Assembly (NCBI RefSeq): GCF_000785555.1
Contig: NZ_CP009129.1
Coordinates: 434,001 to 498,000, forward strand
DNA: 64,000 nucleotides
DNA from: Planococcus sp. PAMC 21323
GTDB lineage: Bacteria > Bacillota > Bacilli > Bacillales_A > Planococcaceae
Reading direction: 5' to 3'
Shown: piece after piece, positions 1 to 64,000 of the stretch
How positions within the stretch are numbered: the stretch's first letter is position 1
How the letters are laid out: each line of letters opens with the position of its first letter
Position numbers and translations under genes: made by a program
The notes under the pieces: model-generated
Told to the model about the DNA's origin: nothing
The model's input: the letters and a program-made list of their open reading frames with translations, nothing else
Databases searched by the model: none

Positions 1-257
1 TCATCCCAAATAGTCGCGTCTGATTCTAAATTGGTTTGTTGTTCCAAATAGCCGATGGTTAAATCTTTAGGCATGCTAATATCGCCGCTATCGTAAGACA
101 TATCTCCAGCAATAATTTTCAATAAAGTCGATTTTCCTGCGCCGTTGCGGCCTACTAATGCCACGCGATCGCGGTGTTGTACTTCTAATTTAACGCCTGA
201 GAGAATCTCTTCTGCGCCAAATGATTTATGGACTTGGTTTACTTGTAAAACAATCAT
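1..257 (-). CDS. ABC-F family ATP-binding protein, N-terminal part (cut by window edge)
   Basis: Reading leftwards from the ATG at 257, the 85 visible codons form the start of an ABC-F type ATPase. The first ATP-binding domain is recognisable: the Walker A motif GRNGAGKST lies near residues 37-45, followed by a segment of the kind that precedes the Q-loop. Proteins of this family lack membrane segments, act on the ribosome or related targets, and carry two ATPase domains, the second lying outside the window. The start is supported by an AGAGGTGA-like ribosome site just upstream. Its position divergent from rex matches ydiF beside ydiH (rex) in Bacillus subtilis, so it is probably the YdiF orthologue. 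Domain identity is clear; the specific function (translation or antibiotic protection) cannot be told from this fragment. Confidence 0.85.
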   Translation of the reverse strand, partial: MIVLQVNQVHKSFGAEEILSGVKLEVQHRDRVALVGRNGAGKSTLLKIIAGDMSYDSGDISMPKDLTIGYLEQQTNLESDATIWD

Positions 258-320
258 GTAGGTCACCTCTATTCTCTTTAAGTGTAGCTGATAGGGCGTG
301 TGTTCGCAATTGCACAAGTC

Positions 321-349
321 TTTACATATCAATGCTCCTACTGTAAGAT
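321..349 (+). promoter_or_regulatory. Predicted sigma-A promoter of rex
   Basis: TTTACA at 321-326 and TAAGAT at 344-349 are separated by exactly 17 bp, and TG directly precedes the -10 box. The start site would fall near 356, leaving a short leader before the AGGAGG at 372-377. No Rex-type palindrome (TTGTGAA-N4-TTCACAA) is visible here. Confidence 0.5.
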
Positions 350-389
350 GAAAGCGATTTGACAACACCTCAGGAGGATGCGAAAGCGT

Positions 390-1022
390 ATGTTACAAGA
401 GACATCTAAAATTCCGCAAGCCACGACAAAAAGGCTGCCACTATATTATCGCTTTCTTCAAAACTTTGCGAACGCCGGACAAAAAAGAATTTCTTCGCAG
501 GAATTGAGTGAAGCGATGAAAATTGATTCTGCTACCATCCGCCGTGATTTTTCTCAATTGGGTGCACATGGTAAAAAAGGCTATGGCTATGACGTTCAAG
601 AATTACTGCTGTTTTTTCGCAAAACATTAGATCAAGATGAAGCGACCAATGTCGCATTAATTGGTGTTGGTGGGCTTGGCAGTGCATTCTTAAAGTATAA
701 TTTTCACCGCAATCACAATACAAAAATCATTGTTGCTTTTGATTCCAATAGTCCAAAAGAGGGCGAAAAGATCAACGACATTGACACGTATCATCCCGAT
801 AAAATCGAAGAAAAGATTAAAGAATACGGGATAGAGTTGGTTATTTTAACCGTGCCTTCCCGATCAGCTCAAGAAGTAACAGACCGTTTAGCAAAAACGG
901 ATATTAAAGGGATTTTGAATTTCACACCGGTTCGAATTTCGGTGCCTGAACATATCCGTGTCCAGACCATTGATCTGTCAGTAGAGCTGCAAACATTAAT
1001 CTACCAAATCAAGCAGCAATGA
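390..1022 (+). CDS. rex: Redox-sensing transcriptional repressor Rex
   Basis: Rex senses the cytoplasmic NADH/NAD+ ratio and represses fermentation and respiration genes when NADH is low. The 210-residue product has an N-terminal winged helix with the family's typical opening ([15 protein letters not shown], residues 8-22) and recognition helix ([10 protein letters not shown], 46-55), then a Rossmann domain with GVGGLG at 92-97. Length and order match Bacillus subtilis Rex (YdiH). An upstream in-frame ATG at 378 abuts AGGAGG (372-377) with no spacing, so the ATG at 390, 12 bases from that site, is the better start. It lies between ABC-F and tatA-tatC as in B. subtilis. Confidence 0.95.
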
Positions 1023-1056
1023 CTTAAAACCTTCACATTTCTACAGCCTTTCGAAA

Positions 1057-1085
1057 TAGCCAAACCCGCTCGAATGATGTAAAAT
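1057..1085 (+). promoter_or_regulatory. Possible promoter of tatA-tatC
   Basis: TAAAAT at 1080-1085, preceded by TG, has TAGCCA 17 bp upstream at 1057-1062. The -35 match is only 4 of 6, so this is tentative. No terminator was seen between rex and tatA, so read-through from rex is also possible. Confidence 0.4.
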
Positions 1086-1112
1086 AGAGCCATAATACAG
1101 GAGGTGCAACGT

Positions 1113-1289
1113 ATGCCAGGTCCAATGAGTATCATTATTATCGGTGTTGTTGCTTTACTTGTTTTCGGTCCGAAAAAATTACCGGAACTCGGAAAAGCAT
1201 TTGGTTCTTCTTTGCGTGAGTTTAAAAACGCAACAAAAGGACTTGTAGACGATGACGACGATAAAGTAGATTTGAAAAAGAAAGACTAG
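1113..1289 (+). CDS. tatA: Twin-arginine translocase subunit TatA (TatAy type)
   Basis: This 58-residue protein is the pore-forming subunit of the Tat pathway, which moves folded proteins carrying RR signal peptides across the membrane. One N-terminal membrane helix (about residues 5-18) is followed by the hinge FGPKKLPELGK (18-28) and an amphipathic helix with LREFKNATKG, all typical of TatA and very like B. subtilis TatAy. The tail is acidic (five consecutive Asp). The start is the ATG at 1113, eight bases after AGGAGG at 1099-1104; the GTG at 1104 overlaps that site and is rejected. tatC begins 30 bases after the stop, so the two are probably co-transcribed. Confidence 0.95.
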   Translation: MPGPMSIIIIGVVALLVFGPKKLPELGKAFGSSLREFKNATKGLVDDDDDKVDLKKKD

Positions 1290-1319
1290 CAAAAGGATAT
1301 ACGATAGGATGTTTGTCTG

Positions 1320-2090
1320 ATGACAGAAAAAGATATGACATTAATTGAACATATAGGTGAACTTAGAAAACGACTGACCATTCTAGTCGTTTTCTTTGTA
1401 TTAGCGATTATTATTAGCTTTTTCATTGCACAGCCGCTGATTCAGTATTTGCAATATACCGAAGAAGCAAAAAATCTTACCTTGAATGCGTTCAAAATTA
1501 CGGATCCACTGAAGATTTTTATGCAGGTAACCATGATTTTAGCGTTAATCATCACTTCACCGCTAATCATGTACCAATTCTGGGCGTTTATAAGCCCTGG
1601 ACTTCTCGATAAAGAGCGGAGAGCGACATTAAGTTATATTCCGTTTTCAGTACTACTGTTTTTAGGTGGAATTGCTTTCGCCTATTTAATCTTGTTTCCA
1701 TACGTCATCGGATTTATGTTGAATATATCCGATAACATGAATATACAAGAAACCATCGGCATTAATGAGTATTTTCAATTCTTGTTCCAGATTACGTTGC
1801 CGTTCGGTGTGATTTTCCAGCTACCGGTACTGATGTTGTTTTTAACAAGACTCGGGATTATTACACCGATGTTGATGACTAAGTATCGTAAGTTTGCCTA
1901 TCTTGGATTGGTGATCATTGCGGCGTTTATTACTCCGCCTGACATCGTTTCACATATGATTGTTACGTTACCGCTTATTATATTGTATGAATTTAGTGTT
2001 GTGATTGCTAAAATCGGCTACCGTAAATTTTTAAAAGCAGAGCAGCAACAAGCGATCGAAGAACAACAAGAAAGCCTTCCACCGAATTGA
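1320..2090 (+). CDS. tatC: Twin-arginine translocase subunit TatC (TatCy type)
   Basis: TatC is the multi-spanning receptor for twin-arginine signal peptides and works with the TatA encoded just upstream. The 256-residue product has the expected six membrane segments. Family hallmarks include the N-terminal HIGELRKRL, the SPGLLDKERR loop and FITPPD in the last third. Overall sequence resembles B. subtilis TatCy, as does the neighbourhood. The ribosome site before the ATG at 1320 is weak (AGGAT), and an in-frame ATG follows at 1335, so the exact start is less certain than the identity. The 3' end of the gene forms the left arm of a terminator hairpin. Confidence 0.95.
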   Translation: MTEKDMTLIEHIGELRKRLTILVVFFVLAIIISFFIAQPLIQYLQYTEEAKNLTLNAFKITDPLKIFMQVTMILALIITSPLIMYQFWAFISPGLLDKERRATLSYIPFSVLLFLGGIAFAYLILFPYVIGFMLNISDNMNIQETIGINEYFQFLFQITLPFGVIFQLPVLMLFLTRLGIITPMLMTKYRKFAYLGLVIIAAFITPPDIVSHMIVTLPLIILYEFSVVIAKIGYRKFLKAEQQQAIEEQQESLPPN

Positions 2091-2108
2091 TCGGGGAAGG
2101 CTTTTTTT
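2072..2108 (+). terminator. Rho-independent terminator after tatC
   Basis: The stem AAGCCTTCC / GGAAGGCTT is followed by seven T. Its left arm lies inside the last codons of tatC. It may also act weakly for the converging CAAX protease gene, though the opposite-strand T-run is interrupted. Confidence 0.85.
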
Positions 2109-2925
2109 ACTGTAAATTTTCCAGTTGTTTTTGAAATTCCATGATTTTGTCCATGTTCAATTGAATAACCATTACATAGCTGTTTAACAGAATATGCGCA
2201 ATGATTGGCGTGACGATGCTTTTTGTTTTCTGGTATAGAAAAGCCAAAATCAACCCGGTTGTGAAATACAGCAATAGGTGCGTAAAGTCGAAATGGATTA
2301 ACGCGAACGTCAATGCACTCACCGCAGTTGCGAAAAAGAAGTTGGTTGTCTGGTTTAGTGACCCAAACAACACGCGGCGGAAAACAAGCTCTTCAAGAAC
2401 TGGACCAAACAAGACAATTGAAACGATCGCGAGTGGCACCACTTCGGCAATGTTAACTAATGAAGCGGTATTCTCAGAGCCGGGATCAATGCCAAGGAAA
2501 TTCATTTCAATTAAAGCGGCAATGGATTGGCCGATGAGTAACAGCAAGAAGCCGAGAAAGCCCCAGATAATCGACATGAGAAGAGACGATTTTTTGCCTT
2601 TCCAAATATCGAAAAAGCGTTTGTCTCGGGATATGAGGATGAGCGTTAAGATAAAGCCAATTCCCATCGTTAAAAAGATTAGCCAGCCGGATGTTGCAAA
2701 CCCAGCAGCTTCGCGGTCCATGCCTTGGTCTTGGAAGTAGCCTAAGGTAGGGCTAATAAACAAGATCGGCGATAGCTGTGCCGCGATGAAAATTAATAAT
2801 ACATAAAGCGGTGTTTTTTTACCTTTATACTTTGGGCGATTATTGGTACTTTTTTGTACAGTTGGTTTTTTTCTAGTATCGTTCTCAAAAAATGTGTCTA
2901 TGAATTTCTTTCGTTTAGAGGGCAT
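2107..2925 (-). CDS. CPBP/CAAX-type intramembrane metalloprotease (YdiL-like)
   Basis: A 272-residue membrane protein with a basic, Lys/Arg-rich cytoplasmic N-terminus (residues 1-38) and about eight hydrophobic segments. The three catalytic motifs of the CPBP (Abi) family are present: EELVFRR at 178-184, a His at 211 in FALIH, and H244-x3-N248 in HILLN. These residues form a glutamate-activated intramembrane protease site. Bacterial members process prenylated or signalling peptides or are linked to bacteriocin immunity; the substrate here is unknown. It lies in the place of B. subtilis ydiL, between tatCy and groES, but points toward tatC. The ATG at 2925 has an AAAGGA ribosome site. Confidence 0.85.
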   Translation of the reverse strand: MPSKRKKFIDTFFENDTRKKPTVQKSTNNRPKYKGKKTPLYVLLIFIAAQLSPILFISPTLGYFQDQGMDREAAGFATSGWLIFLTMGIGFILTLILISRDKRFFDIWKGKKSSLLMSIIWGFLGFLLLLIGQSIAALIEMNFLGIDPGSENTASLVNIAEVVPLAIVSIVLFGPVLEELVFRRVLFGSLNQTTNFFFATAVSALTFALIHFDFTHLLLYFTTGLILAFLYQKTKSIVTPIIAHILLNSYVMVIQLNMDKIMEFQKQLENLQ

Positions 2926-3013
2926 AATGCAATTCCTTTCACTTTTAAACTCCTTCTATTGTAGAGCTTTCAGAAGATAACCGCAAAGAAATCAAAATCA
3001 TAATAGTTCCTAC

Positions 3014-3042
3014 TTGCAAAAGACTGAAGATTTTATTAAACT
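3014..3042 (+). promoter_or_regulatory. Probable groESL promoter
   Basis: TTGCAA at 3014-3019 and TAAACT at 3037-3042 are 17 bp apart, which would put the start site only a few bases before the CIRCE element, the usual arrangement. A second -10-like GATAAT lies at 3044-3049 but has no good -35. Confidence 0.5.
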
Positions 3043-3052
3043 TGATAATGGG

Positions 3053-3079
3053 TTAGCACTCAAAGGTTGAGAGTGCTAA
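3053..3079 (+). promoter_or_regulatory. CIRCE element (HrcA operator) of groESL
   Basis: TTAGCACTC, nine spacer bases, then GAGTGCTAA form a perfect 9-9-9 inverted repeat that matches the CIRCE consensus at every position. HrcA binds this site and represses chaperonin genes until heat shock. It lies between the promoter and the groES ribosome site, so it is also present in the mRNA leader. Confidence 0.98.
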
Positions 3080-3116
3080 TCGAGAACATTTAGATAATTT
3101 GAGGAGGGTGTTTCAT

Positions 3117-5064
<1,948 letters not shown>

Positions 5065-5146
5065 TAAGCACCTAACCCTGGAACTTATAAGGGTTAATGT
5101 GTTAAAAACATCTTATTGCTTACAATCACGACATCAAACTACACAA

Positions 5147-5196
5147 AAGAGCCTCACACCAATTCAACGAATTAGTGTGAGGCTCTTATTTTTTTA
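5147..5196 (+). terminator. Terminator of groESL (probably bidirectional)
   Basis: A 13-bp perfect stem, AAGAGCCTCACAC with GTGTGAGGCTCTT, encloses a 15-base loop and is followed by a T-rich tract. On the other strand an A/T-rich tract also follows, so it may end the converging monooxygenase gene as well. Confidence 0.9.
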
Positions 5197-5211
5197 TTGT
5201 GAAAAGTGCAC

Positions 5212-6531
5212 TTACCGCTTAACAGACTGCCGCTTTTCCAGATAAGGCAACTCCAAATTGTCACGCAACGTCTTTCCTTCATATTCGTTCCGGAAAATTC
5301 CGCGTGCTTGCAGAATTGGTACCACTTGGTCGACAAACGCTTCGAGTTCACTTGGCAAATTGGCAATGATCATAAAGCCATCTGCTGCGTGTTGTTCGTA
5401 CCACAATTCGATCAAATTAGCGACGTATTCAGGTGTGCCTATAAAAGGTGTGCGCGGTGTCGCTTCACGTAAAGCCACTTGGCGCAAGCTTAAGTTTTCC
5501 TCGCGTGCTTCTTTTTTAATACGGTCGGTATCGCTTTGGAAACTGTTTTTGCCGATGGTTCCGAGTTCTGGAAACGGTTCGTCGAGTGGGTATTGAGAAA
5601 AATCATGGTGTTCAAATAGACGTCCTAAAAAAGCGAGAGCTTGTTCGGTCGTTACTAAACTGGCCAGCTCTTGGTATTTTCGTTCGGCATCTTCTTCCGT
5701 ATCACCGATAATCGGGCTGATGCCTTGTAAGACCAATATGTCTTCAGAGTGACGACCGCTCAAACGGGCTTGTTCTTTAACATTTTTACAATACTGCGTG
5801 GCTTCATCTATATTCGGCATAATGGCAAAGACGGCATCTGCTTGTTGTGCAGAAAAAGCAATGCCGTCTTTAGAAGAACCGGCTTGGAAAATTACGGGCT
5901 GTCCTTGTGGTGAGCGACCAATATTCAACGGCCCTTGCACAGAAAAGAATTCGCCTTGATGGTTTAATGGATGCAACTTGGTTGGATCAAAAAACTGCCC
6001 AGACGCTTTATCACGAACAAAGGCATCATCTTCCCACGAATTCCATAAGCCTTTCATGACGTGAACAAATTCTGCAGCCATTCGGTAGCGTTCCGCGTGA
6101 CTGGGGTGATCGTCGAGTTGTTTGCTAAAATTCAATGCGGTTTTTTCCAGTCCTGAAGTAACCGCGTTCCATCCAGCGCGTCCGCCACTCAACATATCTA
6201 ATGAAGCAAACTGGCGTGCTGCTGAAAACGGTTCACTATAGGTTGTAGATAACGTACTAACGAGTCCGATGTTTGACGTAATCGCTGCCAAGGCAGAAAG
6301 GATCGTTAACGGTTCAAAGCGATTTAAGTAATGCGGATTTGATTTTTCATTGATGTATAAAGCATCTGCAATAAATACAAAATCAAATTTGCCGCGTTCT
6401 GAAGTTTGCGCTTGTTGTTTGTAAAATTCAAAACTGACACTGGCATCCGCTGGCATTGCCGGGTGGCGCCAATCTGAAATCTTTTCGCCGACTCCATGAA
6501 TCATGGTTCCAAGTTTTAGTTGTTTTCTCAC
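5212..6531 (-). CDS. LLM-class FMN-dependent monooxygenase, NtaA/SnaA/DszA family
   Basis: The 439-residue product belongs to the flavin-dependent, luciferase-like monooxygenases of the nitrilotriacetate/dibenzothiophene type, which use FMNH2 supplied by a partner reductase to oxidise small sulfur- or nitrogen-containing compounds. Recognisable segments are [10 protein letters not shown] (about 48-57), [41 protein letters not shown] (spread over about 106-127) and [25 protein letters not shown]. No flavin reductase or transporter is adjacent, so the substrate is unknown; S-alkyl cysteine or sulfonate use would be typical in Firmicutes. The GTG at 6531 is chosen because AAAGGA lies 7-8 bases upstream. 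Confidence 0.85.
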
Positions 6532-6565
6532 ACTGCATTGTCCTTTCGATAATCCTTTATCTTAA

Positions 6566-6594
6566 ATTATCGTATGTGCCAGGTTAAGTGTCAA
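6566..6594 (-). promoter_or_regulatory. Promoter of the LLM monooxygenase gene
   Basis: On the minus strand TTGACA (6594-6589) and GATAAT (6571-6566) are separated by 17 bp. It is a near-consensus sigma-A promoter. A short inverted repeat GATAA-N4-TTATC follows at 6548-6561, near the start site, and could bind a regulator. Confidence 0.65.
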
Positions 6595-6725
6595 GACAGG
6601 TGTCGTGATAGAATTTGGAAACTGTTGAAACTAGCTTGAATACTAAAGTTCATACAAACAACAAAATAGGAAAAAGTATTGCGGTATAGTATGGTATCTC
6701 TATAGGTAGTTAAGGAGTGAAATTT

Positions 6726-7160
6726 TTGAAAGAACAATCGTATGAAAAACATGTACGTTACCCAAGGTTACAGCTTTTTTTCTGGGTCCCGTTAAGCTTT
6801 GTATTGCTCATAACAACAGCAAGCTATGGTATTTATCAATTTATGAAAAATGGATTTTCAATGCAATTATTATTGATATTTGCAATTATTATCCTCGCAA
6901 TCATTCCAGGAATGCTCGCAAGAATTTATGCGCTCACTTTACAAGATCGTTTAATTTGTACGGAAGAACAATTGCGCTACTTTATGCTGACAGGAAATCG
7001 CTTGGATTCACGTTTAACAAAATCACAACTAATCGCCTTGCGTTTTGCACCTGATGCGGAAGTAGTTGGATTAGCTGAACGTGCAGTAATTGAAGAGTTA
7101 TCAGCAGACGACATTAAAAAGTCGATTAATATGTGGCGTGCCGATCACCAACGCGTTTAA
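6726..7160 (+). CDS. Uncharacterised two-helix membrane protein
   Basis: I do not recognise the family. The 144-residue product has a short polar N-terminus, two hydrophobic helices (about 16-36 and 47-67) separated by only a few residues, then a soluble C-terminal domain of about 75 residues with alternating charged and hydrophobic stretches. The C-terminal domain would face the cytoplasm by the positive-inside rule. The TTG at 6726 is preferred because AAGGAG (6712-6717) is 8 bases upstream, while the earlier in-frame GTG at 6717 overlaps that site. It is a single-gene unit ending in a strong terminator. A PH-like membrane-anchored domain is possible but unproven. Confidence 0.7.
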   Translation: MKEQSYEKHVRYPRLQLFFWVPLSFVLLITTASYGIYQFMKNGFSMQLLLIFAIIILAIIPGMLARIYALTLQDRLICTEEQLRYFMLTGNRLDSRLTKSQLIALRFAPDAEVVGLAERAVIEELSADDIKKSINMWRADHQRV

Positions 7161-7164
7161 ATCC

Positions 7165-7207
7165 AAAAAAGCTCACTTCATCTAGAAAAGATGAAGTGAG
7201 CTTTTTA
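7165..7207 (+). terminator. Bidirectional terminator between converging genes
   Basis: A 14-bp perfect stem, AGCTCACTTCATCT with AGATGAAGTGAGCT, has a 5-base loop, A6 on the left and T5 on the right. It can serve both the plus-strand membrane protein and the minus-strand MFS gene. Confidence 0.93.
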
Positions 7208-7214
7208 TATGTCT

Positions 7215-8630
7215 TTAATTTTTCTTCGTAGCTGGTTTTGGGCTTTTAACAGCAAATGATAACAAGAACCCAAAGGCTGCAACAATGCCGGCTACAACAA
7301 AGGCCATGTTCACTCCGTGAATCGCACCAGCAACTGAATTGTCACTAGCAGCGGTAACGGTAACTGTTACAAGAACGGCGGTTCCAATAGCTCCTGAAAT
7401 TTGGCGGAACGTATTGTTCATGGCCGTACCATGAGGAATTAAATGATTCGGCAATTGATTCAACCCAAGCGTAGTGGATGGCATCATCACCATAGCAATT
7501 CCCACCATTCGAATAGCGTTCAACACGGATAGATAAAGAAACGTTGTATCTTCGGATAAGTTTGCAAAGAAAAAAGTCGTGATGGTTAAAATGGCAAACC
7601 CAATGCGCAATAGCCATTTGGCACCGTATTTATCGAAAAGAGCACCCGTTACAGGATTCATAATTCCCATAAGGATCGCACCTGGTAACAACATCAACCC
7701 CGAATGCAACGCGTCAAACCCAAGTAAGTTTTGCATAAACAGTGGCAAAATAACGGTTGTCGCAATCATCGAAGCAAAGACGATCATGCCAAGTGAGGTT
7801 GCGATGGAGAAGATGCGGTATTTAAAGACACGGAATTCGAGAATGGGTTGTTTTAGTTTTAATTGTCTCGTGATAAACCAGTAAAGCGCAATAGCACCAA
7901 CGACAAGCGAAATGATTACGTTCGGGCTGAGCCAGCCCACGTTCCCAGCGATACTAAAGCCGTAGAGAATTCCACCAAACCCGAAAGTCGAAAGGACAAT
8001 TGATAAATAATCCATTTTGGGGTTCGTTTGCTCAGTAACGTTTTTTAGAACGAAATAAGCAGAAATGATAATGATGATCGCGATCGGTAAGACAACATAA
8101 AAAACACTTCGCCACGGATAGTGATCAACTAAGTAACCTGACAAACTAGGTCCTATTGCAGGTGCAAAGGCAATAATCAAGCCAAACATACCCATTGCTT
8201 TTCCTCGTTGTGAAACGGGGAAAATTAAAAAAAGAACGGTCTGCAAGAGCGGCATCATAATTCCAGCGCCGGCCCCTTGTAACACGCGTCCGCCTAATAA
8301 AAAGGTGAAGTTAGGAGAGACAGCAGCGAGTAAGGTTCCTGCTGCAAACAAACTCATAGCGGTTAAAAACAAACTACGCGTCGTAAACTTACCGATTAAA
8401 AAGGCGGTAATGGGAATCATAATCCCGTTAACTAGCATAAAAATAGACTGCAGCCATTGGACTGTACTTTCGCTAATTTGAAGATCGTTCATAATCGGCG
8501 GAAGGGCTGTAGCCAAAAGAGTTTGATTTAAAATAGTGATAAAAGCACCTGATAGCAAAACAGCTAAAAGAGGAATATGCTTTTTCAAATCAAACGGCTG
8601 TGTATTATCAAGAGTTTGTGAACTGACCAT
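7215..8630 (-). CDS. MFS drug-efflux type transporter, DHA2 (14-TMS) family
   Basis: A 471-residue membrane protein of the major facilitator superfamily, DHA2/EmrB-QacA branch, which exports toxic or signalling compounds using the proton gradient. Hydrophobic segments run almost end to end, with a roughly 25-residue polar N-terminus. Family motifs include LNQTLLATALPPIMNDL (motif D1-like, 35-51), GKFTTRSLF (motif A), GGRVLQGAGAGIMMPL (motif B/C, about 112-127) and GPSLSGYLVDHYPWRSVF (motif C). The ATG at 8630 follows AAAGGAG by 13 bases. No periplasmic adaptor is nearby. A Fur-like box lies 55 bp upstream, raising the possibility of iron-controlled export, for example of a siderophore; the substrate cannot be told. 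Confidence 0.88.
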   Translation of the reverse strand: MVSSQTLDNTQPFDLKKHIPLLAVLLSGAFITILNQTLLATALPPIMNDLQISESTVQWLQSIFMLVNGIMIPITAFLIGKFTTRSLFLTAMSLFAAGTLLAAVSPNFTFLLGGRVLQGAGAGIMMPLLQTVLFLIFPVSQRGKAMGMFGLIIAFAPAIGPSLSGYLVDHYPWRSVFYVVLPIAIIIIISAYFVLKNVTEQTNPKMDYLSIVLSTFGFGGILYGFSIAGNVGWLSPNVIISLVVGAIALYWFITRQLKLKQPILEFRVFKYRIFSIATSLGMIVFASMIATTVILPLFMQNLLGFDALHSGLMLLPGAILMGIMNPVTGALFDKYGAKWLLRIGFAILTITTFFFANLSEDTTFLYLSVLNAIRMVGIAMVMMPSTTLGLNQLPNHLIPHGTAMNNTFRQISGAIGTAVLVTVTVTAASDNSVAGAIHGVNMAFVVAGIVAAFGFLLSFAVKSPKPATKKN

Positions 8631-8684
8631 TAATTGAATAGCACTCCTTTAGTTTTATCGTGAATTTTAGCTTGCAATGGTCAC

Positions 8685-8703
8685 GAAAATGATTATTAGT
8701 ATC
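8685..8703 (-). promoter_or_regulatory. Fur-box-like palindrome upstream of the MFS gene
   Basis: The 19-mer GAAAATGATTATTAGTATC matches the Fur consensus GATAATGATTATCATTATC at 16 of 19 positions. It lies 55-73 bp before the MFS start. Fur binding is inferred from the match only; AT-rich DNA can give chance matches. Confidence 0.4.
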
Positions 8704-8985
8704 TCTATATCATAGATGTTATTAATCTATACCTCAATTCACTTGCTCGTAGTCCTATATTTAGGATTTCATCATAAAGGATTGTGAGAGCTATTACGAT
8801 AGCATATCTCAAAGCCACCAATTGTCGTCGGAATTTTGAATGATGATGCGTGCTCAAAGAGGATGTGATAAGTCGTCCTCACTCAATATAACCATATATT
8901 TCAGGATTTTCCCGAGATCGATATTCCATAAAATGGACGGTTTCTGACACGAATTCTTCAATTATTCTTCCAAGAGTCAAAAGGG
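8704..8985. other. Non-coding stretch between the divergent MFS and BCCT genes
   Basis: I see no ORF with a ribosome site, no clear terminator and no recognisable RNA here. Small inverted repeats (for example CCTATATTTAGG) occur but are not convincing. Together with the leader that follows, the gap between the MFS and BCCT genes is about 600 bp, unusually long for this window. Confidence 0.5.
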
Positions 8986-9015
8986 TTGTCAAATTGTGTG
9001 TAACTCATATACAAT
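8986..9015 (+). promoter_or_regulatory. Predicted promoter of the BCCT transporter gene
   Basis: TTGTCA at 8986-8991 is followed by TATACA at 9008-9013 (16-bp spacer) or TACAAT at 9010-9015 (18-bp spacer). Transcription from here would give a leader of about 205 bases before the BCCT start. Confidence 0.5.
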
Positions 9016-9043
9016 TACATACTTATTGCCAAAAAGCTTTTGA

Positions 9044-9127
9044 GTGACGTGCTCTTCTTATGCGAAAGAAAAGGCAACGACAATTGAACATACTGTTTAG
9101 AAATAGATGTGCAGAGCACGCTGTCAC
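9044..9127 (+). promoter_or_regulatory. Candidate structured leader of the BCCT gene
   Basis: GTGACGTGCTCT at 9044-9055 can pair with AGAGCAC at 9113-9119 and GTCAC at 9123-9127: twelve base pairs with a 3-base bulge, closing a 57-base internal region. This long-range helix sits in the transcribed leader between promoter and ribosome site. It does not match any riboswitch class I recognise (SAM, glycine, ydaO, ykkC, THF and TPP were considered from memory). Only a weak T-run hairpin candidate lies downstream (around 9133-9185), so any control mechanism is speculative. Confidence 0.35.
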
Positions 9128-9226
9128 ACGGAGCAGCTAGTGAGGTTGATATTATCATTGTGGAGAAGTTTTCTGCTTTTTAAAGTATGTGTGGATGCAC
9201 AGACTATTAATAGGAGGTTTTATTGT

Positions 9227-10804
9227 TTGAAGAAGTATGGATCGAAGACAGATTGGCCCGTGCTGTTAATCAGTGGTGGGTTACTGGTCGCTTTTGTTAT
9301 TGCAGCATTTATCAATATAGAGTTTGTGTCGAATAGTGTAAATCAATCATTTGATTTTGCCGTTAACTATTTCGGTGCATTTTGGCAAGTCTTGTTATTG
9401 GGAACATTCTTTATTGCACTTTTTTTAGGATTTTCGAAATACGGCAAGGTCCGGCTTGGTGCTATGGACAAGCCAGAAGTTCCTTATTTTAAATGGATTG
9501 CGATGATCATGACAACCTTATTAGCAGGCGGAGGCGTATTTTGGGCAGCCGCAGAACCGATGTATCATTTTCTCGATGTCTCGCCTAATTTTGCAGGTTC
9601 AGGTGTAGAGTCGGGTACTAAGAGCGCCATTGTTCCTGCCTTTGCACAATCCTATTTGCATTGGGGATTTCTTGCGTGGTCGATTCTTGGAACGCTTGGA
9701 ACGATTGTATTAATGTATGCTCATTACCAAAAAGGCATGCCGTTAAAACCACGTACACTATTGTATCCGTTGCTCGGTGAAAAAATTATGAAAAACAGCG
9801 TATTAGGTACGATTATTGATGCATCGGCTGTTATCGCGGTCGCAGCCGGAACAATTGGACCGATTGGATTTCTCGGTTTGCAAGCAGCTTATGGTATGGA
9901 GGCATTGTTCGGCGTGCCGAATAACTTGTTTACGCAAGTAACCATCATTATCATTGTAGTAGCGATAGCGACCATTTCCGCTATTACAGGTTTGCGTAAA
10001 GGAATACAATTTTTAAGTAATTTGAATATCCTTATTACGCTAGTTTTAATGGCAGCTATTTTAGTGTTAGGACCAGGCGGGTTTATCTTTGATACGTTTC
10101 TTGCAGCAACTGGAGTTCATCTTCAAGAATTCCTGTCAATGAGTACGTTTAGAGGAGATTCAGTTTGGTTAGGTTCTTGGACCATCTTTTTCTGGGGTTG
10201 GTTCCTTGGATATGGACCAATGATGGCAATTTTCATCGCTACGATCACACGTGGACGCACAATTCGCGAATTGATTTTGGCTGTGTCAATTACAGCTCCA
10301 ATCGTTACCGCATTTTGGTTTACAGTTGTTGGCGGAACGGGGATGTTTTATGAACTTGCTCAGCCAGGGATTGTATCAAACGCATTAAATACTGCGGGAA
10401 TGCCGGCTGCAATGGTAGCTATTACACAACAATTGCCACTTAGTTCATTGATCGCTCCATTGTTCTTGGTCGTCACAGTCTTATTTGTTGTTACGACTGC
10501 AGACTCAATGGCGTATACGATTTCGGTAGCCATTACAGGTGATGGTCACCCACCGAAAAGCATGCGCGTTTTTTGGGCAATCGTCATGGGTGCGGTAGCA
10601 ATTGTACTCTTAATGATTAGCGAAGGCGGCGTTCAAGCGATTCAATCGTTTATTGTCGTTACCGCAATGCCAGTTTCGGTGTTGTTATTACCGACGTTCT
10701 GGGCTGCGCCAAAAGCTGCGAAAATCATGTTTGAAGATCAATTTGGTAGAACTGCCAAATCGAAGAGTAGAGCTACTGGGACGAATCCATTAAAAGATGT
10801 ATAA
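9227..10804 (+). CDS. BCCT family betaine/choline/carnitine transporter
   Basis: A 525-residue secondary transporter of the BCCT family, which takes up trimethylammonium compatible solutes (glycine betaine, choline, carnitine) or DMSP, usually with Na+. Twelve hydrophobic segments are expected and visible. Family markers are GGGVFWAAAEPMYHF (about 98-112), GLRKGIQFLSNLN, and the signature GSWTIFFWGWF at about 315-325. The TTG at 9227 is nine bases after AGGAGG (9212-9217) and gives the usual N-terminus; upstream in-frame codons lack a ribosome site and family similarity. The gene is monocistronic with a long, possibly structured leader. OpuD-like osmoprotection is likely, but the exact substrate is unknown. 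Confidence 0.9.
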   Translation: MKKYGSKTDWPVLLISGGLLVAFVIAAFINIEFVSNSVNQSFDFAVNYFGAFWQVLLLGTFFIALFLGFSKYGKVRLGAMDKPEVPYFKWIAMIMTTLLAGGGVFWAAAEPMYHFLDVSPNFAGSGVESGTKSAIVPAFAQSYLHWGFLAWSILGTLGTIVLMYAHYQKGMPLKPRTLLYPLLGEKIMKNSVLGTIIDASAVIAVAAGTIGPIGFLGLQAAYGMEALFGVPNNLFTQVTIIIIVVAIATISAITGLRKGIQFLSNLNILITLVLMAAILVLGPGGFIFDTFLAATGVHLQEFLSMSTFRGDSVWLGSWTIFFWGWFLGYGPMMAIFIATITRGRTIRELILAVSITAPIVTAFWFTVVGGTGMFYELAQPGIVSNALNTAGMPAAMVAITQQLPLSSLIAPLFLVVTVLFVVTTADSMAYTISVAITGDGHPPKSMRVFWAIVMGAVAIVLLMISEGGVQAIQSFIVVTAMPVSVLLLPTFWAAPKAAKIMFEDQFGRTAKSKSRATGTNPLKDV

Positions 10805-10835
10805 GCAGAAAAACTTAGAGAAAAAATTATAATTC

Positions 10836-10872
10836 AGTCAGCAGCTCATCATGAGGTTGCTGGCTTTTTTTT
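10836..10872 (+). terminator. Terminator after the BCCT gene
   Basis: AGTCAGCAGCTCA and TGAGGTTGCTGGCT form an imperfect stem around a 3-base loop, followed by seven or eight T. Confidence 0.85.
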
Positions 10873-10928
10873 GATAAAAGCAAAATATGTTCAAAATATG
10901 GCACCGCTTTCACTATTTCGACTTCATA

Positions 10929-10946
10929 TGACAATTGTCACTAGTG
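10929..10946. promoter_or_regulatory. Overlapping palindromes upstream of degV-family gene
   Basis: A perfect 12-bp palindrome TGACAATTGTCA (10929-10940) overlaps CACTAGTG (10939-10946), about 85-100 bp before the DegV-family start. This suggests an operator for an unknown regulator; no convincing -10 partner was identified. Confidence 0.3.
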
Positions 10947-11027
10947 TCCTACGGATTTGTCATGTAAGTTATTGTTAGGAGATAGCTGATTCCGTTGTAA
11001 AAATTGTACTTAGAGGAGAAATTTTTT

Positions 11028-11879
11028 ATGAAGAAGATAGCTTGGATTACGGACACAGCTGCACAACTCGAAGATCACTTTATCCAAAAACATGACGTCT
11101 ATGTATTGCCACTGGGTGTTGTTTTTTCAGATGGGGAATACAGAGAATCCATTGACCTAACAAAAGAAGAATTTTACGATAAATTAAAAATAGCAAAAGT
11201 TTCACCAAAAACATCACAACCGGCGATTGGTGAGATGCTTGAGTTATACGAAAAATTAGAAGCAGAAGGCTATGATTTTGCTGTTGCTGTTCACTTATCA
11301 AGTGGTTTATCAGGTACATTTGAAACGGCACAAGCAGCTTCTGAAATGACAGACTTTCAAGTATACACAATCGATTCACAAATTGGCTCTTTTCCAATGG
11401 TGAAAATGATTGAAGTCGGTAATCGTTTGTTCGAAGATGGCAAAACAATCGAAGAAGTGGTCGCAACCCTTACTGAAATGACACAGAAGTCAAAACTGTC
11501 ATTTATCCCTTCAAGTTTAGCGCAATTGCATAAAAGTGGACGCGTTTCAGGAACGCAGGCATTTATTAGTAATTTGCTGAACATTAAATTGGTCATAAGT
11601 TTTGTTGACGGAAAGCCTGTAATGACTGAAAAAGTGCGAACAAATAAACGAGCTAAAGATTATGTGATGTCGGTGTTGCGCGCAGATATGGCGAAGGGGA
11701 CAGTTCCAGAAGTGGCTGTGATTCATTGCAACAACGCACCAGATTCAGAAATTTGGAAAGCCGAGTTATTGCAGGAGTTTCCAAATCTAAAAGTAGAAGT
11801 GACCGCACTGAGTGTCTGTGTAGCAGTACACGCAGGTGACGGAACGACTGGTTTGAGTTGGGTTAGTTATTCAAAATAA
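11028..11879 (+). CDS. DegV family fatty-acid-binding protein
   Basis: The 283-residue product belongs to the DegV (FakB-like) family of two-domain proteins that bind a fatty acid and present its carboxyl group for phosphorylation by FakA. The N-terminus KIAWITDTAAQL and later HLSSGLSGTFETAQ and IDSQIGSFPM are characteristic; the Thr/Ser-rich TDTA and SSGLSGT segments bind the carboxylate head group. The ATG at 11028 follows AGAGGAG at 11012-11018. It is a single gene with its own strong terminator and no fakA beside it. It probably takes part in exogenous fatty-acid use, but its fatty-acid preference cannot be told. Confidence 0.88.
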   Translation: MKKIAWITDTAAQLEDHFIQKHDVYVLPLGVVFSDGEYRESIDLTKEEFYDKLKIAKVSPKTSQPAIGEMLELYEKLEAEGYDFAVAVHLSSGLSGTFETAQAASEMTDFQVYTIDSQIGSFPMVKMIEVGNRLFEDGKTIEEVVATLTEMTQKSKLSFIPSSLAQLHKSGRVSGTQAFISNLLNIKLVISFVDGKPVMTEKVRTNKRAKDYVMSVLRADMAKGTVPEVAVIHCNNAPDSEIWKAELLQEFPNLKVEVTALSVCVAVHAGDGTTGLSWVSYSK

Positions 11880-11883
11880 AGTG

Positions 11884-11925
11884 AAAAGACCGTCGATCTT
11901 ATGATCGACGGTCTTTCAATTTCTA
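11884..11925 (+). terminator. Terminator between converging degV-family and thioredoxin-like genes
   Basis: A 14-bp perfect stem AAAGACCGTCGATC / GATCGACGGTCTTT with a 4-base loop. T-rich sequence follows on the plus strand and TTTTCAC on the other, so it may work in both directions. Confidence 0.88.
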
Positions 11926-11931
11926 TAAAAC

Positions 11932-12279
11932 TTATTTGTTTATGAAGGCTTTAATTTCTTCATTGTCCATAGATGAATCGCATTTCACGTTTACTGTATC
12001 ACCATTTTTATAAATGAAACCAGGAACTGTTGGAATGTTATATTCATTACGTAACGAAGTAATGCCTGTCATATCATCTGACTCTACGCTGTTTACATGG
12101 TAAACATGAGTAGCTGTTTCATCTGCAACTTCTTTTAGTTTTTGTACGAAAGTCTTACAAAAAGGGCAAACCTCTTTACCTATGTAAAGAACGGCCTCAG
12201 AATCACCTTTCAGTAATTCTTTTGCTTTTGTCGAATCAATTTTTTCAAAACCTGCTATGTTTTCTTGGTAAGTTGTCAT
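11932..12279 (-). CDS. Thioredoxin-fold protein with CPFC site (PedC/BrcD-like)
   Basis: A 115-residue cytoplasmic protein with a thioredoxin fold. The redox motif CPFC is at 38-41 after a beta strand (AVLYIGKEV), and the cis-Pro segment IPTVPGFIY follows near residue 89. It resembles the bacteriocin accessory thiol-disulfide proteins (PedC/BrcD family) and general thioredoxin-like proteins; there is no bacteriocin gene here, so a general thiol role is more likely. The ATG at 12279 is preferred to an in-frame TTG six bases earlier, since GAGGAG stands 11 bases before it, though the TTG is not excluded. Confidence 0.8.
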   Translation of the reverse strand: MTTYQENIAGFEKIDSTKAKELLKGDSEAVLYIGKEVCPFCKTFVQKLKEVADETATHVYHVNSVESDDMTGITSLRNEYNIPTVPGFIYKNGDTVNVKCDSSMDNEEIKAFINK

Positions 12280-12531
12280 ATTCAATCAATCTCCTCTCTC
12301 TAATAACTTCATTGTACAGGAAGAGGCGAGTGGACCAAAAAGTTATGCTTATGGTATGTGCTCTTGAAACACGCTACTTTCCACAAAGCCGAGAGTCGTG
12401 TAAACTATACAAGGTTAAGAAAAGAAAGAGACCAACACAAACATTTGATACTTATGGATTTTCCGTATAGATACAACAAGAATTTTGGATGATGAAAAGT
12501 CATCTCTTGATGAAAGGATTGGAATTTGAAT

Positions 12532-13527
12532 ATGAAAGAGAATTTTTGGCGTGAATTACCGAAACCATTTTTTGTTTTAGCGCCGATGGAAGATGTGACG
12601 AATGTCGTATTTCGCCATGTAGTGGCTGAAGCTGCAAGACCTGATGTGTTTTTTACTGAGTTTACGAATACCGAAAGCTATTGTCATCCGGAAGGAATCT
12701 TTAGTGTTCGTGGCCGTTTAACATTTACAGAAGATGAACAGCCAATGGTCGCGCATATATGGGGCAACAAGCCTGAGCATTTCCGAGAAATGAGTATCGG
12801 CATGGCTAAGCAAGGTTTTAAAGGTGTCGATATTAACATGGGTTGCCCTGTACCAAACGTAGCTGCTAAAGGAAAAGGCAGCGGGTTGATTCGCTATCCA
12901 GATAATGCAGCCGAGATTATTCAAGCAGCTAAAGCAGGTGGCTTACCAGTAAGTGTGAAAACACGACTAGGATACACCGATTTAGATGAATGGAAAGGCT
13001 GGCTGACGCATGTATTTGAGCAAGACATTGCGAACTTGTCGATTCATTTGCGTACCAAAAAAGAAATGAGCGCGGTTCCTGCTCATTGGGAACTGATTCC
13101 AGAGATTAAAAAACTTCGTGATGAAATCGCACCGGATACACTTTTGACGATCAATGGAGATATTCCAGATCGCCAAGCTGGCTTAGAACTTGCCGAAAAA
13201 TACGGCATTGATGGTGTTATGATCGGACGTGGAATTTTCCATAACCCGTTTGCTTTTGAAGAAGAGCCAAAAGAACATAGTCCGAAAGAGTTGTTTGATC
13301 TACTAAGATTGCATTTGGATCTTCACGATAAATACTCAACCGACATCGAACCCATTGCATTTAAACCGCTTCGCCGCTTCTTCAAAATATATGTGCGCGG
13401 TGTCCGTGGCGTTGGCGAATTGAGAAATCAATTGATGTATACCGAAACCACCGACCAAGTCCGGGCATTGTTGGATGAATTTGAAGCGTTGAATAAAGCG
13501 GAGAGTTCAGTAGAAACGAATGCGTAA
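12532..13527 (+). CDS. tRNA-dihydrouridine synthase (YfjN-like)
   Basis: This flavoenzyme reduces specific uridines of tRNA to dihydrouridine using FMN and NADPH. The 331-residue TIM-barrel product shows APMEDVT at 17-23, the catalytic Cys105 in NMGCPVPNV, the phosphate-binding KTRLGY, NGDI and the GVMIGRG motif that holds the FMN phosphate, then the helical C-terminal RNA-binding domain. It resembles B. subtilis YfjN more than DusB. The ATG at 12532 gives the usual N-terminus; an in-frame TTG at 12526 is closer to AAAGGA and could add two residues. It forms a single-gene unit with a downstream terminator. Confidence 0.92.
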
Positions 13528-13542
13528 GCTAAGTTTTTTAGC

Positions 13543-13582
13543 AGCCATCACCAAGTAATAATATTGGCGATGGCTTTTTTGT
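13543..13582 (+). terminator. Terminator after dus gene
   Basis: AGCCATC pairs with GATGGCT, extended by CCAA/TTGG around an A/T-rich loop, followed by six T. Confidence 0.82.
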
Positions 13583-13622
13583 TTAGATTTATACATCAGT
13601 AACACCGAAGTATTTTTACTAA

Positions 13623-13651
13623 TTGACTTCACATAACGATATCGTTATATT
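13623..13651 (+). promoter_or_regulatory. Sigma-A promoter of the marR-family gene
   Basis: TTGACT (13623-13628), 17 bp, TATATT (13646-13651). Transcription would begin near 13658, which excludes the in-frame ATG at 13654 as a start and supports the TTG at 13684. Confidence 0.75.
13633..13648. promoter_or_regulatory. 16-bp perfect palindrome in the marR promoter: probable autoregulatory operator
   Basis: ATAACGATATCGTTAT is a perfect 16-bp inverted repeat filling the promoter spacer and the first half of the -10 box. MarR dimers typically bind such palindromes over their own promoters. A bound dimer would block RNA polymerase. Autorepression is inferred from position and symmetry. Confidence 0.7.
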
Positions 13652-13683
13652 AAATGGCGAAGCAGATGATAGGAGTGAACCGT

Positions 13684-14118
13684 TTGACGCCAAACGTGGA
13701 GTTGCAAAACTTAAACTTGATCGATTTATTAAGCGAACGTCAAATAGCAACACGACGAATTACAGAACAAGCTTGGGACGAGGAAAGTGAAATTCGCATC
13801 TCAAATTCTGAGTGGGTTATTATGGCTCATATATACAAACAGCAACCTACCATTGCGTCCGTCACTAAAAACTTAGATATCACTCGTCAAGCAATTCATA
13901 AATTTATTAAAAACTTAGCTGCTAAAGGTTTAGTGGAAGTAAAAAATGTGGAGAACAATAAAAAAGAAAAATGCATTCGATTAACTGCTTTAGGTGAAGT
14001 GTGTCATGAGAAACACGAAATATTGAAACAGCGGCTAGAAGTTCAAATCGCTAATAAAATTGGTGCCGATCAATTGAACATTTTGAAAGATATGTTGAAA
14101 GCTGATTGGGGAATTTAA
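13684..14118 (+). CDS. MarR family transcriptional regulator
   Basis: A 144-residue dimeric winged-helix regulator. After an N-terminal helical region, the helix-turn-helix covers about residues 49-85 (PTIASVTKNLDITRQAIHKF), followed by the wing (NVENNKKEKCIRLT) and C-terminal dimerisation helices. The TTG at 13684 is eight bases after AGGAG (13671-13675) and lies downstream of the predicted start site. No transporter or enzyme is co-transcribed; the nearest genes are a dus gene and a converging CarD-like gene, so the ligand and regulon are unknown. A perfect palindrome in the promoter points to self-repression. Confidence 0.85.
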   Translation: MTPNVELQNLNLIDLLSERQIATRRITEQAWDEESEIRISNSEWVIMAHIYKQQPTIASVTKNLDITRQAIHKFIKNLAAKGLVEVKNVENNKKEKCIRLTALGEVCHEKHEILKQRLEVQIANKIGADQLNILKDMLKADWGI

Positions 14119-14126
14119 TAAACACT

Positions 14127-14173
14127 AAAAAACGTTTCACTTTCTCAAAACTTGAGAAAGTGAAACGTTTTTT
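14127..14173 (+). terminator. Bidirectional terminator between marR and carD-like genes
   Basis: A 16-bp or longer perfect stem (ACGTTTCACTTTCTCAA with its complement) and a 3-base loop is flanked by A-run and T-run, so it can terminate both converging genes. Confidence 0.95.
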
Positions 14174-14183
14174 GTTTGTAAGA

Positions 14184-14693
14184 TTAATTAACTGCCTGCG
14201 GTTGACCATCTGTAATCAAATCGTTAATCATTTGATTGACCTCTTCAAAACTGGTATCGAGCGCATGCGCAAGTTCTTTAAAAAGAATGATTTGGGTATT
14301 ATTCAAAAGTTTATAATCATGAGCATAAAAAGACTCTTTTTGAATTTGGGTATCAAATTTCTTGCGTAGCAATCCATTAATTACGCCTGCAATTTGCATA
14401 CGGTCACCTGACTGGATTTTCTTAGGTTGTGCTTTTGGATTTTGTAGAATTTCAGCTTCTACTTCGGGTTGCTTAAACACTTCAATAATTTCAAGTGCTT
14501 CATCTCTTTGAAGAAGTTTTAGCATAACAACCTTATCGTTACCGACAGGTGTACTAATTGTTACTAAGGTATTCTCCAAAGGCTGCAGTTGGTAATACTG
14601 CTTTGTGACGTCTGAAACCGTCATATCGTAAATATCGTTAATTTTACAAAGGCCGTGGGTGGAATAAATAATATGATCTCCAATAGCGAACAT
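14184..14693 (-). CDS. CarD/CdnL-like RNA polymerase-binding regulator
   Basis: A 169-residue protein whose N-terminus (MFAIGDHIIYSTHGLCKINDI) is the CarD_CdnL_TRCF Tudor-like domain that binds the beta subunit of RNA polymerase, followed by a helical, charged C-terminal region that in CarD/CdnL contacts promoter DNA. In Bacilli the YdeB type is a homologue of Myxococcus CdnL; its role in rRNA or general promoter opening has been studied mainly in other phyla. Here the middle part (about 80-100) is Lys/Gln/Pro-rich and unlike my memory of CdnL, so orthology is less certain than domain identity. AGGAGG lies eight bases before the ATG. Monocistronic. Confidence 0.8.
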   Translation of the reverse strand: MFAIGDHIIYSTHGLCKINDIYDMTVSDVTKQYYQLQPLENTLVTISTPVGNDKVVMLKLLQRDEALEIIEVFKQPEVEAEILQNPKAQPKKIQSGDRMQIAGVINGLLRKKFDTQIQKESFYAHDYKLLNNTQIILFKELAHALDTSFEEVNQMINDLITDGQPQAVN

Positions 14694-14884
14694 CTTTTTT
14701 CCTCCTCAAATGAAACTCATCTAAGACCACTATAACACACTATCTTAGAATTGTAAACTCGGTTGACAATTATGGAATAGTTTAGAAGCTGGTAGAATAT
14801 AGGTCTTAAGAAGTTTGAAAACACGTAGAAAGGGAATAGATATAAAGTATTAGTTTTGCATTGTCAAAACGGAGGTAGAACGAG

Positions 14885-15097
14885 ATGAAGAGTATAGAAG
14901 AAGCCAAGCAATTGATTATTGCTGAGAAGCTCAAACATTACAATGAACGGTTAGCAGATATTGAGCGAGATTTAAATTTTTTCTATAAAGAATCGATAGA
15001 TGATGAAGAGTCATTAAAGATTATTCAAGAATTGAAGAATAACGTAGAACGTTTAAAAATAAGAAAAAATAGAGAAACAAAAGAGACAGTCATGTGA
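14885..15097 (+). CDS. Small coiled-coil protein, unknown
   Basis: Not recognised. The 70-residue product is highly charged (mostly Lys and Glu), lacks Cys, Trp and hydrophobic stretches, and reads as two helices with heptad spacing (about 3-33 and 41-63), suggesting a helical hairpin or coiled coil in the cytoplasm. The start is supported by CGGAGG ten bases upstream. It precedes the YehS-like gene but a terminator overlapping its own stop probably separates them. Confidence 0.65.
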   Translation: MKSIEEAKQLIIAEKLKHYNERLADIERDLNFFYKESIDDEESLKIIQELKNNVERLKIRKNRETKETVM

Positions 15098-15111
15098 GGC
15101 TGTCTTTTTTG
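15084..15111 (+). terminator. Terminator overlapping the end of the small coiled-coil gene
   Basis: AGACAG and CTGTCT pair across a 10-base loop containing the stop codon, followed by six T. Confidence 0.65.
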
Positions 15112-15211
15112 CTGCCTTTAAGAAACTGAAGGACGAGAGAAGTTATGCTATTATTAGGACAGGATTTAATGTAGATCATAAAGATAATTGAGAGCAACAG
15201 GAGGAATTTAG

Positions 15212-15733
15212 ATGGACAATAATGATTTATTGATCCGATTGCGCTATGCATTGGATATAAAAAATAAAGACATGGTCGATATTTTCAAATTAGGTGGCAT
15301 CGATCTGAGTAAGGAAGAAGTACTGAAGGTGCTGACGAAGACTCCTGAAAGCGATGAAGATGAAGACGACAGCATTTGGATTGATCATGAAGATAATGAT
15401 GATTACATCAAAGCGGAAGATTCTCTGTTTGAATCGTTTTTAAATGGCTTTATAATTTTTAAAAGAGGTCGTCAAGAGCCAAAACCTGGACAACCTGAAG
15501 TTCCGTCATTGACCAATGAACGCTCGAATAACTTACTATTGAAGAAAGTGAAAATCGCTTTACAGCTAAATAGTGAAGACATGTTAGAGGTTTGGGATTT
15601 AGCAGGAGTTACCGTTACAAAAGGCGAGCTAGGTGCCTTACTTCGAAAAGTCGGACATAAAAATTACCAAGAATGTGGCGATCGTTATGCTCGCAACTTC
15701 CTTAAAGGATTAGCAATCAAATATAGAAAATAA
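15212..15733 (+). CDS. DUF1456 family protein (YehS-like)
   Basis: A 173-residue protein made of two copies of the DUF1456 domain, at about 3-70 and 105-168. Each begins with N-D/L-L-L-x-R/K-x-R/K-x-A-L and has a conserved aromatic/Asp pattern (DMVDIFKLGGIDLSKEEV; DMLEVWDLAGVTVTKGEL). A very acidic linker (EDEDDS and following) precedes the second copy. The family is widespread (E. coli YehS) but has no established function; the repeat looks like a DNA- or RNA-binding helical unit, which is only a guess. AGGAGG lies 7 bases before the ATG. Single-gene unit with a following terminator. Confidence 0.85.
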   Translation: MDNNDLLIRLRYALDIKNKDMVDIFKLGGIDLSKEEVLKVLTKTPESDEDEDDSIWIDHEDNDDYIKAEDSLFESFLNGFIIFKRGRQEPKPGQPEVPSLTNERSNNLLLKKVKIALQLNSEDMLEVWDLAGVTVTKGELGALLRKVGHKNYQECGDRYARNFLKGLAIKYRK

Positions 15734-15740
15734 CAATATA

Positions 15741-15780
15741 TCCCCATTAGCCTACAGTATCGGTTAATGGGGATTTTTTA
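15741..15780 (+). terminator. Terminator after the DUF1456 gene
   Basis: TCCCCATTA pairs perfectly with TAATGGGGA across a 15-base loop and is followed by six T. Confidence 0.85.
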
Positions 15781-15887
15781 TATTGGAAAATAAGACTTTT
15801 TTATGGACAAAAAGAACTATCACTTTTGTGTAAATATGATTATGATAGAGAGAAGTAATCACAGATGGATACAAAGGGGATAGCGAG

Positions 15888-16505
15888 ATGAATTGGTTGC
15901 CGAGGAGAAAGAATAAGGTGACAGCTTTTTGGGAGTGGTTTGTTGCTAACGAAGAATCGTACCTTCAACTAGACAGTACGGGCGGAATCAAACTGCTTAA
16001 CCAGTTGGAAAAGAAGTTGCAGAAAGTAAATCAGCATTTAGTTTTTGAAATGGGTGAGCCTCGTAAGGGCAGTAAGCCTGAGTTTGTTATTAGTGCAGAT
16101 GGCATGGTCGAAGCATTTGATGATGTGATTGAATTAGTTAAGCAAGCTCCTCAACTTAGTTTTTTTGACGTTGTCGCTTTTCGTCAACAACAAGCTGAAG
16201 AAATTTCAATTTCATATGGTGATATCGAATTGGGATGGAATGACCTTTTTTGTACATGCGAAAAAGATGAAAACAATGGTGAACTGGACTTGATTCTTTA
16301 TATTAAAGACTTTAACGAAGAAAATGAAGACGAATTTGTCTCGGCTGCTTTTATTTTATTGGATTCAATTATTGGCGAGTACAATGTGGGAATGCATATT
16401 GGAGAAATCGAGTTTACAAACTACGAAGGTCAGCCCAACGTCCGGCCTGTAAAAGAACTGCAAAGTTTGTTTATTACCGATCAAGTAACGGAATGCGGAA
16501 TATGA
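15888..16505 (+). CDS. Uncharacterised cytoplasmic protein
   Basis: Not recognised with certainty. The 205-residue product is acidic, lacks a signal peptide or membrane helix, and has a basic N-terminus followed by KVTAFWEWFVANEESY, a pattern I associate with small uncharacterised Bacillales proteins that begin with a Trp/Phe-rich helix. The second half alternates beta-like hydrophobic strands with acidic loops (about 105-175). The ATG is preceded by a weak AAGGGGA ribosome site. It is transcribed alone, between two strong terminators. No function can be assigned. Confidence 0.7.
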   Translation: MNWLPRRKNKVTAFWEWFVANEESYLQLDSTGGIKLLNQLEKKLQKVNQHLVFEMGEPRKGSKPEFVISADGMVEAFDDVIELVKQAPQLSFFDVVAFRQQQAEEISISYGDIELGWNDLFCTCEKDENNGELDLILYIKDFNEENEDEFVSAAFILLDSIIGEYNVGMHIGEIEFTNYEGQPNVRPVKELQSLFITDQVTECGI

Positions 16506-16507
16506 AA

Positions 16508-16550
16508 TGAAAAGTCGGTTCAGATAAAATTCTGAACCGACTTTTCATAT
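16508..16550 (+). terminator. Terminator after the 15.9-kb gene
   Basis: A 17-bp perfect stem (TGAAAAGTCGGTTCAGA with its complement) and a 6-base loop starting just past the stop codon. The T-run is part of the stem's 3' arm. Confidence 0.85.
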
Positions 16551-16625
16551 TTGTTCCACATAGAGTTGTATTAAAATAGATATTTTAAATTTAACAGAAA
16601 GTTCATTTTTTTTAGATAAATTCTC

Positions 16626-16654
16626 TTGACCTGGTCAAAAGATACCTGTACTAT
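16626..16654 (+). promoter_or_regulatory. Promoter of the S-box operon
   Basis: TTGACC (16626-16631), 17 bp, TACTAT (16649-16654). The start site would be near 16661, about 25 bases before the riboswitch. Confidence 0.7.
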
Positions 16655-16683
16655 ACTAAGAATACTAAAACTGAATAGTGAAT

Positions 16684-16798
16684 CTTTATCGAGAGAAGTT
16701 GAGGGACTGGCCCTATGAAACTTCAGCAACCAGCCGAAAGGTAAGGTGCTAAATCCAGCAGGCAAGAAATTGTCTGACAGATGAAAAGGAACGAGTTT
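16684..16798 (+). promoter_or_regulatory. SAM-I (S-box) riboswitch aptamer
   Basis: The leader contains the invariant S-box blocks: GAGAGAAGTTGAGGGACTGG, CCCTATGAA, CTTCAGCAACC, then AAGGTGCTAAATCC and a GATGAAAAGGAACGAG-type 3' part. It binds S-adenosylmethionine and, when bound, favours the terminator at 16807-16837, lowering yitJ-metH expression when SAM is plentiful. Confidence 0.97.
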
Positions 16799-16806
16799 GA
16801 TATCGT

Positions 16807-16837
16807 AAAGCCTTCTTTTTCATGAAGGCTTTTTTTG
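16807..16837 (+). terminator. S-box regulated terminator
   Basis: AAAGCCTTC and GAAGGCTTT pair across an 8-base loop, then T-run. It is the expression platform of the SAM riboswitch; alternative pairing with the aptamer's 3' side gives the antiterminator. Confidence 0.92.
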
Positions 16838-16860
16838 TTTATATAAAGGGGGGTTAATAG

Positions 16861-18720
16861 ATGGGTTTACTAGATGAGTTGAAGACAAGGATTTTAACAG
16901 CAGACGGTGCTATGGGAACATTACTATATTCGTACGGCATTGAGTATTGCAACGAGGAGTTGAATTTACAACGCCCTGAAATTGTAGAGAAAATCCATCT
17001 CGATTATATTAACGCCGGGGCAGATATTATCCAAACCAACACGTACGGGGCGAACGCACTAAAACTAGCTCGTTATGGATTAGAATCTCAAGTTGCAGAA
17101 ATCAATAAAGCCGCGATCGATATCGCAAACCGAGCAGCGACACCGGGTGGACAATTTGTTTTTGGCACGATTGGCGGCATTCGAGGAATTCGAAAAAGTG
17201 ATGCCAGTTTGCAAGAAATCATTGCCATGGTTGACCAGCAAGCAAACCAATTATTAGAAGGCGATCCACATGGATTATTGCTAGAAACCTATTACGATTT
17301 TGAAGAACTTGCAGCTACGGTGAAACACTTGAAAACCATCACAGACACCCCGTTAATTGCTCAAGTGTCGATGCATGATCCGGGGATTTTGCAAAATGGT
17401 ATGACATTAAACGATGCGCTTCACCAACTAGAAACGCTCGGAGCCGATATCGTCGGAGTCAATTGCCGGTTAGGTCCTCACCATACGATTCAAGCATTTG
17501 AAGAAGTGACTTTGCCTGAGAAAGCTTTCTTGTCAGCTTATCCAAATGCCAGCTTGCTAGATGTGGAAGACGGGCGAATTGTATATGAATCAGAAGCAGA
17601 TTATTTCGGACGTGCCGCTTTATTGTTACGAGAAGAAGGCGTTCGATTAATTGGTGGCTGTTGTGGAACAACGCCGAAACACATCGAAGCAGTAAAAAAA
17701 CATTTAGGTCAGCTAAAGCCGATTGTTCATAAAATAGTAACTGAGAGAAAGCCGATTGTCATTCGAGAAGCAGAAGCTTTAGCAGTAACCCCGCTTCATG
17801 AAAAAGCGAAAACCGAACGAACGATTATTGTGGAACTCGATACACCACGTCATTTAGATGTTGAGAAGTTTCTCGAAGGTTCAGTTGCATTAAAAGCAGC
17901 GGGTGTCGATGCTTTAACAATGGCTGACAATTCACTTGCTTCACCGCGTATTAGCAATATGGCGATGGGTTCGATTTTAAAACATACAGAAGATATTCGT
18001 GCACTTGCGCACATTACATGCCGCGACCGTAATTTAATTGGATTACAATCGCATTTAATGGGGCTTGATGCACTTGGCATACACGATATACTCGCTGTGA
18101 CAGGTGACCCGACTAAAGTGGGGGATTTTCCAGGAGCGACAAGCGTTTATGATGTGTCAAGTATGGAACTGATTCAATTAATCAAAAAGTTAAATGAAGG
18201 CATTTCATTTTCTGGGAAGTCGTTACGGAAAAAAGCCAACTTTTCTGTTGCTGCAGCGTTCAACCCGAATGTCCGTGTGCTTGACCGAGCTGTTGCAAGA
18301 CTCGAAAAGAAAATCGACAGTGGCGCAGATTATTTTATTTCGCAGCCGGTTTATACAAAAGAGAAAATAATCGAAATTTACGAAGCGACAAAACATATAG
18401 AAACACCCATTTTTATTGGCGTAATGCCGTTAACCAGTATTCGCAGTGCAGAATTCCTGCACAATGAAGTACCAGGTATAAAACTGTCAGATGATGCATT
18501 GGAGCGGATGCGTGCATGTGGTGATGACAAAGACCTGGCAACTGCAGAAGGCATTCAAATTGCGAAAGAATTAATTGATACAGCAGCCAAATTATTCCAT
18601 GGAATTTACTTGATCACACCTTTTGTTCGCTACGATATGACCGTAGAATTGATTCATTATATTCGTCAACTAGATCAACAGAAAGAGAGCGATCACAGCC
18701 ATGTCCAAGCATCTTATTGA
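16861..18720 (+). CDS. yitJ: Bifunctional homocysteine S-methyltransferase / methylenetetrahydrofolate reductase (YitJ)
   Basis: The 619-residue product fuses two enzymes. Residues 1-~290 are a zinc-dependent homocysteine S-methyltransferase with the zinc cysteines in GVNCRLGP (near 202) and GGCCGTTP (near 266). Residues ~320-610 are a methylenetetrahydrofolate reductase barrel (IVELDTPR, HITCRDRN, LAVTGDP, ISQPVYT) that makes 5-methyl-THF with FAD. YitJ of B. subtilis has the same architecture and is likewise S-box controlled. GGGGGG-type ribosome site precedes the ATG. The stop overlaps the metH start by 20 bases, so the methyl-THF produced here would feed the MetH encoded next. A direct, B12-independent methyl transfer by the N-terminal domain is possible. 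Confidence 0.95.
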   Translation: MGLLDELKTRILTADGAMGTLLYSYGIEYCNEELNLQRPEIVEKIHLDYINAGADIIQTNTYGANALKLARYGLESQVAEINKAAIDIANRAATPGGQFVFGTIGGIRGIRKSDASLQEIIAMVDQQANQLLEGDPHGLLLETYYDFEELAATVKHLKTITDTPLIAQVSMHDPGILQNGMTLNDALHQLETLGADIVGVNCRLGPHHTIQAFEEVTLPEKAFLSAYPNASLLDVEDGRIVYESEADYFGRAALLLREEGVRLIGGCCGTTPKHIEAVKKHLGQLKPIVHKIVTERKPIVIREAEALAVTPLHEKAKTERTIIVELDTPRHLDVEKFLEGSVALKAAGVDALTMADNSLASPRISNMAMGSILKHTEDIRALAHITCRDRNLIGLQSHLMGLDALGIHDILAVTGDPTKVGDFPGATSVYDVSSMELIQLIKKLNEGISFSGKSLRKKANFSVAAAFNPNVRVLDRAVARLEKKIDSGADYFISQPVYTKEKIIEIYEATKHIETPIFIGVMPLTSIRSAEFLHNEVPGIKLSDDALERMRACGDDKDLATAEGIQIAKELIDTAAKLFHGIYLITPFVRYDMTVELIHYIRQLDQQKESDHSHVQASY

Positions 18721-21700
18721 ACAACAACTCGAAAAAAGAATATTGATTATTGATGGAGCCATGGGGACAATGATTCAAAATGAAGATTTATCTCCGGAAG
18801 ATTTTGGCGGAGAAGAGTTTGATGGCTGCAATGAGTACTTGAATATCGTACGACCAGATGTTATCCAAAATGTGCACATCGCTTATCTTGAAGCTGGAGC
18901 GGATATTCTTTGCACCAATACGTTTGGGGGTACACCAATTGTATTGGATGAATACGGAATCGGTGACCAAGCAGCTGACATTAATAGACGTGCAGTTGAA
19001 ATTGCGAAACGAGCGACTGCAGAATTTTCAACACCTGAATGGCCTCGATTTGTAGCGGGTGCGATTGGGCCAACGACGAAAACCCTATCTGTTACAGGTG
19101 GAGCTACGTTTGATGAGATGCTGGAAAATTTTTATGTGCAGGCGAAAGCATTAGTTGAAGGCGGCGCCGATTTAATTTTATTAGAGACGAGTCAAGATAT
19201 GTTAAATGTTAAAGCCGCAACGATTGGAATTAACCAAGCGTTTAAAGAAACAGGGATTGAATTGCCGATTATGGTGTCAGGAACAATCGAGCCGATGGGG
19301 ACAACGCTTGCCGGACAAAGCATTGAAGCTTTTTACATTTCCATTGAACATGTCAAGCCTTTATCGGTGGGATTAAATTGTGCGACGGGTCCAGAATTTA
19401 TGACTGACCACCTTCGATCGCTGTCAGAGCTATCGGACGGCTATGTGAGTTGTTACCCCAATGCCGGCTTACCCGACGAAGATGGACATTATCACGAAAC
19501 GCCAGAATCGCTTGCGAAAAAATTGCGCGGTTTTGCGGATAAAGGTTGGTTGAACGTTGTCGGCGGTTGTTGTGGGACAACACCTGCACATATTCGAGCG
19601 GTTCGCCTGGCGATGGAGGGATTGCCACCGAGAAAGCCGGATCCTGTCGAACATGGTCACGTGGTTTCCGGGATTGAGCCTTTGCAATACGATGAAACGA
19701 TGCGTCCTTTGTTTATCGGAGAACGGACAAATGTAATCGGTTCTCGTAAGTTTAAACGATTAATCATAGATGGGAAATTTGAAGAAGCCGCTGAAATTGC
19801 TCGTGCTCAAGTGAAAAACGGGGCACATGTTATTGATATTTGTTTGGCGAACCCTGACCGTGACGAAGTTGAAGACATGACTCATTTCATGAAAGAAGTC
19901 GTCAAAAAAGTAAAAGTGCCACTGGTTATTGATTCTACGGACGAAGAAGTGATTGAAGTGGCATTGAAGTTTTCACAAGGAAAAGCGATTATCAACTCGA
20001 TCAATTTAGAAGATGGGGAGGAACGATTTGATGCGGTAATGCCGCTTGTGAAAAAATACGGAGCGGCCGTTGTGGTTGGGACGATTGATGAAGTAGGGAT
20101 GGCTGTAACACGGGAACGGAAACTCGAGATTGCAGAACGCTCTTATGATTTGCTAGTTAATAAATGGGGGCTCGCACCAGAAGACATCATTTTCGATCCA
20201 CTCGTGTTCCCAGTCGGAACGGGCGATCAACAATATATCGGTTCTGCAGTTGAGACGATTGAAGGCATTCGTCTCATTAAAGAAAAGCTGCCGCGTGCGT
20301 TAACCATTTTAGGGGTCAGTAATGTTTCATTCGGCTTACCTCCGGTCGGTCGTGAAGTATTAAATGCCGTGTATTTATATCACTGCACACAAGCAGGTTT
20401 GGATTATGCCATCGTCAATACGGAAAAGTTGGAGCGGTACGCGTCGATTCCGAAACAGGAAATCGACATGGCTAATGAATTACTGTTTACGACAACAGAT
20501 GAGACACTAGCTGATTTTACAGCTTTTTATCGTGATAAGAAAAAAGAAAAAACCGAAGACGACATCCCAAAAACGGTACCGGATCGCTTAGCTTACTATA
20601 TTATAGAAGGAACAAAAGAAGGCTTGATTCCAGATTTGGAAAAAGCGTTGGATATGTACGATGAACCGCTTGATGTCATCAACGGACCTTTGATGAAGGG
20701 AATGGCCGAAGTAGGTCGCTTATTTAATGACAATCAATTGATCGTGGCTGAAGTGCTACAAAGTGCTGGCGTCATGAAAGCAGCAGTTTCATTCCTTGAG
20801 CAGTTTATGGAGAAAAAAGAAGACGATTCCGGAAAAGGAAAAATCGTTTTAGCTACTGTAAAAGGTGACGTTCATGACATCGGCAAAAACTTAGTGGAAA
20901 TCATTTTGAGCAATAATGGCTTTAAAGTTATTGATGTCGGCATTAAAGTGACACCAGCAACCTTGATTGAAGTAATTCGAAAAGAAAAGCCAGACATGAT
21001 TGGTTTGTCCGGGTTACTCGTTAAGTCAGCGAAGCAAATGGTCATCACCGCACAAGATTTTAAAGAAGCGGGCATCGATGTACCGATTTTAGTAGGCGGG
21101 GCGGCCTTATCTAGACGCTTTACAGAAACTAAAATTTCAGCAGAGTACGATGGACCGGTTATTTATGCGAAAGACGCGATGCAAGGCTTAGACTTGGCAA
21201 ACCGTTTACAAAATGGAGCTGGAAAAGCGGAATTGCTGTTAGAGTTGGACGCACAGCAAGAGAAACGCCAAGCGTCTGAAGCCGTGCGAGCTGCAAAACC
21301 CGCTGTAGCAGTTGCTGAAAAACCAGTAAAAACAGTACGCGAAGACGTCACGGTTCACGTGCCGAACGATTTGCGTCGTCACGTATTGAAAGAGTATTCT
21401 GTGGCTCATTTGTATCCATACGTCAACATGCGCACATTGATTGGTCATCACCTTGGGTTGAAAGGCTATAACGATAATTCGTTAGCTAAAGGCGATCCGC
21501 GTGCTGTTCAGCTTCATGAACTGGCAACTGAGTTTTTGGGTTCAGGGGTTTTGAAGCCGTCCGGGATGTATCAATTTTTCCCGGCTCAAAGTGATGGAGA
21601 CGATGTGATCGTTTACGATCCAAAAGACGCCAAGACAGAAATCGAGCGTTTTACATTTCCACGACAATCAGCGTCACCATTTCTTTGCTTGTCCGATTAC

Positions 21701-22138
21701 TTGAAATCGGTCGACAGCGGCGAAATGGATTACGTCGCTTTTATGCAAGTTACTGCGGGATTTGGGGTACGCGAACAAGCAACACGTTTGAAAGAACAAG
21801 GCAAATTTTTAGAAAGTCATGCGCTGCAAGCAACAGCACTTGAACTCGCAGAAGGCTTTGCTGAACGAATCCACCAAGAAATCCGAGATCAATGGGGCTT
21901 CTCAGATGCGACAGACTTCTCCATGCGCGACCGCTTTGCTGCCAAATACCAAGGACAACGCTTCTCATTCGGTTACCCCGCGTGTCCGAACTTAGAAGAC
22001 CAAGCCAAACTATTCAACTTAATCAAACCCGAAGACATCGGCGTGCATTTAACAGAAGAATACATGATGGACCCTGAAGCATCCGTATCCGCGATCGTAT
22101 TTGCGCACCCAGATGCCAGATATTTTGTAGTTGATTGA
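18701..22138 (+). CDS. metH: Cobalamin-dependent methionine synthase MetH
   Basis: MetH transfers a methyl group from 5-methyl-THF through cobalamin to homocysteine. The 1145-residue product has all four modules: homocysteine-binding (about 1-320, with GGCCGTTP), pterin-binding (about 340-600, starting FIGERTNVIGSRKF), B12-binding (about 640-850, with the cobalt-ligand motif DVHDIGKN near 724-731) and the SAM-binding activation domain (about 890-1145, with FGYPACP near 1090). A Lys/Ala/Val-rich linker precedes the activation domain. The ATG at 18701 lies inside the end of yitJ, implying translational coupling. Presence of metH implies that the cell makes or imports B12; no B12 gene is in the window. 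Confidence 0.97.
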   Translation: MSKHLIEQQLEKRILIIDGAMGTMIQNEDLSPEDFGGEEFDGCNEYLNIVRPDVIQNVHIAYLEAGADILCTNTFGGTPIVLDEYGIGDQAADINRRAVEIAKRATAEFSTPEWPRFVAGAIGPTTKTLSVTGGATFDEMLENFYVQAKALVEGGADLILLETSQDMLNVKAATIGINQAFKETGIELPIMVSGTIEPMGTTLAGQSIEAFYISIEHVKPLSVGLNCATGPEFMTDHLRSLSELSDGYVSCYPNAGLPDEDGHYHETPESLAKKLRGFADKGWLNVVGGCCGTTPAHIRAVRLAMEGLPPRKPDPVEHGHVVSGIEPLQYDETMRPLFIGERTNVIGSRKFKRLIIDGKFEEAAEIARAQVKNGAHVIDICLANPDRDEVEDMTHFMKEVVKKVKVPLVIDSTDEEVIEVALKFSQGKAIINSINLEDGEERFDAVMPLVKKYGAAVVVGTIDEVGMAVTRERKLEIAERSYDLLVNKWGLAPEDIIFDPLVFPVGTGDQQYIGSAVETIEGIRLIKEKLPRALTILGVSNVSFGLPPVGREVLNAVYLYHCTQAGLDYAIVNTEKLERYASIPKQEIDMANELLFTTTDETLADFTAFYRDKKKEKTEDDIPKTVPDRLAYYIIEGTKEGLIPDLEKALDMYDEPLDVINGPLMKGMAEVGRLFNDNQLIVAEVLQSAGVMKAAVSFLEQFMEKKEDDSGKGKIVLATVKGDVHDIGKNLVEIILSNNGFKVIDVGIKVTPATLIEVIRKEKPDMIGLSGLLVKSAKQMVITAQDFKEAGIDVPILVGGAALSRRFTETKISAEYDGPVIYAKDAMQGLDLANRLQNGAGKAELLLELDAQQEKRQASEAVRAAKPAVAVAEKPVKTVREDVTVHVPNDLRRHVLKEYSVAHLYPYVNMRTLIGHHLGLKGYNDNSLAKGDPRAVQLHELATEFLGSGVLKPSGMYQFFPAQSDGDDVIVYDPKDAKTEIERFTFPRQSASPFLCLSDYLKSVDSGEMDYVAFMQVTAGFGVREQATRLKEQGKFLESHALQATALELAEGFAERIHQEIRDQWGFSDATDFSMRDRFAAKYQGQRFSFGYPACPNLEDQAKLFNLIKPEDIGVHLTEEYMMDPEASVSAIVFAHPDARYFVVD

Positions 22139-22142
22139 TGAT

Positions 22143-22262
22143 AGAAAAGCGGAAGCGCCCGTGTAGCTCTGCCGGGCATAAGACAGACCAGCGAAGTGGC
22201 GCATTTTGCCACACAGCTGGGTTGGCTTAAGCCCCAAAGAGCTGGGCGCTGGAGTCTGGACA
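22143..22262. repeat. Dispersed folded repeat (GCGGAAGCGCC type), full copy
   Basis: The unit opens with GAAAAGCGGAAGCGCCC (22144-22160) and closes with GGGCGCTGGAGTCTGGACA (22244-22262); AGCGCCC pairs with GGGCGCT to close it. Inside, CCAGC-GTGGC pairs with GCCAC-GCTGG in a hairpin, and GGCTTAAGCC is a palindrome. I recognise this as a repeat family scattered in Bacillales intergenic DNA, with no transposase of its own. It begins five bases after the metH stop. Confidence 0.8.
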
Positions 22263-22291
22263 AAGAAAAGCGGAAGCGCCCGCCTGCAGCG
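22263..22291. repeat. Truncated second copy of the same repeat
   Basis: Directly after the full copy, the 5' block GAAAAGCGGAAGCGCCC recurs once (22265-22281) and then breaks off after about ten bases. Tandem 5' ends like this suggest partial duplication or a head-to-tail pair that lost its second body. Confidence 0.7.
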
Positions 22292-22312
22292 AAATCTTAA
22301 CCCTTAAACAGT

Positions 22313-22361
22313 TAAAATCCCGAACGTCACTTAATCAAGTGACGTTCGGGATTTTGTTTTT
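22313..22361. terminator. Bidirectional terminator between metH and msrAB
   Basis: A stem of about 19 bp (AAAATCCCGAACGTCACTT with its complement) and 4-base loop, followed by T-runs. It serves the converging metH and msrAB transcripts. Confidence 0.93.
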
Positions 22362-22382
22362 TCATTCATTAGTAACAGGCAG

Positions 22383-23522
22383 TCAATTTACTTTATCCAA
22401 TAAGAAACCATAGCCTTGTGCTTCCATATCTGCTTCGGGTACAAACAATAGCGCTGCGCCGTTCATGCAATAGCGCAGGCCGCCTTTGTCTGCAGGGCCG
22501 TCGTTAAAGACATGACCAATGTGATTGTCTCCAGCGCGACTTCTAATTTCGGTTCGTTTCATAAAGAACAATCCATCATCATGTTCAGTTACCACTTCCG
22601 GATCAATCGGTTTAGTAAAACTCGGCCAGCCGGTCGTGGAATCGTATTTATCGGCAGATGAGAAAAGCGGTTCGCCTGTTGTGATGTCGACATAAATACC
22701 AGGTTCGTAAAAGCCATCGTACTCACTTGAAAACGCGCGTTCTGTATCGTCTTCTTGCGTAACAGAGTATTGAATATCAGTTAATGTTGCTTTTAATTCT
22801 TCGTCACTTGGTTTCGGATAAAGTGCTGGGTCGATCAGCGACTGTGCGTCTTCGCCTACTTTTTGATCTTCTAAGGTATCAAATTCGATGTGGCAATAGC
22901 CGTCTGGATTTTTTTCGAGGTAATCTTGATGGTACTCTTCAGCCAAATAATAGTTATCCAGCATTTCAACTTCTGTAACGATTGGATCGTCATAGCGATC
23001 TACTTGGGCAGTCACTACTTTATCGATCACAGCTCGGTCATCTTCATTTTCATAATAAATGCCTGTTCGGTACTGTTCTCCGCGATCATTGCCTTGTTGA
23101 TTTAACAGGGTTGGATCAATAATCATAAAATAATGATTTAGTACTTCTTCTAAATCAACACGTTCTGGGTCGTAGCGGACATGGACCGTTTCAGCGTGTC
23201 CGGTGTTTTCACGAACCACTTCTTCGTAAGTTGGGTTTTCCGTATTGCCGTTAGCGTAGCCAGATGTGACATCGTAAACGCCGTAAACGCGTGCCATATA
23301 AGCTTCGACGCCCCAGAAACAGCCGCCAGCTAAATAAATGTCCTGCAGTTTATCTGTATCGAATTCAAGATCTACATTTGGATTGTCTGGAAATTTGGAC
23401 GTGCTAGTTTCTGTCGATTGCCCAGAATCAGCGCTACTGGACTCTGAGACACTTGCGCTTCCACAACCTGAAAGCAGCAATAGCAATAAAACCACAAAGC
23501 CCGTAAGTGAGAGTATTTTCAT
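22383..23522 (-). CDS. msrAB: MsrA-MsrB fusion methionine sulfoxide reductase, lipoprotein
   Basis: A 379-residue surface-anchored enzyme that repairs both S and R methionine sulfoxide in exported proteins. A signal peptide with lipobox LLSGC puts the lipidated Cys at 20, followed by a Ser/Thr-rich linker. The MsrA domain (about 61-215) has the active site GGCFWG with Cys68. The MsrB domain (about 245-370) has [16 protein letters not shown] and the catalytic Cys352 in RYCMN; the zinc-binding CxxC pairs of some MsrB are absent. The start at 23522 is chosen because AGGAG lies 7-8 bases upstream and it gives a clean signal peptide; a longer in-frame form to 23594 lacks both. Electrons must come from a membrane or extracytoplasmic thiol donor not found here. 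Confidence 0.93.
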
Positions 23523-23774
23523 ATCAAAGCTCCTGCCTTTCTTAGTGGAGTGATTTCTTCGCGGTTCTTGTTTTAAGTTTAATCTACTAATCAATAAAAG
23601 CGGTACTAAGGCGGTTCGGAAAAAACTGATAATTTAAAGAGGCTGTCACAAAATGGATTTATTCAATAAAGTAAAAATGGGTTGGAGTGGCATCTGCATT
23701 TAACCTATCTGGAAAATGAAACCATTTCTATCTCACTGCGTATAAATTACAAAGAAGAAGGGCAGGCGTGGCAA

Positions 23775-23909
23775 ATGGAGATTAAAACGAAGACGAAAGA
23801 GAAGAAAAGTCGCTGGTGGATTTTTGATGTGATTGAATTTATATTAGGGTGTCTGGAGCTTATATATTTTTTGCCACGCATGGTCTTTCGTTTTCTCAAA
23901 GAATTATAA
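23775..23909 (+). CDS. Small basic single-helix membrane protein, possible
   Basis: Unrecognised. From the ATG at 23775 a 44-residue peptide reads as a very basic, Lys/Thr-rich head (1-14), then WWIFDVIEFI and a hydrophobic/aromatic helix of about 22 residues ending in RFLKEL. The ribosome site is weak (GGCAGG). The reading frame stays open upstream to 23682 but without a better start. The composition, charged head plus membrane helix, looks like a real small membrane protein, yet no homologue comes to mind; it could also be non-coding. Confidence 0.4.
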   Translation: MEIKTKTKEKKSRWWIFDVIEFILGCLELIYFLPRMVFRFLKEL

Positions 23910-23934
23910 AGAGATTATTCTCGAAAAAGGAGTT

Positions 23935-24026
23935 GGACAGTATTTCTCGGATTTGGACAGTATTCGACTCAATTCCGACAGTATTCAAGTGGAATCGGAC
24001 AGTATTTCATCCATTCCCGACAGTAT
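23935..24026. repeat. Array A: five copies of a GACAGTAT motif at 20-21 bp spacing
   Basis: GACAGTAT begins at 23936, 23956, 23977, 23998 and 24019 (steps 20, 21, 21, 21). Each motif is preceded by G or C; the sequence between motifs is not conserved except for a tendency to ATTC/ATTT just before the next motif. The array lies directly past the terminator of the minus-strand oxidoreductase gene. No significant ORF is evident in it. See findings for comparison with the other arrays. Confidence 0.85.
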
Positions 24027-24040
24027 CGCCAAAAAAATGG

Positions 24041-24075
24041 AAAAAAGCCGCCTAAACTAGGCGGCTTTTCTTCAT
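24041..24075 (-). terminator. Terminator of the YfmJ-like gene
   Basis: AAAAGCCGCC and GGCGGCTTTT pair across a short loop; on the minus strand the stem is followed by a T-rich run. It directly adjoins array A. Confidence 0.9.
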
Positions 24076-24076
24076 T

Positions 24077-25105
24077 TTATAGCTTAGCAAACTCAGGATC
24101 TGCGACTTTTACGAGCTGTTTACCAAGATTTGTACCTTTGAACAAGCCCAGGAACGCATCTGGCGTATTTTCAAAACCTTCGACAATTGTTTCGTCGTAT
24201 TTCAATTTACCTTCTTGTAGCCATTGCGTTAATGCTGCAACGCCTGTTGGTAAATCTTTTGCATAATCGCCAAGCGTAAAGCCTTTCATCATCGCGCTTG
24301 TTTTGATGAATTGACTTTGCATGCGTGGACCGATATCGCCATCTTTAGCGTTATAAGAAGAAATAGCTCCGCATAATGTCACGCGTGCATGTTTGTTTAG
24401 CTGACGAATCACGGCGTCGGAAATATCGCCGCCTACATTATCAAAGTAAACATCAACACCGTCAGGAAGAGCGGCAAGCAAATCTTCTTTAAAGCTGTCT
24501 TTTTTATAATTAACGGCAGCGTCAAATCCAAGTTCATTGATCAAGTAATCAATTTTTTCATCCGAGCCGGCGATACCAACAACACGAGTCCCTTTGATTT
24601 TAGCGATTTGGCCAACAATCGAGCCGACTGCACCAGCTGCGCCTGAAACGACAACTGTTTCGCCTGCTTGCGGGTTCGCGATATCAAGTAATCCGAAATA
24701 AGCCGTAAGTCCAGTTAATCCAAGCACACTTAAGTGAGCGGTAATTGATGCAGCTGTTGGGTCAATTTTTTGAAGCTTAGCAGCAGCTGCTACATTGTAC
24801 TCTGACCAGCTAAGGTTGCTGCTGACGATGTCGCCTTTTTCGAATAAATCCGAGCGTGATTCGACAACTTCAGCTAATATGCCGCCCGTTAATGCTTGGT
24901 TTAATTCGAATGGGGGGATATAAGATTTTACATCTCTCATTCGTCCGCGCATATACGGGTCAACCGACAAGTAAAGTGTTTTTAATAAAACTTCATTTTC
25001 AGCAGGTGTTGGAACTTCTTTTTCGACAAAACTAAAATCATTATTCGTTGGCATGCCTTCTGGGCGGTTTGCCAATTGAATTTCTTTCTGTAATCGAGCT
25101 GTCAT
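24077..25105 (-). CDS. NADP-dependent oxidoreductase of the MDR family (YfmJ/CurA-like)
   Basis: A 342-residue zinc-independent medium-chain reductase that reduces alpha,beta-unsaturated aldehydes or ketones, detoxifying reactive carbonyls. Diagnostic parts are LYLSVDPYMRGRM (about 46-58), the nucleotide-binding VSGAAGAVGSIVGQIAK (about 153-169) and YFDNVGG (near 220-226). The closest named relatives are B. subtilis YfmJ and the leukotriene B4 dehydrogenase family. AGGAGG is 8 bases before the ATG. It is divergent from an Old Yellow Enzyme gene, another ene-reductase; the shared 180-bp region between them suggests joint response to electrophile stress, which is inference. Confidence 0.9.
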   Translation of the reverse strand: MTARLQKEIQLANRPEGMPTNNDFSFVEKEVPTPAENEVLLKTLYLSVDPYMRGRMRDVKSYIPPFELNQALTGGILAEVVESRSDLFEKGDIVSSNLSWSEYNVAAAAKLQKIDPTAASITAHLSVLGLTGLTAYFGLLDIANPQAGETVVVSGAAGAVGSIVGQIAKIKGTRVVGIAGSDEKIDYLINELGFDAAVNYKKDSFKEDLLAALPDGVDVYFDNVGGDISDAVIRQLNKHARVTLCGAISSYNAKDGDIGPRMQSQFIKTSAMMKGFTLGDYAKDLPTGVAALTQWLQEGKLKYDETIVEGFENTPDAFLGLFKGTNLGKQLVKVADPEFAKL

Positions 25106-25286
25106 GAAAAATTCCTCCTATATATACGAATTCGAGAAAAGCGTACCACTCAGATTTAGGGCGGTCAAAAATAATGTACCGAAAAAACGGGGCGAGCGTG
25201 TATTCTTGATTCCTTAAATTCCATATGCTATTTTGAAATACCGATGCATATCGGAAAAGATACGAACCGAGAAAAGAGGAACTTCC

Positions 25287-26411
25287 ATGAAGTCATTATA
25301 TAAAGAATTATTTAACGAAATCACTTTGCCAAATGGCGTCGTGTTAAACAATCGTTTAGGTGTGGCACCGATGACGACTTATTCAGGAAATGAAGACGGT
25401 ACCGTTTCCGATGAAGAGTTAAGCTACTACAACCGCCGCGCAGGTCTTGGGAGTTTGTACGTTACGGCATGCATCGCAGTTTCAGAAAATGGTCTTGCGT
25501 TCCCGAATCAGTTTATTGGATTTGACGATAGTGCTCTTCCACGTTTAAAACAACTAGCAAAAGAAATGAAATCCAAAGGCAGCAAAGCGATTTTACAAAT
25601 GCAACATGGTGGTCGACAAAGCAAGCCTGAATTGATTAAAGCAAACGAAATAGTAGCGCCAAGTGCTGTTCCAGGTGAAGCTGGCAAGCCAACACCGCGC
25701 GAATTGACTGAAGATGAAATCTTCGCAATCATTGAAGACTTCGGTGAAACGACAAGAAGAGCCATCGAAGCAGGCTTTGACGGTGTTGAAATTCACGGAG
25801 CGAATACGTATTTGCTTCAGCAATTTGTATCGAAAGTTACAAACCAGCGTCAGGATCAATGGGGAGGCAGCCTCGTAAATCGTATGAGATTCCCTCTTGC
25901 CGTTATGAAAAAAGTTCAAGACACAGTGGCTAAATATGCGGATGAGCAATTTATTGTTGGCTACCGCCTATCACCAGAAGAAAACAACGAGAAAACGACA
26001 GGCTATACAATCGAAGAAACAAAAATATTAGTGGAAGAGCTAATCGATCGCGGAATTCATTATATTCACGTGTCGTTGTTCGAATTTAAGAAAACACCAA
26101 AAGGCGCTGAACAAGGCGACAGCATTGTTCGCATTCTAGCCGATCAAATCAAAGGGCGTGTCCCATTTGTAGCTGTTGGAAGTGTAAAAACCCCAGAAGA
26201 CGCATTATCGGCCATGACTGAAGGTGCCGACATTGTGGTAATGGGTCGACAAGCTTTGATCGATCCCGAGTGGACGGAAAAAATTAAACAAGGCAAAGAA
26301 GAGGATATCAATCCAGTAATCAAGCAAAACATGGTAGGAACATTGGATATCCCGCAAAACATGTGGCATCTGATCACATCATACGGCATGGTTACAGTTG
26401 AAGAAAGTTGA
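25287..26411 (+). CDS. Old Yellow Enzyme family NADH:flavin oxidoreductase
   Basis: The 374-residue product is an FMN-containing TIM-barrel ene-reductase. It shows NRLGVAPMTTYSG (FMN binding, about 20-32), QMQHGGRQ-type HGGR, the His-x2-Asn pair in EIHGANTYLLQQF that binds the substrate carbonyl, and VGSVKTPEDAL followed by GADIVVMGRQALIDPEW that hold the FMN phosphate. Such enzymes reduce activated C=C bonds of electrophiles. The ATG at 25287 is six bases after AGAGGA; the longer in-frame form to 25233 has no family similarity. It is divergent from the YfmJ-like gene and ends in its own terminator. Confidence 0.92.
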   Translation: MKSLYKELFNEITLPNGVVLNNRLGVAPMTTYSGNEDGTVSDEELSYYNRRAGLGSLYVTACIAVSENGLAFPNQFIGFDDSALPRLKQLAKEMKSKGSKAILQMQHGGRQSKPELIKANEIVAPSAVPGEAGKPTPRELTEDEIFAIIEDFGETTRRAIEAGFDGVEIHGANTYLLQQFVSKVTNQRQDQWGGSLVNRMRFPLAVMKKVQDTVAKYADEQFIVGYRLSPEENNEKTTGYTIEETKILVEELIDRGIHYIHVSLFEFKKTPKGAEQGDSIVRILADQIKGRVPFVAVGSVKTPEDALSAMTEGADIVVMGRQALIDPEWTEKIKQGKEEDINPVIKQNMVGTLDIPQNMWHLITSYGMVTVEES

Positions 26412-26421
26412 TAACCTGACA

Positions 26422-26462
26422 AAAAAACGCAGTTCCGATGCATTCGGAACTGCGTTTTTTGC
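26422..26462. terminator. Bidirectional terminator after OYE gene
   Basis: A 12-13-bp perfect stem (ACGCAGTTCCGA with its complement), 4-base loop, A7 on the left and T6 on the right; shared by the converging OYE and KtrB-type genes. Confidence 0.93.
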
Positions 26463-26464
26463 GT

Positions 26465-27793
26465 CTATCCAGTAAATACGGGGTCATAAGGATAACGATA
26501 ATTTTCTTTGCGAGGTTTCATTAAGATAAAGAATAAAGTTAACGGTCCTATGCGGCCAGTGAACATAACGATGCTTAATAAAACCTCGCCAATGCTACTC
26601 AAATCACCTGTGATGCCCATAGTCAAACCAACTGTACCAAAGGCCGACACCACTTCAAAGGCGAGCGGTAGAAATGGAATGGTTTCGGATACGGTTAATA
26701 AAAATAAGAAGAGAACAACGAGTAACACGCTAATTGTCGTGATGGCAAGCGATCGGATAACAGTTTCTAGTCGGATAGAACGGCCAAAAATTTCCGGTTC
26801 TCTCCGTGATCGCAAAAAAGAAACAGTTGCGAGAATAACCACAATAAAAGTAGTCAACTTAATACCGGAAGCTGTTGAAGCGCTCCCGCCGCCAATAAAC
26901 ATTAGCAGCATAGTGAATAACAATGTAGGGTCTTCAAGTTGTCCATAATCCAACATATTAAACCCAGCAGTTCGTGGCGTTACGGCACTAAAATAGGAAG
27001 TCACTAACTTATCGAATATCGACATAGGGCCGAGTGTGCCTGGATTGTTATATTCCAATAGGAAAATAACCAACATGGCTAAGCAATTTAAAATTAATGT
27101 ACCGCCAACCATTAACTTAGTATGCAACGACCACCGACGAATTGATTTCTTTTGTGAAACATCCATCACGACAGTAAAACCAATTCCCCCAATAATAAAC
27201 AATGAAGAAATCAATAACGTTACCACTGGATCACCAGCAAAGCCGATCATGTTATCTGGAAATAAAGAAAAACCGGCATTATTAAAAGCTGAGATAACAT
27301 GAAAAATACTGTAATTGAGTGCATCTTTAAAGCCGAATTGAGGGATCCAGTAAATGGTCAGAAACACCGTTGCGACAGCCTCTACCGTTAACGCAAACGT
27401 CAAAATCAATTTGACTAGCTTGACGATGCCGCCAATTGAACTTTGTGTCAGTGATTCTTGTAAATAGATGCGGTTTTGCAGACCTACTTTTTTGCGGAAT
27501 AAAATAAGAATCGCAACCGCAAAAGTCATCAAGCCAATACCACCACATTGAATAAGCACAAGAAGCACCAATTCTCCAAATGCAGTAAGCACAGTTCCTG
27601 GATCAAAGACACTAAGTCCGGTCACCGTAGTGGCAGAAGTAGCCGTAAACAAAGCATCCGTCCAAGAAATCGACTCGGTAGTGGCGAACGGTAATTTCAA
27701 TAAAAAAGTGCCCAATACAATTAAAAACAAAAAGCTTCCGGAAATCACCAATGGCGGAGAAACAGTCAACCGCTTTTTTTTCCAGGACCACAT
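26465..27793 (-). CDS. ktrB: TrkH/KtrB family potassium channel subunit
   Basis: The 442-residue membrane protein is the K+-translocating subunit of a Ktr system. All four pore loops with their central Gly are visible: SATTVTGLSVFD, SAFNNAGFSLF, SAVTPRTAGFN and SAFGTVGLTMG. The gate loop region between them contains GGGSASTASGIKLTTF. It needs a cytoplasmic KtrA/KtrC RCK subunit to be regulated; none is adjacent, as for B. subtilis ktrD, which this single gene resembles in context. The ATG at 27793 is eight bases after GAGGAAG; the ORF extends three codons to a GTG at 27802. Symbol is by family; ktrD may be the better orthologue. Confidence 0.9.
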   Translation of the reverse strand: MWSWKKKRLTVSPPLVISGSFLFLIVLGTFLLKLPFATTESISWTDALFTATSATTVTGLSVFDPGTVLTAFGELVLLVLIQCGGIGLMTFAVAILILFRKKVGLQNRIYLQESLTQSSIGGIVKLVKLILTFALTVEAVATVFLTIYWIPQFGFKDALNYSIFHVISAFNNAGFSLFPDNMIGFAGDPVVTLLISSLFIIGGIGFTVVMDVSQKKSIRRWSLHTKLMVGGTLILNCLAMLVIFLLEYNNPGTLGPMSIFDKLVTSYFSAVTPRTAGFNMLDYGQLEDPTLLFTMLLMFIGGGSASTASGIKLTTFIVVILATVSFLRSRREPEIFGRSIRLETVIRSLAITTISVLLVVLFLFLLTVSETIPFLPLAFEVVSAFGTVGLTMGITGDLSSIGEVLLSIVMFTGRIGPLTLFFILMKPRKENYRYPYDPVFTG

Positions 27794-27879
27794 GCTAGAC
27801 ACTTCCTCATCTTATAGAAGTAAAATATGAGCCAACTCTATGCTTGTTTGAGAGAACTGTCAACAAAATAAATAGCTAA

Positions 27880-27908
27880 TTACTAGAAAAACTCGTGTAT
27901 GCTATATA
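27880..27908 (+). promoter_or_regulatory. Possible murR promoter
   Basis: TATATA (27903-27908) has TG at the extended -10 position (TGCTATATA). The -35 at 17 bp, TTACTA, is poor. The extended -10 alone may suffice. Confidence 0.35.
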
Positions 27909-27960
27909 AGATAAACAAAAGAGTTTAAAAACACACAAACAGAAACACAGGGGGTTACAA

Positions 27961-28809
27961 ATGACTTCTTTAAGACAGAAAATCGAACAAGCGCTTTCGG
28001 GGTTATCGGAAGCAGAGCGGCGTATTGGAGAATACGTTCTAGGAAACTCTGAGGCGGTTCCTCATATGACAACAAAAGAACTTTCAAAAAAAGCAACTGT
28101 TAGTGAAGCGACTATTATTCGCTTTTGTAAGTCTATCGGTATCGGCAGTTATAAATCTTTTAAGCTCGCTCTCATGAAAGATTTAACTTTAACAGACACA
28201 AGCTTAACGGATTTCTCGGCAGTAAATAAAAAAGACTCGCCATACGATCTTTTTCATAAAGTAATTCACGTTAACAAATCTGCAGTTGAATCTTGTGCGG
28301 ATTCACTCGATCGTAAAGAGTTAACAAAGGCGGTAGATGCAATTCGAGATGCGCGAAAAATTGTCTTTTTTGGTGTGGGCGGTTCTTCAACAGCTGCAGT
28401 CGACGCACAATATAAATTCACAAAACTCGGATACCATTCGATTACTTCTTTGGATTTTCACCATATGCTTTCTGTTATTCCACATTTAACCGAAAAGGAT
28501 GTTTTCGTTGCAATCAGTACATCAGGCAAAACCAAAGATGTCTTAGAACTCACGCGGTTTGCTCAAAGAAAAGGTGCAACTATTATCGCCATTACAACAC
28601 TTAGTAAATCTCCTTTATACAAAGAAGCAGAGATTCACTTATGCACGCCAAACGTCGAACAAGATTTTCGTATTGGGAGTATTGCTTCACGTATGACGCA
28701 ATTGACGATTATTGATACTTTATATTTGAGTATTTTCCATCATGTTGGAGAAAATGTGTTGCAGCAATATTACGATGCACGCAGTGAAATGGAACGTTTG
28801 AGAAGATAA
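27961..28809 (+). CDS. murR: MurR/RpiR family regulator of MurNAc use
   Basis: A 282-residue RpiR-type regulator: N-terminal helix-turn-helix (1-77, with MTTKELSKKATVSEATIIRFCKSIG split across 37-61) and C-terminal SIS domain (about 125-265) that senses a sugar phosphate. Position before murQ, murP and mupG makes MurNAc-6-phosphate the likely ligand. GGGGG lies seven bases before the ATG. It has its own terminator, so murQ has a separate promoter; TGAAATT-N-AATTTCA-like palindromes before murQ and before amiE are candidate operators. Whether it activates or represses cannot be told. Confidence 0.88.
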   Translation: MTSLRQKIEQALSGLSEAERRIGEYVLGNSEAVPHMTTKELSKKATVSEATIIRFCKSIGIGSYKSFKLALMKDLTLTDTSLTDFSAVNKKDSPYDLFHKVIHVNKSAVESCADSLDRKELTKAVDAIRDARKIVFFGVGGSSTAAVDAQYKFTKLGYHSITSLDFHHMLSVIPHLTEKDVFVAISTSGKTKDVLELTRFAQRKGATIIAITTLSKSPLYKEAEIHLCTPNVEQDFRIGSIASRMTQLTIIDTLYLSIFHHVGENVLQQYYDARSEMERLRR

Positions 28810-28834
28810 GAGTCGATGATTCGGCTCTTTTTTT
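28808..28834 (+). terminator. Terminator after murR
   Basis: AGAGTCG pairs with CGGCTCT (one G-T pair) across a 6-base loop and is followed by seven T. Confidence 0.7.
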
Positions 28835-28845
28835 ATTTAGTTTTA

Positions 28846-28860
28846 TGAAATTAAAATTCA
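28846..28860. promoter_or_regulatory. Candidate MurR operator upstream of murQ
   Basis: TGAAATTAAAATTCA is an imperfect palindrome (12 of 15 positions symmetric) lying 19 bp before the -35 of the murQ promoter. A similar motif, TGAAATTTAATTTCT, lies upstream of amiE. RpiR-family operators are often of this TGAAA...TTTCA type. Confidence 0.45.
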
Positions 28861-28878
28861 CAATATTTTAAATATATA

Positions 28879-28906
28879 TTGACATTAAATTTCTTAAGGC
28901 TAAAAT
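28879..28906 (+). promoter_or_regulatory. Promoter of murQ-murP(-mupG)
   Basis: Consensus TTGACA (28879-28884), 16 bp, TAAAAT (28901-28906). Start site near 28913, 30 bases before murQ. Confidence 0.7.
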
Positions 28907-28942
28907 TAAGACAATAAATAAATACAAAGAAGAGGTGAGCTA

Positions 28943-29827
28943 ATGCTGGAGAATTTGTCCACAGAAAAGCGAAACAACGACACCATGAAAATGGATGAAA
29001 TGTCAGTGCTAGAAATATTAAAAACGATGAACAACGAAGACAACAGCGTTCCAGGAGTTATCGAAAAAGAATTAGCAAGTATTGAGGAAGCTGTAGTAAA
29101 AGTAATCTATTCCTTTAAAAAGGGAGGCAGATTAATTTACATAGGTGCTGGAACAAGCGGACGTTTAGGAATTTTGGATGCCGTTGAATGCGTTCCAACA
29201 TTTGGTGTCTCACCAGAGCAAGTTGTTGGAATTATTGCGGGCGGTGCTAAGGCAATCAAGACAGCCATCGAGGGTGTAGAAGATCAGCCACAAGTTGGAA
29301 TGGAAGATTTGAAAGCGATTTCACTCACTCCAAATGACACAGTTGTCGGAATTGCAGCAAGTGGACGAACGCCTTACGTAATTGGGGCGCTTCAATACGC
29401 TAAACAGATTGGTGCAGAGACTGTTGCTATTTCATGCAATAAACGATCGGAAATCAGTGATTATGCTAGCACAGCAATCGAGATCGAGACAGGTGCAGAA
29501 GTGTTAACGGGTTCTACCCGTTTAAAGGCAGGAACTGCTCAAAAGCTAGTACTCAATATGATTTCAACAGCTGCGATGATTGGCGTAGGGAAAGTTTATG
29601 GGAATTTGATGGTTGATGTCCAAGCGACGAACGCAAAACTGATTGAGCGGTCAAAACGGATTATTATGGATGCAACGCAAGTCGATTACGATACAGCAGA
29701 GCATTTTTATGGACAAGCTGACGGTCACGTAAAGACAGCAATTGTGATGAGTTTGTTGGATTGTACAAAAGAACAGGCTATTGAAAAACTAACACTAGCA
29801 GGTGGATTTGTTCGCAAAGCTTTATAA
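28943..29827 (+). CDS. murQ: N-acetylmuramic acid 6-phosphate etherase
   Basis: MurQ cleaves the lactyl ether of MurNAc-6-phosphate, giving GlcNAc-6-phosphate and D-lactate, and so joins MurNAc salvage to the nag pathway encoded 10 kb downstream. The 294-residue SIS-domain product has YIGAGTSGRLGILDAVECVP (65-84 region), the GVEDQ loop, GIAASGRTPYV and LTGSTRLKAGTAQKLVLNM, with the conserved catalytic Glu of the ECVPTF region. AGAGGTGA lies six bases before the ATG. murP follows 24 bases after the stop. Confidence 0.96.
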   Translation: MLENLSTEKRNNDTMKMDEMSVLEILKTMNNEDNSVPGVIEKELASIEEAVVKVIYSFKKGGRLIYIGAGTSGRLGILDAVECVPTFGVSPEQVVGIIAGGAKAIKTAIEGVEDQPQVGMEDLKAISLTPNDTVVGIAASGRTPYVIGALQYAKQIGAETVAISCNKRSEISDYASTAIEIETGAEVLTGSTRLKAGTAQKLVLNMISTAAMIGVGKVYGNLMVDVQATNAKLIERSKRIIMDATQVDYDTAEHFYGQADGHVKTAIVMSLLDCTKEQAIEKLTLAGGFVRKAL

Positions 29828-29851
29828 CATTTAGGGGAGCGGAGGGGTTGT

Positions 29852-31231
29852 ATGAAAAAGGAACAACAAATGGCAAAAGATATTCTTGAGAAAATTGGTG
29901 GGAAAGAGAATATCAATCAAGTAGCACATTGCATGACGAGATTGCGTTTATCGATTAAAGACGACAGCAAAGTAAATCTTAGTGAACTCAAGCGTGTAGA
30001 TGGTGTAATGGGTGTTGTAGAAGACGACACATTGCAAATTGTTGTAGGTCCAGGGACAGTCAACAAAGTAGCTGCTGAGATCAGTAAAGAAACCGGACTA
30101 GCAATCGGTGAAATGGCTGATATCAATGAAGAGAATATGAGTTTCGAAGAAAAAGCAGCGATGAAAAAAAACAAATTAAAAGAAAAAAACAAAACGCCAT
30201 TCAAACTATTTTTGCGTAGTGTCGGGAATATCTTTATTCCGTTAATTCCTGGATTAGTTGCTTCGGGACTGATTAATGGCGCAGCAAACTTTGCAAAAAA
30301 CGCCGGTGTAGATGCAACGGAAACGTGGATGCAAATTTTGCTGTTGCTCGGAAGCACCGTATTTGCGTACTTAGCAATTCTTGTCGGTTGGAATACAGCA
30401 AAAGAATTTGGTGGAACGCCAGTACTTGGCGCTATCGCTGGGGGTATTTTATTCAATCCAATGCTTGCGGATATCGTTATATACGGCGAACCGTTGATTG
30501 TGGGTAGAGGCGGATTGTTTGGCGTTATCTTGGCAGCTTGGTTGATGACGTTTGTTGAAAAGAACGTTCGCAAAGTCATGCATAGTTCAGTTGATATTTT
30601 ATTTACACCACTCATCACGCTATTAATCGTCGGATTCTTTTCTTTATATGCGATTGTGCCAATTGCAGGTGTTTTATCAGACGGCATTATGACTTTCTTG
30701 ACTTCTGTACTTGATGTTGGTGGTGCACTGGCCGGCGGAGTGCTAGCCGGATTCTTCTTGCCGCTAGTTATGCTTGGATTGCATCATGGTTTGACACCAA
30801 TTCACTTAGAGTTAATGAATACTCTTGGGGCAACAGCTTTACTGCCGATCTTGGCAATGGCTGGAGCTGGTCAAGTTGGGGCTACGATCGCTGTGTATGT
30901 GAAAACAAAAAATCAGCGTTTGAAGAATATTATTAAAGGAGCTCTACCGGTAGGTTTCCTCGGTATCGGCGAACCACTTCTTTACGGTGTGACATTACCA
31001 CTAGGTCGACCCTTTATCACAGCTTGTATGGGAGCTGCTTTTGGCGGAGCGTTTCAAGCGGTTATGCAAACAGCAGCACTTGGAATAGGCGTATCAGGTA
31101 TTTCGTTGATTCCTTTAATTGCTGAAAGCAAATATGTTTGGTATTTTGTTGGACTGGTGGTTGCGTATATTTTTGGATTTATCTTCACCTATCTGTTTGG
31201 ATTCAAAGAAGAGATGGCAGAAGGTATTTAA
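29852..31231 (+). CDS. murP: MurNAc-specific PTS transporter subunit IIBC
   Basis: MurP imports MurNAc, or the MurNAc-GlcNAc disaccharide in S. aureus-like systems, and phosphorylates it. The 459-residue product has an N-terminal EIIB domain (1-~85) with phospho-Cys27 in HCMTRLRL, and a C-terminal EIIC domain (about 115-455) with ten or so membrane segments; GIGEPLLYGVTLPLGRPF is the EIIC substrate-site motif. There is no EIIA domain, so phosphate must come from another EIIA; the EIIA domain of NagE encoded at 39.9-40.3 kb is a candidate. GGAGGGG lies seven bases before the ATG. A terminator follows, so mupG may be expressed at a lower level. Confidence 0.94.
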   Translation: MKKEQQMAKDILEKIGGKENINQVAHCMTRLRLSIKDDSKVNLSELKRVDGVMGVVEDDTLQIVVGPGTVNKVAAEISKETGLAIGEMADINEENMSFEEKAAMKKNKLKEKNKTPFKLFLRSVGNIFIPLIPGLVASGLINGAANFAKNAGVDATETWMQILLLLGSTVFAYLAILVGWNTAKEFGGTPVLGAIAGGILFNPMLADIVIYGEPLIVGRGGLFGVILAAWLMTFVEKNVRKVMHSSVDILFTPLITLLIVGFFSLYAIVPIAGVLSDGIMTFLTSVLDVGGALAGGVLAGFFLPLVMLGLHHGLTPIHLELMNTLGATALLPILAMAGAGQVGATIAVYVKTKNQRLKNIIKGALPVGFLGIGEPLLYGVTLPLGRPFITACMGAAFGGAFQAVMQTAALGIGVSGISLIPLIAESKYVWYFVGLVVAYIFGFIFTYLFGFKEEMAEGI

Positions 31232-31234
31232 AAG

Positions 31235-31261
31235 AAAGGGAGAGAAATCTCCCTTTTTTTA
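31235..31261 (+). terminator. Intra-operon terminator between murP and mupG
   Basis: AAAGGGAGA and TCTCCCTTT pair across GAAA (a stable tetraloop), followed by T. It sits 4 bases after the murP stop and 30 bases before mupG, so it probably attenuates rather than ends the operon. Confidence 0.75.
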
Positions 31262-31291
31262 TTGTATTTATATTGAAGAGGAGTTGGAAAA

Positions 31292-32344
31292 ATGCTTGGA
31301 ATTTCAGTTTATTTGGGGGACGATTCGTTTCAGCAGTTGGGACCCTACATTGAGCAGGTGCGTAAGATTGGATTTAAATCTATTTTCACGTCGCTTCACA
31401 TACCTGAGGACAATCCACTCTTCTACAAAGAACGATTGCAGCAACTTGGCAGCTGGGCGCAGCAATTCGACATGGAGCTCGTAGCGGATATTGCACCAGC
31501 GTCTTTAGTTCACCTTGGGTTTGATTGGGATAATGCAGAAGGTTTGTTGGACTGGGGTGTGACAGGCTTGAGAATCGATTATGGAATCGATGACAAAGTG
31601 ATTGCCGCTTTGTCACAAAAGATGAAAATCGCATTAAACGCCAGTACATTAACAAAAGAAGGGCTTGCTGCATTGATGGAATGTGGATTGCAGAAAGAAT
31701 CAGTAGAAATGTGGCATAATTTTTACCCACGACCAGAAACTGGTTTAGATTCAGTGGAGTTTACAAAAACCAATCGATGGCTAAGGAGCGAAGGCTTAAT
31801 GGTGATGGCTTTTATTCCAGGTGACGAAATTCTACGAGGCCCTTTGTACAAAGGTTTACCAACCTTAGAGGAACATCGTGGGGTGACTCCTTTTGAAGCG
31901 TACATGAATTTGAAAGAGAACGGAGCAGTGAATAAAGTACTGGTTGGCGATATTACGCTTAGTGAAAAAAGCTTGCAGCAATTCGAATCATTTGGTCAAG
32001 GAGTCATCTCACTGCGAGCGGAGAAGCTTGTGAAAGTAGGAGAGCTGCCAGTCCAGACCAATCGGTGGGACGCTGCTCGAGATTGTATTCGGTCGATGGA
32101 ATCTCGCCAATATGGATTGATCGGCACGCATTTATTGAAACCCGAAAATACGATTTTTCGAAGCAAAGGAAGCATCACCGTAGACAATGAACAATACGGT
32201 CGTTATAGAGGCGAACTACAAATCACGAAAAGAAACTTGCCAGCCGATGATAAAGTGAATGTGATTGGCAAAGTGATAGAAGAAGATCTGCCATTATTGG
32301 CATTCATTAAGGGTGGAGTCGAGTTTCAACTAAAATGGATTTGA
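31292..32344 (+). CDS. mupG: 6-phospho-N-acetylmuramidase MupG (DUF871)
   Basis: MupG of S. aureus hydrolyses MurNAc-6-phosphate-GlcNAc inside the cell to MurNAc-6-phosphate and GlcNAc. This 350-residue product has the same two-part structure: a TIM-barrel (about 1-240, starting LGISVYLG and including FTSLHIPED, DIAP and WHNFYPRPETGL) and a C-terminal cyclophilin-like domain (about 250-350). The gene context murQ-murP-mupG with murR mirrors the S. aureus cluster. GAGGAG lies 9 bases before the ATG. Its stop codon touches the 5' module of repeat element B. B. subtilis lacks this intracellular route in its mur operon but has the AmiE-NagZ-NamZ route, also found here downstream. Confidence 0.9.
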   Translation: MLGISVYLGDDSFQQLGPYIEQVRKIGFKSIFTSLHIPEDNPLFYKERLQQLGSWAQQFDMELVADIAPASLVHLGFDWDNAEGLLDWGVTGLRIDYGIDDKVIAALSQKMKIALNASTLTKEGLAALMECGLQKESVEMWHNFYPRPETGLDSVEFTKTNRWLRSEGLMVMAFIPGDEILRGPLYKGLPTLEEHRGVTPFEAYMNLKENGAVNKVLVGDITLSEKSLQQFESFGQGVISLRAEKLVKVGELPVQTNRWDAARDCIRSMESRQYGLIGTHLLKPENTIFRSKGSITVDNEQYGRYRGELQITKRNLPADDKVNVIGKVIEEDLPLLAFIKGGVEFQLKWI

Positions 32345-32409
32345 AAGGTAAAATCTAGCTGTTCAAACTGCAAATACCTCGAGTTGGTCGAGGTATTTGT
32401 AGTTTTTTT
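32343..32409 (+). terminator. Element B 5' module with terminator
   Basis: The stem at 32365-32382/32388-32405 (18 bp, one G-T pair) with loop GTTGG is followed by seven T and ends the murQ-murP-mupG transcript. The preceding block GAAAGGTAAAATCT and TTCAAACTGCAA recurs almost identically at 37847-37876 before array C, so this terminator belongs to a repeated element. Confidence 0.9.
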
Positions 32410-32444
32410 GCGAGAAAATCTTGCTCGGTCTTTAGTGAGAGAGG

Positions 32445-32540
32445 ATCTGCACGTTTGGCGAGGAATACGCACGGTTGAGGGGTACTTATGCACGCTCGAG
32501 TAAAAATGCGCACGCTACTCGAGAGCTTACGCACGTTCTT
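32445..32540. repeat. Array B: five GCACG motifs at 20-21 bp spacing
   Basis: GCACG begins at 32449, 32469, 32490, 32510 and 32531 (steps 20, 21, 20, 21), usually within TACGCACG or TATGCACG. Between them are CTCGAG-like or GAGG-rich segments. It follows the 5' module at 32343-32409; no 3' module like those of elements C and D is present, so this copy seems truncated on the right. Confidence 0.85.
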
Positions 32541-32589
32541 GATGAAAATAGATATGGGCAATGACTATTTACAACGTGCTTAGATTTAT

Positions 32590-32604
32590 TGAAATTTAAT
32601 TTCT
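32590..32604. promoter_or_regulatory. Candidate MurR operator upstream of amiE
   Basis: TGAAATTTAATTTCT is a palindrome except for its last base, and resembles the motif before murQ (28846-28860). TTGAAA within it (32589-32594) could also be a -35 box, but no good -10 lies at the right distance. Confidence 0.4.
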
Positions 32605-32610
32605 CTAAAA

Positions 32611-32639
32611 TAGATACTTTGTATCTAGTGAAATTTCAC
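32611..32639. promoter_or_regulatory. Two abutting palindromes in the amiE upstream region
   Basis: TAGATAC-TTT-GTATCTA (32611-32627) is directly followed by GTGAAATTTCAC (32628-32639), both perfect. They lie about 150-180 bp before amiE. They are probable binding sites of one or two regulators; identity unknown. Confidence 0.5.
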
Positions 32640-32791
32640 AAGAGTAAGTAATTGGAAATGGATACATAAATAAAATATTCGGAATATATTGTAAATACAG
32701 CTCCATTGGTGGATAGGAACTGGTGGAAGCTTTCGGTACCCTTAATGCATCGATGATTTGTATTATGAAAAACTAAATTTGGAGGGATCAC

Positions 32792-34426
32792 ATGAAGAAA
32801 GATTTGAGGCTTAAAACTGCAGCAGCTGTTGCAGCTATTGTACTCGTACTTCCTTTGGGTCAACCTACATTCGTGGCAGCTTCATCAGTAAATCAATGGG
32901 ATTCGCCGAAGCCATTGTCTTCGGTACTCCACAGAGGCTCAGCACAAAGCGCAGGACTCGTTAAAGAACCATTAGCAGAGATAGATGGCGTGATGAATAC
33001 AGCTGTAGAAAATGGAACAGCGCCGGGCATTGTGACGTTTGTTGCCAAAAGTGGTCATATTGTAAAGCATGATGCCTTTGGTTATGCCGCTCTTTATACA
33101 GATGATAAACAAACAGAGATGGAAAACCCTGTCGCCATGACAAAAGAGACGATAGTTGATGTTGCGTCAATTAGCAAAATCTTTACAACTACAGCAGCAA
33201 TGATTTTATACGAAGACGGTCTTTTTCAGCTAGACGATCCAGTCAGCACACATTTGCCTTCGTTTGCAGTAAATGGCAAAGAAGATGTCACGATTCGTCA
33301 GCTGATGACACATACCTCTGGATTTACTTCATGGGCGCCAATCTATCAGCAAGAAGGAGGACGCGAAGAACGAATTGACTATGTACTGAATTATCCTCTT
33401 AGCAACTCACCCGGAACTACGTATAAATACAGTGACCTTAATTTGATTACGTTAGGGGCGTTGGTTGAAAAGTTTTCAGGTATGCGTCTGGATGAATTTA
33501 TTAGCAAAGCACTAACAGGTCCACTGGGCATGAAAGATACGATGTACAATCCACCGGCTTCATTAAAAAATCGAATTGCGGCAACGGAGTATCAGCCGGC
33601 GATTGGTCGAGGAATGGTGTGGGGAGAAGTTCATGATGAAAATGCATGGTCACTTGATGGCGTTGCGGGTCATGCAGGCGTGTTTTCCACGGCACTGGAC
33701 TTAGGGAAGTTGGCACATATGTTTTTGAATGACGGCAAATACGCAGGACAACAAATTTTGAAGAAAGAAACCGTGCGCATGCTAGAAACCAATCAAATTC
33801 CTGAGTTTCCAGGATCTGATCACGGATTGGGGTGGGAGTTAAACCAAGGCTGGTATATGGATGCATTGTCGGATTCGACTTCTTTTGGTCACACGGGTTA
33901 TACCGGGACAAGCATTGTCATAAATCGTGCCAACCACACAACGGCTATTTTGTTAACAAACCGTGTGCATCCTACACGAACGACCGTATCGACGAATTTC
34001 ATCCGCCGAGATTTTGCACGAAAAGTTGCCGATGCCATTTCTATTCCTATAAAAAAACAGGATAAAGCATGGTTTGCAGGATACGGAGACACGCAAAATC
34101 GTGAGATGACTGTCGCTGTGGATGGAGCTTCTCAGATCGGTTTTGAAGCATGGCATCGCATTGAACAAAACTCGGATTACGGCTATGTCGAAACATCTGC
34201 AGATGGTGAAAACTGGAGTGAAACTGAGCTTGAATTTACTGGTAATAGCAAAAACTGGACAAATCATCACCTGGATTTACCTGAAGAAACGCAGTTTGTC
34301 CGTTTCCGTTACGTCACGGATAAGTCGGTTAATGGTCGCGGACTCTATATCAAAAATTTGACTGCTGACAATGAAAAAATAGAACCTGTGAAAAGTAACA
34401 ACGATTGGGTCTTGCGCACGTATTAA
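32792..34426 (+). CDS. amiE: Secreted beta-lactamase-fold exo-amidase, AmiE/YbbE-like
   Basis: In B. subtilis the gene at this place, amiE (ybbE), encodes a secreted N-acetylmuramyl-L-alanine amidase that strips peptides from MurNAc after NagZ has acted. The 544-residue product has a signal peptide (1-~30, cut near VAASS), then a serine beta-lactamase/PBP-fold domain with SISK (Ser126, Lys129), Tyr213 in YSDLN, and HTG near 366 in FGHTGYTG. Residues ~430-544 form an extra beta-rich domain (DGASQIGFEAWHRIE onward). GGAGGGA precedes the ATG. nagZ follows 18 bases after the stop. A beta-lactamase or esterase role cannot be excluded on sequence alone, but context strongly favours the amidase. Confidence 0.85.
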   Translation: MKKDLRLKTAAAVAAIVLVLPLGQPTFVAASSVNQWDSPKPLSSVLHRGSAQSAGLVKEPLAEIDGVMNTAVENGTAPGIVTFVAKSGHIVKHDAFGYAALYTDDKQTEMENPVAMTKETIVDVASISKIFTTTAAMILYEDGLFQLDDPVSTHLPSFAVNGKEDVTIRQLMTHTSGFTSWAPIYQQEGGREERIDYVLNYPLSNSPGTTYKYSDLNLITLGALVEKFSGMRLDEFISKALTGPLGMKDTMYNPPASLKNRIAATEYQPAIGRGMVWGEVHDENAWSLDGVAGHAGVFSTALDLGKLAHMFLNDGKYAGQQILKKETVRMLETNQIPEFPGSDHGLGWELNQGWYMDALSDSTSFGHTGYTGTSIVINRANHTTAILLTNRVHPTRTTVSTNFIRRDFARKVADAISIPIKKQDKAWFAGYGDTQNREMTVAVDGASQIGFEAWHRIEQNSDYGYVETSADGENWSETELEFTGNSKNWTNHHLDLPEETQFVRFRYVTDKSVNGRGLYIKNLTADNEKIEPVKSNNDWVLRTY

Positions 34427-34444
34427 TAACTAGGAGGATATAAA

Positions 34445-36541
34445 ATGAAAAAAATGCTGTTACTGCCAATGTTAATCACCACGTTGATTATTTCTTCATT
34501 TTACACTGGAGCGGAAAAAACTTCGGCAGAAAGTTTCGTTACAGATTTAGTCATTCTTCAAAATGTACCTGAAGTTGAAGTGGGGACGATCGCTGGAAGC
34601 CTTCAGCTCGAAGCCGTACATCTTGCGGATAAGGGACAATATCAGCTCACCAGAACCAACTTAAGCTGGCATTCTACAAATAAAACCGTCGCGACAGTCG
34701 ATTTAGATGGACGTGTTTCGGTAGCTGGCAAACCAGGAAAAACATTTATTCACGTTACAGATGGAACATATACAGATAAAGTTGCCATACATGTAAAGCC
34801 CGGTGCTAAAACAAAAGGAGAAAAAGGAAAACCGACACTTATCGCTTCAGTAATCAAAGAAAGTGGCGACCGTTATCAATTAATAGATCGCGCAATTGAA
34901 AAAATGACAATGGAAGAAAAAGTTGGCCAAATGTTAATGCCTGATTTTAGAAAGTGGAACGGCCAAAATGTCACAACTCTGTTACCAGAAATTGAGCAGT
35001 TGGTAAAAGAATATCATTTAGGGGGAGTTATTTTATTCCGTGAAAATGTAGTAACTACGGAACAAACCACTAAATTGGTTGACGACTACCAACAAGCGGC
35101 TGAAAAGCATAATTTGTTAATGACGATTGACCAAGAAGGTGGCATTGTTACTCGCTTACAATCGGGTACCGACATGCCTGGTAATATGGCGCTTGGTGCA
35201 ACGCGTTCAACAGAGATTACTGAAAATGTAGGACGAGCAATTGGAGAAGAATTATCTGCACTAGGTATTAACATGAACTTTGCTCCGTCGTTCGATATTA
35301 ATAACAACCCAGATAATCCTGTGATTGGCGTTCGTTCGTTTGGGGAAAAGCCGGAACTTGTAGCTGACTTAGGAGTAGCTTATACAAAAGGGCTGCAACA
35401 AACTGGAACAGCTGCAACAGCAAAGCATTTTCCAGGACACGGGGACACCGCAGTCGACTCGCATCTTGGCTTGCCTTCTGTTCCTTATGATTTGGAGCGA
35501 CTGAAAGCCGTCGAATTGTACCCTTTCCAAAAGGCTATGGAAGCTAATATTGATGCCATCATGACAGCGCATGTCACTTTCCCTAAAATTGATGACACGA
35601 AAGTCATTTCGCAAAAAGATGGCACCGAGATTAATTTGCCAGCGACGCTTTCTTATAAAGTTTTAACAGAGTTGATGCGAGAAGATATGGGCTATGAAGG
35701 CGTTATATTCACCGATGCACTGAATATGCAAGCAATTGCTGATCATTTTGGTCCTGTAGATGCTGTCATTCGCGCTGTAAATGCCGGAACAGATATTGTC
35801 CTTATGCCGGTTGGACTCGAGCAAGTGGCAGCAGGTCTTTACGAAGCAGTTCGTTCGGGCGAAATCTCACAAGAGCGGATCGATGCATCGGCTACACGTA
35901 TTTTAAGTTTGAAAATGAAGCGCGGTATTCTAAAAGAAGAATCACCGGTTTCATTAGCAGAGAAAACAGCAAACGCATTGCAAGTGGTAGGCTCAGAACA
36001 ACATAAACAAATCGAAAAACAAGCAGCTGAAAAATCAATCACTTTGGTAAAGAATGAAGGAGTACTGCCACTCGCACCAACTCCTGAAGAGCTGTTAGTA
36101 GTGGTAGGAAATTCATCATCCGCCGAATTATATAAAGAAATCAAGGCACGGCATGAACAGACAGTTTGGATAGAGGCAACAAAGCCATTAACTGCCAGTC
36201 AGTTGGAAACCCTTAACACCGCGCAAGCTGTCATTGTAGGAACTTCTACATCGTCATTGTCGCAACGTTCACCAGGCAGCGATCAAATGAAGTTGATCAA
36301 TCAAGTAATCGCTGAATCGCAAGCACCTGTAGTTGGAGTAGCCATTCGAAACCCTTACGACATCATGGCATACCCGGAAATTGATGCTTATTTGACGCAA
36401 TACAGTTTCCGCACAGCGAGTTACAAAGCTATGGCTGCAACAATCATGGGGGAGCTAAATCCTACTGGAAAACTGCCGGTCACAATTCCGAATCTAGCAG
36501 GAGAAGTATTCTATGAGTATGGACATAGCGTGAGTTATTAA
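34445..36541 (+). CDS. nagZ: Secreted beta-N-acetylglucosaminidase NagZ (GH3) with N-terminal Big2-like domain
   Basis: NagZ removes non-reducing GlcNAc from peptidoglycan fragments. The 698-residue product has a signal peptide (1-~28), an Ig-like Big2-type domain (about 31-117, with LSWHSTNKTVATVDLDGRVS-like core), the GH3 barrel (about 135-490) with the catalytic His/Asp loop KHFPGHGDT (about 326-334) and the nucleophile Asp in FTDALNM (about 423), and a C-terminal alpha/beta domain (about 510-698). B. subtilis NagZ (YbbD) is somewhat shorter, and the Big2-like domain may account for the difference; it may bind cell wall. AGGAGG is 7 bases before the ATG. It lies between amiE and namZ in one operon. 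Confidence 0.94.
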   Translation: MKKMLLLPMLITTLIISSFYTGAEKTSAESFVTDLVILQNVPEVEVGTIAGSLQLEAVHLADKGQYQLTRTNLSWHSTNKTVATVDLDGRVSVAGKPGKTFIHVTDGTYTDKVAIHVKPGAKTKGEKGKPTLIASVIKESGDRYQLIDRAIEKMTMEEKVGQMLMPDFRKWNGQNVTTLLPEIEQLVKEYHLGGVILFRENVVTTEQTTKLVDDYQQAAEKHNLLMTIDQEGGIVTRLQSGTDMPGNMALGATRSTEITENVGRAIGEELSALGINMNFAPSFDINNNPDNPVIGVRSFGEKPELVADLGVAYTKGLQQTGTAATAKHFPGHGDTAVDSHLGLPSVPYDLERLKAVELYPFQKAMEANIDAIMTAHVTFPKIDDTKVISQKDGTEINLPATLSYKVLTELMREDMGYEGVIFTDALNMQAIADHFGPVDAVIRAVNAGTDIVLMPVGLEQVAAGLYEAVRSGEISQERIDASATRILSLKMKRGILKEESPVSLAEKTANALQVVGSEQHKQIEKQAAEKSITLVKNEGVLPLAPTPEELLVVVGNSSSAELYKEIKARHEQTVWIEATKPLTASQLETLNTAQAVIVGTSTSSLSQRSPGSDQMKLINQVIAESQAPVVGVAIRNPYDIMAYPEIDAYLTQYSFRTASYKAMAATIMGELNPTGKLPVTIPNLAGEVFYEYGHSVSY

Positions 36542-36559
36542 TCATAAGGGGGAGAGGGA

Positions 36560-37813
36560 ATGAAAAAGTGGATAGCAATATTGACAACGATTTTACTGGT
36601 TCTAACTTCGTTATCTATCGCTTTTGCGGATCATGATAATGGCAATGGAAAATCGAAAGATAATCGGAAAGACCATAAAGATATCAAACTGGGAGTGGAA
36701 GTATTACTAGATGAACAAAAAGAATTGATAAGCGGAAAGAAGGTCGGGTTAATTACTAATCCGACAGGTGTTGATCAAGAATTAACTAGCATTGTTGATT
36801 TATTGAACAACGATCCAGATATTGAGTTAGCTGCCTTATACGGACCTGAGCACGGTGTAAGAGGAGATGCACAGGCGGGGCAATATGTGGATTATTATAT
36901 TGATGAAGTAACAGGGTTACCTGTTTATAGCCTATATGGAAAAACGCGGAAGCCATCGCCTGAAATGCTTGAAGGCATAGAAGTGTTAATCTTTGATATT
37001 CAAGATGTCGGCGCACGATTCTACACATACATTTACACTATGGCTTTAGCGATGGAAGCCGCTCAAGAACAGGGAATTCCATTTATCGTATTGGATCGCC
37101 CAAATCCGCTTGGTGGCACAAAAGTAGAAGGACCGGTCTTGGACCCAGCATATGCTTCGTTTGTTGGACAATACGCGATCCCACTTCGTCACGGAATGAC
37201 CGTCGGCGAATTGGCAATATTTTTTAATGAAGAAATCGGGATTGATGCAGACTTAACAGTTGTAGAAATGGAAGGGTGGCAAAGACAGTCCTACTATGAT
37301 GAAACTGGTCTGGAGTTTGTGCCGCCTTCACCCAATATGCCAACACTCGACACTGCTTTAGTATATCCGGGAACGGCGTTGATCGAAGGGACGAATGCCT
37401 CAGAAGGACGTGGTACCACAAAGCCTTTTGAATACATCGGGGCACCATTTATTAATAGTACAGAACTTGCAAAAGAACTGAACGCGTTGCAACTACCAGG
37501 AGTTAGTTTCCGAGCAACGTCGTTTACGCCGGCATTCTCTAAACATGTTGGTAAGTTATCGCATGGCGTTCAAGTTCATGTGACGGACCGAGAAGCATAT
37601 CAACCGGTGGAAACAGGACTGCACATAGTGAAAACGATTTACGATCTGTATCCAGGGCAACTGCAGTTAAGCTCTTTCTTCAATAACTTAATAGGTAACG
37701 AGTGGATCAGTAGTGGTATAAAAGATGGAATGACCATAGAGGAAATGAAAGAACGCTGGCAGGGAGAGTTGAAAGAGTTTAAAAAAGTTAGAAAAGACTA
37801 CTTATTGTATTAG
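36560..37813 (+). CDS. namZ: Exo-beta-N-acetylmuramidase NamZ (DUF1343, GH171)
   Basis: NamZ of B. subtilis (YbbC) releases terminal MurNAc from glycan chains, supplying MurP. The 417-residue product has a signal peptide (1-23), a Lys/Asp-rich linker (24-45), then the DUF1343 domain. Conserved segments are TNPTGVD, YGPEHGVRGDAQAG (about 94-107, likely active-site Glu/His), FDIQDVGARFYTYI and LDRPNPLGG, with SEGRGTTKPFE in the C-terminal part. GGGGGAGAGG precedes the ATG. It is the last gene of amiE-nagZ-namZ, ending just before repeat element C. Together the three secreted enzymes turn muropeptides into free GlcNAc, MurNAc and peptide. Confidence 0.93.
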   Translation: MKKWIAILTTILLVLTSLSIAFADHDNGNGKSKDNRKDHKDIKLGVEVLLDEQKELISGKKVGLITNPTGVDQELTSIVDLLNNDPDIELAALYGPEHGVRGDAQAGQYVDYYIDEVTGLPVYSLYGKTRKPSPEMLEGIEVLIFDIQDVGARFYTYIYTMALAMEAAQEQGIPFIVLDRPNPLGGTKVEGPVLDPAYASFVGQYAIPLRHGMTVGELAIFFNEEIGIDADLTVVEMEGWQRQSYYDETGLEFVPPSPNMPTLDTALVYPGTALIEGTNASEGRGTTKPFEYIGAPFINSTELAKELNALQLPGVSFRATSFTPAFSKHVGKLSHGVQVHVTDREAYQPVETGLHIVKTIYDLYPGQLQLSSFFNNLIGNEWISSGIKDGMTIEEMKERWQGELKEFKKVRKDYLLY

Positions 37814-37846
37814 AGGTTAAAGAAGCAGTATCAGGATAATCGATCA

Positions 37847-37912
37847 GAAAGGTAAAATCTGGCTATTCAAACTGCAACTCTCTCGAGTCGGTCGAGAGAG
37901 TTGCAGTTTTTT
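37847..37912 (+). terminator. Element C 5' module with terminator of amiE-nagZ-namZ
   Basis: The block GAAAGGTAAAATCT and TTCAAACTGCAA is shared with element B. The hairpin at 37869-37886/37892-37909 (18 bp around GTCGG) is followed by T6 and ends the operon. Its stem sequence differs from B (CTCTCTCGA instead of ATACCTCGA) with matching changes in both arms, so the pairing, not the sequence, is conserved. Confidence 0.9.
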
Positions 37913-37948
37913 GGTTGGCAAATTTTACTTGGTCTGGCGGGAGAGGGG

Positions 37949-38140
37949 TATGCGAGGTTGGAGTGGAATACGCGTGGTTACGCGGTGCTTATGCGCGTTC
38001 CCGAGGAGATACGCACGGTGCTCGAGAGCTTATGCGCGCTCCAACAAAAATACGCGCGGTCAGCGTGAAATACGCACGGTGCTCGTGAACTTATGCACGC
38101 TCCAGAGGAAATACGCACGCTCCCAAAAAAATACGCTTGC
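37949..38140. repeat. Array C: eleven TAYGC motifs at 20-21 bp (one at half spacing)
   Basis: TATGC/TACGC begins at 37949, 37969, 37979, 37990, 38010, 38031, 38051, 38071, 38092, 38112 and 38132. Steps are 20, 10, 11, 20, 21, 20, 20, 21, 20, 20, so every motif stays in helical phase. Units typically read TACGCACGGTGC or TATGCACGCTCC. Because the period is not a multiple of three, no reading frame repeats; long ORFs through it are artefacts. Confidence 0.9.
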
Positions 38141-38163
38141 TCAATAAAACCAACCCCCAATTG

Positions 38164-38197
38164 CACAAAAAAAGCACGGCAGAAAAACCTGCCGTGC
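38164..38197 (-). terminator. Element C 3' module: leftward-facing terminator
   Basis: GCACAAAAAAAGCACGGCAG begins the module; GCACGGCAG (38174-38182) pairs with CTGCCGTGC (38189-38197). On the minus strand the stem is followed by seven T, so it stops transcription entering the array from the right. The same module, inverted, ends array D. Confidence 0.8.
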
Positions 38198-38200
38198 ACT

Positions 38201-38230
38201 CGAAATGGATTTTCCAAAAAATCCATTTCG
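38201..38230. other. Hairpin of unknown role next to element C
   Basis: CGAAATGGATTTT and AAAATCCATTTCG pair perfectly around a very short loop. No T-run follows on the plus strand. It may be part of the element, a protein-binding site or an mRNA 3' structure of a leftward transcript. Confidence 0.5.
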
Positions 38231-38291
38231 CCCGCTACAATTGCAGGTGCACGAAAATAGTCTGCAAAACTAGTGTTTTTCCACTTCTTTA

Positions 38292-38305
38292 AGAAAACGC
38301 TTACT
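38292..38305. promoter_or_regulatory. CcpA cre-like site upstream of nagE
   Basis: AGAAAACGCTTACT fits the cre consensus TGNAANCGNWNNCA at all fixed positions except the two ends. It lies 28 bp before the -35 box of nagE, compatible with carbon-catabolite control. Confidence 0.5.
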
Positions 38306-38325
38306 TTATTTTAAAAATATCTCAA

Positions 38326-38361
38326 ATTGGTATAGACAACTATACCGATAGTGTCTATAGT
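38326..38361 (+). promoter_or_regulatory. nagE promoter overlapped by NagR (dre-like) sites
   Basis: TAGACA (38333-38338), 17 bp, TATAGT (38356-38361). ATTGGTATAGACAACT (38326-38341) matches the NagR/DasR dre pattern and covers the -35 box; a weaker inverted copy, with core GTCTATA, covers the -10 box at about 38349-38364. NagR from this operon would thus block the promoter until GlcNAc-6-phosphate or GlcN-6-phosphate releases it. Confidence 0.75.
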
Positions 38362-38395
38362 GAAAATTAAGAATATATAAAAGGGGTGGAAATTT

Positions 38396-40306
38396 ATGTT
38401 CAGTTTTCTACAGAAAATAGGGAAATCGTTAATGTTCCCGATCGCTACATTGCCAGCCGCAGCGCTATTGCTACGTTTTGGACAAGATGACATGCTCGGC
38501 ATTCCGTTTATGTCAGCTGCCGGTGCTGGGATTATCGATAACTTAGCAATCATTTTTGCTATCGGTATTGCCATGGGTCTCGCTCATGATGGTAACGGTG
38601 GAGCAGCTTTAGCGGGTGCTGTTGCTTATCTTGTATTAACTTCAGCAATCGTAACGATTAACGATACGATTAATATGGGTGTTTTCGCCGGTATTTTATC
38701 CGGTATTGTCGGTGGACTTTTATACAATAAATTCTATAACGTGAAATTCCCACAATGGCTTGCTTTCTTCGGGGGCAGACGGTTTGTGCCAATTATTACC
38801 GCTGCAACGATGACAATTTTGGCTGGTCTACTTGGGTACGCATGGCCTCCAATTCAAGAAGGTATTGATAGTGCGGGTGAATGGATTTTAAATGCCGGTA
38901 TGTTCGGCGTCGGTGCTTACGGATTCTTAAACCGTTTGTTGATCCCAACAGGATTGCACCACGTGATCAACACGGTTGTCTGGTTTGATTTTGGAACCTT
39001 TACGGACGCTTCGGGTGAAGTGGTACGCGGAGAGATTAACCGTTTCCTAAAAGGTGATCCAACAGCAGGACCGTTTTTATCTGGTTTCTTCCCAATTATG
39101 ATGTTCGGTTTACCAGCAGCATGTCTTGCGATGTATGCAGCTGCTAAAAAAGAGCGTAAAGCAATTGTTGGCGGAATGCTTTTCAGTATTGGATTTACTT
39201 CATTCTTAACAGGGATCACAGAACCAATTGAATTCACGTTCATGTTCTTGTCTCCTCTATTATATGTAATTCATGCCCTACTAACGGGTGTGTCAATGAT
39301 GGTTTCTTATGCATTAGATATTCATCACGGTTTCGGCTTCTCTGCCGGAGCGATTGACTATGTGCTCAATTATGGTCTCGCAACCAATCCGTTATTGCTT
39401 CTTGTCGTTGGACTGGGTATAGGAATTATTTACTTTGTGATTTTCTACTTCTTGATCATCAAACTGGATCTGAAAACTCCAGGCCGTGAAGATGAAGACG
39501 AAGAAGGAGCAGAAAATACAGGTTCAGCTAACGGAGCAGTTGACGTCCGTGCTTACCACATGATCGAAGGTCTTGGTGGCGTGAAGAATATTGCAGCCAT
39601 CGATTATTGCACAACACGTCTTCGTATGTCGGTTAAAGATGCTGGTTTGGTAGACGAAAAAGAATTGAAACGTCACGGTGCGATGGGCGTGATGAAAGTT
39701 AATAAAACAAACGTTCAAGTCGTAATCGGTACAGCAGTTGAATTTTTAGCAGATGCAATGAAGCCGCGTCTAGCAAGTGGCAATCCAGCACCTAGTGATT
39801 TAACTGTAATAGAAGAAGAGAAAACAAACGAAGCGGTGGCAGCACTCGCTGTTGCAGCAAAAGATTTTGAAATGCCAATTCAAGGTGATATCATTCCGTT
39901 GTCTGAAGTACCTGATGAAGTATTTGCAAAAGGTATGATGGGGCAAGGATTTGCGGTTATGCCAACTGGCGACACGCTTTATTCACCAGTAAACGGTCGG
40001 GTTGTTAGTGTTTTCCCAACTAAACACGCCATCGGTATTCAAACGGATACTGGCGTAGACATATTAATCCATGTTGGTTTAGATACGGTCAAATTGAAAG
40101 GGCAAGGCTTTGAGACATTAGTAGAACAAGAAGCATTCGTGCAACGCGGAGATGCATTGTTGAAACTTGATCTGGAATTCTTAAAAGCAAATGCACCTTC
40201 GATTGCAACACCTGTAATCTTTACGAACTTAACCGATCAAAAAGTGACGATGATGAAAGACGGCTTCCAGGAACAAGGAACAGCTTCCATTCTGAAAGTC
40301 GAATAA
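38396..40306 (+). CDS. nagE: N-acetylglucosamine-specific PTS transporter, fused IICBA
   Basis: NagE takes up GlcNAc and phosphorylates it to GlcNAc-6-phosphate. The 636-residue product has an EIIC membrane domain (1-~360, with ITEPIEFTFMFL), EIIB (about 385-460) with phospho-Cys near 405 in IDYCTTRLRM, and a C-terminal EIIA domain of the glucose type (about 490-630) with the active His near 559 in ILIHVGLDTV. This EIIA could also serve MurP, which lacks one. Expression should respond to NagR and CcpA through the sites just upstream. A terminator separates it from nagA. Confidence 0.95.
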   Translation: MFSFLQKIGKSLMFPIATLPAAALLLRFGQDDMLGIPFMSAAGAGIIDNLAIIFAIGIAMGLAHDGNGGAALAGAVAYLVLTSAIVTINDTINMGVFAGILSGIVGGLLYNKFYNVKFPQWLAFFGGRRFVPIITAATMTILAGLLGYAWPPIQEGIDSAGEWILNAGMFGVGAYGFLNRLLIPTGLHHVINTVVWFDFGTFTDASGEVVRGEINRFLKGDPTAGPFLSGFFPIMMFGLPAACLAMYAAAKKERKAIVGGMLFSIGFTSFLTGITEPIEFTFMFLSPLLYVIHALLTGVSMMVSYALDIHHGFGFSAGAIDYVLNYGLATNPLLLLVVGLGIGIIYFVIFYFLIIKLDLKTPGREDEDEEGAENTGSANGAVDVRAYHMIEGLGGVKNIAAIDYCTTRLRMSVKDAGLVDEKELKRHGAMGVMKVNKTNVQVVIGTAVEFLADAMKPRLASGNPAPSDLTVIEEEKTNEAVAALAVAAKDFEMPIQGDIIPLSEVPDEVFAKGMMGQGFAVMPTGDTLYSPVNGRVVSVFPTKHAIGIQTDTGVDILIHVGLDTVKLKGQGFETLVEQEAFVQRGDALLKLDLEFLKANAPSIATPVIFTNLTDQKVTMMKDGFQEQGTASILKVE

Positions 40307-40314
40307 CTATAGCC

Positions 40315-40353
40315 GAAAAACCAGGAGAATCCACCGAGATCTTCCTGGTTTTT
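40315..40353 (+). terminator. Terminator between nagE and nagA
   Basis: AAAAACCAGGA and TCCTGGTTTTT pair across a 15-17-base loop. Partial read-through would set a lower level for nagA-nagB and the genes after; no separate promoter was seen before nagA. Confidence 0.8.
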
Positions 40354-40370
40354 CCTAAGGAGTGACCTAA

Positions 40371-41537
40371 ATGATGAAAAGTATATTGATTTCAGGCATC
40401 ACGATTGCAGATGCTAAAGAAGAAAGTTTTGTTGGGGATATTCTAATAGAAGATGGAGTAATAACGCGCGTCGCCGAAAAGCTTGATTTGCAAGCAGATA
40501 GCTATGTCGATGCAACGGGAAAAAACTGGACGGCTTTTCCTGGGTTTATTGACATTCATATTCACGGAGCTGCAGGGCACGATGTAATGGATGGAACACC
40601 CGAAGCGTTAAATGGCTTGGCATCTGCCTTGCCAAAAGAAGGCACAACAAGTTTTCTTGCGACAACGATGACACAAACGGACGAGGCAATTTCAGCTGCA
40701 CTGCAAAACATTCGAGCGTTTAATGCGCAAGACGGTCAGGCGGAAATGCTGGGCGTACATTTAGAAGGCCCATTCATTTCAGACAAACGCGCGGGCGCGC
40801 AACCAATTGAACACATTATCACGCCGTCTTTGCCGCTATTTACTAAATGGCAAAAGCTTAGTGGCAATCAAATTCGTGTGGTGACTTTGGCTCCAGAAAC
40901 AGCGACTGGTTCAAAATTCATTAAAAGTTTAACAGACGAAGGTGTTACAGTATCGATTGGTCACTCAGACGCTACGTTTGAAGAAGTGCAAACAGCTGTG
41001 CGTTGCGGAGCAAAGCATGTAACACATCTTTATAATCAAATGAGTCCACTACATCACCGCAATCCTGGGGTTGTAGGCGCCGCATTATTAGAAGACGAGT
41101 TATCAGTAGAAGTGATTGCTGATTTTATTCACAGTCATCCGTCTTCTGTGGAACTGGCTTTCCGTCAAAAGGGTGCAGAGAAACTCATTCTTATTACTGA
41201 TGCGATGCGCGCGAAAGGTTTGTCTGCAGGCGTTTACGATTTAGGCGGTCAAGATGTGCAAGTAACTGAAAAAGATGCGCGACTTGCGGATGGCACATTA
41301 GCAGGCAGTATTTTGACGATGGAAAAGGCGATTCAAAATGTACAGTCGATTACACGATGTGGTTTGAAAGAGCTAGTGTCGATGACATCTGCTAACGCGG
41401 CAAAAGCGCTCGGACTGTCAAATAAAGGCGAGTTAAAAACTGGCATGGATGCAGATATAGCAATTGTCGATGAAAACTTTACTGTTCAACTGACGATTTG
41501 CAGAGGAACGATTGCTTATAAGAAGGAGAATCAATAA
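40371..41537 (+). CDS. nagA: N-acetylglucosamine-6-phosphate deacetylase
   Basis: NagA removes acetate from GlcNAc-6-phosphate, the product of both NagE import and MurQ. The 388-residue amidohydrolase has the metal motif DIHIHGAAGHD (about 61-71), HLEGPFI (near 126-132), GHSDAT (near 196-201), THLYNQMSPLHHRNPG and the catalytic Asp in ITDAMRA. AAGGAGTG stands six bases before the ATG; a second ATG follows immediately and could be used instead. The stop codon overlaps the nagB start. Confidence 0.95.
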   Translation: MMKSILISGITIADAKEESFVGDILIEDGVITRVAEKLDLQADSYVDATGKNWTAFPGFIDIHIHGAAGHDVMDGTPEALNGLASALPKEGTTSFLATTMTQTDEAISAALQNIRAFNAQDGQAEMLGVHLEGPFISDKRAGAQPIEHIITPSLPLFTKWQKLSGNQIRVVTLAPETATGSKFIKSLTDEGVTVSIGHSDATFEEVQTAVRCGAKHVTHLYNQMSPLHHRNPGVVGAALLEDELSVEVIADFIHSHPSSVELAFRQKGAEKLILITDAMRAKGLSAGVYDLGGQDVQVTEKDARLADGTLAGSILTMEKAIQNVQSITRCGLKELVSMTSANAAKALGLSNKGELKTGMDADIAIVDENFTVQLTICRGTIAYKKENQ

Positions 41538-42277
41538 TGAAACTAATACGTGTCGAAAACTACGAAGAGATGAGCAGCAAGGCGGCAGAGTTAGTAGAGC
41601 AACAAATTTTAGAAAATGATCATGCAGTACTCGGACTTGCGACAGGCTCAACACCACTTGGTCTTTACGAAAACCTTATTCAAGGTGCGAAAGAACGCGG
41701 TATTTCTTACAAGAACATTCATACCGTAAACTTGGATGAATACCGAGGGCTAGCAGGAACTCATCCAAACAGCTACCGTTATTTTATGAATGAAAAGCTG
41801 TTCCGTCATATTGATATAAAAGTGGAAAACACCCATATTCCAGATGGTAAAGCGAAGTCAGTAGAGGAAGAATGCCGACGTTACGAAGCATTGGTTAATG
41901 AAATCGGACCACCGGATTTGCAAATTCTCGGTATGGGAATGAACGGGCATATCGGCTTTAACGAACCTGGAACACCTGAGAACAGTGTTACACATTGCGT
42001 ATTGCTAGAACCTTCAACTCGAAACAGCAATGCCCGTTTTTTCAGTGATCGTGATGAAGTGCCAACACATGCGATTACGATGGGAATTGAGTCGATATTA
42101 AAAAGCAAACAAATTCTCGTGTTGGCTTCAGGAAAAACCAAAGCGCAGGCAGTCAAGCGTTTGTTAGAAGGACGCATTAGTGAACAGTTTCCAGCATCAT
42201 TTTTATGGAAACACAGTCATGTTACACTAATTGTTGATAAGGAAGCTTACAGCTTGGTAACGGCAAACGAGGAGTGA
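41537..42277 (+). CDS. nagB: Glucosamine-6-phosphate deaminase
   Basis: NagB converts glucosamine-6-phosphate to fructose-6-phosphate and ammonia, delivering amino sugars to glycolysis. The 246-residue product has GLATGSTPLGLYENL (about 34-48), VNLDEYRGL (catalytic Asp), GMGMNGHIGFNEPGT (about 132-146) and ALVFASGKTKA-type LVLASGKTKA near 192. Its length matches the shorter Gram-positive enzyme without the allosteric tail. The ATG overlaps the nagA stop (TAATG), and nagR follows with overlap, so all are translated as one unit. Confidence 0.96.
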   Translation: MKLIRVENYEEMSSKAAELVEQQILENDHAVLGLATGSTPLGLYENLIQGAKERGISYKNIHTVNLDEYRGLAGTHPNSYRYFMNEKLFRHIDIKVENTHIPDGKAKSVEEECRRYEALVNEIGPPDLQILGMGMNGHIGFNEPGTPENSVTHCVLLEPSTRNSNARFFSDRDEVPTHAITMGIESILKSKQILVLASGKTKAQAVKRLLEGRISEQFPASFLWKHSHVTLIVDKEAYSLVTANEE

Positions 42278-42282
42278 TCGCA

Positions 42283-43005
42283 GTGCTGGACAAACAATCG
42301 CCAATTCCGATTTACATTCAGATAGAAGAACAGCTAAAACAGCAAATTCAGCAACGAGATTTCGTAATCGGTGCGGCGATTCCATCTGAACGAGAGTTGT
42401 CCGAGTATTTTGGTGTTAGCCGGATGACGGTGCGCCAGTCGATAACCAATTTGGTGAATGATGGTTTGCTGTACCGGGAAAAAGGACGCGGCACATTTGT
42501 TGCTTCGCCTAAAGTGGAACAACCGTTAAATGGCTTAACGAGCTTTACAGAAGATATGCTAGCTCGTGGAATGACACCGAGCAATAAAATCATCAACTTT
42601 GAAATTTTAGAACCTGATGTTGAAGTTGCAACAGATTTGCGATTAGTTGATGGCGAAAAAGTTTACTTTATCGAGCGGATTCGCTTTGCCGATGAAAAAA
42701 CAATGGCGATTGAGCGTACTTACTTACCAGTCGAACGATTCCCTGGCTTGCACCAGGATTTGCTACAGGGATCGCTATATGCGATGATTGAAAACAATCA
42801 GCAGTTGAAAATCAGTCATGCCTCCCAGCGGATGGAAGCTGGAATGGTTAAAAAAGAAGATGCCGAACTGCTACAAATCGATGTGCCAGCCGCTATCTTA
42901 ATGATTGAACGCATCAGCTATTTAGATGGTGACTTGCCATTTGAGTTGGTTCGCAGTACGTACCGTGCAGATCGTTATAAATTCACAACCGAAATTAAAC
43001 GTTAA
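42283..43005 (+). CDS. nagR: GntR/HutC family repressor of GlcNAc use (NagR)
   Basis: The 240-residue product has a winged helix (about 1-75, with PSERELSEYFGVSRMTVRQ split over 32-51) and a UTRA effector domain (about 90-235). It is like B. subtilis NagR (YvoA), which represses nag genes and is released by amino-sugar phosphates. The GTG at 42283, eight bases after AGGAG, is the best start; the earlier GTG at 42274 overlaps that site. The likely target is the dre-like site at the nagE promoter. Placement inside the nag operon makes it autoregulated. Confidence 0.93.
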   Translation: MLDKQSPIPIYIQIEEQLKQQIQQRDFVIGAAIPSERELSEYFGVSRMTVRQSITNLVNDGLLYREKGRGTFVASPKVEQPLNGLTSFTEDMLARGMTPSNKIINFEILEPDVEVATDLRLVDGEKVYFIERIRFADEKTMAIERTYLPVERFPGLHQDLLQGSLYAMIENNQQLKISHASQRMEAGMVKKEDAELLQIDVPAAILMIERISYLDGDLPFELVRSTYRADRYKFTTEIKR

Positions 43006-43024
43006 TTAAAAAGGAGAAATGAAC

Positions 43025-43294
43025 ATGATTGAAAAAGTTTATACAATAACAAGCGACGAAGGGTTACATGCACGTCCAGCATCAAAACTAGTTGGAGCGG
43101 TATCCCCGTTTTCAGCTGACGTGAAAATGCTTTATAAAGAAAGAGAAGTTAACTTAAAATCCATCATGGGCGTTATGTCACTTGGCGTTTCAAAAGGCAA
43201 CACAGTTAAAATTACAGCTGACGGCAGTGATGAAGAATCATTGATGGCGAAAGTAGATGAACTAATTATCGCTGAGGGACTTGGGGAAGCATAA
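43025..43294 (+). CDS. HPr-like phosphocarrier protein of the nag operon
   Basis: An 89-residue HPr: active-site His15 in GLHARPAS, and Ser46 in NLKSIMGVM, the HPr-kinase site, with the surrounding residues conserved. It is therefore able both to pass phosphate from Enzyme I to EIIA domains and, when Ser-phosphorylated, to act as CcpA co-repressor. Usual Bacilli keep ptsH beside ptsI; none is here, so this is probably a second HPr. The ATG at 43025 is eight bases after AAGGAG; the ATG at 43019 is too close to it. Lysinibacillus sphaericus has a comparable nag cluster with an HPr gene. Confidence 0.92.
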   Translation: MIEKVYTITSDEGLHARPASKLVGAVSPFSADVKMLYKEREVNLKSIMGVMSLGVSKGNTVKITADGSDEESLMAKVDELIIAEGLGEA

Positions 43295-43323
43295 GCACCT
43301 ATTTGATGTGGAGTTGAGTCACA

Positions 43324-44058
43324 ATGTTAAAAAGTTATTTCAAGCAAGCACAAGAACATCTAGAGCTTGTTGAAAAAAATGAAACACCAGCAATGCTATT
43401 CGCTGCCAAAAAAGTATCAGATGCCATCCAATCGGGTGGCATCATTCAATTATTTGGTTGCGGACACTCGCATATTTTAACCGAAGAAGTGTTTTACCGT
43501 GCGGGTGGATTGGTACCAATCAAGCCGATTTTCGTAGAACCGTTAATGTTGCATGAAGGTGCCGTCCAATCATCCGAGCTAGAGCGGAAAAACGATTATG
43601 CAGCGAGTTTCTTGAAAGATCAAGATTTTCAAAAAGACGATGTGGTTTTTGTCATCTCAACATCTGGTCGTAACCCTGTGCCTGTAGACGTAGCTTTAGC
43701 AGCGAGTGAAAAAGGCGCATTTGTTATTGGCATTACCTCACTTTCGTATTCTGTGAGTCAGTCCTCGCGACATAGCACGGGCAAGCATCTATTTAATTCA
43801 GTAGATTTAGTAATCGACAATCACTCTGTCCCTGGTGATGCTGTATTATCCTACGAGGGTGTTGACATACCATTTGGTCCGACTTCAACAGTAGTCGGTG
43901 TCACAATATTAAATGCAATTTTCGCAGAAGCTATTAAAGAAATGGCAGATGCCGGATTTGAGCCACCGATATTCTTGAGTGGCAATATCGACGGGTCAGA
44001 CGAACATAATCACAAGTTGATCGATAAGTACAGCGAGCGAATTCCGTTGTTGTCTTAA
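43324..44058 (+). CDS. UPF0309 family SIS-domain protein of the nag operon
   Basis: The 244-residue product is of the UPF0309 family, first listed as the protein in the 3' region of Lysinibacillus nagA. A single SIS domain shows IQLFGCGHSHILTEEVFYRAGG (split, about 40-61), FVISTSGRNPVPVDVAL (about 112-128) and GPTSTVVGVTILNAIFAE. SIS domains isomerise or sense phosphosugars; candidates are an amino-sugar-phosphate isomerase, but the reaction is not established to my knowledge. It is the last gene of the operon. Its terminator is the 3' module of repeat element D. Confidence 0.88.
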   Translation: MLKSYFKQAQEHLELVEKNETPAMLFAAKKVSDAIQSGGIIQLFGCGHSHILTEEVFYRAGGLVPIKPIFVEPLMLHEGAVQSSELERKNDYAASFLKDQDFQKDDVVFVISTSGRNPVPVDVALAASEKGAFVIGITSLSYSVSQSSRHSTGKHLFNSVDLVIDNHSVPGDAVLSYEGVDIPFGPTSTVVGVTILNAIFAEAIKEMADAGFEPPIFLSGNIDGSDEHNHKLIDKYSERIPLLS

Positions 44059-44070
44059 GGTTTAGGTTTA

Positions 44071-44104
44071 GCGCACGGCAGATTTTTCTGCCGTGCTTTT
44101 TTGT
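44071..44104 (+). terminator. Terminator of the nag operon = element D 3' module
   Basis: GCACGGCAGA (44073-44082) pairs with TCTGCCGTGC (44087-44096), then T6. The hairpin sequence is the same as the module at 38174-38197 in inverted orientation, so an operon terminator has been supplied by, or incorporated into, a repeat element. Confidence 0.92.
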
Positions 44105-44140
44105 GTAATCAGGGTTTTGCGTTTTTGTGTTGGACTTTTG

Positions 44141-44300
44141 GAGCGTGCATAAGTTTTGGTGAACGAGCATATTTCTGCTGGAGCGTGCATAAGTTTCGGT
44201 GAACGAGCATATTTCTGCTGGAGCGTGCATAAGTTTCGGTGAGCGAGCATATTCCCGCTGGACCGCGCATAAATCCAGCCAACCACGCACAACCTCCGCA
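44141..44300. repeat. Array D: eight units of exactly 20 bp
   Basis: Blocks of 20 bp start at 44141, 44161, 44181 and so on to 44281. Odd blocks read like GAGCGTGCATAAGTTTCGGT, even blocks like GAACGAGCATATTTCTGCTG; the first five are nearly identical pairwise and the last three decay. On the minus strand the motif is TTATGCACGCTCC, as in array C, so D is the same family inverted. Frames shift with each unit, so the ORFs spanning it are not genes. Confidence 0.92.
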
Positions 44301-44303
44301 CAC

Positions 44304-44336
44304 AAAAAAATCCCCTGCAAACATGCAGGGGATTTC
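44304..44336 (-). terminator. Terminator of the DUF1541 lipoprotein gene
   Basis: AAATCCCCTGCA and TGCAGGGGATTT form a 12-bp perfect stem around AACA, with T7 on the minus strand. It closes array D from its right side. Confidence 0.93.
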
Positions 44337-44341
44337 GTCAG

Positions 44342-44932
44342 TTATTCAGCAGATAATTCGCTTTCAGTTACCCATTTATGATTAGTTACTTCGTCACCGC
44401 TCTCAGTGTCCACAAAGTCGACCATATAAACCGTAGTTTCTTCCGCAGTGTCGATTGTTGCAGTGGCTCCGTCCATGCCTTCCATATGATCTGCGGTGAT
44501 TACCGCTTCGTCTCCAGCTGAAAGTGGCATGTCGCCAGCATCTTCTAACTCTTCATGAATGACCCATTTATGATTTTCTACAGGTTCGCCACCAGTAGTT
44601 GGTGTAAAGCTCAATGCGTAAACCGTCGTGTCGTAAGCGCCAACGATCGTCGCTTCAGCACCATCCATTCCTGGCATATGATCAGCTTTAATAATCGCTT
44701 GACTGCCAACTTCAAATGTTGGGCTATCCGCTTCTGCCAAGCCTTCAGGCACTTCACCAGAACTAGAATGATCCATACCGCCATGACCCGCATCGTCACC
44801 TTTTTCTTCATTCATTTCAACATCAGTTTCCGGGTCTACGGGGTTCATATCTTCTTCTGTATCACTGCAAGCCGCTAACGTAATTGCCGTTAAAGTCGAC
44901 ATTGTAAGTAGTAAAAAATTCTTTTTAATCAT
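44342..44932 (-). CDS. DUF1541 lipoprotein (YdhK/CopL-like), probable copper binding
   Basis: The 196-residue product has a lipoprotein signal (lipobox LAAC, lipidated Cys22), an acidic, His/Met-containing linker (GHGGMDHSSS near 48-57), and two DUF1541 repeats of about 62 residues (about 72-130 and 135-194). Each repeat contains A-D-H-M-x-G-M-D-G-A and ends with NHKWV. In S. aureus the DUF1541 lipoprotein CopL binds copper at the cell surface. The His/Met content and the Cys-rich copper-storage gene 5 kb away support a copper role, though this is inference. GAGGG lies nine bases before the ATG. It is divergent from the next lipoprotein gene. Confidence 0.88.
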   Translation of the reverse strand: MIKKNFLLLTMSTLTAITLAACSDTEEDMNPVDPETDVEMNEEKGDDAGHGGMDHSSSGEVPEGLAEADSPTFEVGSQAIIKADHMPGMDGAEATIVGAYDTTVYALSFTPTTGGEPVENHKWVIHEELEDAGDMPLSAGDEAVITADHMEGMDGATATIDTAEETTVYMVDFVDTESGDEVTNHKWVTESELSAE

Positions 44933-44979
44933 TTATATCCCTCTTTCATTTTGTTAGTAAGTGTACTTTACCCTCTAAT

Positions 44980-45006
44980 TGTGCAATTGCTGTGCAGAAT
45001 CTGCAC
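44980..45006. promoter_or_regulatory. TGTGCA repeats between divergent lipoprotein genes
   Basis: TGTGCA occurs at 44980-44985 and 44991-44996, 11 bp apart, and GTGCAGAATCTGCAC (44992-45006) is a perfect 7-1-7 palindrome. They lie just upstream of a promoter whose -10 (TACAAT, 45028-45033) is good and whose -35 is poor, the usual picture for activation by an OmpR-type regulator like the one encoded downstream. Confidence 0.5.
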
Positions 45007-45064
45007 CAAAACTCAAAACTTTTCCTGTACAATGAACCTAACTAACGATCGGAGGATGAATAAA

Positions 45065-45994
45065 ATGAAAGCACGCTGGATGTTAACTCCTTTAATGACA
45101 GGGTTGCTGCTTGTTGGATGTGCACAAAACGATGAATCAACTAGCGAGACCAATGAAAATTCAGAGGAATTTGAAGTAGCATTTGATGGCCGATTTGATC
45201 ATGTTCACGGCATGGGCTATATCGAAAATGAAGAAGGCTTGTATTTTGCTACGCATAACGGCTTACGAATTTATCGCAATGGAAAGTGGTTAGAAGAAAC
45301 CGAGCACGCAAATGATTATATGGGATTTAATGCAGTAGCGGACGGCTTTTATACATCTGGTCATCCAGGACCGGATTCGATGATGCAAAATCCAATCGGT
45401 ATCCAACGCAGCAAAGACGGTGGTCGTTCACTCGATCATATGGGCTTTGAAGGCGAAACGGATTTTCATCATATGGCTGTCGGTTATCGCAATCACCATA
45501 TGTTTGTGTTGAATCCACAAGAAAATTCGCAAATGGGACCTGGATATTACCATAGTGAAAACGAAGGAGAAGAATGGAAACAAGTCAGTGGATCTGGATT
45601 GGAAGGCGAAGTTTCTGCTTTTGCGATGCACCCAAATGATTCGCAACTCATTGCGGCAGCTTCGACAGATGGTATTTTTTTATCGGAAGATGGCGGAGAT
45701 AGCTTTTCGCTACTGACAGAAGATGGTGTTTTTGGTACGGCTGTATTTTTTAATGAAGAGTCGCTATACTACGCAACGTACGGTACACAAGCAGAGCTTA
45801 TCAACTATACAATAAAGACAGGCGATAAGGAGTCAATCGAGTTGCCTGACTTACCGGAAGACGGGATTTTATATATCGCTCAAAATCCGCTCCAACAAGA
45901 ACAACTTTCCATTTACACCGCAGTCGGTCATGCATTTATTTTTGAAGATGGCGACTGGAAGCAGATTTTAAACGCTGGACAAGTAGAGCAATAA
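45065..45994 (+). CDS. F510_1955-type BNR/glycosidase-like lipoprotein
   Basis: A 309-residue lipoprotein (lipobox LVGC, Cys19) followed by an acidic linker and a beta-propeller-like domain. It contains HVHGMGY (about 51-57), THNGLRIY, and repeated Ser/Asp-box-like segments such as LSEDGGDSF and YHSENEGEEW, typical of BNR-repeat proteins grouped as F510_1955 family. The name 'glycosyl hydrolase' given to some relatives has no support from catalytic residues here. His- and Met-rich stretches (FHHMAVGYRNHHMF) fit metal binding. The ATG at 45065 is nine bases after GGAGG; the longer ORF upstream has no similarity. The sensor kinase begins 27 bases downstream. Confidence 0.82.
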   Translation: MKARWMLTPLMTGLLLVGCAQNDESTSETNENSEEFEVAFDGRFDHVHGMGYIENEEGLYFATHNGLRIYRNGKWLEETEHANDYMGFNAVADGFYTSGHPGPDSMMQNPIGIQRSKDGGRSLDHMGFEGETDFHHMAVGYRNHHMFVLNPQENSQMGPGYYHSENEGEEWKQVSGSGLEGEVSAFAMHPNDSQLIAAASTDGIFLSEDGGDSFSLLTEDGVFGTAVFFNEESLYYATYGTQAELINYTIKTGDKESIELPDLPEDGILYIAQNPLQQEQLSIYTAVGHAFIFEDGDWKQILNAGQVEQ

Positions 45995-46021
45995 AAAAGC
46001 TAGAAAACAGCGGGGGTTCTT

Positions 46022-47410
46022 ATGTTCAATAAACTATCTTTGAAAATCGGGTTGTTGTTTTTTATCTTTATATTAATTATTGAAACATTCTTGTTTACAA
46101 CCTTGTATGTAACGTTGGTTAATGAACGAGTTGACGAAGTGATGGAAAATTTGTTGGCCCGAGGTGAAACACATAGCGAAGTGTTAGCTGACAGTTTTGA
46201 GGATGTTACGTTGAGCCATGTGGGCATGATGGAAGCGGCAACTGATTTTATTGTTGTGATTACCGACAAAGATGGCGAAATCTTAGTTAATTCGGATGCA
46301 CTAGAACCAGAAATGCTGGCAGTTCTTGATCATACAGAATTTGAAGAAATACCCACTAAAGGTGAAATTGTCGAAGAAAGTTGGCAAAACAAACGTTATA
46401 TCGCGACCGATAGTCCGATTACAATTAATGGACAACACGCAGGTCATGTCTTTATGTTTTCGCCAACTGACAATATCGATCGCATCATCGGGCATTTAAA
46501 AAATCAATTTCTGCTAGTAGCACTTATCGCATTGGTATTAACAATTGTTACGGTTTTACTGTTGTCACGATTTATTACGCTGCCGTTAATTCGCATGAAA
46601 GAGGCGACAGAGCAGTTAAGCCAAGGTAATAATAAAGTCGATTTAACAAATGAACGAAATGATGAGCTTGGCGAATTAGCCAATGCAATTACCAAATTAT
46701 CGACAGACCTCGACCGATTAAAGAAAGCGCGTAATGAATTTTTGTCGAGTATTTCGCATGAATTGCGGACACCGTTAACTTATATTAAAGGCTATGCTGA
46801 CATATTAGATCGCGGGGACACAACAGAGAAAGAGCGGGAAGAATACTTGACTATTATCCGCGAAGAAACAGCACATTTAACGTTATTAATTGGGAATTTA
46901 TTTGATTTGGCCAAATTGGATCGTAATCAATTTACTATTGAACAAAAAAACGTCTCAATTGCAACGTTATTAAGTTCCATAGCTATTTTAGTTAAACCAG
47001 CATTTGATGATGAGCAGCTTACTTTGTCCGTAAATTCTGGGGAAGACTTACAAGCTTATATCGACGCTGAACGTGTTCAACAAGTATTGCTCAATATTTT
47101 AGACAATGCCCGTAAGCATTCATTTGCAGGTGGTAGTGTTATGATCACTTGTATAGAGGAAGAGGACAAAATCGTGATTCAAATTCGCGACGAAGGGCAA
47201 GGCATACCTGAAGACGAGCTGCCATTCGTTTTTGACCGACTTTACCGTGTGGAAAAATCTAGATCGCGAGAAAGAGGCGGTTCCGGACTTGGATTGGCGA
47301 TTGCTAAAGAAATTATCGAATCGCACGGTGGACAGATCAACATCGACAGCCAAATTGGCAAAGGAACAACTGTGACCATTCGATTGAAAAGAGGTGGAAA
47401 CCATTTATAA
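46022..47410 (+). CDS. Sensor histidine kinase
   Basis: A 462-residue membrane kinase of the OmpR-partner type. TM helices at about 9-30 and 163-185 flank an extracellular sensor of about 130 residues (PAS/Cache-like, with VVITDKDGEILVNSD). A HAMP domain (about 186-240), HisKA with the phospho-His near 246 in SSISHELRTPLTY, and a HATPase domain (about 335-460: NILDNARKHS, DEGQGIP, GGSGLGLAIAKEI) follow. No obvious Cys/His metal cluster stands out in the sensor. It is co-transcribed with the upstream lipoprotein and overlaps the response regulator by 17 bases, so a role in sensing the envelope stress handled by that lipoprotein is likely. Confidence 0.93.
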   Translation: MFNKLSLKIGLLFFIFILIIETFLFTTLYVTLVNERVDEVMENLLARGETHSEVLADSFEDVTLSHVGMMEAATDFIVVITDKDGEILVNSDALEPEMLAVLDHTEFEEIPTKGEIVEESWQNKRYIATDSPITINGQHAGHVFMFSPTDNIDRIIGHLKNQFLLVALIALVLTIVTVLLLSRFITLPLIRMKEATEQLSQGNNKVDLTNERNDELGELANAITKLSTDLDRLKKARNEFLSSISHELRTPLTYIKGYADILDRGDTTEKEREEYLTIIREETAHLTLLIGNLFDLAKLDRNQFTIEQKNVSIATLLSSIAILVKPAFDDEQLTLSVNSGEDLQAYIDAERVQQVLLNILDNARKHSFAGGSVMITCIEEEDKIVIQIRDEGQGIPEDELPFVFDRLYRVEKSRSRERGGSGLGLAIAKEIIESHGGQINIDSQIGKGTTVTIRLKRGGNHL

Positions 47411-48071
47411 AGTAATGTTAGTGGACGATGAAAAACGAATGCTCGATTTGGTTGCCCTTTATTTAAAACCACATAACTACGTATGCACAAAAGCAGACAA
47501 TGGCAAACAAGCTTTAGAATTATTAAAAAAGGAGTCTTTCGATTTGGTGTTACTTGATATTATGATGCCAGATATGGACGGCTGGGAAGTGTGTCGAGAC
47601 ATCCGAAAGTTTTCTGATGTCCCGATTATTATGCTAACAGCTCGCGAACAACAAGAAGACGTCGTCAAAGGACTTCGACTCGGTGCTGATGACTACATGA
47701 CAAAGCCTTTTGGCGAAGATGAATTGCTCGCGCGTATGGAAGCTTTGCTCCGCCGTAGTGCTCCTACAAAGCGGGTTGAGTTTAAAGGCTTACTTTGGAA
47801 CGAAGAAAGTTTCGAGTTAACTTATGAACAAAAGTCGATTCGTCTGACCCCGAAAGAATTTTCAATGTTGGGATTGCTACTTAAAAATCCAAATAAAGTA
47901 TTCGAACGTGATCGGTTATTAGAACTGATTTGGGGATTCGACTCGGAAACAGAGGGACGAACAGTTGATTCGCATGTCCGCAATATTCGAGAAAAAGTTA
48001 GGCAAGCAGGATTTCCCGTCGACGATCATTTCTTGACAGTATGGGGAATTGGCTATAAATGGGTTCATTAA
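47394..48071 (+). CDS. OmpR-family response regulator
   Basis: A 225-residue regulator with a receiver domain (about 7-120: phospho-Asp near 54 in LLDIMMPDMDG, Thr in MLTARE, Lys in TKPFG) and a winged-helix DNA-binding domain (about 130-223, ending GYKWVH). It overlaps the kinase gene. The start is uncertain: the GTG at 47394 overlaps the only good ribosome site (AGAGGTGG), an ATG at 47415 is too distant and would remove a beta strand, and an ATT at 47403, ideally spaced, would give the family-typical IYKVMLVDDE. I list the GTG form. The TGTGCA repeats at 44980-45006 are candidate targets. Confidence 0.93.
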   Translation: METIYKVMLVDDEKRMLDLVALYLKPHNYVCTKADNGKQALELLKKESFDLVLLDIMMPDMDGWEVCRDIRKFSDVPIIMLTAREQQEDVVKGLRLGADDYMTKPFGEDELLARMEALLRRSAPTKRVEFKGLLWNEESFELTYEQKSIRLTPKEFSMLGLLLKNPNKVFERDRLLELIWGFDSETEGRTVDSHVRNIREKVRQAGFPVDDHFLTVWGIGYKWVH

Positions 48072-48104
48072 AAAACCACTGCAGATTTCTGCAGTGGTTT
48101 TCTC
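48071..48104. terminator. Bidirectional terminator after the two-component genes
   Basis: AAAACCACTGCAG and CTGCAGTGGTTTT pair perfectly across a 4-base loop; T-rich on the right, A-rich on the left. It is shared with the converging FAD oxidoreductase gene. Confidence 0.92.
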
Positions 48105-49582
48105 TATATCAATCGCTTACCAGAAACCGAACGTGCTGCATGAATGCCACTTGCAGCAGCTCCAATAGTTCCACCACCTGGGAAAATATGATCGCCACAA
48201 ACATATAGATTAGGCAGTCCCGAATGGTGAGAAATCGAATGAAACAAAGCAGCATCTAAAGTTTGAGGGAATCCGCCAACAAAGCCGTTTACACGGCCTG
48301 CGAAACGTTCCCAAGCTTTAGGTGCACCGCTTTCCATATGAACAATCGCATCACGAAATCCAGGAATCACTTGCTGGATCGCTTGCAGCATGCGTTCGGT
48401 TAAGACTTCTCTCGTTGCTTCATATTTTTTTTGATTGTCCCATTCTTCGATCCGCGAATGGGTAGAAATTGTTATTGTTTGAAAGCCTTCAGGTGCACGC
48501 AATTCGTCACCAGGAAGAGACGAAGACATAAAGAAATGTCCGCCTTCAGCAAGTCCGTCTCCAGTCGAAATTTGTCGGAATGCAGGCAATGGCTCGTCTA
48601 GTTTGGTCAGATCAACAGCTAGGTATAGTGTCAACGTTGCCCAAGTTTCTCCTGCAATGCCGTCACGTAAAGATACCTTTAGTTTAGAGACCAGTTCAGG
48701 AGAAAATATTTTCGTCAATTGCTGAATTGGCAAGTTTAAAATAACGTCGGTTGCTTCATATAGATTGCCGCGGTGATCGGTCGCAATCCATCCATCACCT
48801 TGTTGCTCTAGTTTTTCGATTGTTCGTCGTTTTTTCAACAAGCCACCATTTTCTGTTAAGCTGTCGCCCATTAATTCAGCAAAGCGATACAAGCCCCCTG
48901 GTACGTAATAGGCCCCTTCGTGGTAAATATCAAGCGCTACTGCAGAAAGTAAATAGGCAACATCCTCACTGCCAGTTTGCATGCTATCTATCAACAAACC
49001 ATCAAGCATATGCCTAAATTCGTGCAACTCGCTAAGGCCATGCTTTTTTAAACGCTGACCCAAGGTTTGATTGAAATAAGGGAGCAGCTTCATATGTTGC
49101 GGTCGCATTGATTTAACCAAATAAGCCCACTCGTTTGCGTTTGCGGGAGGCAAGGCAGGAAGAGGATCCATTAACGTGCGGACAGTCGTAGCTACAGCAA
49201 AGACTTCCTTATAGAATGCTTGAATTTTTTCGCTATGGGATGGGAAAAGAGCAACGATGCCTTTAACGTGTTGCTGCCGGTCTTTATGAAACACGAAAGT
49301 CGCATCCGGGTGAACCATTTCCATTACGCGTTCGAGTGGCTCAATAGACATCGGTTTTCCAAGATAACGAAAAATACGTTCGTGAATGCCGCCAGGTTCG
49401 AGACCCATACCGAGAGTTGCACCAACGGGAAATAAGTATTTATGACGTTTGAATTTACTGGCGCAACCACCGAGCTCTGAAGATGCTTCGAGTAGGGTCA
49501 CGGACCACCCATCTTTTGCAAGTAGTGAACCCGCTGTTAAACCACCAATACCCGCACCTACAACCAATACATGTCGAGTCAT
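48104..49582 (-). CDS. FAD-dependent oxidoreductase of the phytoene desaturase (CrtI/CrtN) superfamily
   Basis: The 492-residue product begins with a dinucleotide-binding fold, VLVVGAGIGGLTAGSLLAKDGWSVTLLEASSELGG (about 4-38, here cited by its GxGxxG and final Glu), and ends with the family C-terminal FAD motif LYVCGDHIFPGGGTIGAAASG-type (about 462-482). It resembles carotenoid desaturases/isomerases and other phytoene-dehydrogenase-related enzymes, but no crtM, crtP or other carotenoid gene is nearby, so the substrate is open. The ATG at 49582 follows AAAGGAG by nine bases; the longer ORF to 49633 lacks a ribosome site. It is alone between two terminators. Confidence 0.82.
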   Translation of the reverse strand: MTRHVLVVGAGIGGLTAGSLLAKDGWSVTLLEASSELGGCASKFKRHKYLFPVGATLGMGLEPGGIHERIFRYLGKPMSIEPLERVMEMVHPDATFVFHKDRQQHVKGIVALFPSHSEKIQAFYKEVFAVATTVRTLMDPLPALPPANANEWAYLVKSMRPQHMKLLPYFNQTLGQRLKKHGLSELHEFRHMLDGLLIDSMQTGSEDVAYLLSAVALDIYHEGAYYVPGGLYRFAELMGDSLTENGGLLKKRRTIEKLEQQGDGWIATDHRGNLYEATDVILNLPIQQLTKIFSPELVSKLKVSLRDGIAGETWATLTLYLAVDLTKLDEPLPAFRQISTGDGLAEGGHFFMSSSLPGDELRAPEGFQTITISTHSRIEEWDNQKKYEATREVLTERMLQAIQQVIPGFRDAIVHMESGAPKAWERFAGRVNGFVGGFPQTLDAALFHSISHHSGLPNLYVCGDHIFPGGGTIGAAASGIHAARSVSGKRLI

Positions 49583-49636
49583 TCGAATCCACTCCTTTGC
49601 TTTATTATGGCGAAAGGCAAGCTTTTCTGCCAATAC

Positions 49637-49677
49637 AAAAGCCCAGTCGCAGAGAGTCTCTCTGCAACCGGGCTTTT
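49637..49677 (-). terminator. Terminator of the copper-storage-like gene
   Basis: A long stem, AAAAGCCC-GT-GCAGAGAG with CTCTCTGC-A-CGGGCTTTT (two mismatches), and a 3-base loop. It ends the minus-strand Cys-rich gene before the FAD oxidoreductase gene. Confidence 0.85.
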
Positions 49678-49688
49678 GATAAAGTGAA

Positions 49689-50015
49689 TTATGCTACGTT
49701 ACGGCAAGCTTTTGCGCATTTTGCACATGCTTCTGCACATTTTTTGCAGTGATCGTGGTCGTGTTTTGAACATTCTTCTGCGCAAGCTTCACAAATTGCT
49801 GCACAAGCTGTTGCAAGTTCTGAAACAAATGGGGAGTTGCGTGTAATGGCGTGCTCGAGGTACGCACAAATATCCGCGCATTCTCGGTCGAGACGAATAC
49901 ATCCCGCCATCATTTTTACGTCATCTTCTTGTAAGCAAGCGTCGAAACAGTGGTTACACGCGGCTGCGCAATCGTGCAAAGTTTTAATTAGTTCTGCATG
50001 TTGTTCATGTGCCAT
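49689..50015 (-). CDS. Four-helix-bundle copper-binding protein (DUF326, Csp-like)
   Basis: A 108-residue cytosolic protein with 16 Cys, spaced mainly as CxxxC and CxxC along four predicted helices (for example C-AAA-C-NH-C-FDA-C near 16-27 and C-KK-C-AEA-C-AK-C near the C-terminus). This is the pattern of the Csp copper-storage proteins, tetramers that fill the bundle core with Cu(I). There is no signal peptide, so it is the cytosolic Csp3-like class. HDHDH near 86-90 may add a metal entry site. The ATG at 50015 is eight bases after GGAGG. Its presence beside a CopL-like lipoprotein and a two-component system suggests a copper-tolerance locus. Confidence 0.92.
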   Translation of the reverse strand: MAHEQHAELIKTLHDCAAACNHCFDACLQEDDVKMMAGCIRLDRECADICAYLEHAITRNSPFVSELATACAAICEACAEECSKHDHDHCKKCAEACAKCAKACRNVA

Positions 50016-50114
50016 CAATAAAACCTCCACTTTCAGATTTTGTTTCTCTTCTTTTTAGCTTCCCTTTAATCTGGGAAATAAACAGAATAAACAAACTCCA
50101 TAAAATCTGCACAA

Positions 50115-50369
50115 TTAGGTTTTTGATGACTCTTTTAATGAACGTAACTGCTCATCATATTGATCTTTAGTAATCTCGCCTTGCACATAACGTTGACGTA
50201 ATGCTTCAATCGCCTGATCGGATTCCTGTGGTTCAGTGCTCGCAGCATTTTTACGCGCTTTGATCAATGTGACCCATAAAGCGATGCCAATTAAAGTTAA
50301 TATAGCAACAAACGCAACAGCAATCGTTACGCCAAGTGCTTGGTTACCCGGGGTAAAAAACTCTCGCAT
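50115..50369 (-). CDS. Membrane-anchored SHOCT-domain protein
   Basis: An 84-residue protein with one membrane helix (about 12-38) and a C-terminal SHOCT domain (AIEALRQRYVQGEITKDQYDEQLRSL, quoted here by its core QGEITKDQYDE near 65-75). SHOCT domains are short oligomerisation or DNA-associated modules found at the ends of many small bacterial proteins; no enzymatic role is known. The ATG at 50369 is preferred; an in-frame TTG three codons earlier is nearer to GTGAG. It precedes the Csp-like gene by 100 bases on the same strand and may share its transcript. Confidence 0.8.
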   Translation of the reverse strand: MREFFTPGNQALGVTIAVAFVAILTLIGIALWVTLIKARKNAASTEPQESDQAIEALRQRYVQGEITKDQYDEQLRSLKESSKT

Positions 50370-50561
50370 TGTTTTCAACTCACTTTCTTTAAGACTTTTT
50401 TATTGCGAACTTTATAAAGATGAACAGCACGTTGCCTTTACGGATAGTGTAGTTCACCCCCTCAATAAAAGCAATAAACCAAAAGATTTGGTGGCAAGTG
50501 TATTCATGAAGAGAAACGAATTATGCTACGATAGCTGAATACAATAAAAGGGGTGTTTTTC

Positions 50562-51101
50562 ATGTTCATACATAAAATTGACGAAGACTTATCACTCAAA
50601 GTTTTGGAAATGCGAGATGCAGAACGGATTTTCAGCCTCACTGACGTATCGAGAGAGTACTTGAGAGAGTGGCTTCCGTGGCTTGATTTCACAACAAAAG
50701 TAGAAGACACAAGAGATTTTATTAAATCCGGTAGCAGTAATTTTGTTGAAGGAACATCCCTTGGAACAGCGATTTTATACAAAGGAGAAATTGTTGGAGT
50801 TGGAGGTTTTAACAGCATCAACTCCGCTAACAAAACGGCCTATATTGGCTATTGGCTCGGGCAAGAATATCAAGGGAAGGGCATCATGACCCGCGTTTCG
50901 AAAGCATTGACTGATTATGCATTGAAGGAACTCAAGTTAAACAAAGTCGAAATTCGGGCAGCCGCAGAAAATCATAAAAGCCGCAGTATTCCTGAGCGTC
51001 TAGGTTATAAAGAAGAAGGCACAATCCGCCGAGCCGAGTGGTTATACGACCATTACGTCGATCACGTTGTTTACGGCATGTTGGCCGAGGAATGGAAATA
51101 A
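50562..51101 (+). CDS. GNAT acetyltransferase, RimJ/RimL-like
   Basis: A 179-residue N-acetyltransferase of the ribosomal-protein-serine acetyltransferase type (B. subtilis YdaF/YjcK-like). It has the opening strand DEDLSLKVLEMRDAERIFSL, the SREYLREWLPWLD segment, GYWLGQEYQGKGIMT (acetyl-CoA binding, about 95-109) and the C-terminal NHKSRSIPERLGYKEEG. Target could be a ribosomal protein N-terminus, an antibiotic or another amine. The ATG at 50562 follows AAAAGGGG by eight to nine bases; the GTG at 50553 overlaps it. Single-gene unit with a strong terminator. Confidence 0.88.
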   Translation: MFIHKIDEDLSLKVLEMRDAERIFSLTDVSREYLREWLPWLDFTTKVEDTRDFIKSGSSNFVEGTSLGTAILYKGEIVGVGGFNSINSANKTAYIGYWLGQEYQGKGIMTRVSKALTDYALKELKLNKVEIRAAAENHKSRSIPERLGYKEEGTIRRAEWLYDHYVDHVVYGMLAEEWK

Positions 51102-51111
51102 AAAGAAATTT

Positions 51112-51147
51112 GAACAAAGCAGCAAACTCGCTGCTTTGTTTTTTTTG
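51112..51147 (+). terminator. Terminator after the GNAT gene
   Basis: AACAAAGCAGC and GCTGCTTTGTT form an 11-bp perfect stem with a 6-base loop, followed by T7. Confidence 0.93.
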
Positions 51148-51204
51148 AAATGAGCGTACAATACAAAGTAACAAGAGGATTTTATTCGACTGGAGGGAAT
51201 GTAC

Positions 51205-51930
51205 ATGAATAATGGCATCTCCATCAATAACCTTAGTAAAGCTTATGGTAAAACAGATGTACTTAGAAAAGTTGATTTACAAATTGCAGAAGGCGAAATT
51301 TTTGGTTTAATCGGACCATCGGGATCAGGAAAAACAACCTTGGTCAAGATGATTGTCGGGATTGAATCCTCGACAAATGGGACAGTTGAGGTACTGGGCA
51401 AAAGAGTACCTAATTTGAAACTGCTTCAAAATATCGGCTATATGGCTCAAGAAGACGCCTTGTATCCCGAATTAACGGGCAAAGAAAATCTAAGTTTTTT
51501 TGCATCGCTATACAAAATGAAAAAATCAGATTTGAAAAAACGTATCGCATACGCTGCCAATTTGGTTGAGTTGACTGATGAACTTGGGAAAAAAGTGGCA
51601 GCTTATTCAGGTGGCATGAAGCGGCGCTTGTCTTTAGCAATTGCATTAGTCCACGACCCACAAATTCTAATTTTGGATGAGCCGACTGTCGGTATTGACC
51701 CTGAACTTCGTATCTCCATTTGGCGTGAATTGATGACGCTAAAAAATGAGCAAGGGAAGACGATTATCATAACCACTCACGTAATGGACGAGGCAGAAAA
51801 ATGCGACCGTATTGCTATGGTGCGTGAAGGTGGGATTTTAGCGACTGGGACACCAAATGAGCTAAAAACTACCTATCGTGCAGCTAATTTAGAAGAAGTC
51901 TTTCTGCAAGCAGGGAGGGTTGCACGATGA
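51205..51930 (+). CDS. ABC-2 type exporter, ATP-binding subunit
   Basis: A 241-residue ATPase: Walker A GPSGSGKTT (about 35-43), Q-loop near YMAQED, signature YSGGMKRRLSL (about 135-145) and Walker B ILILDEPTVGID (about 154-165), with the H-loop His in TTHVMDEAE. It pairs with the permease that overlaps its stop codon by 4 bases. Similar pairs export drugs, lipids or peptides. The ATG at 51205 is seven bases after GGAGGG. Confidence 0.93.
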   Translation: MNNGISINNLSKAYGKTDVLRKVDLQIAEGEIFGLIGPSGSGKTTLVKMIVGIESSTNGTVEVLGKRVPNLKLLQNIGYMAQEDALYPELTGKENLSFFASLYKMKKSDLKKRIAYAANLVELTDELGKKVAAYSGGMKRRLSLAIALVHDPQILILDEPTVGIDPELRISIWRELMTLKNEQGKTIIITTHVMDEAEKCDRIAMVREGGILATGTPNELKTTYRAANLEEVFLQAGRVAR

Positions 51931-52946
51931 GAACTTTGGCACTGATTAAACGGATTATGTTGCAATTGCTTCGTGATAAACGGACAATGGCTTTATTGTT
52001 TTTTGCTCCTTTAATTGTGTTGACCTTAATGTATTTTTTCTTTAATGGCGAATCAGAAGACCCAAGATTAGCAGTCGTTGGAGGAAATGAACCGCTCCTT
52101 ACTGCGATGGAGGATGCATCAATTGATGTAATTTCTTACGATGCAGCCGACAATCAAACTATTGTTTCGGACAATTTAGCAGGCTTATTAGAAATAAAAG
52201 ACGGTAGTTTCCGAATAGTATTAGAAAATAACGATCCAAGCACATCGCGTGCATTACTAATGAAAATTACGCAAATCGCAGCGATGCAAGGTGGAGAAAG
52301 CGCTCCAAGCATAGAAACAGAATATGTTTTTGGAGATAAAGATACCGCATTTTTTGACGTACTCGGACCCGTACTCGTAGGCTTTTTCGTGTTTTTCTTT
52401 GTTTTTCTCATTTCAGGAATTGGGTTGTTAAAAGAACGCGTGTCGGGAACGCTCGAACGGTTGTTAGCAACGCCGATTCGTCGCTGGGAAATCGTTTTGG
52501 CTTATTTAACAGGCTTCGGTATTTTCGCCATTATCCAAACCGTTATCGTAGTATTTTACTCGATACAAGTATTGGATATGGTGATGATTGGTCAAGTATG
52601 GCATGTGATTATTGTCAACTTAATGCTGGCATTAGTGGCGTTATCGCTAGGGATTTTACTATCAACATTCGCATCATCTGAATTCCAAATGGTTCAATTT
52701 ATCCCAATAGTCGTCATTCCACAAATCTTTTTTGCCGGTATTATTCCACTTGAAGGGATGGCGGATTGGCTACAAAATCTCAGCCGCATCATGCCGCTAT
52801 ATTACGCAGCCGATGCCCTAAAAGCGATCATGTATAGAGGAGAAGGGCTAGCGGATATCTCGAGTAATTTATTGGCACTTGCTGCATTTGCAGTCGTGTT
52901 TATCTTTATGAACATCTTCGCTTTAAAGCGCTATCGAAAATTATAA
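51927..52946 (+). CDS. ABC-2 type exporter, permease subunit
   Basis: A 339-residue permease: one N-terminal membrane helix (about 18-36), an extracellular loop of about 120 residues, and five helices in the C-terminal half, the standard type-V (YhgE/YhfA-like DrrB/NatB) layout. LLKERVSGTLERLLATPIRRWEI, the conserved cytoplasmic coupling segment of ABC-2 permeases, lies near 168-190. The start ATGA overlaps the ATPase stop. Function with the upstream ATPase as an exporter is clear; the substrate is unknown and no regulator adjoins. Confidence 0.9.
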   Translation: MRTLALIKRIMLQLLRDKRTMALLFFAPLIVLTLMYFFFNGESEDPRLAVVGGNEPLLTAMEDASIDVISYDAADNQTIVSDNLAGLLEIKDGSFRIVLENNDPSTSRALLMKITQIAAMQGGESAPSIETEYVFGDKDTAFFDVLGPVLVGFFVFFFVFLISGIGLLKERVSGTLERLLATPIRRWEIVLAYLTGFGIFAIIQTVIVVFYSIQVLDMVMIGQVWHVIIVNLMLALVALSLGILLSTFASSEFQMVQFIPIVVIPQIFFAGIIPLEGMADWLQNLSRIMPLYYAADALKAIMYRGEGLADISSNLLALAAFAVVFIFMNIFALKRYRKL

Positions 52947-52957
52947 TAAAGTATTTT

Positions 52958-52986
52958 AGCTGTCTGCTTTTATGGGCAGCTTTTTC
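52958..52986 (+). terminator. Terminator after the ABC exporter
   Basis: AGCTGTC and GGGCAGCT pair (one G-T or mismatch) across a T-rich loop, followed by T5. Moderate strength. It precedes array E. Confidence 0.65.
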
Positions 52987-53006
52987 TATGGGGTTTAGGG
53001 GGTAGC

Positions 53007-53028
53007 GCAGTTCGCGTATGCGAACTGC
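53007..53028. other. Perfect GC-rich hairpin between exporter and array E
   Basis: GCAGTTCGC and GCGAACTGC pair perfectly around GTAT. There is no T-run, so it is not a terminator; it could be a protein-binding palindrome. Confidence 0.5.
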
Positions 53029-53051
53029 TAGGCATTGTAAGGGGGGTGGTT

Positions 53052-53237
53052 TTGTGGAAAGATGTTGTGAAATTTTCTATGCGTGTAAAGAGTGGAAAAG
53101 TTCATGTAAAGAGTTCAAAAATTCATGTAAGAGAGCTAAAATTTCGTGTAAAAGCCGCAAAAGTTGCTGTAAAAATCTCAACCCATGAAAATGGTCGAAA
53201 ACCTCATTTAACATCAGCAAACCTACTCAACTCATAA
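53052..53237 (+). repeat. Array E: TGTAA motif every 21 bp, with an open frame through it
   Basis: TGTAA starts at 53084, 53105, 53126, 53147 and 53168, exactly 21 bp apart, mostly inside TTCATGTAAAGAG. Because 21 is a multiple of three, the frame from a TTG at 53052 (just after a G-rich stretch that could serve as a ribosome site) stays open for 61 codons and encodes a seven-residue repeat of the type x-x-V-K-x-x-K. I list it as a repeat rather than a gene because the same 20-21-bp architecture occurs in non-coding arrays A-D, and because the peptide is only alternating Lys/Val. A real small basic repeat protein is not excluded. Confidence 0.75.
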
Positions 53238-53345
53238 CAAGAAAACAAATTTCCGACTCTCCGACTACCTCTATCGTGTGACTTTTGATAAAATTAACGA
53301 GCAGGCGAATTTTAGCCACAGACAGTATCTAAAGGAGAGAACATA

Positions 53346-53630
53346 ATGAAATACTTTTTAGTTGGAACAGCGATTGCGTTAATCGGCGTGTTAGTGGCGT
53401 ATTTACTAAATGATTGGTCATTGGTTTACATGATCAGCGGCATTGTTGCTGGTGTTGCATTGATATGGGGCGTTTTGGCATTGGGCACGGGTAAAAACAA
53501 ATCGACAAGAACGACAAGTTCAGAAAAGCGTCGCGAAAAGCAACAGCGCGTGACGAAAATGAAAAACGCAGTGATGGTGGCTGTGCCGAATATACTTGCG
53601 GTAATCGTCAACTTAGCGGTGATTTCATAA
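53346..53630 (+). CDS. Small membrane protein, DUF5316-like
   Basis: The 94-residue product has two N-terminal membrane helices (about 3-20 and 28-47), a basic cytoplasmic loop rich in Lys/Arg/Ser/Thr (50-72) and a third hydrophobic stretch (75-93). I associate it with the DUF5316 family of small Bacillales membrane proteins; no function is known. AAAGGAGAG lies seven bases before the ATG. The methyltransferase gene starts 17 bases after its stop, so the two are probably co-transcribed. Confidence 0.7.
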   Translation: MKYFLVGTAIALIGVLVAYLLNDWSLVYMISGIVAGVALIWGVLALGTGKNKSTRTTSSEKRREKQQRVTKMKNAVMVAVPNILAVIVNLAVIS

Positions 53631-53647
53631 AAAGATGGGGTGAGGCG

Positions 53648-54400
53648 TTGTTAGGGTATTACAGCAAGTTGTCGTCGGAAGTGTACGATCTCGATAAGCC
53701 AATTGGCAGTTCGTTCGGAGATATTGAATATTACTTGGAGCGGCTCGGTTCATGCAAAGGTCGCATTTTGGAACCAGCAACTGGAACTGGTCGTTTACTT
53801 GTGCCATTGCTTGAAAAAGGGTTCGAAGTAGACGGTTTTGATGTATCCGAGGAAATGCTGACGGTGTGTCGTACCAATTGTGAAAAACACGGATTCTATC
53901 CAAATTTATTTCATGCAAAAATGGAGTCGTTTTCGGTTGATAGAACATATGGGGCCATTGTGATTCCGACTGGGACATTTCTGTTGCTCGATGAGCGTGA
54001 AAAATCGCTTAAAGCGCTTCAGAATTTCTACAATCATTTGGAAACAGGGGGACGGTTAATTGTCGACTTGGATGTGCCAGCAGGTGTCGAACTGGAGAAA
54101 ACTTCTACACGCACGTGGCAAGCGCTCAATGGTGATACGTTAACCGTCGAAAGTAAGAAAATCAAAGTGGATTGGATTCACCAAACCTTTGTTTCACAAG
54201 GACGTTATGAACGTTGGCGCGAAGGGAAGTTGATCGAAACTGAACTCGAACGTTATCCAATGCGTTGGTACGGCGTTGAAGAATTCCGTACCATTTTAGA
54301 AAACATAGGATTTCAAAAAATCCACATTTCATCTGGCTATCAATTTGATCAATACCCCGAAAATGCAAACTCCATCATTACTTTTGAAGCGACAAAATAA
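53648..54400 (+). CDS. Class I SAM-dependent methyltransferase
   Basis: A 250-residue cytoplasmic methyltransferase with the Rossmann-like SAM site: motif I ILEPATGTGRLLVPL (about 39-53), motif II acidic residue in VDGFDVSEEML (about 60-70) and motif III-like YGAIVIPTGTFLLLD. The C-terminal half has strands and a Trp/Tyr-rich segment, with TELERYPMRWYGVEEF. Substrate unknown; relatives include small-molecule methyltransferases of the YrrM/YxbB sort. The TTG at 53648 gives the standard N-terminus LGYYSKLSSEVYDL; GGGGTGAGG lies just upstream. Second gene of a two-gene unit. Confidence 0.87.
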   Translation: MLGYYSKLSSEVYDLDKPIGSSFGDIEYYLERLGSCKGRILEPATGTGRLLVPLLEKGFEVDGFDVSEEMLTVCRTNCEKHGFYPNLFHAKMESFSVDRTYGAIVIPTGTFLLLDEREKSLKALQNFYNHLETGGRLIVDLDVPAGVELEKTSTRTWQALNGDTLTVESKKIKVDWIHQTFVSQGRYERWREGKLIETELERYPMRWYGVEEFRTILENIGFQKIHISSGYQFDQYPENANSIITFEATK

Positions 54401-54436
54401 GAAAACCGAGGCGGAAATCTGCCTCGGTTTTCTTAT
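54397..54436. terminator. Bidirectional terminator after the methyltransferase gene
   Basis: A 16-bp perfect stem starting ATAAGAAAACCGAGGC with its complement and an 8-base loop; it serves the converging DUF1801 gene too. Confidence 0.93.
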
Positions 54437-54437
54437 T

Positions 54438-54794
54438 TTATTTTCGGTTTAATTCCACCGCATCCCAAATCAATAGCTTCAGCTCGTCGCTCTTAATCTC
54501 ATCAGTTCTATTCAAGCGGACGTGACGCATTTTTTTGCCGTCACCTTCGAGTAAATTAGATTCGTCGCGAAGTTCAGCACCGCGGTAAAAGCCGAAATTG
54601 ACATGACCTTTGGCCGTTTGCATATAGCAGACGAGACCTTCTTTTGCATAACTAGGCTTGTCCCATTTAAAGCCTTCGTCCATTTCTGGATAAGCTTCGA
54701 ATACCAATGTGCGAAGTTCTGAGACGATGTCTTGCACCGGATTTTCTAGTCTTTCAATAAATTCATCTACTTGCGGATCTTTTACTGGATGCAT
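54438..54794 (-). CDS. DUF1801 domain protein (YdhG-like)
   Basis: The 118-residue product belongs to the DUF1801 (YdhG) family, whose fold resembles iron chaperone frataxin-like proteins; some are named iron chaperones without firm evidence. It has VDEFIERLENPVQDIVSELRTLV (about 9-31), EGFKWDKPSYA, and a C-terminal MRHVRL segment, all typical. No metal-binding cluster stands out. The ATG at 54794, about eight bases after AAGGGGAGA, gives the family N-terminus; the ORF upstream of it is not conserved-looking. Single-gene unit. Confidence 0.83.
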   Translation of the reverse strand: MHPVKDPQVDEFIERLENPVQDIVSELRTLVFEAYPEMDEGFKWDKPSYAKEGLVCYMQTAKGHVNFGFYRGAELRDESNLLEGDGKKMRHVRLNRTDEIKSDELKLLIWDAVELNRK

Positions 54795-54845
54795 AGACGG
54801 TCTCCCCTTAATTCGTTTTGGATGATACGAGTAAAAATTGTACAT

Positions 54846-55261
54846 CGTGCTCCGTTAAGTTAAACCAATAATGTCGTTTGCGTGCATCGAACATGATAAA
54901 CTTTTTTCCTGTTCCTAAATATACCAACATTTACGAAGAAGGCTTTCTTTACCAAATCTTCTGACTCTATCATACCGTACATCAGTTAGAATTAAAATTT
55001 AAGCAGTAAGTTGACAGAATATTGGTCGGCAATTAAATCAATCCTATAAGTGACAACTTCGGACTAAGATAGGCTTCTAGTGGAAAAAGGATTAGCAAGA
55101 TTACAGTTTAAATTTAAAATTACCCTATTCTTACACCTAAATTTTTTTGGTTTTTACAAATATTTTTCGAGCCTTTTTCAGAAGCAAGAGTTCTAAAGAA
55201 ATATGAATTACTTTTCCAAAAAACTCGCTTTTTTATAATTTATTTGTATAATGATGGAAAG
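54846..55261. other. Gene-free AT-rich interval
   Basis: No ORF with a ribosome site, repeat array or hairpin of note was found in these 416 bases. A TTGACA at 55011-55016 has a poor partner (TAAATC at 17 bp) and nothing downstream on the plus strand to express. AT content rises after 55100. Regulatory or degenerate DNA; nothing more can be supported. Confidence 0.5.
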
Positions 55262-55264
55262 TGA

Positions 55265-55300
55265 AATAAAAGCAACGCGTGAAAGCGCGTTGCTTTTATT
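55265..55300 (-). terminator. Terminator of the sugar acetyltransferase gene
   Basis: AATAAAAGCAACGCG and CGCGTTGCTTTTATT form a 15-bp stem with a 6-base loop; on the minus strand a T-rich arm ends it. Confidence 0.88.
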
Positions 55301-55856
55301 CTTCAACTTGTTTAATTAGTCGAGCGGGGTTACCGCCTACTAAGGTATTAGGGAGAACATCTTGTGTAACTACGGCCCCCGCCGCAATAATCGCATTGTT
55401 GCCAATCGTGACACCCGGGGTAATAATGGCGCGACCGCCAATCCATACGTTGTCACCAATTATGACTGGCTTGCCAAATTCTTTGCCAGAATTTCGCGCA
55501 GCAGCATTTAGCGGATGAGTCGCTGTGTAAATATGAACTCCGGGAGAAATCATGCAGTTATCCCCAATGCGGATTTCGCATACATCGAGAAATACGCAGT
55601 CAAAATTAGCATAAAAATTATTGCCAACGTGAATATTAAATCCATAATCACAGCGAATCGTTGGTTCGACGTGAATATTGTCTCCGGTTGAGCCAAGTAA
55701 TTTTTTCAGCAAATCGCTGCGATCTTGACCGTCCATTTCGGTTGTATCATTAAATAGTCGGCTAAGACGGCGAGCATTCATGCGTTTTTGGCGTAGTTCT
55801 GAATCGTGCGGATCGTACATTTCACCAGCGAGCATTTTTTCTTTTTCCGTTAACAT
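55296..55856 (-). CDS. maa: Maltose/galactoside O-acetyltransferase family protein
   Basis: A 186-residue hexapeptide-repeat acetyltransferase of the Maa/LacA type that transfers acetyl from acetyl-CoA to sugars. It has the N-terminal [16 protein letters not shown] (about 8-23), the catalytic His in [11 protein letters not shown] (near 112-121), and left-handed beta-helix repeats such as [20 protein letters not shown] (133-152). GGGGAGG precedes the ATG by seven bases. It is unlinked to the maltodextrin genes 1 kb away but may serve to detoxify excess sugar. Symbol by family similarity. Confidence 0.92.
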
Positions 55857-55970
55857 TCGTTAACCTCCCCGAAAAATTATGGTAAATCGATTGTATCATA
55901 GCTAATTTCAAAAATATTTAGTAAACTTATGGAATATTCTTTATAATAGAGAGAGACTGGAGTGAATTTT

Positions 55971-56612
55971 ATGAAATCAATTAACAACAAAGTCATAGGT
56001 TACAAGGGGATTGAAGTTCCTTATACCGTGATGCTAACTGAAGACTACACAAAAAAATTGGCGATTTTCTTGCCAGGTGCTGGATATACAACAAAAAGTC
56101 CACTTTTCCATTTCGCCGAAGAAATTTTCTTGAACGCAAATTACAATGTGTTGCGTGTGAATTACCAATACACGGATAAAGCTTATGACGACTTTACCAT
56201 GACTGAACTGAATAAGGCGATTGTCCACGACGTGCGCCAAGTAATTAGCGAAGCGCTCAAAGGAAGAAATTATCAAGACTTTTACTTAGTCGGCAAATCG
56301 CTTGGTACGATTGCGATGGGGTCTGAAATGCTGCGCCCAGAATTTAGCGATGCTAAAGCTGTATGGGTAACACCATTATTAAATCAAGAACAGGTTCTCA
56401 ATACGATGGTCAACAGCAAAAACGAAGCATTATGCTATATTGGCGACAAAGATCGCTATTACTCAGCAGGTGCGTTCGAGTTGCTGAAAGAAAACCCGAA
56501 TTTGAAATCAACATTATTACCGGAAATTAACCACCGCTTGGATTGCCAAAACGATCCACTCAAATCCATCGATGCTTTAAAACAAATCATTGCAGGAATT
56601 AAAGAGTTTTAA
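55971..56612 (+). CDS. Alpha/beta-hydrolase family protein
   Basis: The 213-residue product has the alpha/beta-hydrolase fold. The oxyanion/strand-3 segment LAIFLPGAGYTTKSP lies near 30-44, the nucleophile elbow GKSLGT near 111-116 (Ser113), an acid in CYIGDKDRYYS (about 163-173) and the catalytic His in EINHRLD (near 189-195). Substrate unknown; resembles small serine hydrolases of the YqiA/dienelactone hydrolase type. The ATG at 55971 follows GGAG by about seven bases. A weak hairpin with T7 follows the stop (about 56618-56642). Confidence 0.82.
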   Translation: MKSINNKVIGYKGIEVPYTVMLTEDYTKKLAIFLPGAGYTTKSPLFHFAEEIFLNANYNVLRVNYQYTDKAYDDFTMTELNKAIVHDVRQVISEALKGRNYQDFYLVGKSLGTIAMGSEMLRPEFSDAKAVWVTPLLNQEQVLNTMVNSKNEALCYIGDKDRYYSAGAFELLKENPNLKSTLLPEINHRLDCQNDPLKSIDALKQIIAGIKEF

Positions 56613-56675
56613 CAACTAGCTGCCCTTGTGGTGGCTTTTTTTATAGAGTAATTGCCACATCCTTTATTCAAATAG

Positions 56676-56702
56676 AAAAACCACCGAGAAACACTCGGTG
56701 GC
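56676..56702 (-). terminator. Terminator of msmX
   Basis: CCACCGAG (56681-56688) and CTCGGTGG (56694-56701) pair around a 5-base loop, with T5 on the minus strand. Confidence 0.85.
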
Positions 56703-56734
56703 AAACTATAATCTATTTAGATGGGCAATCTCAA

Positions 56735-57832
56735 TTAACGAATGCGTAATTCAGAATCGCCATCAAAGAAATGGGCTTTATTCATGTCAAAAGCAAGTTC
56801 AATTGTCGATTCTGCTTCAACATTAAAGCGTGAATCGACACGTGCAACGAAATCTTGGTCATCGATTTTTGAGTAAAGGATAATTTCTGCACCCATCAAT
56901 TCAGCAACATCGATATAAGCTTGAAGCTTTGTATGTGGCGAGTGTTCCAAGAATAACGGCTCATCGTGAATGTCTTCAGGACGAACGCCGAGAACTAGGT
57001 TTTTGTTTTCATAGCCTTGGTCTTGAAGCATTTTAAGTTTGTTTTCTGGAATAAGCACTTTGGAATCGCCCATTACAAAATGGCTACCAACTAATTTTCC
57101 TTGTAAGAAGTTCATAGAAGGCGAACCGATAAATCCACCAACAAACATGTTTTCTGGTAAGTCGTACACTTCTTTTGGTGTACCGACTTGTTGAATAAAT
57201 CCATCTTTCATTACCACTAAACGCGTTGCCATTGTCATGGCTTCAGTTTGGTCATGTGTTACGTATACAGTCGTTGTTTGCAAGCGACGGTGTAATTTCT
57301 GGATTTCTGCGCGCATTTGCACGCGAAGTTTAGCGTCAAGGTTTGATAACGGCTCATCCATTAAAAAGACTTTAGCATCACGGACAATCGCACGACCTAA
57401 AGCAACACGTTGACGTTGACCGCCTGATAGCGCTTTTGGTTTCCGGTTTAAGTAATCGTCTAATCCTAAAATTTTTGAAGCGTTCGCAACACGCGCTTTA
57501 ATTTCATCTTTTTTCATTTTACGTAGTTTTAAACTAAACGCCATGTTTTCATAAACAGTCATATGCGGGTACAGTGCGTAGTTTTGGAAAACCATTGCGA
57601 TGTCGCGATCTTTTGGCGATACGTCGTTAACACGCTTGTCACCGATAAACAAGTCGCCATCTGTAATATCTTCTAATCCTGCGATCATGCGAAGTGTTGT
57701 AGATTTACCGCAACCTGAAGGTCCAACCAATACTAGAAACTCTTTGTCGCGAATTTCTAAGTTAAAGTCTTGAACCGAAACTACACCTTTTTCATATTCT
57801 TTTTTAATATTTACTAATGTTAAGCCTGTCAT
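56735..57832 (-). CDS. msmX: Sugar ABC transporter ATPase MsmX/UgpC type
   Basis: MsmX energises several carbohydrate importers in Bacilli, including maltodextrin systems that lack their own ATPase. The 365-residue product has Walker [10 protein letters not shown] (37-45), signature [14 protein letters not shown] (about 134-147), Walker [15 protein letters not shown] (about 154-167), His-loop THDQTEA, and a C-terminal OB-fold regulatory domain (about 240-365, with GVRPEDI). GGGGGAAA precedes the ATG. A binding protein and a permease without ATPase are encoded at 61.7-64 kb, which suits this multitask ATPase. Transcribed alone, divergently from them. Confidence 0.95.
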
Positions 57833-57939
57833 GTGGTTTCCCCCGATAATCTCATTGTCATTGCTAACAGCTTAACTGAATGACGATGGAGAAGAAATAT
57901 CAAAATTGCCTAAAAAATCAAATCTATTTTTGTGCACAT

Positions 57940-58830
57940 TTACTTTTTGATCAATATCGCTAAGTATACAGCCATTGCCTCATGGAATTTCCGAACATCG
58001 ATGCCAGTGTTTTCATAAAAGCGGTCGAAGCGGTATTGCAAGCTATTGCGATGCATATGCAAAGCTTTTGCGGTTTCTGAGATATTTAAGTTATTGCGAA
58101 CAAAAACTTCAAACATCTTCATCGTTTCTCCATCATTAATATAATCTTGCAAAACCGATTGCTTTATCTCATTCCGAAGTGGCTCTGGTGTTTGGTCGAT
58201 CAATAAATACGGAACTGCATCGGTATAACGGATGACGGTTTTATTCGAATACCGACTGACCGTTTTTGCGCCATCTACCATTGCTCGGTAATGAGTAGAG
58301 GCACCGTCTAAACTCGTACGAAGTGGGCCGACGAAAAAGTGGATGTTAATATATAAATCGCTCATCAACACATCGATAATTTCTTCGTAAGAGATGGGGC
58401 CGTCCTCTTTGGTGACGTATTCGACCAATATTCCTTGATGGTCGTTTTCCCACAAAATGGGCACAGTCTGCGCATAAAAATCATCAACCGCTTGTTTAAA
58501 CGCTGCAGGGCTAATCTGTTTTTCTTGAATGGAAAAATGAACAAAGCGATACGAAGAAACTGATGGAAATGCATCAGAGTCAATCGAGTCAGTAGCATCT
58601 ACTGCAGCTAACCACTTTTTTTCTTCGTCCGTTTGCATTGGAAACGAAGGGTTATACGGCGTCAAGAGTGCTGCCAACAAAGACAAATCTCTTGGAGCAA
58701 GTTCTGTTTCATGAATGCCGACAATGACGCCGTCAGACAATGAAAACCATTTATATGCTGAATCTGAAGAAAGCTTGCTTTGGTCAAGTAATTGAAGCGA
58801 AGGGTAAAGTTTTTTTAGTTGATCGATCAT
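57940..58830 (-). CDS. PucR/CdaR-type helix-turn-helix regulator
   Basis: A 296-residue regulator with a C-terminal PucR-type helix-turn-helix (about 235-295: NNLNISETAKALHMHRNSLQYR is its core, cited here as SETAKALHMHRNSLQYR) and an N-terminal domain of about 220 residues without recognised motif. In relatives such as CdaR the sensing domain binds a carboxylic or sugar acid. It sits divergent from the alpha-glucosidase gene, with a 140-bp shared region, and is probably the local regulator of maltodextrin use; this is inference. AGAGG precedes the ATG. A -10-like TATAAT lies on the minus strand at 58889-58884. Confidence 0.8.
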   Translation of the reverse strand: MIDQLKKLYPSLQLLDQSKLSSDSAYKWFSLSDGVIVGIHETELAPRDLSLLAALLTPYNPSFPMQTDEEKKWLAAVDATDSIDSDAFPSVSSYRFVHFSIQEKQISPAAFKQAVDDFYAQTVPILWENDHQGILVEYVTKEDGPISYEEIIDVLMSDLYINIHFFVGPLRTSLDGASTHYRAMVDGAKTVSRYSNKTVIRYTDAVPYLLIDQTPEPLRNEIKQSVLQDYINDGETMKMFEVFVRNNLNISETAKALHMHRNSLQYRFDRFYENTGIDVRKFHEAMAVYLAILIKK

Positions 58831-58907
58831 CGAATACCTCTTTTCGCAAATTTTGGTGTTCTGAAGAGTTGCATAATTTATTCATTATACAATAAAAAAT
58901 TAAGGAG

Positions 58908-58935
58908 TTGGCAAAACAGCGGATTCATGTATGAT
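58908..58935 (+). promoter_or_regulatory. Promoter of the alpha-glucosidase gene
   Basis: TTGGCA (58908-58913), 16 bp, TATGAT (58930-58935). It lies close to the divergent promoter region of the PucR-type regulator, so one bound regulator could affect both. Confidence 0.65.
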
Positions 58936-58975
58936 GTTAGAATAGTATTCACTTTACGAGAAAAGGGGCGTCTTG

Positions 58976-60568
58976 ATGACTGAATGGTGGAAAAAATCGA
59001 CTGTGTATCAAATTTACCCGCGAAGCTTTATGGATTCAAACGGTGATGGAATTGGCGATATTCGTGGCATTATCCAGAAACTCGATTACTTACAGGAGCT
59101 TGGAGTAGACATTCTTTGGTTGTCACCGGTATACGATTCACCGAACGACGACAACGGTTATGACATTCGCGATTATTATGAAATCATGAAAGAATTCGGT
59201 ACGATGACCGATTTTGATGAGCTGCTCGAACAAGTACATACGCGTGACATGAAATTGGTCATGGACCTTGTCGTCAACCATACATCAGATGAGCATGCTT
59301 GGTTTAAAGACCATCCCGATTTTTACATATGGCGCGATCAACCAACCAATTGGCGCTCGTTTTTTGGTGGATCGACATGGGAGTATGAAAAAGAACGCAA
59401 TCAATACTATTTGCACTTATTTTCAAAAAAACAGCCAGATTTAAACTGGGAAAATCCAGAACTGCGAAACGCTGTTTACGAAATGATGCGCTGGTGGCTA
59501 GATAAAGGGGTAGACGGATTCCGAATGGACGTTATCAATATGATTTCAAAAAATCCGGATATGAAAGATGCACCAGGTGGCGATGGCAGTAGTCAATTTA
59601 TGAACGGACCAAACGTCCATACTTACTTAAAAGAAATGAACAAACAAGTCTTGTCTCAATACGATATTGTCACTGTCGGTGAATCACCGGGCACCTCGCC
59701 TAAAGAAGCACGCGACTATACCGCCGCGCAAAATCAAGAACTCAATATGATTTTTACGTTTGAGCATATGGACCTTGACCAAGCTTCTGGCGAAAAATGG
59801 GATTTAAAGCCACTCGACCTGACAGACTTAAAAGAAAATCTAGAAAAATGGCAACATGGCCTTCACGACGAAGGCTGGAATAGTTTGTATTGGAACAATC
59901 ACGACCAGCCGCGTATTGTGTCGCGTTTTGGTGACGATCAACAATGGCGTGTCGAATCCGCTAAAATGCTTGCGACCTGTCTTCACTTTATGCAAGGCAC
60001 ACCGTATATTTACCAAGGCGAAGAACTGGGTATGACCAATGTTCGCTTTGATTCTATAGAAGATTATAAAGATATTGAAACCATCAATATGTACAATGAA
60101 AAGCGCGCAACGGGAATTTCGCATGATGACATCATGACGAAAGTTTATGCGAAAGGTCGCGACAATGCACGTACACCAATGCAATGGTCGGATGCACCCA
60201 ATGGTGGGTTTACAACAGGCACGCCATGGATAAAGGTAAATCCAAATTATACAAACATCAATGCTCTACAACACCAAGATCCGGATTCTATTTATCAATA
60301 CTACAAAAAACTAATCGCGTTCCGTAAAAATATGGACATCATCACGCATGGCGATTTCAAGCTATTGTACCGTGATGACAAAGAATTATTCGCTTATACG
60401 CGTACATGGAACAGTGAAAAATTGACCGTTTACTGTAATTTCTCGAGTCAGGAAAAAACAATAGCTTGCCCAGAAGGCGACACGTTAATCGGCAATTACG
60501 CTCGTCAACACGACGAAGGCGAACTAGTACTCAAACCATACGAAGCCATTGTCTATTATAAAAAATAA
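58976..60568 (+). CDS. GH13 alpha-glucosidase / oligo-1,6-glucosidase
   Basis: A 530-residue cytoplasmic glycoside hydrolase of GH13 subfamily 31, which releases glucose from malto- or isomalto-oligosaccharides. Catalytic residues are Asp185 in GFRMDVIN, Glu236 in GESPG and Asp310 in NHDQPR; the first region is DLVVNHTSDEH. Val after the nucleophile (DVIN) is typical of enzymes that accept alpha-1,6 bonds. It is a little shorter than the 555-560 residues of Bacillus oligo-1,6-glucosidases. The ATG at 58976 is chosen over a TTG one codon earlier. A ROK kinase gene follows 22 bases after the stop to phosphorylate the glucose made. Confidence 0.93.
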   Translation: MTEWWKKSTVYQIYPRSFMDSNGDGIGDIRGIIQKLDYLQELGVDILWLSPVYDSPNDDNGYDIRDYYEIMKEFGTMTDFDELLEQVHTRDMKLVMDLVVNHTSDEHAWFKDHPDFYIWRDQPTNWRSFFGGSTWEYEKERNQYYLHLFSKKQPDLNWENPELRNAVYEMMRWWLDKGVDGFRMDVINMISKNPDMKDAPGGDGSSQFMNGPNVHTYLKEMNKQVLSQYDIVTVGESPGTSPKEARDYTAAQNQELNMIFTFEHMDLDQASGEKWDLKPLDLTDLKENLEKWQHGLHDEGWNSLYWNNHDQPRIVSRFGDDQQWRVESAKMLATCLHFMQGTPYIYQGEELGMTNVRFDSIEDYKDIETINMYNEKRATGISHDDIMTKVYAKGRDNARTPMQWSDAPNGGFTTGTPWIKVNPNYTNINALQHQDPDSIYQYYKKLIAFRKNMDIITHGDFKLLYRDDKELFAYTRTWNSEKLTVYCNFSSQEKTIACPEGDTLIGNYARQHDEGELVLKPYEAIVYYKK

Positions 60569-60590
60569 AAAAGAACATTTAGGAGGAACT

Positions 60591-61463
60591 ATGGAAAAAG
60601 TATTAGGAGTCGACATAGGTGGCACGAAAATCCGCATGGGCATCATTGATGCGAGCGGCCAAATTTTATACGAAGAAAAAATTCCAACAGTCATTCCACT
60701 TTATCCGTACCTTGAAGAAAACGTTTTGCGGATATTGGCAGAGCAGCCAGAAGTCCAAGCCATTGGTATTGGCACGCATGGCTTTGTCGATCCGAAACAA
60801 GGAAAGGTAATCTACGCTGCAGAAACATTGCCAGGTTGGACGGGTACACCTGTTAAAGAATGGCTCGAAAAAGCAACAGGCAAACGCGTCGAAGTCGAAA
60901 ACGATGCCAATGTTGTGGCACTTGCGGAAGCAAAATTTGGTGCAGCACAAGGGTTAAATCGTGTCGTCGTATTGACACTCGGCACAGGTCTTGGCGGGGG
61001 AGTATTATGGGACGGCAAGCTATTAAGCGGGGGACCGCATGGTGGTGCTGCGGAGCTTGGTCATATGATTCTCTATCCAAACGGTGTGAAATGTGCGTGC
61101 GGACGTCTAGGATGCAGTGAAATGTACGTATCTGGAACCGCGTTGCAGCGACGCATTAAAGAAGCTGGACTGCCAGTAACGCCTCCCGAACTTTTTGAAA
61201 ATGCAAAAACCGATCCTGCTGCTAAAAAAGTGGTGGAAGAATTTACAGCCGACTTAGCACTCGTCATCAGTAATTTGCAAGCGGTATTCGATATGGAAAT
61301 GGTCATTATCGGTGGCGGCGTATCAGAAGCGGCAGACTTGTGGATGGCTTCATTGCAAGAAAAGATGGAAGCAGTTTTATTAAATCCGGTGCCAGTAGAA
61401 GTAGCACGTTTTGAAAACGATGCCGGCATTTTAGGAGCTGCATTGCTAGTTCTTGAAAATTAA
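60591..61463 (+). CDS. glcK: ROK family glucokinase
   Basis: The 290-residue product phosphorylates glucose released by the preceding glucosidase. ROK features are VLGVDIGGTKIRMG (ATP phosphate loop, about 4-17), ENDANVVALAEAKFG, LGTGLGGGVL, and the zinc-binding segment near AELGHMILYPNG... CACGRLGCSE with three Cys and one His (about 157-178). The usual GHxxxxxxGxxCxCGxxGCxE pattern is complete. AGGAGG lies five to six bases before the ATG; the extended ORF into the glucosidase gene is rejected. Second gene of a two-gene unit ending in a terminator. Symbol by function; another sugar is possible. Confidence 0.88.
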   Translation: MEKVLGVDIGGTKIRMGIIDASGQILYEEKIPTVIPLYPYLEENVLRILAEQPEVQAIGIGTHGFVDPKQGKVIYAAETLPGWTGTPVKEWLEKATGKRVEVENDANVVALAEAKFGAAQGLNRVVVLTLGTGLGGGVLWDGKLLSGGPHGGAAELGHMILYPNGVKCACGRLGCSEMYVSGTALQRRIKEAGLPVTPPELFENAKTDPAAKKVVEEFTADLALVISNLQAVFDMEMVIIGGGVSEAADLWMASLQEKMEAVLLNPVPVEVARFENDAGILGAALLVLEN

Positions 61464-61469
61464 AGTGGG

Positions 61470-61502
61470 TAGGAGCGGAGAAAGAAACCGCTCCTATTTT
61501 TT
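61470..61502 (+). terminator. Terminator after the ROK kinase gene
   Basis: TAGGAGCGG and CCGCTCCTA pair perfectly with a 9-base loop, followed by T6. Confidence 0.9.
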
Positions 61503-61548
61503 GGTTTAAACGCTAAATAAGTTTTTTAATTATTTTAAAAAAGACTCT

Positions 61549-61576
61549 TGTGCAAACGTTTTCATAATGATATGAT
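61549..61576 (+). promoter_or_regulatory. malE promoter with cre/MalR-like box
   Basis: TTGTGC (61549-61554), 16 bp, TATGAT (61571-61576). TGCAAACGTTTTCA (61551-61564), a perfect cre consensus match and typical of LacI-family operators, covers the -35 box. Confidence 0.7.
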
Positions 61577-61637
61577 ACAGATAATTAATTTGTGGGAACA
61601 ACATCCAGTCCGTTTCCATTTTTTATTTGAAGCTTTG

Positions 61638-61651
61638 TGCAAACGATTTCA
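61638..61651. promoter_or_regulatory. Second cre/MalR-like box in the malE leader
   Basis: TGCAAACGATTTCA again fits every fixed cre position. It is 87 bp after the first box, downstream of the start site, where a bound CcpA or MalR could act as a roadblock or close a loop with the first site. Confidence 0.7.
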
Positions 61652-61677
61652 TAAACATTCTAAAGGGGGATTTACTA

Positions 61678-62982
61678 ATGAAAGAATTAAAGTTCAGCAA
61701 GGGGCTTGTAGCATCGTTGATGTTATCAGCAGCAGTTTTAGCAGGATGTAGCAGTGATGGAGAAAAAGAAGGGTCAGGATCTGAAGGCGAACAAGTAACG
61801 GTTGATATTTTCCAATTCAAAGTGGAATTTAAAGAACAGTTTGAAGACGTTGTCGCACTTTACGAAGAAGAAAACCCGAACGTTAATATCGAAATCACAA
61901 CAGTTGGTGGCGGAGAAGATTACGGCGCAGCACTTCGTTCACGCTTTGCATCAGGCAACGAACCCGCGATCTTTAACATTGGTGGACCTCAAGATGTAGC
62001 GGACTGGAAAGACAGCTTAGCGGATTTAACAGACACAGCAGCTTCAGGCGCAGCTCTTGAAGGCACGCTTGACGGTGTAACAGTTGAATCTGAAGTACTT
62101 GGACTTCCTTATAACCAAGAAGGTTACGGCTTTATCTACAACACGCGTTTATTCGAAGAAGCTGGAGTTGATCCTGCATCAATCACGGATTTCGCAACAC
62201 TTGAAGAAGCTGTGAAAACATTAGATTCGAAAAAAGACGAGCTTGGTCTTGAATCAGTATTCGCTTTCCCAGGTAAAGAAACTTGGGTAACAGGACTTCA
62301 CTTATCGAATACATTCCTAGCACCTGAATTTGACAACAATGTACTAACAGCATTTGATGCTGAAACTGTTGACTTCAAATATGGAGAAGGCTTTAAGAAA
62401 ATTGTTGATTTGCAAAACGAATACTCTAAACAACCAACAGTTAGTCTTGATTACTCTCAACAAGTTGAAGAATTGTTCTCACTTGAGCGCGTAGCGATTA
62501 TCCAACAAGGAAACTGGGCTTACGGCTCAATCGCTGGCATCGACCAAGAACTTGCTGACAGCGGTGTTGGTCTTATGCCAATTCCTGTAGAAGGCATGGA
62601 TAATGCTGGATTACCAGTTGGCGTACCAATGTATTGGGGCGTAAACAAAAAAGCTGACGAAGCAGTTGTAGAAGAATCAAAAGCATTTTTAGATTGGTTA
62701 TATACATCTGATGCAGGTAAAACAGCTGTATTAGAAGACTTTAAATTTATCCCAGCTTACGAAGGTTACGATACGTCGAAAATTGCTGATCCAATGTCGA
62801 AAGCAATCTATGATGCATCTGAATCAGGTAACACAATTGGATGGGTATTCATGGGCTATCCAACTGGATGGGGACAAGATGAGCTTGGCGCGAACATCCA
62901 AAAATACCTAAGCGAAGAAGCAACATGGGACGAAGTTATGGACTCTGCTAAAGAAGCATGGAAAACAGACAGAGCTAAATAA
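61678..62982 (+). CDS. Extracellular sugar-binding lipoprotein of an ABC importer (MalE-like)
   Basis: A 434-residue family-1 solute-binding lipoprotein: lipobox VLAGC (Cys22), acidic Gly/Ser linker, then the two-lobed binding domain starting TVDIFQFKVEFKEQFEDVV. It contains GNEPAIFNIGG, EGYGFIYNTRLFEEAGVDP and IQQGNWAYGSI, all typical of maltodextrin or alpha-glucoside binders. Position beside alpha-glucosidase, glucokinase and MsmX genes suggests malto- or isomaltodextrins. The ATG at 61678 follows AAAGGGGG by eight bases; the ORF extension upstream would cover a cre box. Two repeats and a terminator hairpin lie between it and the permease gene. Confidence 0.92.
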   Translation: MKELKFSKGLVASLMLSAAVLAGCSSDGEKEGSGSEGEQVTVDIFQFKVEFKEQFEDVVALYEEENPNVNIEITTVGGGEDYGAALRSRFASGNEPAIFNIGGPQDVADWKDSLADLTDTAASGAALEGTLDGVTVESEVLGLPYNQEGYGFIYNTRLFEEAGVDPASITDFATLEEAVKTLDSKKDELGLESVFAFPGKETWVTGLHLSNTFLAPEFDNNVLTAFDAETVDFKYGEGFKKIVDLQNEYSKQPTVSLDYSQQVEELFSLERVAIIQQGNWAYGSIAGIDQELADSGVGLMPIPVEGMDNAGLPVGVPMYWGVNKKADEAVVEESKAFLDWLYTSDAGKTAVLEDFKFIPAYEGYDTSKIADPMSKAIYDASESGNTIGWVFMGYPTGWGQDELGANIQKYLSEEATWDEVMDSAKEAWKTDRAK

Positions 62983-63014
62983 GTAGCGATAAGCTATTGA
63001 TCATTATGAGCGTT

Positions 63015-63050
63015 CAAAACAAAGTAGCCTCTGTGCTACTTTGTTTTGTT
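63015..63050 (+). terminator. Terminator-like hairpin between malE-like gene and permease gene
   Basis: AAAACAAAGTAGC and GCTACTTTGTTTT form a 13-bp perfect stem with a 6-base loop. Differential expression of binding protein over permease is commonly set this way. Confidence 0.85.
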
Positions 63051-63107
63051 ACTAGGGTAAATTAGACTTGTAATTTATAACAGAAATCATTTTACAAAGC
63101 ATATTCC

Positions 63108-63192
63108 GCAAACCAACTCCGCTTTCCTGCGGGCTTAACGCCCGAGTGGATTTCGACACTTCGCTATCCCGCGGGAGTCTCCGTTGGTTTGC
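63108..63192. repeat. Dispersed hairpin repeat, copy 1
   Basis: GCAAACCAAC (63108-63117) pairs with GTTGGTTTGC (63183-63192); inside, TCCTGCGGG pairs with CCCGCGGGA (one G-T), and GGGC/GCCC makes a top hairpin. The wording CCGCTTTCCTGCGGGC...CCCGCGGGAGTCTCCG is, as far as I recall, that of a repeat scattered through Bacillales genomes. It carries no ORF. Confidence 0.8.
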
Positions 63193-63229
63193 TCCATATC
63201 TTGGTGAATTGTTAGTAAAGGATACTTAA

Positions 63230-63283
63230 AAGAAAAAGCGAAAGGCCGTGCCCGCGGAAAGCGTCCGTCTGGAGCGATTTCTC
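63230..63283. repeat. Dispersed hairpin repeat, partial inverted relative
   Basis: GCCGTGCCCGCGGAAAGCG with GTCCGTCTGGAGCG (63246-63278) matches the opposite end of the same repeat class in the reverse sense. Only this part is present. Both copies lie between the malE-like gene and the permease gene. Confidence 0.65.
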
Positions 63284-63332
63284 AACCAAATCTAAAATTA
63301 ACCGAACAACTCAAGAAAGGAATGATGCCCGT

Positions 63333-64000
63333 ATGCGTACAAAAGATTTATCTTATTGGTTGTTTCTAGCCCCTGTATTAATGGCACTTACGCTAGTCGT
63401 CATCGTTCCGATGCTGCTAGGCGTGTATTATTCCTTCACAACTTGGAACGGCATCGACACAGGAGAATTCGTCGGATTCCAAAACTACATCGATTTGTTC
63501 AAAGATCAGCGTTTCCTTGATTCGCTATGGTTTACAACAAAATTCTCAGTAGTATCCGTTATCTTAATTAACGTAATCGGCTTGTCACTAGCGCTACTTG
63601 TTACAGGTCGCGTTCGTTCAAGCAAGTTATTGCGTACAACATTTTTTATGCCGAACTTAATCGGTGGATTGATCTTAGGATTTATCTGGCAGTTTATCTT
63701 CATTAAAGTATTTGCAAGTGTCGGCGAAATCATCGGCATGGAAAGTTTACAAGGCTGGTTGTCTACAACAGACACGGGATTCTGGGGCTTAGTTATTTTG
63801 ATGAGCTGGCAGATGGCCGGTTACATCATGGTTATCTATATCGCTTATTTGGAAGGAATGCCGAAAGAATTGCTTGAGGCGTCTGAAATCGACGGAGCTT
63901 CTTCGTTCCAACGTTTCCGTTATGTTGTATTTCCACTTGTGGCACCTGCGTTTACGGTCAGCATGTTCTTAACGCTGTCGAATACGTTTAAATTGTACGA
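63333..64000 (+). CDS. Sugar ABC transporter permease, MalF-like (cut by window edge)
   Basis: The 222 visible codons encode a binding-protein-dependent permease: membrane helix near 10-32, then YYSFTTWNGI, four further hydrophobic segments, and the start of the EAA loop, EGMPKELLEASEIDGASSFQRF (quoted in part: EASEIDGA near 188-195), which docks to the ATPase. It is the first of the two permeases expected for a CUT1 sugar importer; the partner would lie beyond the window. The ATG at 63333 is about 11 bases after AAAGGA. Substrate inferred from neighbours as maltodextrin or related glucoside. Confidence 0.92.
   Translation, partial: MRTKDLSYWLFLAPVLMALTLVVIVPMLLGVYYSFTTWNGIDTGEFVGFQNYIDLFKDQRFLDSLWFTTKFSVVSVILINVIGLSLALLVTGRVRSSKLLRTTFFMPNLIGGLILGFIWQFIFIKVFASVGEIIGMESLQGWLSTTDTGFWGLVILMSWQMAGYIMVIYIAYLEGMPKELLEASEIDGASSFQRFRYVVFPLVAPAFTVSMFLTLSNTFKLY

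Follow-up and report, generated by a model that had tools for sequence, protein, structure and literature searches.

We find that array C, a run of TAYGC repeats, represents one of several direct-repeat array families lying between genes on the 3.2-Mb chromosome of Planococcus sp. PAMC 21323, and we give about an even chance to the reading that the short cores of these families are recognised by cooperative DNA-binding proteins with a structural role in the chromosome. The window (the whole stretch of DNA analysed, 64,000 nucleotides) holds the following arrays.

37949..38139, plus strand: array C, ten TAYGC(NCG) units in register at 20/21 bp, with one more TAYGC out of step at 37979
32446..32535, plus strand: array B, five units resembling TAYGCACG, some carrying a single mismatch, with steps of 20, 21, 20 and 21
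44144..44271, minus strand: array D, seven units at 20 bp
23936..24026, plus strand: second-family array, core GGACAGTATT, steps 20, 21, 21 and 21
53084..53174, plus strand: third-family array, core TGTAAARAG, 21-bp steps

Array C lies between two genes, and its TAYGC motifs start on the plus strand at 37949, 37969, 37979, 37990, 38010, 38031, 38051, 38071, 38092, 38112 and 38132 (steps of 20, 10, 11, 20, 21, 20, 20, 21, 20 and 20), which bears out the eleven motifs at 20 or 21 bp with one 10 and 11 pair of the original prediction, ten of them being in register. The conserved word is longer than TAYGC, namely TAYGCRCG with a weaker T two bases further on, and because the remainder of this word is missing at 37979 (TACGCGGT), that motif is probably a chance occurrence. 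Ten is the longest chain of TAYGC at 20/21-bp steps in the window, against longest chains of 1 (264 cases), 2 (235) and 3 (1) in 500 Markov-1 shuffles. Furthermore, a periodicity scan of the kind suggested with the original prediction, here a motif-blind k-mer scan of the window over periods of 9 to 60, returned four periodic regions, every one at 20-21 bp or double that, and none in 10 shuffles. C, D and the two arrays of the other families account for these four, and the shorter array B makes a fifth.

With respect to spacing and direction, we observe across ten genomes, at the loci of 63 array calls grouped in 47 clusters, that exact TAYGCNCG motifs lie 19 bp (8), 20 bp (249) or 21 bp (51) apart, or two or three such steps apart, with no other distance between exact pairs within 8-70 bp. 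Steps of 19-22 bp make up 449 of the 460 in these calls, the mean array step is 20.1 bp, and 445 exact motifs lie on the array strand with 1 on the opposite strand. These counts support the proposed phasing on one helix face, and a single direction as well. Every family pairs a short conserved core with free spacers, and its step covers two DNA helix turns. The array is also not built as a coding repeat, as had been argued from 20-bp steps keeping no frame: 389/460 steps are not multiples of 3, and open frames traverse 44 of 60 arrays (≥100 bp) on the motif strand and 22 on the opposite one, with no consistent strand, so that a coding repeat was rejected. No kept ORF of ≥100 aa was present in 32 of the 47 clusters, and frames of one strand or the other (9 plus, 6 minus) overlap the remaining 15. 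The motif strand follows fork movement in 8/10, 5/7 and 8/10 arrays of three genomes starting at dnaA; since these genomes have sites in common and the G025 arrays, among those listed, look mixed in direction along replication, we draw no conclusion on replication direction.

Core and spacer change at very different rates. Among tandem copies in 17 arrays, differences were found at 12/656 comparisons for core positions 1, 3, 6 and 7, at 24/328 for positions 0 and 4, and at 339/1556 for spacer positions 8-17, a comparison that favours the core, as units were chosen at ≤1 core mismatch. An array of six GCAAACAA units at orthologous sites in G000 and G044 has 0/48 core changes and 34/65 spacer changes (0.52, with 0.57 for non-corresponding spacers), from which the spacers appear to be near saturation while core and register are kept; two other pairings of GCAAACAA arrays gave 4/48 and 3/48 core changes. 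Such a pattern suggests that the words may be kept because a protein binds them.

Families with differing cores and a similar step include TAYGCRCG, GGACAGTATT, TGTAAARAG, GCAAACAA, GAGGTGC and ACCCGGGTGTT. Across 380 kb of the same genome taken at random, 5/9 periodic regions step by 20-21 or 41 bp, one of them inside an open frame; the stretch L330, picked for a known palindrome, is excluded from this count. In the relative G044, the figure is 4/5 at 20-21 bp, leaving out L350, L353 and L354, which were picked for the same reason. By comparison, 640 kb from five other Bacilli families yielded 0/18 periodic regions at 19-22 bp and, at 42, one coding repeat. Among loci from other phyla, preselected by a 20-21 bp pattern, 6/37 of the remaining periodic regions lie at 19-22 bp, and this counts against the protein-binding reading.

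Several arrays have relatives or neighbours of their own. The GGACAGTATT array of the window has relatives at L337:19527-19617 and L349:1565-1635, and the TGTAAARAG array adjoins an inverted repeat, with related TTTACATGAA arrays at L338, L319 and L320. About 20 GAGGTGC units at 21 bp form an array inside an open frame (L337:11846-12233). In L330, three GCAAACAA arrays (5824-5936, 7036-7145 and 7252-7361) each follow immediately after a terminator-like hairpin, two of the hairpin-array units being in tandem. The palindrome GCTTTTCGCNNGCGAAAAGC occupies six sites in the same genome, none in G001, and adjoins arrays with different cores (L317, L318, L319, L320). At L074 and L090, arrays run on at an unchanged step, the core there being a variant (TTGCGTGCGATTA or TTGCGGGCGATTA).

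The exact pattern TAYGCNCG-N12-TAYGCNCG is found in 26/46 genus members, up to 89 times per genome, and a reversed-pattern control mostly gave 0-3 matches, with the exception of G006 (24). The doublet is missing in the other 20/46, and the TAYGC family is therefore dispensable. In a sample of the bacterial family, 30/200 genomes match the doublet pattern, and pairs of GCGCATA at 19-22 bp occur in 54/261 genomes of the order and 45/398 of the class; outside the family, only G549 is prominent, with 275 such pairs divided 7 versus 268 between strands (L156). A scan of named genomes gave at least 119 stretches, and among the 80 matches listed 35 fall in Bacillales. Most of the 15 Bacillales loci inspected have TATGCGC at 19-22 bp with changing spacers (e.g., Rossellomorea, Neobacillus, Bhargavaea, Sporosarcina), and many other-phyla matches resemble 21-nt coding repeats. 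TATGCGC arrays are thus found across genera, namely Planococcus, Sporosarcina, Bhargavaea, Rossellomorea, Neobacillus and others. In addition, arrays recur between recognisably matching genes in several species, for example beside a gene of 309-353 aa flanked by genes of 403 and 433-434 aa. Upstream of nagE, six array-free species carry one or two copies (mostly a pair) of another repeat, GTCCCTGTGC..ACAATT (seen at L110, L114, L115 and L116).

Hairpins lie beside arrays B, C and D as follows.

37847..37912, plus strand: 5' flank of C, GAAAGGTAAAATCT, then an 18-bp hairpin (37869-37909) and a T run, terminator-like, behind the plus-strand gene 36560-37813
38174..38197, minus strand: 3' flank of C, GCACGGCAG hairpin with an A run to its left, terminator-like toward transcripts from the right
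38201..38230, no strand: second perfect inverted repeat with 13-bp arms, directly past the 3' flank of C
32365..32405, plus strand: hairpin at B that is related to the 5' one of C
44073..44096, plus strand: GCACGGCAG hairpin at D with a T run, terminator-like for the plus-strand gene 43324-44058, identical to the hairpin at C
44307..44336, minus strand: hairpin flanking D on its opposite side, terminator-like for the minus-strand gene 44342-44932

The original prediction described C as a composite of a 5' hairpin module, an array and an inward-facing 3' hairpin module. Both hairpins are present with their T and A stretches, and the arms of the 5' one (37869-37886 and 37892-37909, 18 nt) are complementary throughout and lead into the T stretch, yet B and D each carry just one of the two: B and C have only the 5' module in common, and D and C only the 3' module. 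Within the genome, the 5' module is found at B and C only (E ≤ 0.001), and the GCACGG..CCGTGC (GCACGGCAG) hairpin at three sites, C, D and an array at 1262 kb, so the remaining arrays of the genome are without it; it is also present in G006 and G008. Under a strict rule that undercounts terminator hairpins, a terminator-like hairpin lies upstream in 11/29 clusters whose upstream gene points at the array versus 0/17 others, and downstream, facing in, in 16/27 versus 2/19 when split by the direction of the neighbouring gene. The same strict rule finds such hairpins on both sides in 6/46 clusters, with 2/92 and 1/92 in control stretches. The flanking hairpins thus act mostly like terminators of adjoining genes, and because they track these genes, the shielding of arrays is mostly supplied by gene ends. 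The recurring unit is the array rather than a fixed composite, and the claim of one element family with two shielding end modules is weakened accordingly. Upstream of nagE, however, array and GCACGG 3' hairpin occur jointly in 5/30 species and neither occurs in 25/30, a co-occurrence that favours a composite unit. Two more observations go in the same direction: there is no leftward gene at C to need the facing 3' hairpin, and hairpin and array are duplicated jointly as tandem copies at other sites.

With respect to known systems, REP/BIME elements are extragenic and often lie at gene ends, and REP units are palindromic; the units here, in contrast, are non-palindromic and all in one direction, as the strand counts above illustrate. 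Nor is there a link to the Y1 transposase associated with REP/BIME, which is encoded in 15/26 genomes with arrays versus 14/20 without and is not found in the array-bearing genome studied here. ParR/parC centromeres and iterons are normally found once in each replicon, next to the par or rep genes, iterons lying in a replication origin. The arrays resemble these centromeres and plasmid iterons in their phased direct repeats of about 20 bp and differ in being chromosomal and many, with no partner found. A closer likeness is to the constant-length, variable-sequence tandem repeats of 20-21 nt in Bacillus (Subirana and Messeguer 2021, PMC8161180), a class into which array C appears to fit. In the accessible text of that article, these repeats likewise have a 20-21 nt step covering two helix turns, are mostly non-coding and form several same-length families of unrelated sequence per genome, each with a short signal (TCGCGG in B. 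weihaiensis), all of which is seen here. Their length criterion asks for at least 4 repeats with at least 60% of equal length within 1 nt, and 8/10 steps of C are 20 or 21. Unlike the species-specific sequences remarked on in that text, the TATGCGC core is shared by several genera of Bacillales. The same accessible text mentions neither Planococcus, Sporosarcina, 'intergenic', 'terminator' nor 'orientation', and we saw no core-versus-spacer test in it; the present analysis adds the contrast between kept cores and saturated spacers, TATGCGC across Bacillales genera, ordinary RNA folding and the lack of a Y1 link. STAR elements of Staphylococcus, as far as described in the available portion of PMC3532100, are similar as intergenic direct repeats with a fixed core, locus-specific spacers, variable copy number and an unexplained function. 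They are unlike the arrays in their 14-bp core, T(G/A/T)TGTTG(G/T)GGCCC(C/A) versus TAYGCRCG, in spacers of ≥40 bp versus steps of 19-21 bp, and in sites that differ between species, while the arrays recur at matching sites. Apart from these two articles and from PMC9426499 and PMC8625621, a literature search brought up nothing on arrays in Planococcus.

A neutral minisatellite, with units growing and shrinking by slippage and a fixed step inherited from the first copies, would account for the widely varying copy number at the nagE site (exact motif counts of 7, 11, 18, 21 and 27 among five species) and for superunits of 40-41, 80, 101 and 242-297 bp, which mark recent duplication. Slippage treats core and spacer equally, but changes are about tenfold rarer in the core, and the orthologous GCAAACAA arrays hold core and register with spacers near saturation; we regard this explanation as unlikely. 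Quite unlikely is the mobile or locally spreading non-coding element that had been proposed, in which array and hairpin move jointly. Array and 3' hairpin common to C and D, the nagE site, the tandem hairpin-array units and the palindrome GCTTTTCGCNNGCGAAAAGC beside arrays of different cores all point to such an element, but arrays recur at matching gene pairs across species, most have other flanks, common ends are lacking, the palindrome-bearing relative G044 is without a TAYGC doublet, and the Y1 transposase is unlinked to the arrays.

It is very unlikely that the arrays are iteron- or centromere-like, a reading in which plasmid initiator or partition proteins would bind them and the chromosome would retain them as decoys or remnants. 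Iterons and ParR sites are indeed typified by phased direct repeats about 20 bp long (20-bp repeats of pSK41, in the part of PMC9426499 available), and the 3.36-kb contig C2 of the same assembly (L363, 3364 bp) has an iteron-like AAATAAC array at 3122-3195 with steps of 22, 22 and 23. Against this, blastn of the arrays tried versus plasmids and phages, a search that is weak on degenerate arrays, gave chance-like matches only, and a plasmid or phage origin was rejected on that basis. A pattern scan turned up 27 stretches in viral contigs, and the matches listed among them resemble 20-21 nt repeats of different types. The ParM profile PF06406 matched 0/46 genus members, with control genomes also without a match. 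Least probable among these alternatives is that the array acts as RNA, e.g., a sponge or small RNA: 52-nt satellites of Bacillus coagulans are transcribed, according to the accessible text of PMC8625621, and open frames and transcription across the array are possible, but folding of C is unremarkable on both strands (z of -0.24 and 0.02) and C sits behind a terminator-like hairpin. A known RNA family was rejected as well, since 7 matches in an Rfam search at a loose threshold all fell under their gathering scores.

That core and spacer contrast, that the units share one direction and that RNA folding is ordinary all speak for a protein on DNA. Each core would then be the site of a sequence-specific DNA-binding protein, copies of which would line up side by side on one DNA face and in one direction, neighbouring copies helping each other to bind, and the resulting protein-DNA patch, lying between genes, would have a role in chromosome structure rather than in the regulation of a single neighbour. 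The original suggestion of cooperative binding on one DNA face is plausible. On the other side, a genome with several unrelated cores would require as many proteins, which counts against the protein reading, as do the 20/46 genus members without the TAYGC doublet and the 20.1-bp mean step; only in overwound DNA would this step not drift relative to 10.5 bp per turn. The analysis neither found nor nominated a binding protein. Since 7/47 clusters lie between divergent genes, arrays may also regulate locally. A further extension, which we think has a low probability, is that Planococcus and its kin have a set of DNA-binding proteins, each with its own polar two-turn arrays, forming parallel address systems whose cores are under purifying selection while spacers turn over, and which might serve nucleoid organisation or decoy the initiator or partition proteins that incoming plasmids bring.

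Repeats of 20-21 nt have been known since 2021 or earlier, their function left unexplained by the authors, and the accessible text of PMC8161180 holds two open proposals, RNA or a nucleoid protein, the latter polymerising on DNA. The DNA-binding reading favoured here supplies a defined bait, an array versus an array with scrambled cores; if a protein were found, a set of non-coding Bacillales arrays would gain a function and genomes a new class of chromosome landmark. As a last observation, at L063, L070, L077 and L089 the array is directly upstream of a long conserved leader (TTGGCTTACCTATTTCGATAGGCAGAGCGGG...) that looks structured and is followed by a gene of 432-434 aa.
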